From positions 1 through 47,936 of the forward strand of contig JAYELD010000020.1 in the NCBI GenBank assembly GCA_034717215.1: a DNA stretch of 47,936 bases, written 5' to 3'. This DNA comes from Caldisericota bacterium (lineage in GTDB: Bacteria; Caldisericota; Caldisericia; Caldisericales; Caldisericaceae). Below are positions 1-47,936 of the stretch, in pieces. How positions within the stretch are numbered: the first letter of the stretch is position 1; the number at the start of each line of letters is the position of its first letter. The notes beneath the pieces were generated by a model. It was not told the DNA's origin. It made no database searches and saw only the letters and a program-made list of their open reading frames with translations. Position numbers and translations under genes: made by a program.

Positions 1-149
1 ATAAAGTTAAGAGTTGGGAAAAAGACAAGGAAATATCTGAAGATGATCGATATAGGATGCAGGAGAAAGTACAGGAATTTACAGATAAATATATCAAAAT
101 TGTAAATGGACACCTAATGAGGAAAGAAGAGGAAATTCTCGAAGTTTGA
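1..149 (+). CDS. frr: Ribosome recycling factor, C-terminal end (partial)
   Basis: Only the last 48 codons are present; the reading frame begins at base 3 and stops at TGA 147-149. The visible peptide contains ISEDDRYRMQEKVQ and TDKYIK and ends in EEEILEV, which matches the C-terminal helix of ribosome recycling factor. RRF works with EF-G to split post-termination ribosomes in the cytoplasm. It lies directly upstream of uppS, its usual neighbour in the pyrH-frr-uppS cluster, and its TGA overlaps the uppS ATG (TGATG), which suggests translational coupling. The gene runs off the left edge, so nothing can be said about its start. The call rests on the C-terminal signature plus conserved gene order. 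Confidence 0.88.
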   Translation, partial: KVKSWEKDKEISEDDRYRMQEKVQEFTDKYIKIVNGHLMRKEEEILEV

Positions 150-847
150 TGAGCGAAGAAAACCCTGTTCCTGACCATGTAGCAATTATTATGGATGGGA
201 ATGGTCGTTGGGCTGAAGAGAGGGGGCTTAATCGAACAGAAGGGCATAAAAATGGCGTAAAGTCAGTTCGAATTATTACTAAAATATCAGCAAATTATGG
301 AATAAAATTTCTTACTCTTTTTACGTTTTCTACTGAAAATTGGAAGCGAGGCACAAAAGAGGTGAATTTTTTATTTCATTTATTAGTGGATTCTATAAAC
401 ACATATATTCCAGAATTGCACGAAAATGGCGTAAAAATTAATTTTATAGGTGATATAGATCCTCTTCCTCTGTTTGTCAAAAATATGGTGCAATTTGCAG
501 CTAAGACAACGCAGAACAACAATAGAATAGTCTTAAATATCGCTCTTAACTATGGCAGTAGAAGGGAAATTGTTCAAGTGGTAGAAAAATTGCTTCTTTT
601 AGGAACAACACATGAAATTACAGAAGAAACATTTAAGCAATTTTTATATACTAAAGATCAGCCTGACCCAGACCTTATTATAAGGACAGGAGGTGAAAAG
701 AGGTTGAGCAATTTTCTTTTGTACCAATCTGCGTACTCAGAGCTGGTTTTTACTGATACGTTGTGGCCCGATTTTACTGAAAAGGAATATTTGCAAATTT
801 TGCGGGAGTTTTCAACAAGAACACGAAAATACGGTGCATTAAAGTGA
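149..847 (+). CDS. uppS: Undecaprenyl diphosphate synthase (cis-prenyltransferase)
   Basis: This enzyme condenses isopentenyl diphosphate onto farnesyl diphosphate to make the C55 carrier lipid for cell-wall and glycan assembly. The 232-residue protein has the family hallmarks: MDGNGRWA with Asp16 as the metal-binding residue, the following HKNG, FSTENW in the middle, and the C-terminal RTGGEKRLSNFLLYQ and WPDF motifs that bind diphosphate. The ATG at 149 is chosen because it overlaps the frr stop; a TTG at 146 is in frame but adds only one codon. It overlaps dxr by four bases (GTGA). In many bacteria cdsA follows uppS, but here dxr does. Length and motifs are normal for the family, so I am confident of the function. 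Confidence 0.96.
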   Translation: MSEENPVPDHVAIIMDGNGRWAEERGLNRTEGHKNGVKSVRIITKISANYGIKFLTLFTFSTENWKRGTKEVNFLFHLLVDSINTYIPELHENGVKINFIGDIDPLPLFVKNMVQFAAKTTQNNNRIVLNIALNYGSRREIVQVVEKLLLLGTTHEITEETFKQFLYTKDQPDPDLIIRTGGEKRLSNFLLYQSAYSELVFTDTLWPDFTEKEYLQILREFSTRTRKYGALK

Positions 848-1995
848 AAAATATCTTTATAGTTGGTTCGACGGGATCTTTGGGCAAGGAAGCCCTGGAA
901 GTAATAAAAAAGCTTGGTAATTACTATAAAGTTATTGGGATAACCGGTTTTCAAAATGTTGATGTAATGCTGAATCAGATAAAGGATTTTGATCCTCGGT
1001 ATGTAGGGATGAGAGAAAATTATCTTGAGATCATCAAAAAAGAATTTCCAGGTAAATATATTTTTGATGTTGAAAAAGATTTGGAAGAAGTTGTTTTAGA
1101 TGTGGAGACTGACCTTACTTTGTTTCTTTCTTCTGATATAGCTGCTCTTAAATCAATTGACCTTTTGCTGAGTAATGAAAAATATGTGGCAATTGCTAAT
1201 AAAGAGTCAATTATTGCTGGAGGGGAAATAATATTTTCTCCGAATAGGCAAAAATATATTATCCCTGTAGATAGTGAGCTGTCTGCTTTATTTCAATGCC
1301 TTATTGGGGAAAAAAAGAACGCAGTGAAGAGATTTATAGTTACAGCCTCTGGTGGACCTTTTTGGGAACGGGATATTACTACATTTGATAAGATTACGCC
1401 CTCTGATGCTCTTCGTCACCCTAACTGGCGAATGGGCAAAAAAATCACAGTAGATTCTGCAACACTTATTAATAAGGCATTTGAAGTGATAGAATCTCAT
1501 TTCTTCTTCGGTATAGATTATGAAAAAATTGAAGTAATTGTGCATAGAGAGAGCATAATTCATTCAATGATAGAGTTTGTAGATGGGAATATGAAAGCGC
1601 TTATGAGTACTCCTCTGATGTATTTTCCTTTGCAGTACGCAATTACCTACCCTGAAAGAGCTATAAATTCTTTTCCTGAATCTAGGTTAGATCTTGAAAA
1701 AGTAGAGAAACTTACATTTTATTCGTTAAATGACAATAAATTTCCAGGGTTTTTGGCTGCATTGGAGTATGGGAAGCGTGGCGGCAATTTTTTACCTCTT
1801 CTCATTGCTATAGATAAGGTTTTGGTTGACGCCTTTCTTAAAGAAATGATAAGCTTTTCTGACATCCCACGTCTTTTAGAGAAAGGTTTAAGCCAATTTA
1901 CCTATAAAAAAATTGATTCAGTGTCTGATGTTGTAGAAGTTTATAATGAAGGTATACTGTTATGTGAAGAGATGATTAAAAGGAGTGTGAGATGA
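844..1995 (+). CDS. dxr: 1-deoxy-D-xylulose 5-phosphate reductoisomerase
   Basis: DXR converts DXP to 2-C-methyl-D-erythritol 4-phosphate with NADPH, the first committed step of the MEP isoprenoid pathway. The 383-residue protein shows the nucleotide-binding GSTGSLG (8-14), ANKES, metal ligands Asp143 and Glu145 in PVDSE, SGGPFW, RHPNWRMG, LINKAFE and IIHSM. The start is GTG at 844, overlapping the uppS stop. Two normally conserved spots differ. The His after PVDSE (E. coli His153, numbering from memory) is Leu146, and the C-terminal NAANE-like motif reads IAIDK (321-325). The rest of the active site is intact, so the enzyme is probably active, perhaps with changed kinetics. It overlaps rseP by four bases. 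Confidence 0.95.
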   Translation: MKNIFIVGSTGSLGKEALEVIKKLGNYYKVIGITGFQNVDVMLNQIKDFDPRYVGMRENYLEIIKKEFPGKYIFDVEKDLEEVVLDVETDLTLFLSSDIAALKSIDLLLSNEKYVAIANKESIIAGGEIIFSPNRQKYIIPVDSELSALFQCLIGEKKNAVKRFIVTASGGPFWERDITTFDKITPSDALRHPNWRMGKKITVDSATLINKAFEVIESHFFFGIDYEKIEVIVHRESIIHSMIEFVDGNMKALMSTPLMYFPLQYAITYPERAINSFPESRLDLEKVEKLTFYSLNDNKFPGFLAALEYGKRGGNFLPLLIAIDKVLVDAFLKEMISFSDIPRLLEKGLSQFTYKKIDSVSDVVEVYNEGILLCEEMIKRSVR

Positions 1996-3017
1996 ATTTA
2001 GCTTTACAAATTGTGTATGGTATAATTATAATCAGCATAATTGCTCTTGTTCATGAATTTGGACATTTTTTTGCTGCTAAAAAATCTGGTATTGCTGTTG
2101 AAGAATTTAGTATAGGATTTGGCCCAGCAATTATGAAGAAAAAAATGGGTGGGACTCTTTATAAAATAGGAGTTATTCCTATCTTAGGCTATGCAAAGCT
2201 TCGAGGAATGGATGATAATCTTGATGCTCCTGATGGGTTCTATACAAAAACGTTGTGGCAAAGGTTTATTTCTATTTTTATGGGGCCTGGAATGAATTTT
2301 ATTTTTGCAATTATTATATTTGCTATTGTTTTTGCTTCTTTTGGCAATCCGTTTATTCGCACTACAACAATTTCTTCTGTGATGGCAGAAAGTCCTGCAT
2401 ATGTAGCAGGCATGCAACAAGGAGACAAAATTATCGAAATAGATGGTGAGTACATTGACTCCTGGGAAGAAATGACGGATATTATTCGTGCGAGTGATGG
2501 AAGAGCATTACAGGTTATGGTTGAAAGAAAAGATGAAAAGATTTCATTGACTATAATACCTGAAAAAGACCCTATTTCAAATGCATGGGTCATTGGAGTT
2601 TATTCGTCAACTGAAAAATACTCTCCATTCAGAGCTTTGTGGGAAGGTGTTGTTTGGACTGGGAAATTGCTTCATCAGATGATTGTTTCTATTCCACTAC
2701 TTTTTACCATGAAGGGAATTTCGTCTGTTGCTGGCCCTATTGGTATTGCAGCAATGACAGGCCGGGCTGCGAGTGGTGGTTTTGCAAGTTTACTCTGGTT
2801 TTCTGCGTTTATCAGTATTGCAATAGGTTTTACAAATCTTCTTCCAATACCTGCTCTTGATGGAAGTTGGATTATTCTCATACTGTGGGAAGCAATAACT
2901 CACAAACCTGTTCCACCTGAAAAACAGCTTTCTGTTCAAGGTGCAGGATTTATAGTTATTTTAGGTATCATGTTTTTAGTCAGCATCAATGATATTATAC
3001 GTCTAATAAGCAGATGA
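1992..3017 (+). CDS. rseP: Site-2 intramembrane zinc metalloprotease with PDZ domain
   Basis: This is an M50-family protease that cleaves substrates within the membrane, such as anti-sigma factors or signal-peptide remnants. The 341-residue protein begins with a membrane segment carrying the zinc motif HEFGH (21-25). A PDZ domain follows at about 120-200 (VMAESPAYVAGMQQGDKI), and the C-terminal membrane region holds NLLPIPALDG, whose Asp is the third zinc ligand. There is one PDZ domain rather than the two of E. coli RseP, as is usual outside Proteobacteria. ATG 1992 overlaps the dxr stop and the gene overlaps ispG by four bases. The dxr-rseP-ispG order is widely conserved. No anti-sigma substrate is visible in the window. 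Confidence 0.94.
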   Translation: MNLALQIVYGIIIISIIALVHEFGHFFAAKKSGIAVEEFSIGFGPAIMKKKMGGTLYKIGVIPILGYAKLRGMDDNLDAPDGFYTKTLWQRFISIFMGPGMNFIFAIIIFAIVFASFGNPFIRTTTISSVMAESPAYVAGMQQGDKIIEIDGEYIDSWEEMTDIIRASDGRALQVMVERKDEKISLTIIPEKDPISNAWVIGVYSSTEKYSPFRALWEGVVWTGKLLHQMIVSIPLLFTMKGISSVAGPIGIAAMTGRAASGGFASLLWFSAFISIAIGFTNLLPIPALDGSWIILILWEAITHKPVPPEKQLSVQGAGFIVILGIMFLVSINDIIRLISR

Positions 3018-4060
3018 GATCAAAATCAATTCCTGTTAATATAGGGAACAGGACAATTGGTGGAGGGAACCCCATTCTTGTCCAGTCTATGACTAAAACA
3101 GATACAAGAGATATTGTATCAACAGTGAATCAAATATTGCGTCTGGAAGAAGAAGGTTGTGATCTCGTGCGCGTAGCAGTGCCAGATATCGAATCTGCGG
3201 AGGCGCTTTCAAAAATTAAAAGTAAAATACATATTCCACTTATTGCTGATGTTCATTTTGACCCATTGATTGCGATGGAATCAATCAAGCAAGGAGCGGA
3301 TAAATTACGTTTAAATCCTTCCAACATTCAGGACGAAGAGTGGATTAAAAAAATTGCACTTAGGGCGAAGAAGCGGAATATTCCTATTCGTGTTGGTACA
3401 AATCTTGGTTCATTTAAAAAAAAGCCAGATAATCCTATTGAGGCACTTGTAAAAAATACATTGGACGAAATAAAGATACTTGAGAGCATTAATTTTAGCA
3501 ATATTATAGTGTCCATTAAAACATCTGATATAATACTAACGGTTAGGGCAAATGAAAAAATTGCTAAACTTGTTCGATATCCCTTGCATATCGGCATAAC
3601 AGAAGCTGGGCCAAAAGAAGAATCGCTGGTGAAGAGTAGCGTTGGAATTGGATATCTTTTAATGGAGGGTATTGGTGACACTATCAGATATTCTATCACA
3701 GCAGATCCAGTTGAAGAAATAAAAGCTGGAATAACTTTACTCAGGAGTCTCCGTTTAAGAAAGGGAGGATTAGAAATTGTATCTTGTCCAACCTGTGGGC
3801 GATGTGAGATCAATCTTTTTGAAATTGTAAAACAAGTAAAAGAGGAATTTAAAGAGGTTGATATCCCTGTAAGGGTTGCTATTATGGGATGTGTGGTAAA
3901 TGGCCCTGGAGAGGCAGCTGATGCTGATATTGGCCTTGCTGGAGGCAAGAAAAGTGGAGTAATATTTAGAAAAGGCAAAGCAGTAAGAATTGTAAAAGAG
4001 GAGCACCTCTATTCTGCTTTTAGAGATGAATTAAAAAAACTCATTGAAAGCAAGAAATAA
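3014..4060 (+). CDS. ispG: 4-hydroxy-3-methylbut-2-en-1-yl diphosphate synthase
   Basis: IspG (GcpE) reduces methylerythritol cyclodiphosphate to HMBPP using a [4Fe-4S] cluster. The 348-residue protein starts with the typical VQSMTKTDTRD region and a TIM-barrel domain containing LIADVHFDP and LRLNPSN. The cluster ligands are Cys258 and Cys261 (SCPTCGRC) and Cys293 in IMGCVVNGPGE, with Glu300 nearby. The length matches the single-domain bacterial form. ATG 3014 overlaps the rseP stop. It is the last gene of the frr-uppS-dxr-rseP-ispG run, giving two MEP enzymes and one polyprenyl enzyme in one transcript. About 100 bases without a gene follow, and I see no clear terminator there. Confidence 0.97.
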   Translation: MRSKSIPVNIGNRTIGGGNPILVQSMTKTDTRDIVSTVNQILRLEEEGCDLVRVAVPDIESAEALSKIKSKIHIPLIADVHFDPLIAMESIKQGADKLRLNPSNIQDEEWIKKIALRAKKRNIPIRVGTNLGSFKKKPDNPIEALVKNTLDEIKILESINFSNIIVSIKTSDIILTVRANEKIAKLVRYPLHIGITEAGPKEESLVKSSVGIGYLLMEGIGDTIRYSITADPVEEIKAGITLLRSLRLRKGGLEIVSCPTCGRCEINLFEIVKQVKEEFKEVDIPVRVAIMGCVVNGPGEAADADIGLAGGKKSGVIFRKGKAVRIVKEEHLYSAFRDELKKLIESKK

Positions 4061-4125
4061 TTTTCTAAAACTTCAGATAACGACGAGTAAATTTTTTAAG
4101 GAATGTTTTGAACAGGTGATAAAAT

Positions 4126-4156
4126 TTGAAAAAGCTAAATAATATAGTATCATAAT
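4126..4156 (+). promoter_or_regulatory. Possible promoter of the phoH operon
   Basis: TTGAAA (4126-4131) and CATAAT (4151-4156) are separated by 19 bases, longer than the ideal 17. The ATG of phoH at 4162 lies only five bases beyond the -10 box, so transcription would start at or next to the start codon. No Shine-Dalgarno sequence precedes that ATG. The match is modest and the assignment tentative. Confidence 0.3.
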
Positions 4157-4161
4157 GGATA

Positions 4162-5139
4162 ATGAAAGAAAAAGTTAAAAGCGCAGTAGAAGATATAGTA
4201 GATATAAGAAATAAGAAAGATGCTCAGATGATATTTGGAGTATTAGATGAAAATGTCAAAGCAATTGAGAATGAGCTTGGCATTGATATTATTTTGCGAG
4301 ACGAAGTGATACATCTTATAGGGGAAGAAAGAAATGTCCATATTGCTAAAAAAGTTCTTCAACAAATTGAGAATATGGTAAAAAAACATTATAACTTCTC
4401 AGTGGATGAAATTATCTATGCAATAAAACATTCCCAGGGTAAAAGCTTTCTTCAAAATCTTCCGGAAACTGTTATTATTGCAGATATTAAGGGAAGAAAC
4501 GTTATTCCTAAAACTTTTGGGCAGAGAAATTTTGTACAGGCGGTGGAAAAAAGCGATATTACATTTGTTATTGGCCCGGCTGGGACGGGAAAGACGTATC
4601 TTTCTGTGGCTATTGCTGTAAAATATCTTTTAACAGGTAGGGTAATGCGTATTGTTTTGACTCGTCCCGTAATCGAGGCGGGTGAAAAATTAGGTTTTCT
4701 CCCTGGAGATATACAGCAAAAAGTAGATCCTTACTTTAGACCAATATATGATGCCTTGTACGATTTATTAGGGCAAGAAAAAGTATATAAGTTTATTGAA
4801 AATAAAACAATAGAGATTGCACCGCTAGCTTATATGCGGGGGAGAACGTTAAATAATGCTTTTGTTATTTTAGATGAAGCTCAGAATACAACACCATTGC
4901 AAATGAAAATGTTTCTCACAAGGCTTGGGGCTGGATCTAAGATGGTCATAACAGGAGATATAACTCAAAGCGATCTTGATTTTGTACACAGCGAATCTGG
5001 TTTACATAAAATAAAAAGGATATTGAAAGAGATTGAGGGTGTTAGCTTTAATTATCTTACAAGTGAAGATGTTGTACGGCACAAACTTGTGCAGAGAATT
5101 ATTAATGCATACGAGAGGATAGAACATGACAAGGAATAG
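4162..5139 (+). CDS. phoH: PhoH-like ATPase
   Basis: A 325-residue P-loop protein of the PhoH/YbeZ family, cytoplasmic ATPases linked to RNA handling that commonly sit beside ybeY. The N-terminal ~100 residues resemble a small RNA-binding (KH-like) module. The ATPase core has Walker A GPAGTGKT (138-145), the segment TRPVIEAGEKLGFLPGD, Walker B VILDEAQN and the sensor ITGD. It overlaps the next gene by 14 bases and is followed two genes later by ybeY, the classical partner. The start lacks a Shine-Dalgarno sequence and sits just after a candidate -10 box, so the mRNA may be leaderless. Family assignment is firm; the substrate is not known from sequence. Confidence 0.93.
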   Translation: MKEKVKSAVEDIVDIRNKKDAQMIFGVLDENVKAIENELGIDIILRDEVIHLIGEERNVHIAKKVLQQIENMVKKHYNFSVDEIIYAIKHSQGKSFLQNLPETVIIADIKGRNVIPKTFGQRNFVQAVEKSDITFVIGPAGTGKTYLSVAIAVKYLLTGRVMRIVLTRPVIEAGEKLGFLPGDIQQKVDPYFRPIYDALYDLLGQEKVYKFIENKTIEIAPLAYMRGRTLNNAFVILDEAQNTTPLQMKMFLTRLGAGSKMVITGDITQSDLDFVHSESGLHKIKRILKEIEGVSFNYLTSEDVVRHKLVQRIINAYERIEHDKE

Positions 5140-7216
5140 CCGTTTTTCTTATAATATTTTTACTGAGAAAAATATTATTCGTAATTTCATTTTGTATTTT
5201 AAGAGCAATATAGTTCCTATTATCTTAGTAATTTTTCTTGCCATTATCATTATTGTACCGATGTTCTATTCCTATTTTCCGGCAAAGCTTAACCTCAAAG
5301 AAGGCGATGTAAGCCCTCATGAAATTATAGCTAATAGAGATGTATCGTACATTGATGTTGCTAAAACTGAAGAACTACAAGAAAAGATGTTAGAATCTGT
5401 TTCTCCGGTGTATCTTCTTGATAGAAGCAAAGAAGATGAGGTTTTTTCTAGCATAAATAATTTTTTTGATTCTTTAACATCAATTTTGTCGAGCAAAGAT
5501 GATGAGATATTGAAAAGAGAAAAATTACTTGATCTCTTAACAAATAATACCCAGATTGCTGATTTTTTCTTGCATGAACCAATTGGAAGAATAGAGCAGT
5601 TGCGCAAAACTTTGGAAGGCATCGTGTATAAGTTGATGTTGACTGGAGTGAGGAGCGATAAAATTTCTCAAGCTACCAAAATGGGATTAGAAACAATTGC
5701 CGAGTTAGACTTAGAAGAAGAGGAGAAAGAGCTTTTGATCTATGCATTAAATCATACTATTCAGCCTAATTTAATATATGATAAAGAAGCTACCGAAAGA
5801 GAGATTAAAAAAGTAAAAAATGCAGTGTCTCCTGTCGTCATTACGATTGTAAAGGGAGATGTAGTAGTGAGAGAAGGAGAGAAAATTACGGCTGATAAAA
5901 TAAAAGTATTAGAGGCTCTTGGGGTGATTCGTACAGGGGATGATTGGAAAGTAGTGCTTAGTATTTTTGCTTTTACTTGCATTTTTTTACTTCTTTCCTT
6001 TATCGCAATTAAAAGATCCGTTGTTGTTAATCCTGGCAATATTGTGAAAAAAACTGCGGAATTTACAATTATCATTAGTATTGTTTATATCGTATCGATA
6101 TTCTTAGACAATATTTCTCCGTACCTTGTTCCTATTCCTTTACTTGCTATGCTTGTTTTTGCTTTCTTTGATTTCACTACTGCCTTAACTGTTACTCTTG
6201 CTTTTTCTTTTTTACTTTCATTTCCTTTAGATTTAAGATCTCCTATCATGTTTGCTGTTATAGTTTCGTCCATAATTTCTATGTTTTTGCTTCGTAAAAT
6301 GGCGAAAACGATTACATTTCTTTATGCAGGCATTGTTGGAGGCCTGTCTATGTCCTTCATTGCCTTATTTATGGGCTTGTCTTCCAAGCTTGTTTTTAAA
6401 CAAATTGGATTAAACATATCTTTTGGTTTTATAAATTTTTTGGGAGGTTCTATTGTTGCATTGGGAATGGTTTTTGTTATGGACCATCTGTTTAATGAGG
6501 CAACTACACTAAGGTTATTAGAATTAGGAGATACAGGAGCTCCTTTACTAAGAGAGTTGCTTATTAAAGCCCCGGGCACGTATCAGCACAGCATGATTGT
6601 TTCTAATCTTGCTTCTTCGGCTGCTGAAAAAATTGGGGCAAATGCGCTGCTTGCAAGAGTTGGCGCATACTATCATGATATCGGAAAGATGTTTCACCCT
6701 TATTTTTTTACAGAAAACCAACAAGCGATCCCAAACATACATGATGAACTTACTCCAAATCTTAGTAAAACTGTCATTATCAATCATGTTAAGGACGGTA
6801 TACATCTGGCGAAAAAATCCCGTTTACCCCAGGAAATAATCGATTTTATTGCGACACACCATGGAACCACTGTCGTGTCCTACTTTTATCATAAATCCAA
6901 AGAGAGTAATGGCGCAGTACAAAAAAGCGATTTTCGTTATCCAGGGCCTCTTCCTCAAAATAAGGAAACAGCTATTGTTATGCTTGCAGATGCCGTAGAA
7001 GCAGTTGGACATACTGTTTCAAATCCTGATTTTAACAAAATTGAAGAGATGGTAAATTCTATTATAAAAAGTAGAATCAGTGACGGTCAATTAAATGAAT
7101 CAGACATTACGTATAAAGATTTAGCAGAAATTAAAGATTCGTTTGTAGGAACGTTACTTTCTTTATTTCATACAAGGGAGAGTTATCCGGAGAGCGATGA
7201 AAGTGGAAATGATTAA
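5126..7216 (+). CDS. pgpH: 7TM-HD membrane phosphodiesterase, PgpH type (cyclic di-AMP)
   Basis: A 696-residue membrane protein with a first transmembrane helix at about residues 28-48, an extracytoplasmic domain to about 270 (7TMR-HDED region), a cluster of about seven helices between 275 and 465, and a cytoplasmic HD domain. The HD domain shows YQHSM (His488), HDIGK (His517-Asp518), a downstream HHGT and DAVEA. Characterised members such as Listeria PgpH hydrolyse c-di-AMP to pApA, so this implies c-di-AMP signalling; the synthase is not in the window. It lies between phoH and ybeY, the usual place for this family in Gram-positive-like genomes, and its end overlaps ybeY by 20 bases. Nucleotide specificity is inferred from the family. 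Confidence 0.92.
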   Translation: MTRNSRFSYNIFTEKNIIRNFILYFKSNIVPIILVIFLAIIIIVPMFYSYFPAKLNLKEGDVSPHEIIANRDVSYIDVAKTEELQEKMLESVSPVYLLDRSKEDEVFSSINNFFDSLTSILSSKDDEILKREKLLDLLTNNTQIADFFLHEPIGRIEQLRKTLEGIVYKLMLTGVRSDKISQATKMGLETIAELDLEEEEKELLIYALNHTIQPNLIYDKEATEREIKKVKNAVSPVVITIVKGDVVVREGEKITADKIKVLEALGVIRTGDDWKVVLSIFAFTCIFLLLSFIAIKRSVVVNPGNIVKKTAEFTIIISIVYIVSIFLDNISPYLVPIPLLAMLVFAFFDFTTALTVTLAFSFLLSFPLDLRSPIMFAVIVSSIISMFLLRKMAKTITFLYAGIVGGLSMSFIALFMGLSSKLVFKQIGLNISFGFINFLGGSIVALGMVFVMDHLFNEATTLRLLELGDTGAPLLRELLIKAPGTYQHSMIVSNLASSAAEKIGANALLARVGAYYHDIGKMFHPYFFTENQQAIPNIHDELTPNLSKTVIINHVKDGIHLAKKSRLPQEIIDFIATHHGTTVVSYFYHKSKESNGAVQKSDFRYPGPLPQNKETAIVMLADAVEAVGHTVSNPDFNKIEEMVNSIIKSRISDGQLNESDITYKDLAEIKDSFVGTLLSLFHTRESYPESDESGND

Positions 7217-7649
7217 TTACACTCAAAAGTATATTATTGATATAAAGAAGTTAGAGAAATTGGTCAAGCGTATTGGCGAGCTTGTAAACTACAGAGACGG
7301 TATTGTTAGCATATCGTTTGTGGGGAAAAAGAGAATAAGAAATATAAACAAACGTTTTAGAAAAAGTAATAAAACGACAAATGTTATTTCTTTCTCGTTT
7401 CTGGATGTTGTAGCAGATGAGAAGATTATTGGTGATGTTGTAATTTGCCCAATTGTTGCATCAGAAGAGGCAAACAAGTATGGTAATAATTTTGTTGATC
7501 ATATTACATTTCTTTTGATCCATGGTTTTTTGCATTTGTTGGGCTATGATCATATTAGGAAAGAAGATCAATTACTTATGGAAAAGAAAGAAGAAGAAAT
7601 ATTCAAGAGTATTCCACGGTGGAATTTTATAAAGGAGGCTGGGCATTGA
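7197..7649 (+). CDS. ybeY: Endoribonuclease/rRNA maturation factor YbeY
   Basis: YbeY is a zinc-dependent protein involved in 16S rRNA 3'-end processing and ribosome quality control. The 150-residue sequence carries the signature HGFLHLLGYDH near its C-terminus, supplying three His ligands, preceded by the FRKSNKTTNVISF and IGDVVI strands typical of the family. The ATG at 7197 lies inside the end of the pgpH-type gene and has GGAG a few bases upstream. A second in-frame ATG at 7209 has weaker upstream sequence. Its TGA overlaps the start of the next gene as TGATG. Position close to phoH is the common arrangement. No anomalies were seen. Confidence 0.94.
   Translation: MKVEMINYTQKYIIDIKKLEKLVKRIGELVNYRDGIVSISFVGKKRIRNINKRFRKSNKTTNVISFSFLDVVADEKIIGDVVICPIVASEEANKYGNNFVDHITFLLIHGFLHLLGYDHIRKEDQLLMEKKEEEIFKSIPRWNFIKEAGH
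7631..7638 (+). promoter_or_regulatory. Ribosome binding site AAAGGAGG fixing the CorC-like start
   Basis: AAAGGAGG sits ten bases upstream of ATG 7649 and lies within the end of ybeY. It favours ATG 7649 over the in-frame start at 7619, which would place the site inside the coding region. Confidence 0.75.
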
Positions 7650-8929
7650 TGGAATTATCGAGTTGGATTTATTATCTTTTGGCCTTAATCTTATTGTTGA
7701 TCTTTTCTGCATTTTTTTCTGGAATAGAGGCTGCTCTTTTTTCCGCATCGAGAATTAAACTTGAATCTATGGCTTTACGTGGATCTGCTGTAGCTAAAAA
7801 GATTTTGGAATTGAAGAAAAAGCCAGAAAAGTTTATAGGGTCTATTGTACTTGGGAATAACTTTGTAAATATTCTTGCTTCAGTTTTAGCTGCTTATTTG
7901 AGTGTTTCTTTTGCTGCGGCAAGACAACTTCCCCAATCTTCAGCAATTGCCATTACTACTGTAGGTATGACAGTTATTATTGTACTGTTTGGCGAGATGA
8001 TTCCCAAAAGCATTTCCTCTTATCATCCTGAAAAGGTATCTATAACATTTTATTCTCCTTTTTTATTTTTTTGGTATCTTTTTTTCCCTTTTGCCTGGTT
8101 TTTGTCTGTAGTTTCAAAAGGATTTCTTGTACTTTTTGGCATAAAACATGAGAAGCAAAAAGTATTTGTTGATCATACTGAGGTTCTTGATATGCTGCAT
8201 CTCAGTAAAGAAGAAGGAATAATTAAAAAAAACGAAGAGGAAATGATTTTTAGTATTTTTGAGTTTGGCGACACGCATGTACGAGAAGTGATGATACCAA
8301 GGGTTGATGTTATAGCTCTCCCTGTAGATGCTAATCGGGAGCATATTTTGGATGTAGTTGTGCAAAGTAATCACTCGAGAATTCCCGTATATGCAGAAAA
8401 AATGGATGAAATTATAGGTGTTTTATATGTAAAGGATCTTTTTAAACTGTTTGCAAGTGGAAAATCTGAAATTGACCTTGAGAATATAGCGAGAGAAGCG
8501 TATTTTGTGCCAGAGACAAAGTGTGTGGACGAGCTTTTTAGAGAGATGCAAACTAAAAAAATACAGATAGCTCTTGTCTTTGATGAATATGGTGGCATCT
8601 CCGGTATTGTTACAATGGAGGATTTGTTAGAGGAAATTGTAGGAGAGATCCAGGATGAACACGAAAAAGGCGAAGAAATCTTTCAAAAAATTGGAGAAAA
8701 CGCATATCTTGCATCAGGTACAATGGGTATTGATGAATTTAATGAGTTTTTTGGAAAGAATTTGCCTAGCGGAGAGGCAGATACAATTGGTGGTATTATA
8801 TTAGAAAGGTTGGGAAGGTTGCCTCATCCCGGGGAAGAAGTGAATTTTGACGGTTTTAAATTAATTGTGAGTAAAATCAGAGGGAGAAGAATCCTTAAAG
8901 TGAAAGTAATTCTAAAACCAGGAGGTTAA
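7649..8929 (+). CDS. CNNM/CBS/CorC_HlyC-domain membrane protein (hemolysin-like, cation efflux family)
   Basis: A 426-residue protein with the order CNNM (DUF21) transmembrane domain (about 1-190, beginning with a long hydrophobic helix and FFSGIEAALFSASR), a pair of CBS domains (about 205-325, with VREVMIPRVDV and FDEYGGISGIVTMEDLLEEIVGEI), and a C-terminal CorC_HlyC domain (about 345-425). Family members are linked to magnesium or cobalt efflux and to divalent-cation homeostasis; the name hemolysin is historical. The start is ATG 7649, set by an AAAGGAGG site and overlapping the ybeY stop. The ybeY-CorC neighbourhood is common across bacteria. Transported ion and direction cannot be told from sequence. 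Confidence 0.9.
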   Translation: MELSSWIYYLLALILLLIFSAFFSGIEAALFSASRIKLESMALRGSAVAKKILELKKKPEKFIGSIVLGNNFVNILASVLAAYLSVSFAAARQLPQSSAIAITTVGMTVIIVLFGEMIPKSISSYHPEKVSITFYSPFLFFWYLFFPFAWFLSVVSKGFLVLFGIKHEKQKVFVDHTEVLDMLHLSKEEGIIKKNEEEMIFSIFEFGDTHVREVMIPRVDVIALPVDANREHILDVVVQSNHSRIPVYAEKMDEIIGVLYVKDLFKLFASGKSEIDLENIAREAYFVPETKCVDELFREMQTKKIQIALVFDEYGGISGIVTMEDLLEEIVGEIQDEHEKGEEIFQKIGENAYLASGTMGIDEFNEFFGKNLPSGEADTIGGIILERLGRLPHPGEEVNFDGFKLIVSKIRGRRILKVKVILKPGG

Positions 8930-8937
8930 GAAATTCA

Positions 8938-9333
8938 ATGAACAGGGACGAATTACTGAAAATGGCTATTAAAGCACGAAATAATGCTTATGCTCCTTAT
9001 TCTCATTTTAAAGTAGGGGCGGCGATACTCGCAAAAAATGGGAAAGTATATAGTGGATGCAATATAGAGAACTCAAGCTATGGCGCAAGTGTTTGCGCAG
9101 AAAGAGTCGCATTGTTTACAGCAGTGAGCGAAGGTGAAAAAGAATTTTTATCTATTGCTATTGCAACCGATACTAAAAAACCTGTGATGCCGTGTGGTAT
9201 ATGTCGGCAAGTATTATCGGAATTTGCTCCTAACCTTAAAATTTATGCAATAAATATTGATGGCAAGGTGAAAGAAGCATTACTTGATCAGATACTGCCA
9301 GATGCATTTACGAAAGAAGATTTAGGAATATGA
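8938..9333 (+). CDS. cdd: Cytidine deaminase
   Basis: Deaminates cytidine and deoxycytidine to uridine and deoxyuridine in pyrimidine salvage. The 131-residue protein has the zinc motif CAE (Cys53, catalytic Glu55) and the PCGIC motif (Cys86 and Cys89) of homotetrameric Cdd enzymes, with FKVGAAI and GCNIENSSYG lining the substrate site. An AGGAGG site lies upstream of ATG 8938, eight bases after the previous stop. In many Firmicutes cdd is followed by era; here tpiA follows one base after the stop. Length and residues are those of an ordinary active enzyme. Confidence 0.96.
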   Translation: MNRDELLKMAIKARNNAYAPYSHFKVGAAILAKNGKVYSGCNIENSSYGASVCAERVALFTAVSEGEKEFLSIAIATDTKKPVMPCGICRQVLSEFAPNLKIYAINIDGKVKEALLDQILPDAFTKEDLGI

Positions 9334-9334
9334 A

Positions 9335-10102
9335 ATGAGAGACATTATTCTTGCAGGAAATTGGAAGATGCACAAAACTATTAAGGCGAGCAAAGAGATT
9401 GCTGTGTGCCTAAAGGAAAAATTTGCTGGATTACCGCTTAATGTAATTATTTTTCCTTCCTTTACAGCTCTTTATTTTATAAGCGAATTATTAAAGGGCA
9501 CCAATATAAGTGTCGGTGGGCAAAATGTCTATTTTGAAAAGGAAGGAGCTTTTACTGGAGAAATTTCTCCAATAATGCTTAAGGAAGCAGGGGCTAGGTA
9601 TGTGATTGTAGGGCATTCCGAGCGCAGGAACATTTTTAAGGAACCAGATGAACTTATAAAAAAGAAAATTCGTTCGGTGGTTGAAAATGGGATGGATGCG
9701 ATACTTTGTGTGGGAGAAAAAATTGAAGAGAGGGATGCTGGAAGAACAGAGGAAGTTATCAACAAAGAAATTAGAATAGCTCTTGATGGCATTTCTAGGG
9801 AAGTTCTTGATCGTATTATTGTTGCATATGAACCTGTATGGGCAATTGGTGCGGGAGTTACTGCAAGTCCGGATGAAGCAGCTGATATACATAAATTTAT
9901 AAGGTCTATTCTGGATGACTTGTTCGGTAGAGGTATGGGGGAGAATACGACAATTCTTTATGGTGGAAGCATAAAACCCAAGAACTTTAGAGAATTTGCT
10001 ATATTAGACGAAATTGACGGAGGACTTGTAGGTGGAGCCAGCCTAAAATGTGAAGATTTTTACGATATTGGTAAGATATTAGCAGATTGTAAAAAGTTAT
10101 AA
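9335..10102 (+). CDS. tpiA: Triosephosphate isomerase
   Basis: Interconverts dihydroxyacetone phosphate and glyceraldehyde 3-phosphate in glycolysis. The 255-residue TIM barrel has all catalytic residues: Lys11 in AGNWKMHKT, His94 in GHSERR and Glu166 in AYEPVWAIGAG, plus the phosphate-binding YGGSIKP and the GGASL segment. The start at 9335 lies just after the cdd stop, with no strong Shine-Dalgarno, suggesting coupling to cdd. It is separated from other glycolytic genes, though eno, pgi and phosphoglucomutase also lie in this window. No anomalies. Confidence 0.98.
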   Translation: MRDIILAGNWKMHKTIKASKEIAVCLKEKFAGLPLNVIIFPSFTALYFISELLKGTNISVGGQNVYFEKEGAFTGEISPIMLKEAGARYVIVGHSERRNIFKEPDELIKKKIRSVVENGMDAILCVGEKIEERDAGRTEEVINKEIRIALDGISREVLDRIIVAYEPVWAIGAGVTASPDEAADIHKFIRSILDDLFGRGMGENTTILYGGSIKPKNFREFAILDEIDGGLVGGASLKCEDFYDIGKILADCKKL

Positions 10103-10135
10103 ATTTCTAATTACTTTAAAAGAGGAGGTGTTATA

Positions 10136-10570
10136 ATGGATGAATTTTGGGAAAAAGTAAAAAAAGGTGCGCAGGAAGCCAGTGAAAAGGCTGCTTGGTT
10201 TGGAAAGACTGCAAAAATTAAAGCTGAAATTGCTTCACTCAATTCCTCTAAAAGAGGCAAATTTATAGAGTTGGGAGAAAAGATCTATTTTTTGTACAGG
10301 AAAGAAAAATTATCAGAAAAGACCAAAACTGAAGTTCGAGACATTCTAGAAAAATTAGATGGTATTGAAAAAGAAGTGAAGGAAAAAACTAAGCAAGTTG
10401 GACCGGTAATGGAAAAAAAGGATATGGGAAAAAAGAGAAAGACTCCAGAGAAACCTAAAGATATTGGTAAAACAACTAAAAAAAAGAGAAAGACTCCAGA
10501 AAAACCTAAAGATATTGGTAAAACAACTAAAAAAAAGAGAAAGACAAAAAAGCGGGAAACGAAAAAATAG
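10136..10570 (+). CDS. Small helical protein with repeated lysine-rich, histone-H1-like tail
   Basis: A 144-residue protein I do not recognise as a named family. Residues 1-90 are predicted helical and charged (MDEFWEKVKKGAQEASEKAAWFG, then KIKAEIASL and a LDGIEKEVKEKTKQ stretch), resembling small coiled-coil proteins of unknown function found in many anaerobes. Residues 99-144 form a very basic tail built from two near-perfect 17-residue repeats rich in Lys, Arg, Thr and Pro, followed by a partial third. Such tails resemble bacterial histone-H1-like and nucleic-acid-binding tails. A good AGGAGG lies upstream of ATG 10136. The gene is last in its run and is followed by a strong terminator. 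A nucleic-acid-binding role is only a suggestion from composition. Confidence 0.75.
   Translation: MDEFWEKVKKGAQEASEKAAWFGKTAKIKAEIASLNSSKRGKFIELGEKIYFLYRKEKLSEKTKTEVRDILEKLDGIEKEVKEKTKQVGPVMEKKDMGKKRKTPEKPKDIGKTTKKKRKTPEKPKDIGKTTKKKRKTKKRETKK
10430..10531 (+). repeat. Two tandem 51-bp coding repeats
   Basis: Copies at 10430-10480 and 10481-10531 each encode KKRKTPEKPKDIGKTTK and differ at a single base (GAG versus GAA). A third copy begins at 10532 (AAAAAGAGAAAGAC) and breaks off after about 14 bases. Near identity including synonymous positions implies recent duplication or ongoing slippage. Confidence 0.93.
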
Positions 10571-10620
10571 AAGAGGAGATCTTCCGCCCTCTAAGAAAGA
10601 AGAAAGTAGCGATGAAGTAG

Positions 10621-10650
10621 AAAATAGAGGGAGTATTTCCCTCTATTTTT
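10621..10650 (+). terminator. Rho-independent terminator after the lysine-rich protein gene
   Basis: A perfect 12-bp inverted repeat, AAAATAGAGGGA (10621-10632) and TCCCTCTATTTT (10638-10649), encloses a five-base loop and runs into a T stretch to 10650. It closes the transcript that begins near phoH. The next gene starts only eight bases beyond it. Confidence 0.88.
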
Positions 10651-10657
10651 ATTAAAT

Positions 10658-12916
10658 ATGATTAAATATATTATTGAAGAACTTAAGAAAAATAAGAACT
10701 ACTACAATCAATTTGTAAGGATATTTGAAGTTCCAGGCAAGTCTTTTGATTTGCTTTCTATTCCAGATTTTTTGCATGACACTCTTCGGCAATATCTCTT
10801 ACAGCAGGGTATATTATCGCTTTTTCCTCACCAGATTAAGACAATAAATTCTATTAAAAACGGAGAAAATGTTATTATTACAACTGGTACAGCAACCGGC
10901 AAAACACTGTCCTTTAATCTGCCAGTGCTAGATTATCTTCTGAAAAATAAAAGCAGCACTGCTCTTTATATTTATCCTACAAAAGCATTGGCACATGACC
11001 AGCTTAAAAAGATTAACGACATACTTGTCAATGAAGATATTATACTTGGGGCTTATGATGGAGATACGCCTTTTTCTGAAAGAAATTTTTTAAAGAAAAG
11101 AGCTTGCATTCTCCTTACAAATCCTGACATACTTCATGTTGGCATTTTGCCATATCATACGAACTGGAGCAAATTTTTTTCTCGACTAAAATTTGTTGTA
11201 ATCGATGAAGCTCATTATTATAGGGGAATTTTGGGTTCACATATGAGTGAAGTAATGAGGAGGTTAAGGCGTATTTCTCATTACTATGGAAGTTTTCCTC
11301 AGTTTATCTTATCATCTGCGACGCTTCAAAATCCGGAGGAATTTGCGTTTAAGCTTATAGGGGAGCGAGTACGAAAGGTGGGATTTTTAACTGCGGCTCC
11401 TTTTAAAAAATACTTTATTATTTTTGACCCACTTTGCATTGATGCTAAAACAAACTTAAAAAGGAGTATTTACAAAGAAGCAGCTTGGATTATGGAAGAA
11501 CTTTTAAAAAACAATCTGCGAACTATTGTTTTTGCACGGTCAAGACGAGGCGTTGAAATGGTAACGAAAGACCTTTTGAGCAAAGTAAATACTACTGATA
11601 GGAGCCTTATTTCGTCATATAGAGCGGGTTACTTGAAGAAATTGAGAAATGACATTGAAGAGAAACTACGAAATGGCGAAATTAAAATCATTATTACTAC
11701 AAATGCGCTTGAGTTAGGCATAGACATCGGAGATCTTGATGTGACTATTATTATTGGTTATCCCGGAACAATTTCTAGTGTTTTTCAGGAATCGGGGCGT
11801 TCGGGTAGGAACAGTGAATCTGTTACAATTTTTATTGCAGGAGTAAATCCACTCGATCAATATTTTGTTAAAGATCCGGATTACCTTTTCAGAGAAAGCT
11901 TTGAAAGTATTGCAATTAACCCGGATAATCCTCACATTCTTACTCCTCATATTAAATGTGCTTCTTATGAAATGCCGATCAATGACACTATAGACTTCGA
12001 ATACTTTGGGAGAAACTTGAAGGACAGTTTAAGCACTCTCTCTCGTCAAGAAGTTTTAGAGCGAAGAGGATATAAATTTTACTATGCTTTAAGAGATTAC
12101 CCTGCTGCTAAAGTACATATCAGGGGTGGTAGTGGTCAGGATATTATGCTCATAAGCGAAGAAACTAACGAAGTGCTTGAGATAGTTTCTATGAGAAGAG
12201 CCGTTGAGGAAGTTTTTAAAGGGGCAATTTACTTTCACCTTGCTGATCCATATTTTGTGCATGAACTTAATTTACAGGATAAATACGCGCTTCTTTCAAA
12301 GACTAATTTAAACTACTATACAGATTCTCTTACCATTCATAGGATAGATATCAAAGGTATGAATAAGAAAGAAAAGTTTCATGGTTTAGATATGTATTTT
12401 GGCGATGTTTTGGTTAGTGAAGCGACAATTGGTTTTATGAAGAAGCAATATGGTACGGATAGAAAAATAGGCGAAGAAGAGCTGAAGCTTCCCATGATGA
12501 CTTTTACTACAAAAGCATTTTGGTTTACATTAAATTTATCTCTTGAAAAGCTTATTAAGGAGACGGAAGAAGACATTTTAGGCACTATTCATGCTGTTGA
12601 GCATTTACTTGTTGCAATGATGCCGATAGTTGTTATGTGTGATAGAAATGATGTTGGAGGAGTTTCTCATTCTCTTCATCCAGATACTGGTAAAGCAACA
12701 ATATTTGTGTATGATGGAGCAGAGGGAGGCGTTGGTCTTGCTGAAAAAGGTTTTGAACGCGCTGAAGAACTGTTTACTGCTGCATATAAAACAGTTTTAA
12801 CTTGTTCTTGCAAAACAGGGTGCCCTTCTTGCATTTTTTCTCCAAAGTGCGGAAATAGAAACAGTCCCCTTAGCAAACGTGGCGCAATTGTATTATTGAG
12901 AGAGATACTTAAATGA
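10658..12916 (+). CDS. DEAD/DEAH-box helicase with DUF1998 zinc domain, MrfA/YprA type
   Basis: A 752-residue superfamily 2 helicase. It has Walker A GTATGKT (77-83), DEAH (183-186), the SSATL motif, a second RecA-like domain with ALELGIDIGDLD and QESGRSGR, and a C-terminal DUF1998/MZB domain ending in a cysteine cluster C716, C718, C722, C725 and C731. This is the layout of Bacillus MrfA (YprA), a 3'-5' DNA helicase in mitomycin-C lesion repair whose four clustered cysteines bind zinc. The usual exonuclease partner MrfB is not adjacent. The ATG at 10658 lies immediately after a terminator with no Shine-Dalgarno. N-terminal length before the P-loop is normal for the family, so I keep this start. 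It overlaps the next gene by four bases. Confidence 0.88.
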   Translation: MIKYIIEELKKNKNYYNQFVRIFEVPGKSFDLLSIPDFLHDTLRQYLLQQGILSLFPHQIKTINSIKNGENVIITTGTATGKTLSFNLPVLDYLLKNKSSTALYIYPTKALAHDQLKKINDILVNEDIILGAYDGDTPFSERNFLKKRACILLTNPDILHVGILPYHTNWSKFFSRLKFVVIDEAHYYRGILGSHMSEVMRRLRRISHYYGSFPQFILSSATLQNPEEFAFKLIGERVRKVGFLTAAPFKKYFIIFDPLCIDAKTNLKRSIYKEAAWIMEELLKNNLRTIVFARSRRGVEMVTKDLLSKVNTTDRSLISSYRAGYLKKLRNDIEEKLRNGEIKIIITTNALELGIDIGDLDVTIIIGYPGTISSVFQESGRSGRNSESVTIFIAGVNPLDQYFVKDPDYLFRESFESIAINPDNPHILTPHIKCASYEMPINDTIDFEYFGRNLKDSLSTLSRQEVLERRGYKFYYALRDYPAAKVHIRGGSGQDIMLISEETNEVLEIVSMRRAVEEVFKGAIYFHLADPYFVHELNLQDKYALLSKTNLNYYTDSLTIHRIDIKGMNKKEKFHGLDMYFGDVLVSEATIGFMKKQYGTDRKIGEEELKLPMMTFTTKAFWFTLNLSLEKLIKETEEDILGTIHAVEHLLVAMMPIVVMCDRNDVGGVSHSLHPDTGKATIFVYDGAEGGVGLAEKGFERAEELFTAAYKTVLTCSCKTGCPSCIFSPKCGNRNSPLSKRGAIVLLREILK

Positions 12917-13551
12917 AATTTTTAAAATTTGTAGGAATTATTTCGATTGCCATTATTATTATTCTCGCAAGCTTTTTTTCTCTTTTGTTTAGCAGACATT
13001 TTTATTCTTATGAGTTTGAAAAGCAAAATATATCATCTTCCTCGGAATTATCAAACTTTCAATATGTAAGCTATTCAAGCCAAATTGTTCAATACTTTTT
13101 CAGAAAAGGAACCCTTTATATAACCGATGAAAATGGAAATGTTATTGAGAATTTTTTTTCCAGAAAGGAAATTATTCATATGCAAGATGTAAAAAATGTT
13201 ATGCAAATGGCGTTGTCTATTTTATTCGCTTTGTTTATTGTTAGCTTTATTCTTATTTTATTATTGAAGAGTAGAAAAATTCTTTTCCAACGTGCTGCAG
13301 TTGGCAATTTAATTTTTGTATTATTTATTAGTACTATGATTGTCATGAATTTTAATGGTACTTTTACGCTGTTTCATAAAATTCTTTTTAGAAATGATTT
13401 TTGGCTTCTTCCCGAAAATGCAGTATTAATACGGATGTTTCCTGAATCTTTTTTTGTTGATTTTGCACTATTTTGGGGGGCTATTGTTGCAGTAATTAGT
13501 GCTAGTATAATATTCCTTGATATTTGGTTGGAAAAAATTTTTCAGAAATAA
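12913..13551 (+). CDS. DUF1461 (TIGR01906-type) integral membrane protein
   Basis: A 212-residue protein with about four to five membrane segments: an N-terminal helix (5-28), one near 97-118, one near 130-147 and one near 178-203. Between the first and second is a soluble segment containing IIHMQDVKNV, and near the C-terminus comes FHKILFRNDFWLLPE with MFPESFF. These are the conserved blocks of the DUF1461/TIGR01906 family, whose function is unknown. ATG 12913 overlaps the helicase stop (ATGA), so the two are probably co-translated. The downstream 143 bases to the convergent MFS gene contain no obvious gene or hairpin. Confidence 0.8.
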   Translation: MKFLKFVGIISIAIIIILASFFSLLFSRHFYSYEFEKQNISSSSELSNFQYVSYSSQIVQYFFRKGTLYITDENGNVIENFFSRKEIIHMQDVKNVMQMALSILFALFIVSFILILLLKSRKILFQRAAVGNLIFVLFISTMIVMNFNGTFTLFHKILFRNDFWLLPENAVLIRMFPESFFVDFALFWGAIVAVISASIIFLDIWLEKIFQK

Positions 13552-13694
13552 AACTTATCTTTTATTTTTATAGCAGTTTATCTTTCTTTGCCGCACACTC
13601 TATTTTAATAACTTGCCTAACTTAAAATTTGAAGATATACAAAAAACTGAGATTACTATGGACTTATTCTTGAGAGACAATTATAAAAAGATCT

Positions 13695-14993
13695 TTACAA
13701 TCTAAGGAGATTTGAGCGCTCTTTCATTTTTTTCTTTACGATATCCATATCTAAAGGAACTGTTCTTAGTAGCGGAATCCAAAGTATAGCACATGGTATC
13801 CAGAAAAGGGTGGCGATAATAAGTGTGGAGGAAAAGCCGTATCTATCGGCGAGAATTCCTCCAATGAAAGGGCCAATACCTCCCCCTATGATATCTGTAA
13901 GATTGGCAACAGAAAAAATTGTTCCGCGATTTTCAGGTACATTTGTATCTAAAAGAATAGCTCTGGCATTAGGACTGGCTATAGATGGAATAATTGCTCC
14001 GAGACTTCCAATAAAAAAGATTGGTAAAGTCTGGTAAAAAACAGGGGGAGAGGGAGTTTGATATTTTATAGCGCCAATAATGAACGGTATACCTAAAAGA
14101 ATTGAAAATATACAGAGTATTGTACGGTATACAATTCTTTTTTTGCACAAATAATCGCCTAAATATCCTCCCATAACATTTCCAACTACTCTTATTCCAA
14201 TAAAGCTCATCATAAGTGCGGTAGCCAGTGTAACGGAAAATTCTTTTTCTTGTGCAAAAAATGTTATAACCCAGCTTGAAAGTATCCCGAATGGCAAGCA
14301 TCCAAAGAAACTCTGTAGGTTTAAAAAGAGATTCGTTTTTATAGTTATAGCTTTTTTAAAATCAGATAATTTTGCCGTATAGTCATAAATGGCTCCCGAT
14401 TCTAACAGCTCTTTAACTTCTGCTTCCCCTTCCCCTCTTTTTGGTTCTTTCACAAAACGGTAGAACAAAGGAAGTAAGAAGAGATTTGGTATGGAGATAA
14501 TAATAAAGGCGTATCTCCAATTGAATCTTGGCCCGATGATCCCGGCTATGCCTGCCCCAAATAGATATCCAACCCCGGTTGCAAATAGGAGCCACCCATT
14601 CCCCTTCCCTCTCTCTTTAGAAGGAAAATAATCGCCAAGCAAAGACAAAGACACTGGTAGTATCATGCCAATCCCCAAACCTGTTGCTGCCCTTATGGTA
14701 AAGAGCTGAGCATAATTATTTACAAATGCGGTTAGAAAACAAGGAATCTCGCCCATTAAAGTTCCTATTAGAAGGAGCTTTTTCCGTGAATATTTGTCTG
14801 TTAAATATCCCCATAGTAGAGTTGCCAGTGCTCCAATTATGATGAAAACCGAACTTACAATTCCCATTTGAGCATGTGTTATCCCAAATTCTTTTTCAAT
14901 CAGAAGATAGTTAGGAATTAGTGCCGCTTGATCTGCAGTTAAAAAGATAGTTATAAGTATAAGAAATACGAACCCGATATTATTTTTTTTCAT
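13695..14993 (-). CDS. Major facilitator superfamily transporter
   Basis: A 432-residue, twelve-helix membrane transporter. The loop between helices 2 and 3 carries the MFS motif A (GYLTDKYSRKKLL) and a second, weaker copy appears in the C-terminal half (GGYLGDYLCKKR). The overall pattern (NYLLIEKEFGITHAQMG, then PVSLSLLGDYFPSKERG) resembles the spinster-like or sugar-phosphate-like MFS branches. The substrate cannot be told. It lies 68 bases downstream of the threonine aldolase gene on the same strand and may share its transcript. The sequence before ATG 14993 is purine-rich with only a weak ribosome site. Export of an amino acid or related metabolite is possible but speculative. Confidence 0.85.
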   Translation of the reverse strand: MKKNNIGFVFLILITIFLTADQAALIPNYLLIEKEFGITHAQMGIVSSVFIIIGALATLLWGYLTDKYSRKKLLLIGTLMGEIPCFLTAFVNNYAQLFTIRAATGLGIGMILPVSLSLLGDYFPSKERGKGNGWLLFATGVGYLFGAGIAGIIGPRFNWRYAFIIISIPNLFLLPLFYRFVKEPKRGEGEAEVKELLESGAIYDYTAKLSDFKKAITIKTNLFLNLQSFFGCLPFGILSSWVITFFAQEKEFSVTLATALMMSFIGIRVVGNVMGGYLGDYLCKKRIVYRTILCIFSILLGIPFIIGAIKYQTPSPPVFYQTLPIFFIGSLGAIIPSIASPNARAILLDTNVPENRGTIFSVANLTDIIGGGIGPFIGGILADRYGFSSTLIIATLFWIPCAILWIPLLRTVPLDMDIVKKKMKERSNLLRL

Positions 14994-15061
14994 TTCTTAT
15001 TCTTCTTTCTGTTTTTTCAGTACCCTTTTTTAAAGTAAATTTTTTATAGGGATTTTTTTGG

Positions 15062-16096
15062 CTACTTTCTCAATATTTCTTTTATACTTGCTACAAAGTT
15101 ATGTACATCTGCTTTGGTTGTATTAAAGGAAGTCATCCATCTTATTTCTCCTCTTTCTTCATTCCATACGTAGAAAAAGGATTTTTTCTGTAGACTGGAA
15201 ATATATTTTTTGGGTATAATAGCAAAAATTCCATTTGCTTCAACTGGTTGAGTGATTTTTATTTTATCTATTTTTCTTATTTCTTTTTCTAAAATCTTTG
15301 CCATCTCATTTGCGCGAGTTGCATTCTTTAGCCAGAGGGCATTGGACAAGTATTCTATAAATTGCGCAGAGATATAGCGCATTTTAGAAAAAAGTTGTGC
15401 TCCTTGTTTTCTTATGAATTTAAAATTTTCCGATATTTCTTTATTAAAGAAGAGAACTGCTTCACCGAGCAGCATGCCGTTTTTTGTGCCACCAAAGGAA
15501 AGAATGTCCACACCTGTATCTGTTGTAAACTTTCTAAAACTCATATTCAACGAAGCTGCTGCATTTGCAATTCTTGCGCCATCCATATGAAGAAGCATAT
15601 TGTGTTTATGGGTAAAGTTTGCTATCTCTTCAATCTCTTTTTTCTTATATACAGTGCCCATTTCGGTGCTTTGAGTAATTGACACAACCCTTGGTTGCGA
15701 ATGGTGAGCATCGTCTATTCCGTGCATAAGTTTTTTTATTTCAGCTACTGTGATTTTTCCGTTTGTGGTTGGAATAGCGATGAGCTTACATCCCGTGAAT
15801 TTCTCAGGAGCTCCGCACTCATCCGTGTTTATATGTGCTGTTTCTGCTGTAATAATGGAATTGAATGAGTTAGTAACGGCTTTTAATCCAAGTACATTTG
15901 CTCCAGTACCCGTAAGCGTGAAATACACCTCGATATTTTTTCCAAAATGCTCTTTAAATTTTTCTACAGCTTTTTCAGTGTAGGGATCATCTCCATAGGC
16001 AACGTAGTCTCCTTGATTTGCATTTCTTATTGCTTTTAAGATACGTGGGTGGACAGGCGCGTTATTATCGCTTGCAAATGATTTTTTAGCCAACAT
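15062..16096 (-). CDS. ltaE: Low-specificity threonine aldolase (PLP)
   Basis: A 344-residue fold-type I PLP enzyme of the threonine aldolase/beta-eliminating lyase family, which cleaves threonine or allo-threonine to glycine and acetaldehyde. Recognisable blocks are FASDNNAPVHP at the N-terminus, GTGANVLGL, HINTDECGAPE, HMDGARIANA and the PLP-lysine motif SFGGTKNG with Lys205. ATG 16096 is preceded by AGGAGG and by a good reverse-strand promoter. The gene is divergent from mscS and upstream of an MFS transporter. The enzyme could provide glycine or detoxify threonine; stereospecificity cannot be read from sequence. Confidence 0.9.
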   Translation of the reverse strand: MLAKKSFASDNNAPVHPRILKAIRNANQGDYVAYGDDPYTEKAVEKFKEHFGKNIEVYFTLTGTGANVLGLKAVTNSFNSIITAETAHINTDECGAPEKFTGCKLIAIPTTNGKITVAEIKKLMHGIDDAHHSQPRVVSITQSTEMGTVYKKKEIEEIANFTHKHNMLLHMDGARIANAAASLNMSFRKFTTDTGVDILSFGGTKNGMLLGEAVLFFNKEISENFKFIRKQGAQLFSKMRYISAQFIEYLSNALWLKNATRANEMAKILEKEIRKIDKIKITQPVEANGIFAIIPKKYISSLQKKSFFYVWNEERGEIRWMTSFNTTKADVHNFVASIKEILRK

Positions 16097-16120
16097 GATA
16101 GCCTCCTAGACCTTTTATCT

Positions 16121-16149
16121 ATGGTATGATAATATAGTGTTGTAGTCAA
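16121..16149 (-). promoter_or_regulatory. Promoter of the threonine aldolase gene
   Basis: Read on the reverse strand, TTGACT (16149-16144) and TACCAT (16126-16121) are separated by 17 bases, followed by a short leader containing AGGAGG before ATG 16096. Confidence 0.6.
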
Positions 16150-16195
16150 GAGTAAAATGTATTTCAAAACGATAAACAATTTTCATTCTGACAAG

Positions 16196-16223
16196 TTGAC
16201 TTTAAGGCGAATTCATTCATAAT
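16196..16223 (+). promoter_or_regulatory. Promoter of mscS, divergent from the aldolase promoter
   Basis: TTGACT (16196-16201) and CATAAT (16218-16223) are separated by 16 bases. The predicted transcript has a leader of about 45 bases with AAAGGAGG at 16258-16265, eleven bases before ATG 16277. Confidence 0.62.
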
Positions 16224-16276
16224 ATAAGTTGGGTTCGGATTTTAAGCAAAAATAATCAAAGGAGGAAATAATTTAT

Positions 16277-17338
16277 ATGGAACAGTTAAAAACATTTTTG
16301 CAGATTACATTTTATAATAATACCATTGCAAAATATTTTTCGGTTTTATTGATTTTTCTAGTAGCTGTGTTTGCGATAAAAATGGTTGATAAGTTTATAT
16401 TGCAAAGATTAGAAACGAAAGCAAAAAAGACAAAAAACATTCTGGACGATTTGATTATAATTTTATTTAGAAAATCTATTCCTATGTTTTATATAGTAGT
16501 TTTGTACGCAAGCATTTCTGCGCTTACTTTGAGTGACAGTATGAAAGTTCTTTGTCTTACTTCATTGAAGGTGATTGTTGTATTGTATGTGGTGTATATT
16601 CTTTTAAATGCAATAGATTGGGTGGCAGGACAATATATAAAGAAAGAAGGCATCAACGTAAAGGCCAGGTCAGTAAAAGGAATATCAAAATTTGCCAAAT
16701 TCATTGTGTATGTTTTTGGTTTTTTACTACTCTTAAATAATTTAAACATCAATATATCTACACTGCTTACGGGTCTCGGCATTGGGGGCATTGCAGTGGC
16801 CCTTGCTGTTCAATCAGTATTAGGTGATCTTTTTAGTTATTTTACAATTGTTCTTGACAAACCTTTTGAGGAAGGCGATTTTATAGCATTCAGAGATTTT
16901 TCCGGGACTGTTGATCGAATAGGGTTAAAATCGACACGAGTTAAAAGTTTAAGCGGCGAAGAAATTATTGTTTCAAATTCAGATCTTACTGGCACAGGCG
17001 TTAGAAATTACAGAAGAATGAAGCAAAGAAGAGTAGTTTTCCGTATAGGAGTAGTCTATGAAACGCCACTTGTGCTGCTTAAAGAAATTCCAATTATAAT
17101 AAAATCCATTATAGACGAAATTGAAAATGCTACATTTGATAGAGCACCTTTTATTTCTTTCGGCGATTTTAGTCTCAATTTTGAAATAGTGTATTATGTC
17201 TCTGATAGAGATTATTTAAAATACGTAAATATTCAGAACGAATTCAATCTTAAAATTGTTGAGGAATTTGGAAAAAGAGGCATTAGCTTTGCATATCCCA
17301 CTCAAGTTATTTATATGGGCAAAAATGATGGCAAATAA
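16277..17338 (+). CDS. mscS: MscS-family mechanosensitive channel
   Basis: A 353-residue small-conductance mechanosensitive channel protein. Hydrophobic helices are seen at about 15-38, 70-90, 93-115 and 138-158. They are followed by the pore-lining helix and beta domain junction (LLTGLGIGGIAVALAVQSVLG, then FTIVLDKPFEEGDFI), the hallmark of MscS. The cytoplasmic domain continues through IGLKSTRVKSL and SNSD motifs. It opens under membrane tension to release solutes during osmotic downshock. It has its own promoter and a strong AAAGGAGG site and is probably monocistronic, since dnaX has a separate promoter just downstream. Length is normal for the family. Confidence 0.93.
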   Translation: MEQLKTFLQITFYNNTIAKYFSVLLIFLVAVFAIKMVDKFILQRLETKAKKTKNILDDLIIILFRKSIPMFYIVVLYASISALTLSDSMKVLCLTSLKVIVVLYVVYILLNAIDWVAGQYIKKEGINVKARSVKGISKFAKFIVYVFGFLLLLNNLNINISTLLTGLGIGGIAVALAVQSVLGDLFSYFTIVLDKPFEEGDFIAFRDFSGTVDRIGLKSTRVKSLSGEEIIVSNSDLTGTGVRNYRRMKQRRVVFRIGVVYETPLVLLKEIPIIIKSIIDEIENATFDRAPFISFGDFSLNFEIVYYVSDRDYLKYVNIQNEFNLKIVEEFGKRGISFAYPTQVIYMGKNDGK

Positions 17339-17360
17339 ATGCTCTGAACATATTTTTAAA

Positions 17361-17388
17361 TTGAGTTTTTTATGAATTTAATTATAAT
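17361..17388 (+). promoter_or_regulatory. dnaX promoter implying a leaderless mRNA
   Basis: TTGAGT (17361-17366) and a perfect TATAAT (17383-17388) are separated by 16 bases. ATG 17395 begins seven bases after the -10 box, where transcription should start. No Shine-Dalgarno sequence fits in between. Confidence 0.65.
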
Positions 17389-17394
17389 GGAAAT

Positions 17395-18978
17395 ATGAAA
17401 TATCTAGCACTTTATCGGAAGTATAGACCTCAGACATTTGAGGAAATGGTTGAGCAGAAAACAGTTGTAAAAATTCTGCAAGAGGCATTGAGGCAGAATA
17501 AAGTGGGGCATGCATATCTTTTTGCAGGGCCAAAGGGAAGTGGTAAAACCTCTCTTGCTAGAATCTTTGCAAAGGGTTTAAATTGTGAAAATGGGCCTAC
17601 CCCAGTACCCTGTATGCAATGCCAGAAATGTCTTACTATTACCAATGGCACTAATTTGGATGTTATCGAAATTGATGCGGCTTCAAATAGAGGTATTAAC
17701 GAAATAAGAGATTTGAAAGAGAAAGTAAAGTATGTTTCTGTTTCCTCAAAATATAAGGTTTATATCATCGATGAAGTACATATGCTTACTCCGCAGGCAT
17801 TTAATGCGTTGTTGAAAACATTAGAAGAACCGCCAGAAAACGTGGTTTTTGTTTTTGCTACAACGGCACCTGAAAAGCTTCCAGCAACAATCCTCTCGCG
17901 ATGCGAACGCTTTTATTTTAAACCAATCTCGATAGAAGGACTTGTACGAAAAATAAAAGAAGTCGCAGAGCTAGAGAATGCAGAGGTTACGGATGGTGGG
18001 GCAATGCTTATTGCTCGCTTTTCATCTGGCTCATTACGCAATGCTTTGAGCTTTCTTGATCAATCTATAACAATGTTTGACAAAATCAGCGAAAATGATG
18101 TCCGATCACTTATAGGAATTCCAGAGGAAGATGTGTTAAAAAGTCTTTTGTATAACATTATTAACAATGACTCCGGAGGTGTATTACAAATTATTTCCTC
18201 GATAGGCGATAGCGGCAAAGATGGTAAAGTATTTATTAATGAATTTCTCATGTATCTTCAGGATCTTATTATGGGTAAAATTCTTGGATTTGAGCATTTG
18301 ACTGGTAGGAGAGACCAAGAAATTTTAAAGGCAATGAAGGAGCAGGCAAAGTATATTTCTGAGAAAAAACTTGTGAAAATTTCTTTTATTTTTGCCAACG
18401 CATTAAATGATCTAAAATTTTTTCCTGATCCATTTTTTCCTATTCAACTTTCTGCGCTTTCCTGTATTGATGAAGAGGCTGCTGTGATAAGCGAGAGTGG
18501 TGAAGAGGAAAAACTCATAATCAATGGAAAGCTCGAAGTGGAAGAAAAAAACAAACCAGAAGAAAAAGTACCGATAGAGGGATCTGATACGTTGGGCGTT
18601 GTCAGGGGGCACTGGGATGAGATAGTAAGAGAGGTAAAGAAAGAAAGCCCAGCTTTAGCTGCAATGCTTACGAGAGTAATGCCTGCTGAACTTAAGGAGG
18701 ATTTGCTTACACTTATTCCTGAAAAAAAGTTTTATATTGAGATGCTGAATAAACCGGGCAATATTGACATATTAAAAAGGGTATTAAAAAAAGTTTTGCT
18801 GAAAGAATTCAGAGTTTCTTTTGCTTCTCCTAAAGAGGAAAAGATATTTGATAAAAAGGAAGAAATAAAAAAAGCAGAAGATGTTGAGGAGGTAAAGTTG
18901 ATAAAAGAAGAGTTTGATGGAGTTGTTACGGATGTAGCACAAGTTAAGGAGGATGGACATAATGAGAAACATGAATGA
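17395..18978 (+). CDS. dnaX: DNA polymerase III subunits gamma/tau
   Basis: DnaX is the ATPase of the clamp loader. The 527-residue protein has Walker A GPKGSGKT (45-52), zinc-binding cysteines Cys64, Cys73, Cys76 and Cys79, Walker B YIIDEVHML, and the SRC motif (TILSRCERF), followed by lid and collar domains to about 360. A C-terminal part (about 400-527) is charged and lower in complexity. Start: ATG 17395, placed at the predicted transcription start, so probably leaderless. The gene contains an A AAA AAG heptamer near codon 445 that could yield a shorter gamma-like form. It overlaps ybaB by 17 bases; dnaX-ybaB-recR is a classical cluster. Confidence 0.96.
   Translation: MKYLALYRKYRPQTFEEMVEQKTVVKILQEALRQNKVGHAYLFAGPKGSGKTSLARIFAKGLNCENGPTPVPCMQCQKCLTITNGTNLDVIEIDAASNRGINEIRDLKEKVKYVSVSSKYKVYIIDEVHMLTPQAFNALLKTLEEPPENVVFVFATTAPEKLPATILSRCERFYFKPISIEGLVRKIKEVAELENAEVTDGGAMLIARFSSGSLRNALSFLDQSITMFDKISENDVRSLIGIPEEDVLKSLLYNIINNDSGGVLQIISSIGDSGKDGKVFINEFLMYLQDLIMGKILGFEHLTGRRDQEILKAMKEQAKYISEKKLVKISFIFANALNDLKFFPDPFFPIQLSALSCIDEEAAVISESGEEEKLIINGKLEVEEKNKPEEKVPIEGSDTLGVVRGHWDEIVREVKKESPALAAMLTRVMPAELKEDLLTLIPEKKFYIEMLNKPGNIDILKRVLKKVLLKEFRVSFASPKEEKIFDKKEEIKKAEDVEEVKLIKEEFDGVVTDVAQVKEDGHNEKHE
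18694..18740 (+). other. Candidate -1 frameshift site in dnaX
   Basis: The in-phase slippery heptamer A AAA AAG lies at 18723-18729, and a -1 shift meets TGA at 18738-18740 after three codons. An internal AAGGAGG at 18694-18700 lies 22 bases upstream, farther than the E. coli dnaX arrangement. The predicted short product is about 448 residues against 527. Confidence 0.4.
18945..18952 (+). promoter_or_regulatory. Ribosome binding site fixing the ybaB start
   Basis: TAAGGAGG ends nine bases before ATG 18962 and directly abuts the upstream in-frame ATG 18953, ruling that one out as the main start. Confidence 0.75.
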
Positions 18979-19276
18979 ATTAATGAAGAAAGCTCAAGAA
19001 TTACAAAGAAAAATGGAAGAAATTAATAAAGAACTGGAAGAAATCAGAGTAACCGGTGTTGCAGGTGGAGGAGTTGTAAAAGCAGTTGTTTCAGGTAAAT
19101 TGGGAATTGTTTCTATAGATATTTCTGAAGAAGTGATTGTTAGAGATGATAAAGAAATACTCGAGGACATGATCGTTGCAGCAGTAAAGGAAGCGCAAGG
19201 GAAAGCAAAGAAAATTTCTCAGGAGAAATTGGCTGCACTTGGAATGCCTGGAAACATGCCAAGTTTTCCAAACTAA
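18962..19276 (+). CDS. ybaB: Nucleoid-associated protein, YbaB/EbfC family
   Basis: A 104-residue DNA-binding protein forming dimers with a tweezer-like shape; family members coat DNA and affect nucleoid structure and recombination. The N-terminal coiled-coil helix (MNELMKKAQELQRKMEEINK) and the central GVAGGGVVKAVVSGK strand region are diagnostic, followed by a helical ILEDMIVAAVKEA segment. The start at 18962 is preferred over the in-frame ATG at 18953 because the ribosome binding site ends at 18952. It lies between dnaX and recR, its usual position, overlapping dnaX by 17 bases and ending nine bases before recR. No unusual features. Confidence 0.93.
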   Translation: MRNMNELMKKAQELQRKMEEINKELEEIRVTGVAGGGVVKAVVSGKLGIVSIDISEEVIVRDDKEILEDMIVAAVKEAQGKAKKISQEKLAALGMPGNMPSFPN

Positions 19277-19285
19277 GCTACTTAA

Positions 19286-19885
19286 ATGAGCGATTTTCCT
19301 AATAGAATTGAGGATCTTATTAAAGAAATTTCTTCTCTCCCAGGTATAGGTCCAAAGAGCGCAGAAAGAATATCTCTATATATTCTTAGTAAGAATAAGA
19401 GTGAAGTCGAAAAATTTGTAAGTATAATTCAAAAGGCAAAAGAAAACATGCATCTATGTCCTGTATGTTTTAATATTACGGATAAGGAAAGATGTAGCGT
19501 GTGTGCTGATTCTAACAGAAATCATTCTGTCATTTGTGTTGTGGAGGAAGTTAGAGATTTGTTTGCTATTGAAAAAGGAAAGTATTATGATGGAGTTTTC
19601 CATGTTCTTCATGGTAGAATTGATCCGATGAACCATATTTCTCCGGAAAACTTGAAAATGAAAGAGCTTGTTAAACGTGTTAGTGAAGGGGAAGTAAAAG
19701 AAATTATTATTGCAACAAATCCTAATTTTAATGGAGACATTACAGCACTTTATATTCAAAGACTTTTGAAACCTTATGACATTAGAATTACACGTATTGC
19801 TACTGGTCTTCCGAAGGGTACAGAAATTGATTTTGTTGATTCTGTGACATTATCAATGGCAATGAAAGATCGCAAAGAAATATAA
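19286..19885 (+). CDS. recR: Recombination protein RecR
   Basis: RecR forms a ring that, with RecO or RecF, loads RecA at gaps and stalled forks. The 199-residue protein has the N-terminal helix-hairpin-helix [12 protein letters not shown], a four-cysteine zinc finger (Cys58, Cys61, Cys70, Cys73) and a Toprim domain starting VICVVEE and including [14 protein letters not shown] and TNPNFNGD. Length equals the bacterial norm. There is no Shine-Dalgarno before ATG 19286, so it probably depends on coupling with ybaB, whose stop is nine bases upstream. Neither recF nor recO is in the window. Confidence 0.96.
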
Positions 19886-19902
19886 ATATTAAGGAGGGGG
19901 AA

Positions 19903-21192
19903 ATGAGTGAAATTGTTTCTATTTTTGCAAGAGAAATTTTAGATTCAAGAGGAAATCCAACTGTAGAAACAGAAGTGTTGCTTGAAAGTGGAGCTTCAGG
20001 ACGAGCAGCAGTCCCGTCTGGTGCTTCGACTGGAAAGTATGAAGCTGCGGAATTACGAGACGGAGGACCTAAACGATTTAAGGGCAAAGGAGTATTGGAA
20101 GCGGTAGAAAATGTGAATGGCTCGATTGCCACAGAAGTAACCGGAATGTTTTCAGAAAATCAGGCAGCTATTGATAAAGCAATGATAGAGCTTGATGGCA
20201 CAGAGAATAAAGCAAGACTTGGGGCAAATGCAATGCTTAGTGTTTCAATGGCAGTTGCTAGAGCAACAGCAAATGAATATGAGATTCCTCTGTACAGATA
20301 TATTGGCGGAATCAAAGAAGCTCTTCTCCCTGTTCCACAATTTAATATTTTAAATGGAGGAAAACATGCTGATTCCGGATTGGATATACAAGAATTTTTG
20401 ATTTTACCTGTTGGAGCTTTCAGTTTTAAAGAGGCGCTCCGATGTGGTTCGGAAGTGTATCATACTTTGAAAGATATCTTGAAAAAAAATAACTATAGTG
20501 TGGGAGTAGGAGATGAGGGAGGATTTGCTCCGCATTTAAAGAACGGTGAAGAGGCACTAAAATTTATTGTGAGAGCCATTGAAGAGGCTGGATATAAGCC
20601 AGGCAAAAATGTTTATTTAGGGTTGGATGCTGCTGCTTCATCTTTTTACCTAAAGGGTAAATATATGTACGAAGGAAAGAAATGGACAGCAAAAAAGATG
20701 ATTGATTATTATGAATATTTATCGAATAGTTATCCACTTATTTCTATAGAAGATGGCCTTGAAGAGGAAGACTGGAACGGCTGGGTAGAATTAGAGAAGC
20801 GGTTGGGTAAAAAAATTCAGCTTGTGGGAGATGATATCTATGTTACTAACCCTAAAAGATTGCAGCGGGGGATAGAATTACAGGCTTCTAATTCTGTTTT
20901 GATAAAACTTAACCAAATAGGGACTATTACAGAGACGATACAGGCAATTAAGCTTGGCGAAAGTGCAGGGTTTACTTCAGTTGTTTCACATAGATCCGGA
21001 GAAACTGCCGATTCTTTTATAGCTGATTTTGCTGTTGGTATGAATGCAGGTCAGTTAAAGAGTGGTGCACCATGTAGAATTGAAAGGGTAGAAAAATATA
21101 ATCAACTTTTACGCATAGAAGAGGAATTAGGAAGTGCTGCAATCTACGCAGGAAAATCTATATTTAAGAAATTTTCTAACCTAAACAAATAA
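19903..21192 (+). CDS. eno: Enolase
   Basis: Converts 2-phosphoglycerate to phosphoenolpyruvate in glycolysis. The 429-residue protein shows the N-terminal [14 protein letters not shown], the PSGASTG loop, [11 protein letters not shown], the metal-binding LGLDAA and [11 protein letters not shown] segments, VGDDIYVTN, and the C-terminal [15 protein letters not shown] with [11 protein letters not shown] strong AAGGAGG lies just upstream of ATG 19903. It follows recR by 17 bases and may be read from the dnaX promoter; comEA downstream has its own promoter. All catalytic blocks are intact. Confidence 0.98.
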
Positions 21193-21198
21193 AGAGTA

Positions 21199-21227
21199 TT
21201 GAAACAAAGGTACCTGACTGGTATAAA
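21199..21227 (+). promoter_or_regulatory. Promoter of comEA-comEC
   Basis: TTGAAA (21199-21204) and TATAAA (21222-21227) are separated by exactly 17 bases. The transcript would begin near 21234, and AGGAGG at 21254-21259 precedes ATG 21264. Confidence 0.65.
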
Positions 21228-21263
21228 AATTAATATGGGAAGATATATGAATTAGGAGGCACG

Positions 21264-21857
21264 ATGAAGGACTTATCTTTAAAGCAATGGATTAGTGTAG
21301 TTGTTTTGGTGGGTGTTGTTATGCTAGGGATAGGAATGGTTATTGGAAAAAACTTTGTAGAGACGGAGGTAGTGCCTTCTGAGCAAGTAGTAATTGAAAA
21401 TTCGGAAGAACCTATTTATATTACCAGTTATGTAGTGGGTGCAGTTAATAATCCTGATGTATATGAGCTTCCTATAAACAGCATCGTAAAAGATGCAATA
21501 GAAAAAGCTGGTGGTCCCACAGAAGATGCAGATCTTGTCGCGATAAACCTTGCAAGAAAAGTGAAAGATGGAGAAGAAATTATTGTACCGGCTAAACAAG
21601 TATTTCTATCAGATTCAAACGATTCAGGCAATTTGAATAGCACTGTAGGCACAAACAGTAGCGGAAAGATAAATATTAACACTGCCTCAGCTAAGGAACT
21701 CGAGGCATTACCTGGAATCGGAGAAGTAAAATCTAAGGCCATTGTTCAGTACAGGAAAGATTATGGTTTGTTCAGAGATATTAGAGATATTATGAATGTT
21801 TCAGGTATTGGCGAGATAACATTTGAAAATATAAAGGACCTCATAGTCATTCCTTAA
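21264..21857 (+). CDS. comEA: ComEA-type DNA-binding competence protein
   Basis: A 197-residue membrane-anchored DNA receptor for natural transformation. One transmembrane helix (about 9-29) leads to an extracytoplasmic SLBB domain (about 50-115, with YVVGAVNNPDVYELP and GGPTEDADL), a short serine/asparagine linker, and a C-terminal helix-hairpin-helix domain (about 130-197, with INTASAKELEALPGIGEVKSKAIVQYR and VSGIGEITFENIKDLI). This matches Bacillus ComEA. Its stop overlaps the ATG of comEC (TAATG), so the two are coupled. The promoter and AGGAGG site are clear. DNA binding occurs outside the membrane, delivering DNA to the ComEC pore. Confidence 0.93.
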   Translation: MKDLSLKQWISVVVLVGVVMLGIGMVIGKNFVETEVVPSEQVVIENSEEPIYITSYVVGAVNNPDVYELPINSIVKDAIEKAGGPTEDADLVAINLARKVKDGEEIIVPAKQVFLSDSNDSGNLNSTVGTNSSGKININTASAKELEALPGIGEVKSKAIVQYRKDYGLFRDIRDIMNVSGIGEITFENIKDLIVIP

Positions 21858-23851
21858 TGCCTGCGTTATTTGCTTTACTTGGAGAGATTGCGGGTATTTT
21901 TTCATTATTTTCTATTTTTAATAGAAATTTTCTTGTTCTATGTATTATTTTTTTGTTTGTATTACTACTTTTGCTGCTTGTTGATAAGCGGTACTATATT
22001 TATATTATTCTTTTCTTTATCTTGGGTGTTTTCACAACGACTCTAGCTGTAACTCCCTTTAAAAATCCTGAAATCCCAGAACATCTATGTGGTGTGGAAA
22101 TTCAGATTACAGGAAAGGTTAAAGAATTTTCTAAAGGGACGGGCTATACAAAGAATTTTGAAATCTCACATTTATCTATAGAGGGAGAAAAATTTGCAGG
22201 CAGCGCAAGAGTGTATGCAGAAACAGCTCCTGCGCCTTTCAGTACTGTGGTTGTAAAAGGAGTTATTTCTAAAAACAGCTCTCAGGATGATTTTCAAAAA
22301 ATTACAAGGTATAATTGTACAGTTTTTAGTGAAGACGTGTCTGTGACCCGGAGTTTTGCTCTTTTCGATTTTTTTACTGACCTTAGAAATACGATAGAGG
22401 ATAGAATACTTCTCTCTATGAAAAGTGAAGAAGCTTTTCTCTTTCTTTCATCAATACCTGGCATTTCTTCGATGACGAGTGACGAAAAATTGCCATTTAT
22501 AGAGACAGGCACTGCACACCTTTTCGCTATATCGGGACTCCACTTCGGGATTTTGGGAGAGACTTCTTATAAAACTTTAGCCTTGTTTACCCCATTTGCT
22601 TATGAGTTTTCGTTTGTGATACTTGCTTTTTTTCTTTTTCTTGTCGGATTCAGGGTTTCTGCCCTCCGTGCGTTTTTTATGTACGGTGCTTGTGTGCTTG
22701 CTAAAGCGACCGGGAAAGAACTTATACCGCTTAATACGCTTTCTTTTGCAGCACTTATTATACTTCTTGCCAATCCACTTGCTCTTTTTTCGGTGAGTTT
22801 CCAGCTATCATTTCTTGCTATTTTTGCCATTTTAATTATTGCACCACTCTTTTATCAGCGTCTTCCGCAAAATTTCGGCTTTAAAATGCTTGCAGAAGTG
22901 GTTTCTGTTCAGCTCCTACTTTTTCCTCTTTTTGCTTATTATTTTCATACTGTTTCACTTATTGCAATTATGGCAAATTTTATTGTAATTCCATTTTTGT
23001 ATCTCCTTATGCCTATTAGTTTAATACAACTTGTTCTAACTGTAATAAGTTTTCGGTTAGCACTGTTTTTCGCTCCTGTAACAAATTTCTTTTTTTCTAT
23101 TCTTATTTTTCTGGCAAAAATGTTTTCAAAAGCACCCTTTGCAGCATTAAATATACAGTTTAATGGGTATTTTGTGGTAACATATTTTATCGTTATTTCT
23201 CTTCTTATTTTTTCTTATACTAAAAAAAAGACGTGGAGAAAGCTTGTTTTTATTCCGCTCATTTTATTAGTAGCTGCTTCCATTTTTGTAAGACCCGGGT
23301 TCTGTATTACACCACTTCAACTTGTTGGCGAAGATGGTTTTATTGTTCAATCTGGTTACGATGTTGTATATATAAGCTCTCCAACCTGTTTGACAAGTGA
23401 AGATAAAGATTTATATTCTATACAGCTTTCGTTGAAGGAGAGGGGCATAAACAAAATTGATCTTATGATTTTTAATGCGCCGTTTAAGCAAAGAGAGGCT
23501 AGTAGTGTTAAACTTATAGAACAATTTTCCGTAAAAAGTGTTGTTCTCCCCAAAATTGAAAGCGATCTTCAAAATGCTTTTATTACTCTAAATGCTGGTA
23601 AAACTCAGATATATACAGTTTCGGATACTGACAAAATTCATTTTGGGGATATGATTTTTAGGTTTGTCCCAGGCGTAAGCGATGCTTATTCTGTAATCTT
23701 GGAACATGAAGGACGAACATTTTTACTGGCGGGCAGACAGTTTAAACTTGATAATTTACCCTTTCATGTCGATGTGGCATATTTTCCCCAAAACTTATTA
23801 GAAAAGTTAAAAAATGCTCAGTTAAGATTTGGAGAAATCCATGGGTATTAA
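21857..23851 (+). CDS. comEC: ComEC/Rec2 DNA-uptake channel with degenerate metallo-beta-lactamase domain
   Basis: A 664-residue polytopic protein. After N-terminal helices comes an OB-like extracytoplasmic domain (about 70-165, DUF4131-type). The Competence domain follows, with HLFAISGLHFGILG (about 218-231) and many helices to about 475. The C-terminal ~185 residues align in order with the beta-lactamase-like domain of ComEC, but the zinc motif is gone. Where HxHxDH is expected the sequence reads NAPFKQRE, the later GD is AGR, and no HHG is seen. In full-length ComEC this domain is proposed to degrade the non-transforming strand. Uptake may need another nuclease here. The start overlaps comEA. 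Confidence 0.92.
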   Translation: MPALFALLGEIAGIFSLFSIFNRNFLVLCIIFLFVLLLLLLVDKRYYIYIILFFILGVFTTTLAVTPFKNPEIPEHLCGVEIQITGKVKEFSKGTGYTKNFEISHLSIEGEKFAGSARVYAETAPAPFSTVVVKGVISKNSSQDDFQKITRYNCTVFSEDVSVTRSFALFDFFTDLRNTIEDRILLSMKSEEAFLFLSSIPGISSMTSDEKLPFIETGTAHLFAISGLHFGILGETSYKTLALFTPFAYEFSFVILAFFLFLVGFRVSALRAFFMYGACVLAKATGKELIPLNTLSFAALIILLANPLALFSVSFQLSFLAIFAILIIAPLFYQRLPQNFGFKMLAEVVSVQLLLFPLFAYYFHTVSLIAIMANFIVIPFLYLLMPISLIQLVLTVISFRLALFFAPVTNFFFSILIFLAKMFSKAPFAALNIQFNGYFVVTYFIVISLLIFSYTKKKTWRKLVFIPLILLVAASIFVRPGFCITPLQLVGEDGFIVQSGYDVVYISSPTCLTSEDKDLYSIQLSLKERGINKIDLMIFNAPFKQREASSVKLIEQFSVKSVVLPKIESDLQNAFITLNAGKTQIYTVSDTDKIHFGDMIFRFVPGVSDAYSVILEHEGRTFLLAGRQFKLDNLPFHVDVAYFPQNLLEKLKNAQLRFGEIHGY

Positions 23852-23857
23852 TATAGT
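23829..23857 (+). promoter_or_regulatory. Possible internal promoter for polA
   Basis: TTGGAG (23829-23834) and TATAGT (23852-23857) are separated by 17 bases, at the end of comEC. The -35 box is weak; the -10 differs from consensus at one base. Confidence 0.35.
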
Positions 23858-23864
23858 ATATAAC

Positions 23865-23870
23865 AAAGGG
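23865..23870 (+). promoter_or_regulatory. Ribosome binding site fixing the polA start
   Basis: AAAGGG lies eight bases before ATG 23879. Its last base is also the G of an in-frame GTG at 23870, which is therefore unlikely to be the start. Confidence 0.6.
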
Positions 23871-23878
23871 TGACGCAT

Positions 23879-26383
23879 ATGAAAAAATTAGTGCTAATAG
23901 ACGGGAGCAGTATTATGTATAGAGCTTTTTTTGCTCTTCCTCATTTTACTACAAAAAACAATGAACCTACAGGGGCCCTGTATGGTTTTATTAGAATGCT
24001 TTTACGTGTTTTAAAGGACGAAAAACCTCAGTATCTAGCTATTGCATTTGATAGGAGAGCTCCTACAAAAAGGCATATACAGTATAAAGAGTATAAAGCA
24101 CAACGTCCTCCCATGCCAGACGAGTTGTCTCCTCAATTTACAACAATACATGAATTGCTTGAGGCATTGAATATTAATGTATATGAAATGGATGGATATG
24201 AAGCGGATGATATAATAGGAACGATAGCAAAAACTGCTGAAAAAAATGAATTTTTAACAGTTGTTATTTCTGGTGACATGGATCTCACGCAGCTTATATC
24301 AGAAAAGATTAAAATAAAGGTTACACGGAAAGGCGTTACAACCCTTGAGGAATTTGATAGAGAACGGCTTAAAGAAATATTAGGTATTTATCCTGAGCAA
24401 ATACCAGATTTTAAGGCTTTAACGGGAGATCCTTCTGATAATATTCCTGGTTTACCGGGTATAGGGCCAAAAACTGCAGCAAAACTTCTATCTGAGTATG
24501 GAAATATCGAGGAGTTGTTATTACATACTGGCGAGATTAAAAAAGGCGATCTTATTGAAAAATATAAAGATCGTCTAATTAGCGGAAAAGAATTGTGCAC
24601 ATTAATGTTTGATACACCGATAGAGTTTAATATTGATGAAATGAAGTTAGGTGGGTTTGATGAAGAAAAGTTGAAAAATATTTTAAGCCGCTTTGAATTT
24701 ACCAGTCTTTTAAACGAGCTTGGAATAAATTTGAATAATAAACACACACATATCAAAGCAGATGATCGAATAGGATTGTATATTGAGGCAAGGAATGGAC
24801 AAGTTCAGCATTTTGCTATGGCTACGGAGAAAAATGTGGAAGAATTTAACATTGGCGAAGAACTTTTTGCTAACACAGAGGCGCTAAAAATTTTGAAAGA
24901 TCTACTTGAAAATGACAAAAAGAAAGAAATTCTTAACTTAAAGGAACTTTACAAAGTAGCACACCATTATGGAATTAAACTCTCAAATATTCATCTTGAT
25001 TTGGCACTTGCAGGACATCTTCTTAATCCGGATATAAGAAATTACTCCATCAAAGAGTTATGCGATACATTTTCTGTTTTCTACGAAGGGGAGTCTTTGT
25101 CTGAATATGCTAAACAACTTTTGCAGCTTTCATATGTTGAAGACAAGGAGTTAGAAGAATATAATCTTATGGCACTTTACAATGATATAGAAAAACCGCT
25201 ATCAGAGATATTGGCTGACATGGAAATTACTGGTATAAAAATCGATGTGAAACATCTTGAGAATCTAAAAAGTGAGATTGAAAAAGAGCTTGAGATATTG
25301 GAAAATAAGATATATGACCTTTCCGGTATTTCTTTTAATATTAACTCTTCAAAACAACTTGCAGCTGTGCTTTTTGATAATTTAGGATTAAAACCATCAA
25401 AGATGGGAAAAACAGGATATTCAACGAGCAGTACAGTATTAGCAGATCTTATCTTGGAGCATCCTATAATTTCACTTGTACTAGAGTATAGAAGTCTTTC
25501 TAAATTGTATTCTGGATATGTTGTAGCCTTGCCTAAACTTGTGTCTAAAGAAGATTTTCGGTTACATACGACATTTCATCAGCTGGGTACAATTACGGGG
25601 AGGTTACGAAGTTCAAAACCAAATTTACAAAATATACCTATTAGGACTGACTGGGGCGAAAAGATACGAGCTGGTTTTGTTGCATCGGATGGGCATTTTT
25701 TGCTTAGTGCAGACTATTCGCAAATTGAGTTAAGAATACTCGCTCATCTATCTAAGGATAAAAACCTTATTAATGCATTTATGAATGGTGCTGATGTTCA
25801 TACACGCACTGCATCCCTTGTATTTAACGTAAAGGATGAGGAAGTTACAAAAGAAATGAGGAGAAGTGCTAAAATTCTTAATTTTGGAATTATATATGGA
25901 ATGTCTTCTTATGGTGTTGCAAAGCAGCTAGGCTGTTCTGCTAATGAAGCAAAAGAATACATTAATAGATATTTTGCCAGGTTCCCAACTGTTCGGGAAT
26001 TTTTAGAGGAGCTTGTAAGGAGTACGATAAAATCAGGCGAGGCAAGGACAATTTTCGGACGCAGAAGAAAAATTCCAGGTTTAAATAGTGGCTTCGGTAG
26101 ATCGAAGGATGAAGCAAGAAGATTTGCTATAAATACTCCTATTCAAGGAAGCGCTGCTGATATTATAAAAATTGCAATGCTAAAGGTGTTTAACAGGATA
26201 AAAGACAGTGGTGACCATATTGTATTGCAAATTCACGATGAATTAGTTCTCGAAGTAGGTAAAGAGCGAATTGAGAAAGTGAAACAAATTGTAAAAGAAG
26301 AAATGGAATCTGCTTATTCCCTTTCCGTGCCGTTAGTGGTGAATATTGCGTACGGGAATAATCTGAGAGAGGCAAAAGGATGA
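23879..26383 (+). CDS. polA: DNA polymerase I, without a functional 3'-5' exonuclease
   Basis: An 834-residue family A polymerase for gap filling and primer removal. The 5'-3' exonuclease domain (1-290) has LIDGSSIMYRAFFALP, EADDIIGTIA, SGDMDLTQL and the helix-hairpin-helix GLPGIGPKTAAKLL. The middle domain (about 295-420) keeps the fold but lacks the DxE and later Asp residues of a proofreading exonuclease. The polymerase domain has motif A DYSQIELR (Asp612), motif B RRSAKILNFGIIYGMSSYG and motif C HDE (786-788). ATG 23879 is chosen by its AAAGGG site. The gene overlaps coaE by four bases; polA-coaE is a common pairing. Loss of proofreading resembles Thermus and Bacillus enzymes. Confidence 0.96.
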   Translation: MKKLVLIDGSSIMYRAFFALPHFTTKNNEPTGALYGFIRMLLRVLKDEKPQYLAIAFDRRAPTKRHIQYKEYKAQRPPMPDELSPQFTTIHELLEALNINVYEMDGYEADDIIGTIAKTAEKNEFLTVVISGDMDLTQLISEKIKIKVTRKGVTTLEEFDRERLKEILGIYPEQIPDFKALTGDPSDNIPGLPGIGPKTAAKLLSEYGNIEELLLHTGEIKKGDLIEKYKDRLISGKELCTLMFDTPIEFNIDEMKLGGFDEEKLKNILSRFEFTSLLNELGINLNNKHTHIKADDRIGLYIEARNGQVQHFAMATEKNVEEFNIGEELFANTEALKILKDLLENDKKKEILNLKELYKVAHHYGIKLSNIHLDLALAGHLLNPDIRNYSIKELCDTFSVFYEGESLSEYAKQLLQLSYVEDKELEEYNLMALYNDIEKPLSEILADMEITGIKIDVKHLENLKSEIEKELEILENKIYDLSGISFNINSSKQLAAVLFDNLGLKPSKMGKTGYSTSSTVLADLILEHPIISLVLEYRSLSKLYSGYVVALPKLVSKEDFRLHTTFHQLGTITGRLRSSKPNLQNIPIRTDWGEKIRAGFVASDGHFLLSADYSQIELRILAHLSKDKNLINAFMNGADVHTRTASLVFNVKDEEVTKEMRRSAKILNFGIIYGMSSYGVAKQLGCSANEAKEYINRYFARFPTVREFLEELVRSTIKSGEARTIFGRRRKIPGLNSGFGRSKDEARRFAINTPIQGSAADIIKIAMLKVFNRIKDSGDHIVLQIHDELVLEVGKERIEKVKQIVKEEMESAYSLSVPLVVNIAYGNNLREAKG

Positions 26384-26979
26384 TTGTAATTGGGCTTACA
26401 GGCAATATTGCGTCTGGAAAAAGTGCTGTATCCAAATTCTTAAAGAAATTGAGTGCCGATATTGTTGATTTGGACCAGCTTGCCAAGAAAATTCAATCTC
26501 AAAATGTTAATGACATTGTAGACAAGATGGAAAAGGTTTTTGGAAAAGAAATTGTTTCAAATGGCAAAGTAAACAGAAAAAAATTGGGCAGTATTGTTTT
26601 TTCAGATAAAGAGAAGTTAAATAAGCTTAATGAGATTATGATACCCGTAATGACTGAAGTTGTAAAGAAAATAATAGAGAAAAAGCGAGTGTCAGGGACG
26701 AAGGTTCTTGTTGTTGATGCAGCAATTCTGTTTGAGGCAAACTGGGATAAGATTGTTGACACTGTCTGGGTTGTCTATATCCCCAAAAAGTTGCAGCTGG
26801 AAAGATTAATGAAAAGAGAAAATATTAGAAGGGAAGAGGCATTAATGAGGATAGATTCACAAATGCCCATTTCTGAAAAGATTAAAATGGCTGATGTGGT
26901 AATTGACAATAGTGGGGATTTTTCGCAGATGGAATCCCAAATTTTAGAGTTATGGAAGAAAATTCAGAATTCCATTTAA
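26380..26979 (+). CDS. coaE: Dephospho-CoA kinase
   Basis: Phosphorylates the 3'-hydroxyl of dephospho-CoA in the last step of coenzyme A synthesis. The 199-residue protein has the P-loop GLTGNIASGKS at residues 5-15, the acidic DLDQLAKKI segment, VVDAAILFEANWD (usual VDVPLLFE-type block) and WVVYIPKKLQLERLMKRENI with the lid arginines. ATG 26380 overlaps the polA stop (ATGA). The 3' end overlaps the following nuclease gene by 28 bases. Length and motifs are ordinary. Confidence 0.94.
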   Translation: MIVIGLTGNIASGKSAVSKFLKKLSADIVDLDQLAKKIQSQNVNDIVDKMEKVFGKEIVSNGKVNRKKLGSIVFSDKEKLNKLNEIMIPVMTEVVKKIIEKKRVSGTKVLVVDAAILFEANWDKIVDTVWVVYIPKKLQLERLMKRENIRREEALMRIDSQMPISEKIKMADVVIDNSGDFSQMESQILELWKKIQNSI

Positions 26980-27695
26980 GTTATTCAAGAATATCTATAT
27001 ATGATAATTGCCCTCTCCGTTATAAATTTATCTATGTTGATAAATTGCCTACTGCGGCACGTAGTTATTTTAGTTTTGGTAATTCGATTCATAAGGTGCT
27101 TGAACTTTTTTATCATCCCGAAGAAAATTTTATAACAGCTAAAACCCCTCCTTTAAATTATTTATTGAACCTGCTGGATGAACACTGGATTTCTGCTGGA
27201 TATAATACTGAATATCAGGAAAACAAGGCAAAAGATGAAGCAACGCAGCTTCTCACAAAATTTTACAGGGAAACGATATTTGGATTCCAACCGGCATATC
27301 TGGTTGAGAAGAGTTTCTCTTTTGAATTGAATGGGTTCAGAGTAATTGGGAGAATAGATCGAATAGATCGAGAAAATGATGGTTATAGTATCATTGATTA
27401 TAAAACAAATAGAATCTTGCCATCTTTGTTTAAAAAAATAAATCTCTTACAGCCAGTTATTTATTATTTAGGCGCGAAGGAATCTTTAGGCCTAAATAAA
27501 ATAAGCTCTATTTTCATGTATTTTGTGCGTTTTAACAAAAAAGTAGAATTTAATATCTCAGATAAAATGGCAGAAGAGGGGAAGCAGAAAATCCTGCAAG
27601 TCGGAAAAGCAATACAATGCAATGAATTTTCTCCAAAACCAGGCAGTGCGTGTTCTACATGTGAGTTTAAAGACAGATGCGCTGGTTTTCAGTAA
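26952..27695 (+). CDS. RecB-like PD-(D/E)XK nuclease with Fe-S type cysteines
   Basis: A 247-residue single-domain protein of the PD-(D/E)XK superfamily (RecB-nuclease/Cas4/AddB-like). It begins LSYSRISIYDNCPLRYKF, the box of AddB-like enzymes, with Cys20. Then follow GNSIHKVLE (His47), a Glu in VEKSFSF, GRIDRID, and the catalytic IIDYKTN with Asp-Tyr-Lys. The C-terminus holds Cys234, Cys237 and Cys243 (CSTCEFKDRC). With Cys20 these can form the [4Fe-4S] cluster that clamps such nucleases. No helicase domain is fused and no CRISPR genes are nearby, so this is a solo repair-type exonuclease candidate. It overlaps coaE by 28 bases and ends the polA run. Exact role unknown. Confidence 0.87.
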   Translation: MEENSEFHLSYSRISIYDNCPLRYKFIYVDKLPTAARSYFSFGNSIHKVLELFYHPEENFITAKTPPLNYLLNLLDEHWISAGYNTEYQENKAKDEATQLLTKFYRETIFGFQPAYLVEKSFSFELNGFRVIGRIDRIDRENDGYSIIDYKTNRILPSLFKKINLLQPVIYYLGAKESLGLNKISSIFMYFVRFNKKVEFNISDKMAEEGKQKILQVGKAIQCNEFSPKPGSACSTCEFKDRCAGFQ

Positions 27696-27742
27696 ATTAG
27701 CGACAATATTTAGGAGACATTTTATTAAACCATTCTTTATAT

Positions 27743-27748
27743 TATAAT
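27743..27748 (+). promoter_or_regulatory. TATAAT -10 box before the beta-propeller gene
   Basis: A perfect TATAAT lies 26 bases before ATG 27775, with AGGAGG at 27764-27769 in between. No convincing -35 box is found 16-18 bases upstream. Confidence 0.4.
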
Positions 27749-27774
27749 TATTCAAAAAGGAACAGGAGGATGCT

Positions 27775-29391
27775 ATGAAAAAATTTTTTATCTTTGTTAT
27801 TATATTTATAATATTACTTAATATAATTCCTGCAGCACATGGAGAAAGTGATTCTTTGCGATTGTTAAGCCTGCTTCCTTACCAAATTACTTCTATCCAT
27901 ACCGATGGTTCTTTGATACTTGCTGGTACATTAAATGGTTTTTTTGTTTCTACTGATTCAGGCAGTCATTTTTCTGAGCGTGATACTGGTTTGTCTGATT
28001 TGCACATCACCGGAATTGCTTTTTTTGATGGAAATATTTTTTTAGGCACAGAGAATGCAGGAGCATATATTTCATACGATTTGGGCAAACACTGGGAATC
28101 ACTGATGAACAAATTGGATTGTCCTACTATTTCTTCCATATCAAGCGATGAAAATTTAATTTATGTCACATCACTTTGTTCTGGTTTTTATATAAGCAGC
28201 GATAGTGGACAAACCTGGGTTAAACGAAATAATGGCCTTCCCACCGTAGAAACTACCTCTTTTGTTAAAATATCTTCAGAAAAATATTTTCTTGGGACCA
28301 GGCAATTTGGGTTGTTTTATTCTAATACCGTAGGAGATGAATGTAGTTGGAAGAATGTGTTGACGGATTATTCAATCACTTCTCTTAGTTATCTTGGGAA
28401 TTACCTTTTTGTTGGCACAACAGAGGGATTTTTTAAAGGCAATATAGAGAATAATAATTTCCAGAAAATTCAGTTTATTGGAGGATCTCCTTACGTTTCT
28501 TATGTGGCAAAGACAGATAATAAAATTTTTGTAGCTTTTCTGTATTTTGGACTATTTGGGTCGGTTGATGGCAGCAATTTTTATAAGGTAGGTGGGGGCG
28601 TGGTGCCAAATCCTGATGCATTGTTTTTTGATTCCAAAAACAATGCTCTTTTTATAGGAGATGTAGATGGTAATCTTTTCTACTTTGACACAACTCGGCC
28701 ATATTTGCAATGCAGTGAGCAGATTGATGTTGGAAGTGTTCCACAGGGAAGCAGTGTTGAGAAAGACATTTTTCTTGTAAATCTTGGGGGAGGGATTCTC
28801 AAGGGAACAGTTAGTGGGCCATACTTCATAAAGTTTGATACTAATTCGTTTACAGCTGCAGGTAAATTACATTTTTTGATTGATACTTCTGCTCTTTCCA
28901 TTGGTAGTTTTAAGCAGCCAGTAAGCATTAATTCTAACGGCGGAAATAAAACGGTTTACATTTCCTTTAAAGTTATCCAGGCTCCCGCTATTAATATAAA
29001 GTTAAAGATAGATTCTCCAATTGCGTATGTTAATGGGAAAAGAGTAGATCTTGATGCGGCTCCTTTTATTGTGAAAGAGGCAAGTAGGACGCTTGTTCCT
29101 ATCCGTTTTATTTCAGAGACGTTTGGCGCAACGGTCGAGTGGGACGGCAATGAAAGAAAAGTTACTATTAAGAAGAGTGCAACTACACATCACCCTTCTC
29201 TACTCATTGAAATGTGGATTGATCGCAAAACTCTCCGTGTAAATTTAGAAGAAAAGACAATTGATGTTGCACCACTCATTATTCTTCCTGGCAGAACAAT
29301 GGTACCAATTCGGTTCATCACTGAAACTTTTGGAAGTACTGTGCAATGGAATGGCAACACGCGTGAAATTACTATCTATTATACACCTTAG
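27775..29391 (+). CDS. Secreted beta-propeller protein with C-terminal stalk (copper amine oxidase N-terminal-like) domain
   Basis: A 538-residue exported protein of unknown function. Residues 1-23 form a signal peptide (MKKFFIFVIIFIILLNIIPAAHG). Residues ~30-310 are BNR/Asp-box-like propeller blades (GFFVSTDSGSHF, AYISYDLGKHWESL, YISSDSGQTWVKRNNG). Residues ~315-405 look like an immunoglobulin-like beta sandwich. Residues ~415-538 are a stalk domain in two halves, marked by RTLVPIRFISETFGATVEW and RTMVPIRFITETFGSTVQW, a module widespread in envelope proteins of anaerobic thermophiles despite its copper amine oxidase name. AGGAGG precedes the ATG. It is transcribed separately from the nuclease upstream. 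A surface-binding or adhesin-like role is likely; no catalytic residues are evident. Confidence 0.82.
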   Translation: MKKFFIFVIIFIILLNIIPAAHGESDSLRLLSLLPYQITSIHTDGSLILAGTLNGFFVSTDSGSHFSERDTGLSDLHITGIAFFDGNIFLGTENAGAYISYDLGKHWESLMNKLDCPTISSISSDENLIYVTSLCSGFYISSDSGQTWVKRNNGLPTVETTSFVKISSEKYFLGTRQFGLFYSNTVGDECSWKNVLTDYSITSLSYLGNYLFVGTTEGFFKGNIENNNFQKIQFIGGSPYVSYVAKTDNKIFVAFLYFGLFGSVDGSNFYKVGGGVVPNPDALFFDSKNNALFIGDVDGNLFYFDTTRPYLQCSEQIDVGSVPQGSSVEKDIFLVNLGGGILKGTVSGPYFIKFDTNSFTAAGKLHFLIDTSALSIGSFKQPVSINSNGGNKTVYISFKVIQAPAINIKLKIDSPIAYVNGKRVDLDAAPFIVKEASRTLVPIRFISETFGATVEWDGNERKVTIKKSATTHHPSLLIEMWIDRKTLRVNLEEKTIDVAPLIILPGRTMVPIRFITETFGSTVQWNGNTREITIYYTP

Positions 29392-29398
29392 TCTATGC

Positions 29399-29427
29399 TT
29401 GAAAGATCTGTCTCGTGGGAATTTAAT
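29399..29427 (+). promoter_or_regulatory. Promoter of the P-loop protein gene at 29473
   Basis: TTGAAA (29399-29404) and TTTAAT (29422-29427) are separated by 17 bases, giving a leader of about 40 bases. GGAG lies seven bases before ATG 29473. Confidence 0.45.
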
Positions 29428-29472
29428 TATTTTATTGCTTTCCTTATGAATTTATTATGATGGAGCAAGAAA

Positions 29473-30195
29473 ATGGATAAGTTTAACGTGATTTTTTTAT
29501 TAGGGCGTCCGGCAGCTGGAAAATCAGAAATTATCAATTTTCTTTTAAAACTTCCAGACAGAACAAGAAAAGAACAGTTCTGTATGGGAAAAATTGATGT
29601 GATTGATGATTTCCCAATGCTTTGGACCTGGTACGAGGAGGATGACATCCTTGAAAGCAAATTTCATAAGCAAAGACTTCATACTACTGACGACGGGTAC
29701 TTTAAGCACCAATATTTCTGGCATCTCCTTATTGAAAGAATTTCTTTAGAATATAAAAAACGAATTCGGGATATTTCTGATTATACGAAAGACTATACTA
29801 CAATTGTAGAGTTTTCCAGAGGCAAAGAACATGGTGGTTACAAAAAGGCGTTTCAGCATGTTTCGGAAGAACTCCTTAAATATGCCGTTATCATATATGT
29901 GAATGTACCATTTGAAGAATCTTTAAGAAAAAATAAAATGCGGTTTGATCCATTGCGTCCCGATAGTATTCTCCATCATTCTTTAACAGATGAAAAACTA
30001 ACAAGACTTTATAAAGAAATTGATTGGGAAGAATTTAGCAGCGGAAATTCAGAATTTATTGAATGCAAGGGAATGAAAGTGCCGTATGCAATTTTTGAGA
30101 ATAAAGATGATGTGACCACAGAAGGGAATGATCCTTTAAAAAATAGACTTAAAGAAACTTTAGAAAAACTCAAAACAATTATTAAGAAGAAGTAG
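29473..30195 (+). CDS. Uncharacterised P-loop kinase-like protein
   Basis: A 240-residue cytoplasmic protein I cannot assign to a named family. It starts with a Walker A motif (FLLGRPAAGKSE, about 8-19) typical of nucleoside and small-molecule kinases. Later come the acidic segments VIDDFPMLWTWYEEDD and TIVEFSRGKEHGGYKKAF, a strand IIYVNVPFEESLRKNKMRFD resembling the Walker B/lid region of adenylate-kinase-like folds, and a charged C-terminal helix. It lies between the propeller gene and the convergent gmk gene, with only seven bases separating the stops. It has its own promoter. Nucleotide binding is likely; the acceptor substrate is unknown. An ATPase or GTPase role without kinase activity is also possible. 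Confidence 0.7.
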   Translation: MDKFNVIFLLGRPAAGKSEIINFLLKLPDRTRKEQFCMGKIDVIDDFPMLWTWYEEDDILESKFHKQRLHTTDDGYFKHQYFWHLLIERISLEYKKRIRDISDYTKDYTTIVEFSRGKEHGGYKKAFQHVSEELLKYAVIIYVNVPFEESLRKNKMRFDPLRPDSILHHSLTDEKLTRLYKEIDWEEFSSGNSEFIECKGMKVPYAIFENKDDVTTEGNDPLKNRLKETLEKLKTIIKKK

Positions 30196-30202
30196 TTTTG
30201 TT

Positions 30203-30751
30203 TTAGTGGTGCAACTTATGTTCTTTCTCTATGATTTTTTCAATTTTGCTAACTACTCTTTCAATATCATCATTTACTAAAATGTAGTCATAAAACGTAC
30301 GTTCTTCTATCTCTTCTTTTGCTCTTTTTAATCGTTTTTCCTGTTCCTCTTCTGTTTCCGTTCCTCTTTCGGTAAGGCGATTAATAAGAATTTCCATGCT
30401 GGGTGGGAGTAAAAAAATTAGCAATGCTTTTGGGAAGCGGTTCTTAATTTTTTTTGCTCCCTGTACATCAATCTGTAAAATTACGTCTGTTTTTTCTTTT
30501 GTAAGATTTTTTAATGGGGTTCCATAGTAGCATCCATGAACAAAAGCAAATTCTGCTAGATCATTTTTTTGTACAAGCTCAAAAAATTTATCTTCATTTA
30601 TAAAATGGTAATCCCTTCCGTTTTTTTCTCCCTCTCTTGGTTTTCTTGTTGTACAAGAAATGGACCGCACAAAACATGGATTTTTCTCTATCAGTTTTTG
30701 CACGACAGTTCCTTTACCTACTCCAGATGGTCCTGATATTACAATGATCAT
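30203..30751 (-). CDS. gmk: Guanylate kinase
   Basis: Phosphorylates GMP to GDP in purine nucleotide supply. The 182-residue protein has the P-loop GPSGVGKG (7-14), the GMP-binding CTTRKPREGEKNGRDYHFI block, LQIDVQGAKKI and the lid TERGTETEEEQEKRL, then YDYILVNDD. It is slightly shorter than typical guanylate kinases (about 200) but complete. The start overlaps the upstream ctpA-like gene by four bases (ATGA on the reverse strand). It is the last gene of the long reverse-strand run from 40615. The downstream 3' end meets the convergent P-loop gene at seven bases, leaving little room for a terminator. Confidence 0.95.
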   Translation of the reverse strand: MIIVISGPSGVGKGTVVQKLIEKNPCFVRSISCTTRKPREGEKNGRDYHFINEDKFFELVQKNDLAEFAFVHGCYYGTPLKNLTKEKTDVILQIDVQGAKKIKNRFPKALLIFLLPPSMEILINRLTERGTETEEEQEKRLKRAKEEIEERTFYDYILVNDDIERVVSKIEKIIEKEHKLHH

Positions 30752-31896
30752 TGTTCTTCCAATAACTCCAAAGCTTTATCTAATGGATCTTCGGTTTCTT
30801 CTAATTGAATGTCAGGCTCTACTCCCTTTTTATTTATTTCCTTTTTATCTGGCGTAAGATACTCTTGTACTGTAATTTTAAGTGTATATTCTCCTGGTAG
30901 TGAAAATATTTTTTGTATTACTCCTTTGCCGAATGTAGTTTCGCCTATTATTATTCCGGTTTTATAATCTTTTATGGCTCCGGCAAGTATTTCTGCTGCA
31001 CTTGCCGTTCCTTTATTTACAAGTACGATTATAGGCACGGTAGGTTTATGTCCTGAAATTTTTAGAGAAACCATTTTGCCTTCTCTATCTTTTGTCCAGA
31101 GCAATACTCCGGAAGAAATGAATTGGCTGGCTACTTTTTCGCATTCATAGAGAAGCCCTCCTGGGTTGTCTCTTAAATCAAGTATAATACCTTTTACGTT
31201 GTTTTTATTCATCTCTTTAATTATGTTTGCAACTTGTTTTCCTACTCCCTCGGAAAACATATTAATTTTTAGATATCCGATTTTTCCATCATTTAAGTAA
31301 TTTACCTCGACAAGCGGAATATGGATTTCTGCTCTTTTTACTGCAACAATAATGGTTTCACCGTTTCTTTTAATTTTTAATTCTACTTCTGTTCCGCTTT
31401 TCCCTTTTACTTTCATAGCTACTTCTTCAAGAGATAATCCTACTAGCTGTGCGCCATCAGCGTCAACTATGATGTCTCCTTTTTGAAGTCCTGCTTTTTT
31501 TGCAGGAGAGTCGGGGAATACAGAAACAATTTCCGGAAGGGCTAGATCTTCATTTTTAGTGATTACGATGCCTATGCCTGTATATTTTCCCTGTATTTCT
31601 TCATTGAATTGTTTTGTTTGTTCGGGATTGTAAAATACACTATATGGATCATTTAATGAATCTACCATACCCTTTATCAAATCTTCTTCTTTTATTGATT
31701 TATAGAAATTGTTTTCAATGATGTCTATTGTTCTTTTAAGCAAGGAGTGGTCATCGATTAAATTTTCGAATCCATCTTGTGTATGCATGATATTTATTAT
31801 GCGCGAAGGCGGATATTTAAGTCCTAAATAGTACCCTCCGACTAACAAGAGTACAACTATAAGTATCACCGAAATTTTATTTTTTATTCTATGCAT
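30748..31896 (-). CDS. ctpA: C-terminal processing peptidase, S41 family
   Basis: A 382-residue membrane-anchored or exported serine protease. An N-terminal hydrophobic helix (about 8-27) is followed by a helical region with DPYSVFYNPEQ, a PDZ domain (about 95-180, YTGIGIVIT and SPAKKAGLQKGDIIV), and the S41 catalytic domain. The catalytic pair is Ser299 in GTASAAEI and Lys324 in TFGKGVIQ, 25 residues apart as expected; DLRDNPGG lies upstream. Such enzymes trim C-termini of envelope proteins. An AAGGAG lies before ATG 31896. It sits between pgi and gmk with a 21-base gap to pgi, so it is probably co-transcribed with the sugar genes though functionally unrelated. Confidence 0.93.
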   Translation of the reverse strand: MHRIKNKISVILIVVLLLVGGYYLGLKYPPSRIINIMHTQDGFENLIDDHSLLKRTIDIIENNFYKSIKEEDLIKGMVDSLNDPYSVFYNPEQTKQFNEEIQGKYTGIGIVITKNEDLALPEIVSVFPDSPAKKAGLQKGDIIVDADGAQLVGLSLEEVAMKVKGKSGTEVELKIKRNGETIIVAVKRAEIHIPLVEVNYLNDGKIGYLKINMFSEGVGKQVANIIKEMNKNNVKGIILDLRDNPGGLLYECEKVASQFISSGVLLWTKDREGKMVSLKISGHKPTVPIIVLVNKGTASAAEILAGAIKDYKTGIIIGETTFGKGVIQKIFSLPGEYTLKITVQEYLTPDKKEINKKGVEPDIQLEETEDPLDKALELLEEQ

Positions 31897-31917
31897 TTAT
31901 TACTCCTTCTTCCTTGA

Positions 31918-33309
31918 TTATTCTATTTTAATTATATGTTTTTTATGTACTTTTTTAAATTCCATAATTTTTTCATTTTTTTCTTCAAATCCTTTCCTTT
32001 TCATAATACCATATGTAAGCTGTTTTCCAAACTCCACTGCAGGTTGGCTAATTGGGTCTACATTTAGCATTTCTCCTAAGGCAATGACTTCGTATTCAGC
32101 AAAATATATAAGCTTGCCTAGTTCTTCTTCATTTATTTCTGGAATTTCAATTGCGACAGACGGTTTTCCTGATGCTTTTATTGCTGCTTGTGCTGCTAGA
32201 AATTCACTTTTTATGAGTTGTGATGCTTTTTTATTTTTTAAATAATTAATATCTTCGTTATTTATAAGATTTCCTTTCAGGATAAAATCTTTACGGTATT
32301 TAACAGGTGCAATAAATATAATAAATTTATCAAATGGACCTTCCATAAACAGTTGGAGCATAGAATGTTGATCGGTTGCACCTCGTACTCCTATTGGTGT
32401 TATGCCTGTAAATATTTGTTCTTCACTGCGCGTGAATCGTTTACCAATGCTCTCGGAGAGAAGCTGTCTGTACCATGTTCCTAAATGACTTAATCCATCT
32501 GAATAAATAAATAGCGTATTTATATTTACTCCTCTTTCTTTATATAATTTATATTGGATGAGTGGGAGGAGAAGTGCGGCACAGTGCGTAGAATTGCTCT
32601 CTTTTGTTATATTTTTTTTAACAAGCCCTGCTCCATGTAGCAAAGCATCAATATTTATTCCTTCTACAGCTGCAGATAAAAGCCCTACGGAAGAAAGTAC
32701 CGAGTATCTTCCTCCGACAAGTGGATGAATTGCAAAAGTTTCTATAGAGAATTCATGTGATAATTTACGAAGCGATCCTTTTTCCGGGTCAGTAGTAAAT
32801 ATGAGGTGTTTTTTCAAATCAAGATTTTCCTTTTTTAAAGCATCCGTAATTGATAGCAAATTCTGCATTGTTTCAGCAGTATTTCCTGATTTTGTAATAA
32901 CATTGAACATAGTTTTTTTTAGGTCTATGGCTGTGAGTAGTGTCTTTGTAGATTCTGGATCAATATTATCCATAAAGTATATGCGAGGCGTTTTTCTATA
33001 TATGGAATCATTATAGTATATGCCGTTTATTGCATAGTGAAGTAATTCGTTACCAAGGGAAGAGCCCCCTATTCCTACAATGACGAAGTTTTCATAATTT
33101 TCTTTAATTTTTTTTGCTGTTTTTTTTATTTTATCAAGATACGGCATCATTGCTTCCGGGAGTTGCAACGGATAGTAATCTTTATTTATTTTTTTCTGAA
33201 TACGTTCTTTAATTTGATTTAGAGAGGTTCTAGATTTTAGCAGACTATTTAGTGGCAATCCATGCTTGCCTATGGCTTCTTCCAGTATGTTTCCATAGTT
33301 AAGTTTCAT
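31918..33309 (-). CDS. pgi: Glucose-6-phosphate isomerase
   Basis: Interconverts glucose 6-phosphate and fructose 6-phosphate. The 463-residue protein shows the family blocks VGIGGSSLGNELL, NVITKSGNTAETM (phosphate-binding), VGGRYSVLSSVGL, and GATDQHSMLQLF followed by EGP near the catalytic His region. The length is that of the shorter bacterial type (as in Bacillus and Thermotoga) rather than the ~550-residue E. coli type. A GGAGAG site precedes ATG 33309. It follows phosphoglucomutase in the same direction with a 32-base gap and so links glucose-1-phosphate from the glucan genes to glycolysis. Confidence 0.95.
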   Translation of the reverse strand: MKLNYGNILEEAIGKHGLPLNSLLKSRTSLNQIKERIQKKINKDYYPLQLPEAMMPYLDKIKKTAKKIKENYENFVIVGIGGSSLGNELLHYAINGIYYNDSIYRKTPRIYFMDNIDPESTKTLLTAIDLKKTMFNVITKSGNTAETMQNLLSITDALKKENLDLKKHLIFTTDPEKGSLRKLSHEFSIETFAIHPLVGGRYSVLSSVGLLSAAVEGINIDALLHGAGLVKKNITKESNSTHCAALLLPLIQYKLYKERGVNINTLFIYSDGLSHLGTWYRQLLSESIGKRFTRSEEQIFTGITPIGVRGATDQHSMLQLFMEGPFDKFIIFIAPVKYRKDFILKGNLINNEDINYLKNKKASQLIKSEFLAAQAAIKASGKPSVAIEIPEINEEELGKLIYFAEYEVIALGEMLNVDPISQPAVEFGKQLTYGIMKRKGFEEKNEKIMEFKKVHKKHIIKIE

Positions 33310-33341
33310 TTTCTCTCCTCCCGTTTAAACATATTCCTATC

Positions 33342-34757
33342 TCAAAATGTTGCTCTTTGAACTATTTCTTTTCCCTTTTCAAGTAGTGTTTTAAACTTTT
33401 TTTCATTGTCAGACTCTGCATATATACGTATTTTAGGTTCTGTCCCTGAGAATCTAAATAGAATCCAACTTTTATCGGCTAAAATAATTTTTGTTCCATC
33501 TAGTTCGTTAATCTTTTTGATAGACATCTCTTTTGAAAAGGTTTTTACGGTATTTTTTAATTTTCTTTCAATTGTTTTTCTATCGCCTTTATACTCAAAA
33601 TCAAGCCGCTTTGAGTATGTATCCCCAAATTTATTGGTGAGTTCTTTGAATAATTCTTTCATCGGTTTTTTTCTTCGAGAAAAGATTTCCGTGACGAGGA
33701 GATCCACAAGAATCCCGTCTTTGTCGGCTAGCCATCCCTTCATTGATGCTCCTCCGCTTTCTTCTCCTCCAAATACAGCTTCGCCTTTCATGATTGCGTC
33801 TCCAATGTATTTAAATCCTACGGGTGTTTCTTTGACCTGGTAGCCAAAATGCTTTGCAATCTTATCTATTAAGTGTGTTGTAGCAACGGTTCTCACAGCA
33901 TTACCATTAATTCCTCTTTCAGTGAGAAAGTAGTAGTATATAATAGGGAGTACCATATTGGGAGAAATATAACTCCCGTCAAAATCTATAATTCCAAATC
34001 TGTCAGCATCTCCATCTGTTGCAATACCCAAATCAGCTTTAGATGATTGAACTTTTTTAATTAAGGGATCGAGATTTTCTCCCGTAGGTTCAGGGTGCAG
34101 GCCACCAAACAGTACATCTTTTTTGCCGTGGATCATTGTAAAATCCGTGTACTCTTTTAATATTTTTGGTAAATAGCGACTACCTGTTGCATAAAAAGGA
34201 TCGTAAATTATTTTTGGTCTTTTTTTCTTTATTGGCGTGAAGTCAATCAGTTTTCTTATTGCATCCGTATATTCATTTTCGTTGAAAGGAATTATTAGTT
34301 TTTTTTCTACTGCTTTTTCAAACAGCATCTTTTTAATTATTTTTTTATTTTTAAAAAATTTATTTATTCTTTTTTCTATGTCTTCTGTTTCTTCAGGCAG
34401 GGCAGGTCCGCCAGATTTTGAAGAGAATTTAATCCCATTATAGTATGGATCATTGTGCGAAGCTGTAATATTAATTGCGCCATCTGTCTTTTTTGCTACA
34501 GTGAGATATGCTATAACGGGGGTCGGAATATCAGTAAGAGAAAAATAACTCTTTATTCCATACGCTGCAAGAACTTTTGCAGAAGTTTTTGCAAATTCAT
34601 TTGATAAAAATCTTGTGTCGTATCCTATTACTAAAGATTTGCCACCTTTAGCTAAAAGATGTTGAGCTATTGCATAACTTGCAACTTCTACATTTTCAAA
34701 TGTAAAATCTTTGGCTATGATACTTCTCCAACCTGATGTGCCGAAGTGTATGTTCAT
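33342..34757 (-). CDS. Phosphoglucomutase/phosphomannomutase
   Basis: A 471-residue alpha-D-phosphohexomutase that interconverts glucose 1-phosphate and 6-phosphate (or mannose phosphates). The four family elements are present: catalytic phosphoserine Ser100 in ITASHND, metal-binding ATDGDADRFG, the sugar-binding GGEESGG, and the phosphate-binding RFSGTEPKIRIY. The loop reads TASHND where most members have TASHNP, a modest variation. The gene begins one base upstream of the glgA stop and precedes pgi. Its position between glycogen synthase and Pgi favours glucose-1-phosphate as the main substrate. No separate ribosome site is obvious, so translation is probably coupled to glgA. Confidence 0.92.
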   Translation of the reverse strand: MNIHFGTSGWRSIIAKDFTFENVEVASYAIAQHLLAKGGKSLVIGYDTRFLSNEFAKTSAKVLAAYGIKSYFSLTDIPTPVIAYLTVAKKTDGAINITASHNDPYYNGIKFSSKSGGPALPEETEDIEKRINKFFKNKKIIKKMLFEKAVEKKLIIPFNENEYTDAIRKLIDFTPIKKKRPKIIYDPFYATGSRYLPKILKEYTDFTMIHGKKDVLFGGLHPEPTGENLDPLIKKVQSSKADLGIATDGDADRFGIIDFDGSYISPNMVLPIIYYYFLTERGINGNAVRTVATTHLIDKIAKHFGYQVKETPVGFKYIGDAIMKGEAVFGGEESGGASMKGWLADKDGILVDLLVTEIFSRRKKPMKELFKELTNKFGDTYSKRLDFEYKGDRKTIERKLKNTVKTFSKEMSIKKINELDGTKIILADKSWILFRFSGTEPKIRIYAESDNEKKFKTLLEKGKEIVQRATF

Positions 34758-36182
34758 TTAACTTTGAAGTATTCGTTTAAATAATTTCATATAAATATCG
34801 GCAGAGCGTTTCCAGGAAAAATCACATTGCATGGCATTTTGTTGTAGTTGTTTGTATAGTTTTACATTGTCGTATATTTTTTTTGCTCTCTGCATAGCCT
34901 CAAGAAAATCATCTGAACAATACTCACTAAACGATATGCCATTTCCGCAATGAGTATATTCATTATAATTATCTACCGTATCCTTGAGACCGCCAGTTTC
35001 TCGTGCTATGGGGAGTGTACCATATTTGAGGGAGATGAGTTGTCCCAATCCGCATGGTTCATATTGTGATGGCATCATAAAAAAATCACTTCCGGCATAA
35101 ATTTTGTGGGCAGTTGCTTCATCAAATTTGATTAGTGTCTTAAGCTTATCCGGGTACTGTTTTTGTAAGCTAATCAAAACATCTTCCAATGCTTTTTCCC
35201 CGGTGCCGAGTATAATTACTCTTATGTCTTCCTTAAGAAAACTATTCAGCATGTCTACCAGTATATCTATTCCTTTTTGCCCTGCAAGTCTACCGACCAG
35301 ACCGTAAAGCGGTTTGCCTTTTACATCAAAGTTAAATTCTTCGCCCAATTTTATTTTATTTTCTTCTTTGTCTTTGACTGTGTTGATTGAATAGTTTTTG
35401 TAGATCAATTGATCTGTTTCCGGATCCCACAGAGAGTAATCAATACCGTTCAAGATGCCTATTAGAAAATTTTTTCTTGTATTTAATATGCCGTCCATCC
35501 CAACTCCGTACTCTTTTGTGCGAATTTCTTTTGCGTATGTCGGGCTTACAGTGCTGATAAAATCTGAGTAGACAATTCCTGATTTAAGAAAACTTACATT
35601 ACTGTAAAATTCGATTTTATCAGGGCTAAAGTATTTTCTATCGATATGAAGCAAATCAAGAATACCCGGTGGAAAATTACCCTGGTATCCCAGGTTGTGA
35701 ATGGTAAACAGAGTTTTTATATTGAGGCGTTTATCTTTAATAAATAGAGGAATAAGTCCTGTTTGCCAATCATTTAAGTGAAGAATGTCTATATTTATCC
35801 CCATAATGTCGATTGCCTTAAGTACTGCAAGGGCGAAATATCCAAACCGTTCTGCATTATCTGGATAATCTCTTTGTTTTGTTCCGTACAAGCTGTCTCT
35901 TCCAAAATAATGGTCTTGCTTTATTAAAACCAGAGTTTTACCTTTTTCTATCTCTTTTGATAAAATCTGTCCTTTTGTTTCTTGAGATCCTATTTGAATT
36001 GCAATGCTTCCTTCTATTTTTAGATCAGATGGGGTATTTTTAATTGTTTTATACATTGGCATAAAGAGATAAATTTCATTTTCTTCCGTATGATATACAT
36101 TGAATAGTGTTCCTGCTATATCAGCTAATCCTCCTGATTTTGCAAAAGGAACTGCTTCGCTTGTTACTATTCCTATTTTCAT
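34758..36182 (-). CDS. glgA: Glycogen synthase (GT5)
   Basis: Transfers glucose from ADP-glucose (or UDP-glucose) onto growing alpha-1,4-glucan. The 474-residue protein has the N-terminal AKSGGLAD motif with Lys15, the HLNDWQTGLIPL block, FTIHNLGYQG, GILNGIDYSLWDP, and the C-terminal SQYEPCGLGQL catalytic motif followed by ETGGLKDTV. It is a typical bacterial GT5. No glgC (ADP-glucose pyrophosphorylase) or glgB lies in the window; the immediate upstream neighbour is a GalT-like protein three bases away. It shares the reverse-strand operon with two GH57 genes and phosphoglucomutase. Sugar-nucleotide preference cannot be read from sequence. Confidence 0.95.
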   Translation of the reverse strand: MKIGIVTSEAVPFAKSGGLADIAGTLFNVYHTEENEIYLFMPMYKTIKNTPSDLKIEGSIAIQIGSQETKGQILSKEIEKGKTLVLIKQDHYFGRDSLYGTKQRDYPDNAERFGYFALAVLKAIDIMGINIDILHLNDWQTGLIPLFIKDKRLNIKTLFTIHNLGYQGNFPPGILDLLHIDRKYFSPDKIEFYSNVSFLKSGIVYSDFISTVSPTYAKEIRTKEYGVGMDGILNTRKNFLIGILNGIDYSLWDPETDQLIYKNYSINTVKDKEENKIKLGEEFNFDVKGKPLYGLVGRLAGQKGIDILVDMLNSFLKEDIRVIILGTGEKALEDVLISLQKQYPDKLKTLIKFDEATAHKIYAGSDFFMMPSQYEPCGLGQLISLKYGTLPIARETGGLKDTVDNYNEYTHCGNGISFSEYCSDDFLEAMQRAKKIYDNVKLYKQLQQNAMQCDFSWKRSADIYMKLFKRILQS

Positions 36183-36185
36183 ATC

Positions 36186-37190
36186 TTATTTCCCTTCCGT
36201 TTCTCTCAAGAATTTTGCTGCATTTTCTGGCGACATCGGGTTAATATAGAGCCCTGTACCCCATTCAAACCCAGCTGTTTGCGTGAGCCGTGGGACAATT
36301 TCTATATGCCAATGGTAATGTGGCAAGCGCAAATTGTTAAGCGGAGCAGAATGTATATAAAAGTTGTACGGCACATTCGGTACTACTTTAGATAGCATTT
36401 TCAATGTCCGTTGTAATGCATCTGCTAAATAAGAAATTTCACTACGTTTTATTTCTGCATAGTCTGAACTATGTTGTTTTGGAAGAATCCATGTTTCAAA
36501 AGGAACAATTGATGCAAATGGCACAAAGGCAACGAATCCTTGATTTTCTAAAACAAGTCTTTGTTTATCTCCTATTTCTTGTGCTACCATATCACAATAT
36601 ACACACCTTTCTTTATAATCATAATATCGTCTGCTTCCTTCCAATTCTTCTTTTACCGTTTTTGGCACAACAGGTGTTGCAATAAGTTGTGAATGTGTGT
36701 GTGAGAGTGATGCTCCTGCTTCCTTCCCTTTGTTTTTAAATACGATGATATACTTAAGACGTGTATCCTTTCTTAAATCCAAGAATCGGTCTCTAAATGC
36801 CCATAAAATATCTTCTATGTGCTTTACAGGCAGATTTTCTAGTGAATCTGCTGGATTTGGAGATTCAATAATGACTTCATGGGCTCCGATGCCGTTCATC
36901 ATATCATATACGCCAATCCCTTTTCTATTTAAATCTCCCTCTATTTTTAGTGCAGGAAACTTGTTGGGGATCACTCTCACCCACCATCCGGGTGTATTGG
37001 GCGCAGTTCCTGGTGTTCTGTATGATAGAATTTCTGGCGGTGTTTGTGACTCATTTCCTTCAGAAAATGGGCCTGCTTTTGGTTCTTTTTCAACTATTTC
37101 TTTTGTCTTAAAATCACTTGGTCTCATTGCTCGCTCAATTGCGATGATTACCCATCTTCCCGTGATCGGATCTTTTCTTAATTCTGGCAT
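36186..37190 (-). CDS. galT: GalT-like nucleotidyl-sugar transferase/phosphorylase (HIT superfamily)
   Basis: A 334-residue protein with two HIT-like domains. Classical GalT moves UMP between UDP-glucose and galactose 1-phosphate via an HPH nucleophile. Here the catalytic motif is HTHSQ within SLSHTHSQLIATPVVP. A second half contains CVYCDMV and LPHYHWHIEIVPR. At the N-terminus the usual CPFCPGNE zinc element reads GPFSEGNESQTPPEI, so both first-site cysteines are missing. It lies three bases upstream of glgA and 15 bases after a GH57 gene. Relatives in the family act as ADP-glucose phosphorylases. The neighbourhood makes a role in ADP- or UDP-glucose supply or turnover plausible. galK and galE are not in the window. 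Confidence 0.83.
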   Translation of the reverse strand: MPELRKDPITGRWVIIAIERAMRPSDFKTKEIVEKEPKAGPFSEGNESQTPPEILSYRTPGTAPNTPGWWVRVIPNKFPALKIEGDLNRKGIGVYDMMNGIGAHEVIIESPNPADSLENLPVKHIEDILWAFRDRFLDLRKDTRLKYIIVFKNKGKEAGASLSHTHSQLIATPVVPKTVKEELEGSRRYYDYKERCVYCDMVAQEIGDKQRLVLENQGFVAFVPFASIVPFETWILPKQHSSDYAEIKRSEISYLADALQRTLKMLSKVVPNVPYNFYIHSAPLNNLRLPHYHWHIEIVPRLTQTAGFEWGTGLYINPMSPENAAKFLRETEGK

Positions 37191-37205
37191 TTATAACTAA
37201 CCTCC

Positions 37206-39143
37206 CTATTTTATTTGCAAGTTTATATTTATTATCTTTTCTTTAATTATATCTTTTTTGCTAAAAATAAAAGAAAGTCCTTGAAACGTTCTTTCAAACC
37301 CGCTTTCAGATTGTGAAACAGTATATATGGGAAATGTCCATAATTGAACCTTTTCCGTGAAGCTAATGCTAAGGCTTATGTTCTGGATAAATTCTTCTAT
37401 TTCAAACTCTTTGTCTTGAAGCTTTATGTGGTTTTTACAATCTTGCTTGTTTATCTTAAGTCCATCTTTAAAGAACATGAAATTGAATTCTATTCCGAAG
37501 AATAAGGGGAGTTCTTTATCGGCGTGTATTTCATACTTAGCCCGAATTTCTCTCCTTTCTTTTGGAACAATAATTTCTTTTTTTAACGAAACCTCTTCCC
37601 AATTTTCTCCACACCAAACATGTCCGTCTCTTTGAAGTAAAAGGGATAAACTGTTGTTTGTTTTTTCTGTTTTTCCATTATATTTGCCAAGCACAAAATC
37701 TCCTTGCTCTCCAAACTGCATTTTGTGAATGGATTCAACTGTTGTATCTGCTCTAAAAAAGTGGTCAATAAAAGAATTTCTTCTATACCAATCGTATATT
37801 AAAAATTTATCTAAATTGCTTTCTTTTGTTGTTGTAATATTATGAATTGTGTCTATTTCTTCCTGATTTTTATTATTTATTTTATTTAATTTGAGAATTT
37901 TTTTATGATATGGCTCTTTTCTTCTTGTAAGCACATTTTGTATGTTTAGTTCCTTTATTTTGTCGTCCAGCTCGTAAAGGGTTCCGCCTTTTTTTGTAAA
38001 GTATAAATTTAGCTTTGGCGTTTCCAGTATAAACTCTTTTTTGCCGTCCTTATTGACATCGTTTTCTTCTATTTTAAATGAAAGTGGATCTATCTTTTTC
38101 TCTGCTTTTATCAGGTTTTCATATATTGCTATTCTTAAATGTGGAAGGTACAACCCACCAAAAACTCCGTGCCATAGGGCATCGTTTGTTTCTCCCTTTA
38201 GCAATTCCTCAGGAAATTTTCCTTTCACTCTTTTACTCAGGGAAAGTGCCTTTTTGTTCATATCGTTGCTCTCGGGATATTTAGTAAGAAATTTTCTGAA
38301 ATTACCTTTAGACCATTCCATCATTTCTTCATATGAGCATTCTCTCAAATAAATCAATTCTTTCGGGGGGTTATTAGCAATATATTCCGAAGGAAGATTG
38401 ATTGTAAGCCAACTCGAGTTATCTTTAAGAGCCTTCAAAAACTTTTTTAACCATTTTTTTTCATAAACATAACTATATGTTTTGGGCCAGATGCCAAATT
38501 TTTCTCCATCGTCTCCAAATAGCTCAAGGCGGTTTTTATCTTTTTTTTCTGTTTCCTCAAAATATTTTATTATTTGCTCTACTGGTTTAAACGGTATGAG
38601 ATAGCGTAGATTTTTACTTATGGGAAATATGTTTAATGTTTCTCCATCATCTTCTGTAATAAAATGCCTTGATAAATCCTCATCTGTTTTGCCTTCTTTT
38701 TTAAAATGTGTATCGTCCAGTACGGTATATTGTATTCCATTTTGCGAAAGTGTTTTTGTTAGATGTTGTTCCCATACTCTTTCTGCGACCCAGAAGCCTT
38801 TTGGTTGTGTTTTGAATAACCTCCATATGTATTCGTTCATTCTCTTAATCTGTTCATTCCGGTCTTTTTCAGGGAGCAATGTGAGAATTGGCTCATACAT
38901 GCCTCCCGAAAGAATTTCGCATCTATTTTTCTTGATAAGAAGGCGAAGTTTCTCTATGTATTCAGGATGATTTTTTTCGATATATTGCAGAAGATATCCT
39001 GAAAAATGTATGCCAAATCTGAAATGATTTGTATCTAGGACTTCATTTATAAAGGGTAAATATGCTTTTTTGTATGCATCTTCAATCACATAATCAAAGT
39101 TTCCTACCGGTTGGTGGTTATGTATGATAAATATTAGGTTCAT
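37206..39143 (-). CDS. GH57 glycoside hydrolase, 4-alpha-glucanotransferase/alpha-amylase type
   Basis: A 645-residue enzyme of family GH57 resembling the Thermococcus litoralis 4-alpha-glucanotransferase and Pyrococcus alpha-amylase. It starts LIFIIHNHQPVGNFDYV. The nucleophile is Glu121 in GFWVAERVWE, and the acid/base is Asp212 in FGDDGEKFGIWP. A C-terminal beta-sandwich region (about 380-645) follows the catalytic barrel, as in that subfamily. No signal peptide is seen, so it acts on intracellular alpha-glucan or maltodextrin. The start overlaps the upstream GH57 gene by four bases and galT follows after 15 bases. Transferase versus hydrolase activity cannot be settled from motifs alone. 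Confidence 0.9.
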   Translation of the reverse strand: MNLIFIIHNHQPVGNFDYVIEDAYKKAYLPFINEVLDTNHFRFGIHFSGYLLQYIEKNHPEYIEKLRLLIKKNRCEILSGGMYEPILTLLPEKDRNEQIKRMNEYIWRLFKTQPKGFWVAERVWEQHLTKTLSQNGIQYTVLDDTHFKKEGKTDEDLSRHFITEDDGETLNIFPISKNLRYLIPFKPVEQIIKYFEETEKKDKNRLELFGDDGEKFGIWPKTYSYVYEKKWLKKFLKALKDNSSWLTINLPSEYIANNPPKELIYLRECSYEEMMEWSKGNFRKFLTKYPESNDMNKKALSLSKRVKGKFPEELLKGETNDALWHGVFGGLYLPHLRIAIYENLIKAEKKIDPLSFKIEENDVNKDGKKEFILETPKLNLYFTKKGGTLYELDDKIKELNIQNVLTRRKEPYHKKILKLNKINNKNQEEIDTIHNITTTKESNLDKFLIYDWYRRNSFIDHFFRADTTVESIHKMQFGEQGDFVLGKYNGKTEKTNNSLSLLLQRDGHVWCGENWEEVSLKKEIIVPKERREIRAKYEIHADKELPLFFGIEFNFMFFKDGLKINKQDCKNHIKLQDKEFEIEEFIQNISLSISFTEKVQLWTFPIYTVSQSESGFERTFQGLSFIFSKKDIIKEKIININLQIK

Positions 39144-40615
39144 TTTACCTCTCTTATGGGCTGGAATAGATATGAAGGTATCTTTATTCCTGCCTTTTGA
39201 TAAGCAGTAATAAGGTGAGCTCGAAATAGTGTGTCAAAGGTAAAGTCTACTTCATTTTTGTGAAAATTGCTGTACCACCAAAACCAATCGCTTCCTTCTG
39301 CAATATAGATTTGATTGAGAGATTCTTGTATGTTTCCCACCGTTTTTCTTGCATCAGCGAGATATGTCCATGCCCTATTTGATTCTTCATCGCCTATCCA
39401 GGTATCAAAATAACCGTTTATCCAGGAGCCGGGGTGTATGGATTCAATGCTGCCTGTGGCTTCTATTTCATGGCCTAATGCACTGTTTTTTTGATTTAAT
39501 GCGCTGAATAATTTAGAGAGAAATGGTACTCCATGTTCGGGGTAGAAGTCCCATGGATTTTCTCCGTCTAATATAATTATTTCTCCGTTTTTTGATGATT
39601 TTACTGCTTGAAGTAAGTCTTTTACTGCATCTACTGCATTCATTTTATTGTATACAAATCCTATTTTGTCTGAGAGGGAATGATTCCGGAAAAATATTTT
39701 TAAATCTCTTACATTTCTTGGAATGGATATGTCTTCTTTTTTTATATAGGGATTGGTTTTTATTAGTATACTTTCATCTGTTCCAATCCACTTGATTCCT
39801 TTCTGCTTTATAATATCTATTGTCTTGTTTGAAATACTTCCTTCAGATGGCCACATGCCTTGTGGAATTTTACCAAAAGTTTTGCTGAACAATGAAATGG
39901 CATCTTCTATCTGTTTTATCGCATCGTCTAAGTAAGCAAATTGAGCCAGGGGTAGAATTGTTTCTTGCTTACTTCTGTATGCAATGGACGAATCTATAAG
40001 AAGAGGCAAAATGGGATGTTGCATCGGAGATATTGTTAGTTCAATCTGTTCTCTGTCAAAAAGTTCTTTGTACATTGGAATGATTGATTTGAATATCTTT
40101 CTCTCTATCTTTTTTTCTTCTATCTTATCTTTTTCTGAATAATTTTCTTTTTTATTTATTAAATCCTTAACTTCGGTAAGGATAGGAGAAATTGCCGATA
40201 TAGCATAAAGCATTTGAGCATCTCGCATATCTTGTGTGCTAAATTTCTCTCTGTTTTTTTTCTGGTTGATTAGTTCAATAAATCTATTTGAGTTGAAATT
40301 GGCCATAGGGTTAAGGAAATTTCTTAGTATAAATTCTTTTTCGCTTTCAGTAAGAGAATCTGCATCTTTTTTTTCCAATGTTTCCCAGGTATCTTCCAAC
40401 CCTTCTTCTGCATAGGAGACAATTTGTTTTAACAGTACTCCGGAAAAATTGATATTAATCCTTGCAGACGATGACAATAACAGTTTTGGAATTTCATAAT
40501 AACTATTAAGCATATGCCTTCTTGTCCACGGCAGGGTTTGTTCATTACTGAGAGGGTTTAAATAATCTGGCTGGTGCATATGCAACCACAACATAATTTT
40601 ATTTTCTTTATGCAT
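39140..40615 (-). CDS. GH57 glycoside hydrolase, COG1449-type alpha-amylase
   Basis: A 491-residue GH57 enzyme of a different subfamily from its neighbour. It begins IMLWLHMHQPDYLNPL and LPWTRRHMLNSYYE. The predicted nucleophile is Glu258 in GMWPSEGSIS and the acid/base is Asp350 in IILDGENPWDFYP. The segment HPGSWINGYFDTWIG and a tryptophan-rich end near EGSDWFWWYSNFH close the catalytic domain, typical of COG1449 alpha-amylases. No signal peptide is visible. It is the first gene of the reverse-strand glucan operon, divergent from a sugar ABC ATPase. A GGAG site lies upstream of ATG 40615. Substrate specificity (maltodextrin, glycogen or branching activity) is undetermined. Confidence 0.88.
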   Translation of the reverse strand: MHKENKIMLWLHMHQPDYLNPLSNEQTLPWTRRHMLNSYYEIPKLLLSSSARININFSGVLLKQIVSYAEEGLEDTWETLEKKDADSLTESEKEFILRNFLNPMANFNSNRFIELINQKKNREKFSTQDMRDAQMLYAISAISPILTEVKDLINKKENYSEKDKIEEKKIERKIFKSIIPMYKELFDREQIELTISPMQHPILPLLIDSSIAYRSKQETILPLAQFAYLDDAIKQIEDAISLFSKTFGKIPQGMWPSEGSISNKTIDIIKQKGIKWIGTDESILIKTNPYIKKEDISIPRNVRDLKIFFRNHSLSDKIGFVYNKMNAVDAVKDLLQAVKSSKNGEIIILDGENPWDFYPEHGVPFLSKLFSALNQKNSALGHEIEATGSIESIHPGSWINGYFDTWIGDEESNRAWTYLADARKTVGNIQESLNQIYIAEGSDWFWWYSNFHKNEVDFTFDTLFRAHLITAYQKAGIKIPSYLFQPIREVK

Positions 40616-40643
40616 CTGGTTTCTCCTTTTAGCTGGCTTAATC

Positions 40644-40671
40644 TTGACTATATTCTATACAAAGATATACT
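40644..40671 (+). promoter_or_regulatory. Promoter of the sugar ABC ATPase gene
   Basis: TTGACT (40644-40649) and TATACT (40666-40671) are separated by 16 bases, each one mismatch from consensus. The divergent GH57 operon must start within the same 104-base gap; its reverse-strand boxes (for example TAGAAT) are less clear. Shared control of both directions is possible. Confidence 0.62.
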
Positions 40672-40707
40672 TTAAACAAAATCATTACGTTAGATTAAAA
40701 ATTAGTG

Positions 40708-40713
40708 AAGGAG
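40708..40713 (+). promoter_or_regulatory. Ribosome binding site fixing the ABC ATPase start
   Basis: AAGGAG lies six bases before ATG 40720. An upstream in-frame GTG at 40705 directly adjoins this site and is therefore unlikely to be used. Confidence 0.7.
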
Positions 40714-40719
40714 AAAAAT

Positions 40720-41838
40720 ATGGCCAAAGTAACGCTCAAAGGTGTGACAAAAAAATTTGGTAACGTTGTCGCAGTAAGAAACGAAAATCTCAAAATTAAT
40801 GATGGAGAATTTCTCGTCCTTTTAGGACCATCTGGGTGTGGCAAAACTACTACGCTTAGACTTGTTGCGGGCTTGGAAGAACCGACTGAAGGAGAAATCT
40901 ATATCGGGGATAAGCTTGTGAACAATATCCCTCCGAAAGATAGAGATATTGCAATGGTTTTTCAAAACTATGCGTTATACCCCCATATGAATGTGTATCA
41001 AAATATTTCTTTTGGGCTAAGGTTAAGGAAAACACCAAAAGATGAAATAGATCAAAGAGTAAAGAAGGCTGCTGAGATGTTAGGTATCGAGGAGCTTCTT
41101 AAAAGAAAACCAAAGGAGCTTTCAGGCGGACAAAAACAAAGAGTTGCACTTGCAAGGGCAGTAGTAAGAAATCCGAAGGTGTATCTTATGGATGAACCTT
41201 TATCCAATCTTGATGCAAAGCTTCGTGTGCAGACGAGAGGCGAACTTATAAAGTTGCATAAAAGGCTGGGAGTTACTACTGTTTATGTCACTCATGATCA
41301 GGTGGAAGCAATGACACTTGGCGACAGAGTAGTTGTTATGAACGAAGGTGAAATACAACAAGAAGGAAAACCAAAGGAAGTATTTGATAATCCGGTGAAT
41401 AGGTTTGTTGCAGGTTTTGTCGGGACTCCACCAATGAATTTTGTTAATGTTCAAATTGTAGAAAAAAACAAAAAGATATATGCAGTTTCAGAAGGATTTG
41501 AATTGAAAATTGTAGATGCACATCAAGACATTCTTGCGAAAGAAGGTTATATTGGCAAAAATATGATAATGGGGATAAGGCCCAAGGATTTATTCAGCGA
41601 GGTTGAAGTTAAAAAGGATGGAAAAATGGCAATGCAGCCGTTTAAGGTGCTGATAGATTTTGTAGAGCTCATGGGCTCTGAAACGTTCATTCATTTTAGA
41701 CTTGGTGATGGCGATATAAAGTTTGTTGCAAGGGCAAGCTCTGATCATGATTATGCAATGGGAGATACCGTGATGTTTTATATTGATCCTTTTAATATTC
41801 ATCTTTTTGATGAAGAAAGTTTGAAAACCATCATTTGA
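40720..41838 (+). CDS. Sugar ABC transporter ATP-binding protein (MalK/UgpC/MsmX family)
   Basis: A 372-residue ATPase for carbohydrate ABC importers. It has Walker A GPSGCGKTT (36-44), the Q-loop FQNYALYPHM, the signature LSGGQKQR, Walker B VYLMDEPLSNLD, the H-loop VTHDQ, and a C-terminal TOBE/OB regulatory domain (about 235-372) found in MalK, UgpC and MsmX. No permease or binding-protein genes are adjacent, so it may be a shared ATPase serving several importers, as Bacillus MsmX does. It is divergent from the GH57 operon and 9 bases upstream of the DUF503 gene. The start is ATG 40720 because of its AAGGAG site. Confidence 0.93.
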   Translation: MAKVTLKGVTKKFGNVVAVRNENLKINDGEFLVLLGPSGCGKTTTLRLVAGLEEPTEGEIYIGDKLVNNIPPKDRDIAMVFQNYALYPHMNVYQNISFGLRLRKTPKDEIDQRVKKAAEMLGIEELLKRKPKELSGGQKQRVALARAVVRNPKVYLMDEPLSNLDAKLRVQTRGELIKLHKRLGVTTVYVTHDQVEAMTLGDRVVVMNEGEIQQEGKPKEVFDNPVNRFVAGFVGTPPMNFVNVQIVEKNKKIYAVSEGFELKIVDAHQDILAKEGYIGKNMIMGIRPKDLFSEVEVKKDGKMAMQPFKVLIDFVELMGSETFIHFRLGDGDIKFVARASSDHDYAMGDTVMFYIDPFNIHLFDEESLKTII

Positions 41839-41847
41839 TACAGCCGG

Positions 41848-42129
41848 ATGCAAATAGGAATTTGCGTAGTTTGGCTTGGCATACCCGGTACGTTTTCTTT
41901 AAAAGAGAAACGGCAGGTATGTTCGAGCCTTTTTTCACGTCTCAGGAAAAATTTCAACATCTCATTGGTAGAGATTGGACAGCAAAATTCGTACCGAAAA
42001 TCTGTTATTGCTGTTGTTACTGTGAATACGGAGAAGGCACATTTATACAGCACACTATCAAAGGTTGTTGAATTTATAAAGAAAGATTGTCGACTGAATA
42101 TAGAAAACTATACAACTGAAGTGTTGTAG
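41848..42129 (+). CDS. DUF503 family protein
   Basis: A 93-residue small protein of the DUF503 (YlxP-like) family. It begins IGICVVWLGIPGTFSLKEKRQV, in which the LxIPxxxSLKEKR block is the family signature. RLRKNFNISLVEI and the strand SVIAVVTVNTEKAHL follow. Members are often near infB-rbfA; function is unknown, with an RNA- or ribosome-associated role sometimes suggested from context. Here it lies nine bases after the ABC ATPase stop with no strong ribosome site, so it is probably coupled. A promoter for the aminotransferase lies downstream. An alternative overlapping frame starting at 41835 has no family match. Confidence 0.85.
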   Translation: MQIGICVVWLGIPGTFSLKEKRQVCSSLFSRLRKNFNISLVEIGQQNSYRKSVIAVVTVNTEKAHLYSTLSKVVEFIKKDCRLNIENYTTEVL

Positions 42130-42160
42130 CATCGTTATTTTTGTAAGGACATTTTGATTG

Positions 42161-42190
42161 TTTAAACTATTTGTAGTTTGTTGATATAAT
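42161..42190 (+). promoter_or_regulatory. Extended -10 promoter of the aminotransferase gene
   Basis: TTTAAA (42161-42166) and TATAAT (42185-42190) are separated by 18 bases, and the -10 is preceded by TGA, forming an extended TGNTATAAT element. AAAGGAGG at 42220-42227 precedes ATG 42233. Confidence 0.6.
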
Positions 42191-42232
42191 TAAAAAGTGT
42201 CACTAAAATAAAAATAGTTAAAGGAGGCAAAG

Positions 42233-43444
42233 ATGGCTTTAGAATGGGGCAAAAAGTTTTCTACTAGAAGCAAAGCAATGAAAGCCTCAGCAATTAGAGA
42301 ATTATTAAAACTTGTAGACAATCCGGAAATCATTTCACTTGCCGGAGGTATGCCTGATCCGACTCTATTTCCTAAAAAAGTTCTTGCAGAGATTTCCAGA
42401 GATATCTTTCTTAACTATGGCAACAAAGCACTTCAGTATGGTGCAACCGAAGGAATCCCAGCTCTAAGGGAGGCGCTTGTTAACGCTGGTATAGAGGAGG
42501 GAATACAGAACCTTGTGAAAGAGAATCTTATTGTAACTACTGCGTCTCAGCAAGGACTGGATCTTGTAGGTAAAGTATTTATTGATCCGGGAGATGCAAT
42601 TATTGTTGAAGCTCCGTCTTATGTAGGTGGTTTACAAGCTTTTTGTGCTTATGAAGCAGATTTTATTACAGTACCGCTTGATAAAGATGGGATAAAAACA
42701 GATATTTTAGAAGAAAAGCTCAGAGAAGCTGAAAAAAATGGGGTAAATATAAAATTTATGTATCTTATTCCTAATTTTCAAAATCCAGCAGGTGTTACGC
42801 TTAGCTTTGAACGAAGGAAAAAGATATTAGAATTGAGTCATCAACATGATGTACCTATTATAGAAGACGATCCGTATGGAGAAATTCGCTTTGAAGGAGA
42901 AAAAATTCCTTCTCTTGTGGAAATGGACAATATTGGTAATGTCATTGCACTCAGAACCTTTTCTAAAATCCTTGCTCCTGGATTGCGACTCGGTTGGATG
43001 ATTGCAGACCAAGAGGCTATTAGCAAATTTGTGATTGCAAAGCAGAGCTCAGACCTTTGTTCTCCTTCTTCTACTCAGTATATTGCTTATGAATTTATCA
43101 GGAAGGGACATTTAAAACAGTATCTTGAGCTTGTGCGGCAAACATATAAAAAGAAAAAAGACTTAATGCTTCAAGCGATTGAAAAGTACTTCCCAAAAGA
43201 AGCAGAATGGACAAAACCGGAAGGTGGCATGTTTATTTGGGTTACTCTGCCGGATTATATCGATACAACCGAGATGTTTAAGGAAGCAATTGAGGAAAAA
43301 GTTGCTTATGTCGTAGGTAGTGCTTTCTATCCCCATGGAGAGGATAAACATCATATGAGACTTAACTTTTCTCTTCCAACACCGGAACAAATTGATGAAG
43401 GAATAAAACGACTGGGTATTTTACTAAAGAAAAAAATACATTAA
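42233..43444 (+). CDS. PLP-dependent class I/II aminotransferase (2-aminoadipate/aromatic type)
   Basis: A 403-residue aminotransferase related to LysN and to aromatic/multi-substrate transaminases. It has ISLAGGMPDPTLFP at the N-terminus, LQYGATEGIPALREA, QNPAGVTLS, IEDDPYGEIRF, and the PLP-lysine block TFSKILAPGLRLGW with Lys245; the C-terminal LNFS element binds the substrate carboxylate. It is monocistronic, with its own extended -10 promoter, an AAAGGAGG site and a strong terminator. The amino donor (2-aminoadipate, branched-chain or aromatic amino acid) cannot be distinguished from sequence. Length and residues are normal for this subgroup. Confidence 0.9.
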   Translation: MALEWGKKFSTRSKAMKASAIRELLKLVDNPEIISLAGGMPDPTLFPKKVLAEISRDIFLNYGNKALQYGATEGIPALREALVNAGIEEGIQNLVKENLIVTTASQQGLDLVGKVFIDPGDAIIVEAPSYVGGLQAFCAYEADFITVPLDKDGIKTDILEEKLREAEKNGVNIKFMYLIPNFQNPAGVTLSFERRKKILELSHQHDVPIIEDDPYGEIRFEGEKIPSLVEMDNIGNVIALRTFSKILAPGLRLGWMIADQEAISKFVIAKQSSDLCSPSSTQYIAYEFIRKGHLKQYLELVRQTYKKKKDLMLQAIEKYFPKEAEWTKPEGGMFIWVTLPDYIDTTEMFKEAIEEKVAYVVGSAFYPHGEDKHHMRLNFSLPTPEQIDEGIKRLGILLKKKIH

Positions 43445-43447
43445 TAT

Positions 43448-43470
43448 AAAGCCCCGTAAGGGGCTTTTTT
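43448..43470 (+). terminator. Terminator between convergent aminotransferase and patatin genes
   Basis: AAAGCCCC (43448-43455), loop GTAA and GGGGCTTT (43460-43467) form an 8-bp stem followed by TTTTTT to 43470. The T tract overlaps the stop codon of the reverse-strand gene. On the reverse strand the T run is broken (TTTATATT), so termination there would be weaker. Confidence 0.9.
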
Positions 43471-44269
43471 ATTCCTTTAGGATTTTAAGGAGGTCTGGCA
43501 GTTTTTCTTTCATTGCTTTTTCTCCTCTTCGGATAGCTTTTTGTGGTTTCCAAAAGCTATCCCATTTGATATTTTTTACATCAGGAGCAACAATGATGTC
43601 TGCTTTTTTACAATTTTCTCTTGCAATGTTATATTGTAAGATATTTATTGAATTTGATGCAACTTCGTAAAGTTCTCTGGGAGTGTTTATGAATTTTCCA
43701 GTAAATTTTGATGGTTTAAAAGAGTTTTCTAATAAATTTACTGCAATGACAATATCTGCTCCACATTTTTTAAGTGGCTCTATTGGTACTTGTAGAGAAA
43801 GTCCTCCATCGGCAAGTAGTGTATTTTCTATTCTTATTGGCTGAAACATGAAAGGTATTGAGATACTAGCACGGACTGCGTCAAGAAGATTACCTTCTTC
43901 AAAGAAAATTGGGTTTCCTGTGGCAAGGTCAGTGGAAACGGCAATAAATTTTTTTGGCAAACTTTCAATTTTATAGTCTCCGATTATTTCCTGAAACAGT
44001 TTTGTTATTTTTTTTCCTCGTACAAGCCCTAGTTTCAATGTTGGATCAAAGAGAACAGAAAGCACAGTATTCATATTTGTGCCTACAGCGATTTCTTCAA
44101 TTCTTTTTGCGCTCTCTGTCACTGCATAGATGCTTCCCACTAGCGCACCAATACTCGAACCTGCAATCATATCAATTTGAATGCCAGCTTTTTCTAATAC
44201 TTTAAGTACTCCTATGTGGGAAAGTCCTTTCGGACCGCCACTTCCCAGCGCAAGTCCAATTTTTCTCAT
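43469..44269 (-). CDS. Patatin-like phospholipase/esterase, RssA type
   Basis: A 266-residue lipid acyl hydrolase with a Ser-Asp catalytic dyad. The oxyanion loop is GSGGPKGLSHIGV (9-21), the nucleophile elbow GSSIG has Ser39, and the Asp lies in LADGGLSLQVP. A C-terminal helical part contains ADIIVAPDVKNIKWDS. Small patatins of this NTE/RssA class are cytoplasmic esterases of unclear physiological role. The start overlaps the uvrB stop by four bases, so it belongs to the nadE-uvrB run on the reverse strand. Its 3' end meets the aminotransferase terminator. Substrate (phospholipid or neutral ester) unknown. Confidence 0.9.
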   Translation of the reverse strand: MRKIGLALGSGGPKGLSHIGVLKVLEKAGIQIDMIAGSSIGALVGSIYAVTESAKRIEEIAVGTNMNTVLSVLFDPTLKLGLVRGKKITKLFQEIIGDYKIESLPKKFIAVSTDLATGNPIFFEEGNLLDAVRASISIPFMFQPIRIENTLLADGGLSLQVPIEPLKKCGADIVIAVNLLENSFKPSKFTGKFINTPRELYEVASNSINILQYNIARENCKKADIIVAPDVKNIKWDSFWKPQKAIRRGEKAMKEKLPDLLKILKE

Positions 44270-46260
44270 TTTTTTCTCCTTTTTTTATAAAATTTGGTCA
44301 GCTCGCCAATTTTATCTCTTATCTTTGCAGCCTCTTCAAATTCTAAAATATCTGCTTTGAGGTGCATTTCTTCTTCGAGTTCTGTAATCAAAGCACTGAA
44401 CTGTTCTGCGGAAAGAGCTAAAAGTGTTTTATCACCTATTTTTTCAATTTCTTTTTCGTTCTTCCACGGAAGGTCGATCAGATCTGAAATGGCCTTTCTT
44501 ATAGTTTTTGGCGTAATATTATGTTCTGTGTTGTAGGCAATTTGTTTTTTCCTTCTTCTATCTGTTTCTTTTATTGCTTTTTTCATTGAATCTGTGATAT
44601 TATCTGCATACATAATTACTTTTCCGGATACATTTCTTGCTGTTCGTCCCATTGTTTGTATGAGCGATACTTCGGATCTTAAAAAGCCTTCTTTATCTGC
44701 ATCTAAGATGGCAACCAGTGAAACTTCAGGCAAATCAAGCCCTTCTCTCAATAAGTTTACGCCTACAAGGCAGTCAAAGCTTCCCTCACGTAGTGATTTA
44801 AGAATTTTTACTCGTTCCAGTGTTTTTATGTCGGAGTGAAGGTATTTTGCTTTTATTCCTTTTTCTGTAAGGAACATTGCTAGATCTTCTGCAAATTTTT
44901 TTGTGAGCGTTGTGACGAGTACTCTTTCTCTCTTTTTCGCTCTTTTCTGTACCTCTTTTATAAGACTGTTGATCTGGCTCGTTGCTGGGTGTATCTCAAC
45001 TTCTGGGTCTACGAGTCCTGTTGGGCGAATAAGCTGTTCAGCTACTTGGTTGCTATAATCTATCTCGTTTTTGGAAGGTGTTGCAGACACAAAAATACAT
45101 TGATTGATATGTTTAAGAAATTCATCAAACCGTAGTGGCCTATTGTCTAATGCAGATGGAAGTCTAAACCCATATTTTACCAGAGTGAGTTTCCTTTGAT
45201 GGTCTCCACTGAACATCCCTCGTGTTTGAGGAAGTGTTATATGTGATTCGTCGATAATCATGAAAAAATCTTTTGGAAAGAAATTTAACAAAGTGTAGGG
45301 TTCTTCTCCTGGCTGTCTTCCTGAAAAGTATCGTGAATAGTTCTCTATACCGGGGCAGTAACCAACGTTTTCTAACATTTCAAGGTCGTAATTTGTCCTT
45401 TCTTCTATTCTTTGTGCCTCTACAAATTTTTGTCTTTGTTTGAAAAACTCAACGCGTTGTGCAAGCTCTTTTCGTATTTCCTTTGCATATTTATGAATTC
45501 GTTCTGTAGTTGTAATAAACTGTGACGCCGGGAAAAATGTGTACGAAGAATACTTTTTTATAATATCTCTTGTCAGAGGGTCAAATTCTGCAATTGAATC
45601 GATTTTATCATCAAAAAGTTCAAGGCGAATTGCAGTTTCTGATTCTTTTGGAAACACTTCAACTACATCTCCCTTCAACCTAAAACGTCCATTGCGAAAA
45701 TCAAAATCGTTTCTCTCGTATTGTAATCTTGCAAGATTTACTGCCAAAGTATTTCTTAATATCTTTTGTCCTATTTTTACTGTTAACAGCTGCTCTTTGT
45801 ATTCTTCGGGCGAGTCCCATCCATATATGCAGGAGACTGATGCTACTACAATCACGTCTTTTCGTTCTAGCAGGGCTCTTACTGTTGCATGTCTTAGCCT
45901 CGCTATATCTTCATTTATGTCTGCCGTTTTATCGATATACAGGTCGAATTGTGGTATGTATGCTTCAGGCCGATAAAAATCGTAGTAGCTTACAAAATAG
46001 TGCACTGCATTTTCAGGGAAGAATCGCTTAAACTCTGCGTATAGTTGTGCTGCTAATGTTTTATTGTGAGACAGAACCAGTGTGGGTTTTTGTATCTTTT
46101 CGATTACATTTGCCATTGTAAATGTTTTGCCTGACCCTGTGACTCCGAGTAGTGTTTGAAACTTATAACCTTTTTTTATGCCATCGATAAGTTTTTCTAT
46201 AGCTTCTGGTTGATCACCCGTGGGCTTAAAGTCTGAAACGAGCTTAAATTTGTTTTCCAT
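44266..46260 (-). CDS. uvrB: Excinuclease ABC subunit B
   Basis: UvrB is the damage-verifying helicase-like subunit of nucleotide excision repair. The 664-residue protein has FKPTGDQPEAI, Walker A GVTGSGKT (39-46), the beta-hairpin with SYYDFYRPEAYIPQ, VSCIYGWDSPEEY, IIDESHITLPQ, the C-terminal helicase motifs LLREGLDLPEVSLV and QTMGRTARN, and a UVR domain (about 622-657) that binds UvrC. All regions are intact and the length is normal. The start overlaps the end of nadE by 17 bases and the patatin gene overlaps its end by four. uvrA and uvrC are not in the window. Confidence 0.97.
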   Translation of the reverse strand: MENKFKLVSDFKPTGDQPEAIEKLIDGIKKGYKFQTLLGVTGSGKTFTMANVIEKIQKPTLVLSHNKTLAAQLYAEFKRFFPENAVHYFVSYYDFYRPEAYIPQFDLYIDKTADINEDIARLRHATVRALLERKDVIVVASVSCIYGWDSPEEYKEQLLTVKIGQKILRNTLAVNLARLQYERNDFDFRNGRFRLKGDVVEVFPKESETAIRLELFDDKIDSIAEFDPLTRDIIKKYSSYTFFPASQFITTTERIHKYAKEIRKELAQRVEFFKQRQKFVEAQRIEERTNYDLEMLENVGYCPGIENYSRYFSGRQPGEEPYTLLNFFPKDFFMIIDESHITLPQTRGMFSGDHQRKLTLVKYGFRLPSALDNRPLRFDEFLKHINQCIFVSATPSKNEIDYSNQVAEQLIRPTGLVDPEVEIHPATSQINSLIKEVQKRAKKRERVLVTTLTKKFAEDLAMFLTEKGIKAKYLHSDIKTLERVKILKSLREGSFDCLVGVNLLREGLDLPEVSLVAILDADKEGFLRSEVSLIQTMGRTARNVSGKVIMYADNITDSMKKAIKETDRRRKKQIAYNTEHNITPKTIRKAISDLIDLPWKNEKEIEKIGDKTLLALSAEQFSALITELEEEMHLKADILEFEEAAKIRDKIGELTKFYKKRRKK

Positions 46261-47155
46261 ATTTTAGTTTTAATTTTACAGGAATATCTGCGTAAAATTT
46301 TGCACTTTCACATAGCTTTTTGATGTATTGTATCTCTCTCTCGTCGATTTTGAGTTCTTTCGCTATTTCTTTTTCGTGCAATTTATTTTCAAGGCATAAA
46401 AGGATTTGATCGACTTTTTTATATGGCAAACCTATCGCTAATTCATCTGTAATACCTGGTATAATATCTGGAGATGGTGGTTTGTTTAAAATTTGCTCCG
46501 GTACGCCCATATATTTTGCTAATTCTATCACTTCGGTTTTATACAAATCTCCAAGAGGCATTATATCTCCGACTTCGCCGTATCTTATGCAATGGCCAAT
46601 GCTTAATTCTGTTTTATTGCTTGTGTCTATTACTATTTTGTTTTCTAAATTAGCGTACACATATAGAACGACAGTTATAAAGCGGGCTTTTGTTTCATAA
46701 TATGCAATATCTTTCCTGTATTGCTCATTACCTTTTCCTGAAATATGATTCAGATATGCTTGTTTCTCTTTGTTAATTTCATTAAAACGTTTTTTTGCAT
46801 ACTTTACTTTTGCGTTTTCAGGAACGAAAAAGCCCAAAACCGACTGAAGGTTATAAACACCAAGGTTGAGCAGCGAGGCGGTAATATTCTTTTTTTTAAG
46901 TGGCACGCCTATAAAATCGGCAATGATCTGTGCATTAATTTTATTTGCTTTAGGTGTATCTCTTTCAGATATGTGTACGAGAGTGAGGTTGTCTTTTCCG
47001 ATTGCTTCTTTTGCAACTGCTGCAATAACTGCACTGTCAATACCTCCGCTTATCCCAATTACTGCACCCTCTTTTTTAAGTTTGCCGGCGTATTGAGCAA
47101 TAAAATCAACAATTTGCTGAACTATTTCCTTTCCAATCAATTTAAATTCTTTCAT
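46244..47155 (-). CDS. nadE: NAD+ synthase (ammonia-dependent type)
   Basis: Amidates nicotinate adenine dinucleotide to NAD. The 303-residue protein has the PP-loop SGGIDS (36-41) and lacks the glutaminase domain, so it should use ammonia or a separate amidotransferase. It differs from common NadE in two ways. Residues about 105-155 form a long, charged insertion-like segment (NAKVKYAKKRFNEINKEK) before the usual ARxxxxVLY region, and the usual GTGNKSE motif reads DTSNKTE with RYGEVGDIMPLGDLYKTEV after it. A TATAAT lies nine bases before ATG 47155 and no Shine-Dalgarno is present, so the message may have almost no leader. It overlaps uvrB by 17 bases. Confidence 0.88.
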   Translation of the reverse strand: MKEFKLIGKEIVQQIVDFIAQYAGKLKKEGAVIGISGGIDSAVIAAVAKEAIGKDNLTLVHISERDTPKANKINAQIIADFIGVPLKKKNITASLLNLGVYNLQSVLGFFVPENAKVKYAKKRFNEINKEKQAYLNHISGKGNEQYRKDIAYYETKARFITVVLYVYANLENKIVIDTSNKTELSIGHCIRYGEVGDIMPLGDLYKTEVIELAKYMGVPEQILNKPPSPDIIPGITDELAIGLPYKKVDQILLCLENKLHEKEIAKELKIDEREIQYIKKLCESAKFYADIPVKLKLKYGKQI

Positions 47156-47164
47156 TTCGGTTTA

Positions 47165-47170
47165 ATTATA
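47165..47170 (-). promoter_or_regulatory. -10 box of nadE-uvrB-patatin
   Basis: On the reverse strand TATAAT (47170-47165) ends nine bases before the nadE ATG, so the leader would be about three bases. The -35 region is weak. Confidence 0.45.
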
Positions 47171-47212
47171 CAACAATTTTGAATGAGAAAAAGTGAGGGC
47201 TACCCTTTTTTC

Positions 47213-47258
47213 TTGTCACTTGGCGTAATGCATGCCAAGGAAAAGAGCAGAATGACAA
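47213..47258. repeat. Nested inverted repeat between nadE and the stalk-protein terminator
   Basis: Outer arms TTGTCA (47213-47218) and TGACAA (47253-47258) flank inner arms CTTGGC (47219-47224) and GCCAAG (47234-47239). The arrangement could be a small degenerate mobile or regulatory element. No second copy was noticed in this window. Confidence 0.4.
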
Positions 47259-47287
47259 AGAAAAAAAGGCAGGTGTACACCTGCCCC
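47257..47287 (-). terminator. Terminator of the reverse-strand stalk-domain gene
   Basis: The perfect 18-base palindrome GGCAGGTGTACACCTGCC (47268-47285) is followed, on the reverse strand, by seven T residues and then CTTT. It lies about 30 bases after the stop of the stalk-domain protein. Confidence 0.88.
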
Positions 47288-47316
47288 CTCAAAAATTTAA
47301 TTATTTTTTAATTTAA

Positions 47317-47936
47317 TTACCCACCGTATGTTATCGTTATTGTCCTGGTATCATTGTCCCAACCGACTGTACAGCCAAGGGATTCTGCAACAAATCTTAG
47401 AGGCAACATTGTTCTGCTATTTATTATAATTGGCATTACGGCGTGATTGTTTTCATCTATCCATTTTGTAACACCATTTACTTCTGCCTCTGGATTTTTT
47501 ATCCAGAGCTCAATTGTTGTTCCTTTAAAATTAATCGTTATCTTTCTTGTCTCACCTTCCCAGCTGATTGTTCCACCAAGTGCTTCAACAATTGCTCTGA
47601 TTGGCACAACTGTCCTCTCCCACTCAGGGATAATAACTGGCTTTGTTCCTCTTCCAGGGTCTATTTCCTGTGAAACGCCGTTAACGACCATATATGGATT
47701 ATCAGGCTGCAAAGTAATAACAATTTTCTGAACAGGCTTCTCGTAAGTAACATTTAATGTAACAGTAGCTGTATGTGTTTTACCTCCGCCTGTTGCAGTG
47801 ATTGTTATTGTGTAACTATCTGCTGGTGTTGAAGCAGAAGTAGAAACTGTTAAAGTTGAGGAATTTGTAGGGACAAGAGTGAATGGAGCAAATGTAGCTG
47901 TTACACCAGTTGGTAAGCCTACTGCAGAAAGAGATA
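47317..47936 (-). CDS. Stalk-domain (copper amine oxidase N-terminal-like) surface protein, C-terminal part
   Basis: The reading frame is open from the right edge of the window to the stop at 47317-47319, so only the C-terminal 205 or so residues are seen and the start lies outside. A TTG at 47712 has no special claim as a start, because the frame continues upstream. The first ~65 visible residues form a Ser/Thr-rich immunoglobulin-like beta sandwich (LPTGVTATFAPFTLVPTNSS, then ADSYTITITATGGGKTHTATVTLNV), as in NEW3/Ig-like modules. The last ~125 are a stalk domain with RTVVPIRAIVEALGGTISW and RTMLPLRFVAESLGCTVGW. The module matches the C-terminus of the propeller protein at 27775. Probably an exported envelope protein; function unknown. 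Confidence 0.82.
   Translation of the reverse strand, partial: SLSAVGLPTGVTATFAPFTLVPTNSSTLTVSTSASTPADSYTITITATGGGKTHTATVTLNVTYEKPVQKIVITLQPDNPYMVVNGVSQEIDPGRGTKPVIIPEWERTVVPIRAIVEALGGTISWEGETRKITINFKGTTIELWIKNPEAEVNGVTKWIDENNHAVMPIIINSRTMLPLRFVAESLGCTVGWDNDTRTITITYGG

Follow-up and report, generated by a model that had tools for sequence, protein, structure and literature searches.

In a mostly uncultured lineage of the Caldisericota, the competence protein ComEC has kept its channel and lost every known catalytic residue of its DNA-cutting metallo-beta-lactamase (MBL) domain. The protein that was analysed is encoded in a window of 47,936 nucleotides (contig JAYELD010000020.1), and we think that it is probably an import channel whose nuclease domain lost catalysis, most simply once and before the window's family split from its sister family, while the other strand is removed elsewhere or displaced and the fold is kept as a cap. 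With the catalytic residues lost, the unwanted strand would have to be removed in some other way if DNA is still taken up. The window's own family, of Caldisericaceae type, is called f1 here, its sister family f2, and five related families f3 to f7.

The comEC gene follows immediately on comEA, with a one-base overlap between the comEA stop and the comEC start (Table 1). This order is also found at the f1, f2, f3, f5, f6 and f7 loci, contig-end loci excepted, and no comEA was recognised at the f4 comEC loci. The gene directly downstream of comEC is polA at 12 of the 15 f1 loci fetched and at all 10 f2 loci, compared with none of 15 in f3 to f7. The protein scores 151.5 bits with the Competence model (PF03772, curated cut-off 23) and 99.4 bits with the TIGR00360 core (cut-off 36.5). 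As the full-length ComEC_Rec2 equivalog TIGR00361 stays below its cut-off (91.9 versus 190.05 bits), the protein is filed as ComEC-related by its core and not as a canonical ComEC_Rec2. The DUF4131 match is significant by E-value (2.4e-7) but falls just under its cut-off, and the predicted model of this OB-fold region has strands at residues 81-88, 99-108, 111-121, 130-139 and 154-165. Between G135 and P379, 16 columns are invariant among 20 ComECs of three families (set A1, 20 of 30 fetched loci; left out were L016, a cut locus with a stop in it, L019-L022, L024, L026-L028 and L030). These invariant columns, together with the Competence match, bear out the initial annotation in its view that the pore domain is intact.

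Table 1. Features of the comEA-comEC locus in the window (positions of the window).
Feature	Position	Strand	Description
comEA	21264..21857	+	197 aa; SLBB plus helix-hairpin-helix DNA receptor; Pfam HHH_3 4e-20, SLBB 9.1e-18
comEC, whole gene	21857..23851	+	664 aa ORF; Competence E 3.7e-44; TIGR00360 99.4 bits
OB-fold (DUF4131) domain	22082..22357	+	about residues 76-167; 31.1 bits versus cut-off 31.6
Competence (pore) domain, conserved	22469..23221	+	residues 205-455; Pfam
Degenerate, shortened MBL-like domain (predicted)	23291..23848	+	residues 479-664; model and hhalign
GEDGF (G491-F495)	23327..23341	+	family-specific replacement in the DVGQGD strand-turn
NAPFKQRE (540-547)	23474..23497	+	at motif II HxDxDH site; alignment
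G626-R627	23732..23737	+	at metal-bridging Gly-Asp site; alignment
P644-Q645-N646	23786..23794	+	at PHH(G) site; alignment; protein end 18 residues on

The C-terminal domain had been read as an MBL-like domain in which HxHxDH is replaced by NAPFKQRE, GD by GR, and HHG is absent, and each of these replacements is recovered when the protein is aligned with an intact relative. In that alignment, the ligand positions of the H-x-D-x-D-H motif are taken by A541, F543, Q545 and R546, the position of the bridging aspartate by R627 and that of the two histidines by Q645-N646. The strings on which this reading was built are also present, namely CITPLQLVGEDGFIVQS, DLMIFN running into NAPFKQRE (N540-E547), and FLLAGR, which ends at R627. 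In the replaced strand-turn, G491 and E492 are invariant in 12 family sequences. The window protein ends just 18 residues after the HHG position, compared with 68-91 in the aligned intact relatives from f3 to f7, and the end of the MBL fold is deleted. The same dead state recurs in four other genomes of the genus at 85-89% protein identity, and a sequencing error is thereby excluded.

It could be argued that the His/Asp site has been swapped for a purely acidic metal site, formed by E492, E515, D518, E547 and D639, and that the nuclease is still active. These residues are indeed conserved in 9-11 of the 11 f1 sequences compared (E492 in 11/11; E515, D518 and D639 each in 10/11), but no conserved histidine is left in the domain in these 11 sequences, D639 aligns with an aspartate common in intact domains and may thus be structural, and the domain evolves faster than active ones and is shortened or lost in relatives. 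We regard an active acidic site as quite unlikely.

That the domain nevertheless has the MBL fold is indicated by structure prediction and by profile comparison. The whole-protein model has a pLDDT of 82.8, and the best solved match of residues 479-664 is 9ic4, the ComEC MBL domain of Moorella glycerini (Z 16.4, rmsd 3.2, 184 residues, 9% identity), although Foldseek's own ranking places 9ic4 25th, after other MBL-fold proteins. The full-length ComEC structures 9vc6 and 30bt were matched by sequence and are absent among the best 50 structural rows for the whole model. Pfam gives no Lactamase_B match in the window protein at E<=1, compared with 3.9e-12 for the domain of an intact relative. The f1 domain profile, aligned with a profile of ten intact MBL domains, reached an hhalign probability of 96.7 and a score of 71.7; as the best of 20 column shuffles scored 23.2 and the reversed profile 15.2, this likeness is above chance. 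Structure prediction thus returned an MBL fold and not an unrelated one, and the window protein lacks the catalytic motifs of an MBL nuclease while its predicted fold is that of one, in the same overall arrangement as the active M. glycerini domain but, as judged from the alignment, without any catalytic residue.

The loss of the motifs is lineage-wide and comprises two whole families. Motif II and HHG are absent from 15 of 15 f1 ComECs with a complete C-terminus and from 11 of 11 in f2 (9 plus 2 from two readings), and both are present in all 18 ComECs read from f3 to f7. For G025, G033, G037 and G049 the motif state was taken from a separate alignment, and in G029 the GD is present. Left out of the counts were G053 and G040 (no frame), G031 and G045 (contig-end cuts), G014 (cut before the domain) and G055 and G057 (both from outside the phylum). 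Predicted fold, profile comparison and this survey of relatives all support the reading that a conserved pore is joined to a dead MBL domain. In a tree of rpoB from 30 genomes, f1 and f2 come out as sisters at 100/100, so that one ancient inactivation suffices, though there may have been two. The ComEC core tree places f1 with f3 (84/89) but does not reject f1+f2 (AU p 0.22), and a direct comparison of the dead-domain profiles of f1 and f2 gave no match (hhalign probability 4.2). As the f2 domain model is of low confidence (pLDDT 54), the case for the f2 fold depends on a profile match that spans 95 columns.

Similar cases may exist more widely. Among 41 loci chosen by pore pattern, and thus a biased sample, 28 are intact, 5 have a long C-terminus without the motifs, 7 are too short (one by a contig-end cut) and 1 is unreadable. 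The Clostridia-type ComECs L043-L046 and L055 have a C-terminal domain without motifs; the profile of L043-L046 against intact MBL domains gave a probability of 12 and a score of 28.7 (best of 20 shuffles 16.4), which is only suggestive of a relationship, and no similarity to intact MBL domains was found for L055.

Purifying selection acts on the dead domain in the window's genus, with a dN/dS of 0.177 compared with 0.139 for the pore and 0.187 for the N-terminal part (10 pairs, 5 genomes). Relative to the pore, it diverges 1.5-2 times faster than active domains do: among proteins whose pores are 45-60% identical, identity in the C-terminal domain is 36% for f1 (36 pairs) versus 56% for intact proteins (4 pairs), and the median ratio of MBL to pore distance (G007, G010 and G015 of f1 left out) is 1.58 in f1 (55 pairs), 1.70 in f2 (10 pairs) and 0.83 among intact domains (66 pairs, mostly very divergent). 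The f1 ComECs are mostly 658-670 aa long, 600-608 aa in genus g7 and 466 aa in G007, a single species in which the MBL domain is lost and the polA frame opens within 15 bp.

This faster evolution, the shortening in g7 and the loss in G007 could also be read as signs that the lineage no longer transforms and that comEC is decaying, with the dead domain the first part to go. The comEC gene of G014, which has one internal TGA and runs to the contig end, fits such a decay, but the frame is open in 15 of the 16 f1 genes that were read, purifying selection acts on both pore and dead domain in the window's genus, and DprA (in 17 of 18 f1 genomes) and comF-type genes (13 f1 genomes searched, a full-length match in 12, none above the model cut-off) are retained, so that decay of the whole system seems unlikely. 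PilT is above its cut-off in 8 of 13 f1 genomes, and no match was found in the window's own draft genome. A literature search for transformation or ComEC in the Caldisericota group returned no paper. The phenotypes of nuclease mutants in other bacteria differ. According to the available text of PMC8579336, a nuclease-dead ComEC lowers transformation of B. subtilis 10- to 100-fold without abolishing it, and a study cited there found that a change of D573 alone abolishes transformation; in the accessible part of PMC12455585, catalytic and loop-2 mutants of L. pneumophila ComEC also abolish it. Loop 2 seems to be located in the part that is deleted from the window protein. By analogy with the L. 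pneumophila and D573 mutants, the window ComEC may have no part in transformation.

Known nucleases that might take over from the MBL domain are rare or absent in the searched genomes. The EndA family (PF01223) has no match in 18 f1 genomes and is found in 3 of 15 f2 genomes, NucA (PF14040) has none in 61 genomes, with a positive control matched in B. subtilis, and the staphylococcal-nuclease family is matched in 2 of 18 f1 genomes, both below 30 bits yet over the cut-off, the G011 match holding a stop. With an intact domain as query for a stand-alone ComEC-type MBL, no match was obtained in the window's genome or in f2, and only three of about 20 bits elsewhere in f1 (G005, G008, G013); distant MBLs could escape this query. 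A PD-(D/E)XK nuclease gene at 26952-27695 of the window lies three genes downstream of comEC, a position that it has at 10 of the 15 f1 loci fetched and at all 10 f2 loci. It was considered as the replacement and rejected, because the polA-coaE-PDDEXK cluster occurs without comEC in f3 (3/3), f4 (5/5) and f7 (4/4), where the ComECs read have an active MBL domain. In the f1 genus g7 the cluster also lies away from comEC (3/3), and no hydrophobic stretch is seen in the N-terminal sequence of the nuclease, which makes its recruitment highly improbable. At five f5 loci the PDDEXK match is a frame of 399-417 aa with no polA nearby.

A better candidate came from proteins with phospholipase-D (HKD) domains. 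Those that combine two HKD domains with a hydrophobic N-terminus could have taken over from the nuclease in trans, on the model of EndA in S. pneumoniae or of NucT as proposed for H. pylori; this would refine and not contradict the preferred reading, and we consider it possible, if rather doubtful. When 61 genomes were searched with PLDc_2 and frames below 520 aa with two PLDc_2 stretches were counted, such frames were found in 17 of 18 f1 genomes (G001 has a fragment at a contig end) and 15 of 15 f2 genomes, together 32 of 33. Among the matches listed for 21 f3 to f7 genomes there is no double-stretch frame; some of these genomes lack PLDc_2 frames, and in the others the frames have a single stretch and are mostly 171-283 aa or about 900-1140 aa long. 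All 18 proteins that were read have two HKD motifs, HxK(x)4D, and by hydropathy count a hydrophobic N-terminal stretch, which is anchor-like in family A and signal-peptide-like in family B. The best solved match of family A is the Nuc endonuclease 1byr (3.3e-11), and NucT (6ehi) and the exonucleases PLD3 and PLD4 match both families. However, for family B the best solved structure is that of a phospholipase (7e0m, 4.2e-14), which is also second for family A (5.6e-8), DrmC and cardiolipin synthase models match these proteins as well, and the NCBIfam NucT models stay below cut-off (best 83.8 bits versus 211, six proteins). No competence genes were recognised beside the double-HKD genes, PLDc_2 was the sixth nuclease query tried, and as f1 and f2 form one clade, the correlation with the dead MBL domain counts as a single event. 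In G060, from outside the phylum, ComEC lacks the MBL motifs and yet there is no PLDc_2 match. The NucT of H. pylori is a membrane-associated protein of the periplasm with a preference for single-stranded DNA, but transformation is only mildly impaired in nucT mutants, as stated in the available sections of PMC5714352.

In the reading that we prefer, incoming double-stranded DNA would reach ComEC via pili and ComEA, and one strand would pass the pore. The other strand, uncut by ComEC, would either be displaced or be removed outside the cytoplasm by a separate nuclease, and the shortened MBL fold would serve as a structural cap over the pore entrance that some lineages shed later. As selection maintains the domain in the window's genus and the genomes also encode another nuclease-like family, a structural role and another, candidate nuclease may both apply at once.

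Dead or missing ComEC MBL domains have precedents. In S. pneumoniae, as far as the consulted parts of PMC5031224, PMC8579336 and PMC12455585 describe it, ComEC keeps its MBL domain despite substituted ligands and the separate membrane nuclease EndA removes the strand; there the substitutions are fewer and partly conservative, whereas in the window lineage every ligand is lost, the end of the fold deleted, and EndA unmatched in the 18 f1 genomes. H. pylori resembles f1 and f2 in combining the lack of an active MBL with a PLD-type protein, the membrane-associated, periplasmic NucT, but its ComEC has no MBL domain at all, unlike the window protein (excerpts of PMC5714352 and PMC12455585). In the crystal, NucT forms dimers of single-domain chains, whereas the f1 and f2 proteins have two HKD motifs and score under the NucT cut-offs.

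Lactamase_B was called in 52.3% of 4,935 ComEC proteins in the survey excerpted from PMC6299819. Like the nearly half that are uncalled, the window ComEC has no such call, yet its MBL fold is predicted, so that some of the absent calls may hide dead domains; in Pfam, "domain absent" can mean "dead domain present". It is conceivable, but doubtful, that the nuclease step moved in the f1/f2 ancestor from ComEC to membrane-anchored double-HKD PLD-type nucleases, with the MBL domain turned into a capping pseudo-enzyme, shortened and then lost, and that hidden pseudo-nuclease domains without a Pfam call recur in other phyla, as in Christensenellaceae-type Clostridia. For Silale et al. 2021 (available text of PMC8579336), the way in which the strand is removed without a ComEC MBL domain was an interesting question that was still open. 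With its active-domain relatives, an ancient loss that we infer, a graded series of decay and a candidate replacement family, the clade is a natural experiment on this question, and one single-contig genome (G010) is available in it. If the replacement is real, double-HKD nucleases would be a further solution beside the ComEC MBL domain and EndA.

The window comprises an entire contig (G000:C20) of a 1.49-Mb draft genome, and its comEC lies in the gene order dnaX-ebfC-recR-eno-comEA-comEC-polA-coaE-PDDEXK, where the first four names are what we take the genes to be from their translations. Among named sequences, ComEC matches best to Caldisericota metagenome-assembled genomes (MAGs), such as Caldiserica bacterium UBA646. 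The Pfam Competence domain is clear (E 3.7e-44) and DUF4131 is borderline relative to its cut-off, while Lactamase_B gave no match at E<=1. The initial annotation had described an intact pore joined to a dead metallo-beta-lactamase (MBL) domain, and the strings and replaced motifs it quoted were all found where it had placed them. The predicted structure supports the MBL-like fold. An AlphaFold2 model, built on 12 aligned family members that all lack an active site, reached a pLDDT of 82.8 as the best of five models spanning 56.7-82.8, and Foldseek returned 23 matches at E<=0.001 that are MBL-fold proteins by name, or in part presumably so. The solved MBL domain of Moorella glycerini ComEC (9ic4) ranked 25th in that order (E 1.1e-3), but a structural aligner placed it first (Z 16.4, rmsd 3.2, 184 residues, 9% identity; next row Z 14.4), with model residues 479-664 superposed on chain residues 532-748, so that an unrelated fold is not what emerged. 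Independently of any structure, the profile of the domain in the window's family matched a profile of ten intact MBL domains with a probability of 96.7 and a score of 71.7, whereas 20 column shuffles scored 23.2 at most.

Within this fold, the catalytic residues are gone, as had been claimed for the HxHxDH-type motif, GD and HHG. The equivalents of the motif II residues H, D, D and H are A541, F543, Q545 and R546, the bridging Asp corresponds to R627, and the HH pair to Q645-N646; the profile alignment extends through this last position, with YFPQN facing KVPHH. The end of the protein is also shortened, with 18 residues after the HH point compared to 68-91 in the intact relatives of families f3-f7. 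According to PMC12455585, an essential loop 2 of Legionella pneumophila ComEC spans residues 682-694, 20-32 residues past S662, the counterpart of S728 in M. glycerini. Judged by this offset in the sequences, the loop 2 equivalent would fall just past the end of the window domain, and the last 9ic4 residue aligned structurally is 748. Since the motif residues are replaced and loop 2 would lie beyond the domain end, both the cut site and the loop proposed to separate the strands appear to have been lost.

This state extends over two families. In the window's own family (f1), ComEC matches were found in 16 of 18 genomes, the other two being 55-56% complete. Of these 16, all of them read, one is truncated ahead of the domain and the remaining 15 lack motif II, GD and HHG. 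In the sister family (f2), with matches in 13/15 genomes, motif II and HHG are absent from all 11 ComECs with a complete C-terminus, leaving aside one unreadable (G040) and one cut (G045) sequence. Five related families (f3-f7) have matches in 20 of 21 genomes, and all 18 read retain motif II and HHG together with a GD (in G020, GAD). The rpoB tree groups f1 and f2 at 100/100, and comEC directly before polA was seen only in these two, so that a single inactivation before they diverged is the simplest reading. Two results speak against this: the dead-domain profiles of f1 and f2 match each other directly with a probability of just 4.2, and the ComEC core tree joins f1 with f3 at 84/89, although grouping f1 with f2 on the core is not rejected (AU p 0.22). 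The f2 structure model was too poor for use; by profile, its domain matches MBL with a probability of 80-83 over 95 columns (score 42.2, best shuffle 24.4).

Dead domains may also have arisen elsewhere. Four loci from Clostridia and Christensenellaceae MAGs (L043, L044, L045, L046) encode ComECs with a normally placed C-terminal domain that lacks HxxxDH and HHG and has weak MBL profile similarity above shuffles, and these are possibly independent cases. A 666-aa ComEC frame from outside the phylum (L230, genome G060) has a C-terminus lacking motif II and HHG.

Within the genus of the window (10 pairs, five genomes), the dead domain has a dN/dS of 0.177, compared to 0.139 in the pore and 0.187 in the N-terminal part, so it is not free-running. 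Relative to the pore, it has nevertheless diverged more than active domains: at 45-60% pore identity, C-terminal identity is 36% in 36 f1 pairs versus 56% in 4 intact pairs, and at the same pore identity the dead f1 domain is 1.5- to 2-fold more distant than active ones. Overall median MBL/pore distance ratios are 1.58 (f1), 1.70 (f2) and 0.83 (intact), with the intact pairs mostly very divergent and the pairs non-independent. Decay is more advanced in another f1 genus (g7), which has ComECs of 608 and 600 aa with a ragged domain remnant (G010, G015) and one of 466 aa, where the polA frame opens within 15 bp (G007). Locus L016 (G014) carries one TGA within a comEC match that reaches the contig end, reflecting decay, recoding or assembly error.

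A separate nuclease had been proposed to take over strand degradation. In f1, EndA-type nucleases (0/18) and NucA (0 of all 61 genomes) were not found, SNase gave two weak matches in 18 genomes, and a free-standing ComEC-type MBL had no convincing match in f1 or f2; in f2, 3/15 genomes have an EndA-type nuclease. The PD-(D/E)XK gene beside comEC was rejected as a replacement, as its cluster also occurs in families with an active MBL; comEC stands immediately ahead of the cluster in the f2 loci and in most of those from f1. Downstream of the intact comEC at f7 locus L136 (G050), three frames away, lies a second, diverged PD-(D/E)XK gene.

Features of the window and of its genome
Feature	Position	Remarks
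comEC	21857-23851	664 aa
polA-coaE-PD-(D/E)XK cluster	23870-27695	in f1, f2, f3, f4, f7; absent from five f5 loci
gene after the nuclease gene	27775-29391	copper-amine-oxidase-N stretches at C-terminus; weak Sortilin-Vps10 match; after nuclease gene in 5/15 fetched f1 loci
240-aa protein	29473-30195	GRPAAGKS P-loop-like start; no Pfam match at 0.001; three further genomes of the genus have a homolog at the equivalent position, and G012 has one near the cluster above
PLD-family loci, outside the window	L203:3376-4386; L204:306-1295	window's own genome; double-HKD proteins with hydrophobic N-termini, of family A (L203) and family B (L204)

PLDc_2, the sixth nuclease query tried, gave a pattern. 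Frames below 520 aa carrying two PLDc_2 stretches were found in 32 of 33 f1 and f2 genomes (17/18, G001 having a contig-end fragment, and 15/15), and none is among the matches listed for the 21 f3-f7 genomes (further weak matches of G050 and G052 lie beyond those listed). Eighteen such phospholipase-D (PLD) proteins were read, drawn from ten genomes. Each has two HKD motifs and a hydrophobic N-terminus, and they split at 92/90 into an anchor-like family A (10) and a family B (8), whose gene is preceded by one for a 753-843 aa protein in all eight loci read. NucT and PLD3/PLD4 structures match both families. Helicobacter pylori offers a likeness, as it combines a ComEC without MBL with NucT, a periplasmic, membrane-associated PLD nuclease that prefers ssDNA and has a mild transformation phenotype (PMC5714352). 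We still think it unlikely that the PLD proteins replace the MBL nuclease in trans: f1 and f2 are one clade, and the co-occurrence is therefore a single event that proves nothing alone, G060 has a motif-less ComEC but no PLDc_2 match, NCBIfam NucT cut-offs are unmet, and the best solved relative of family B is a phospholipase, while that of family A is Nuc endonuclease. The co-occurrence is a lead.

ComECs with a degenerate MBL are already known as a kind. Published work (PMC5031224, PMC8579336, PMC6299819, PMC12455585) puts those without a recognisable MBL domain at about half and describes the MBL of Streptococcus pneumoniae ComEC as partly degenerate, with EndA used. Searches of the open-licence literature gave no paper on ComEC in Caldisericum; a paper retrieved for natural transformation in Caldisericota is unrelated by its title, and those retrieved for degenerate ComEC MBLs are, judged by title, either cited here or unrelated. 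As far as this literature was searched, the loss of all ligands with the fold kept across two families, the graded domain decay and the PLD candidate are unpublished.

Published catalytic mutants point in different directions on whether such a ComEC can import DNA: Bacillus subtilis with nuclease-dead ComEC retained 1-10% of transformation in one study, while D573 alone was essential in another (PMC8579336), and L. pneumophila mutants did not transform (PMC12455585). A lineage that no longer transforms is, in our view, very unlikely; PilT over its cut-off is missing from the window's own draft genome, yet it is present in 8/13 f1 genomes, DprA is kept in 17/18, and 12 of the 13 searched for comF have a full-length match of that type, although all of these stay below the strict cut-off of the model. 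We consider it probable that the protein is a DNA-import channel with a conserved pore and strand removal elsewhere. Going by gene content, pili and ComEA would deliver DNA to ComEC, one strand would pass the pore as in the ComEC family, and the second would be removed outside ComEC or displaced, while the dead domain, considering its selection and fold, may serve as a structural cap at the pore entrance.
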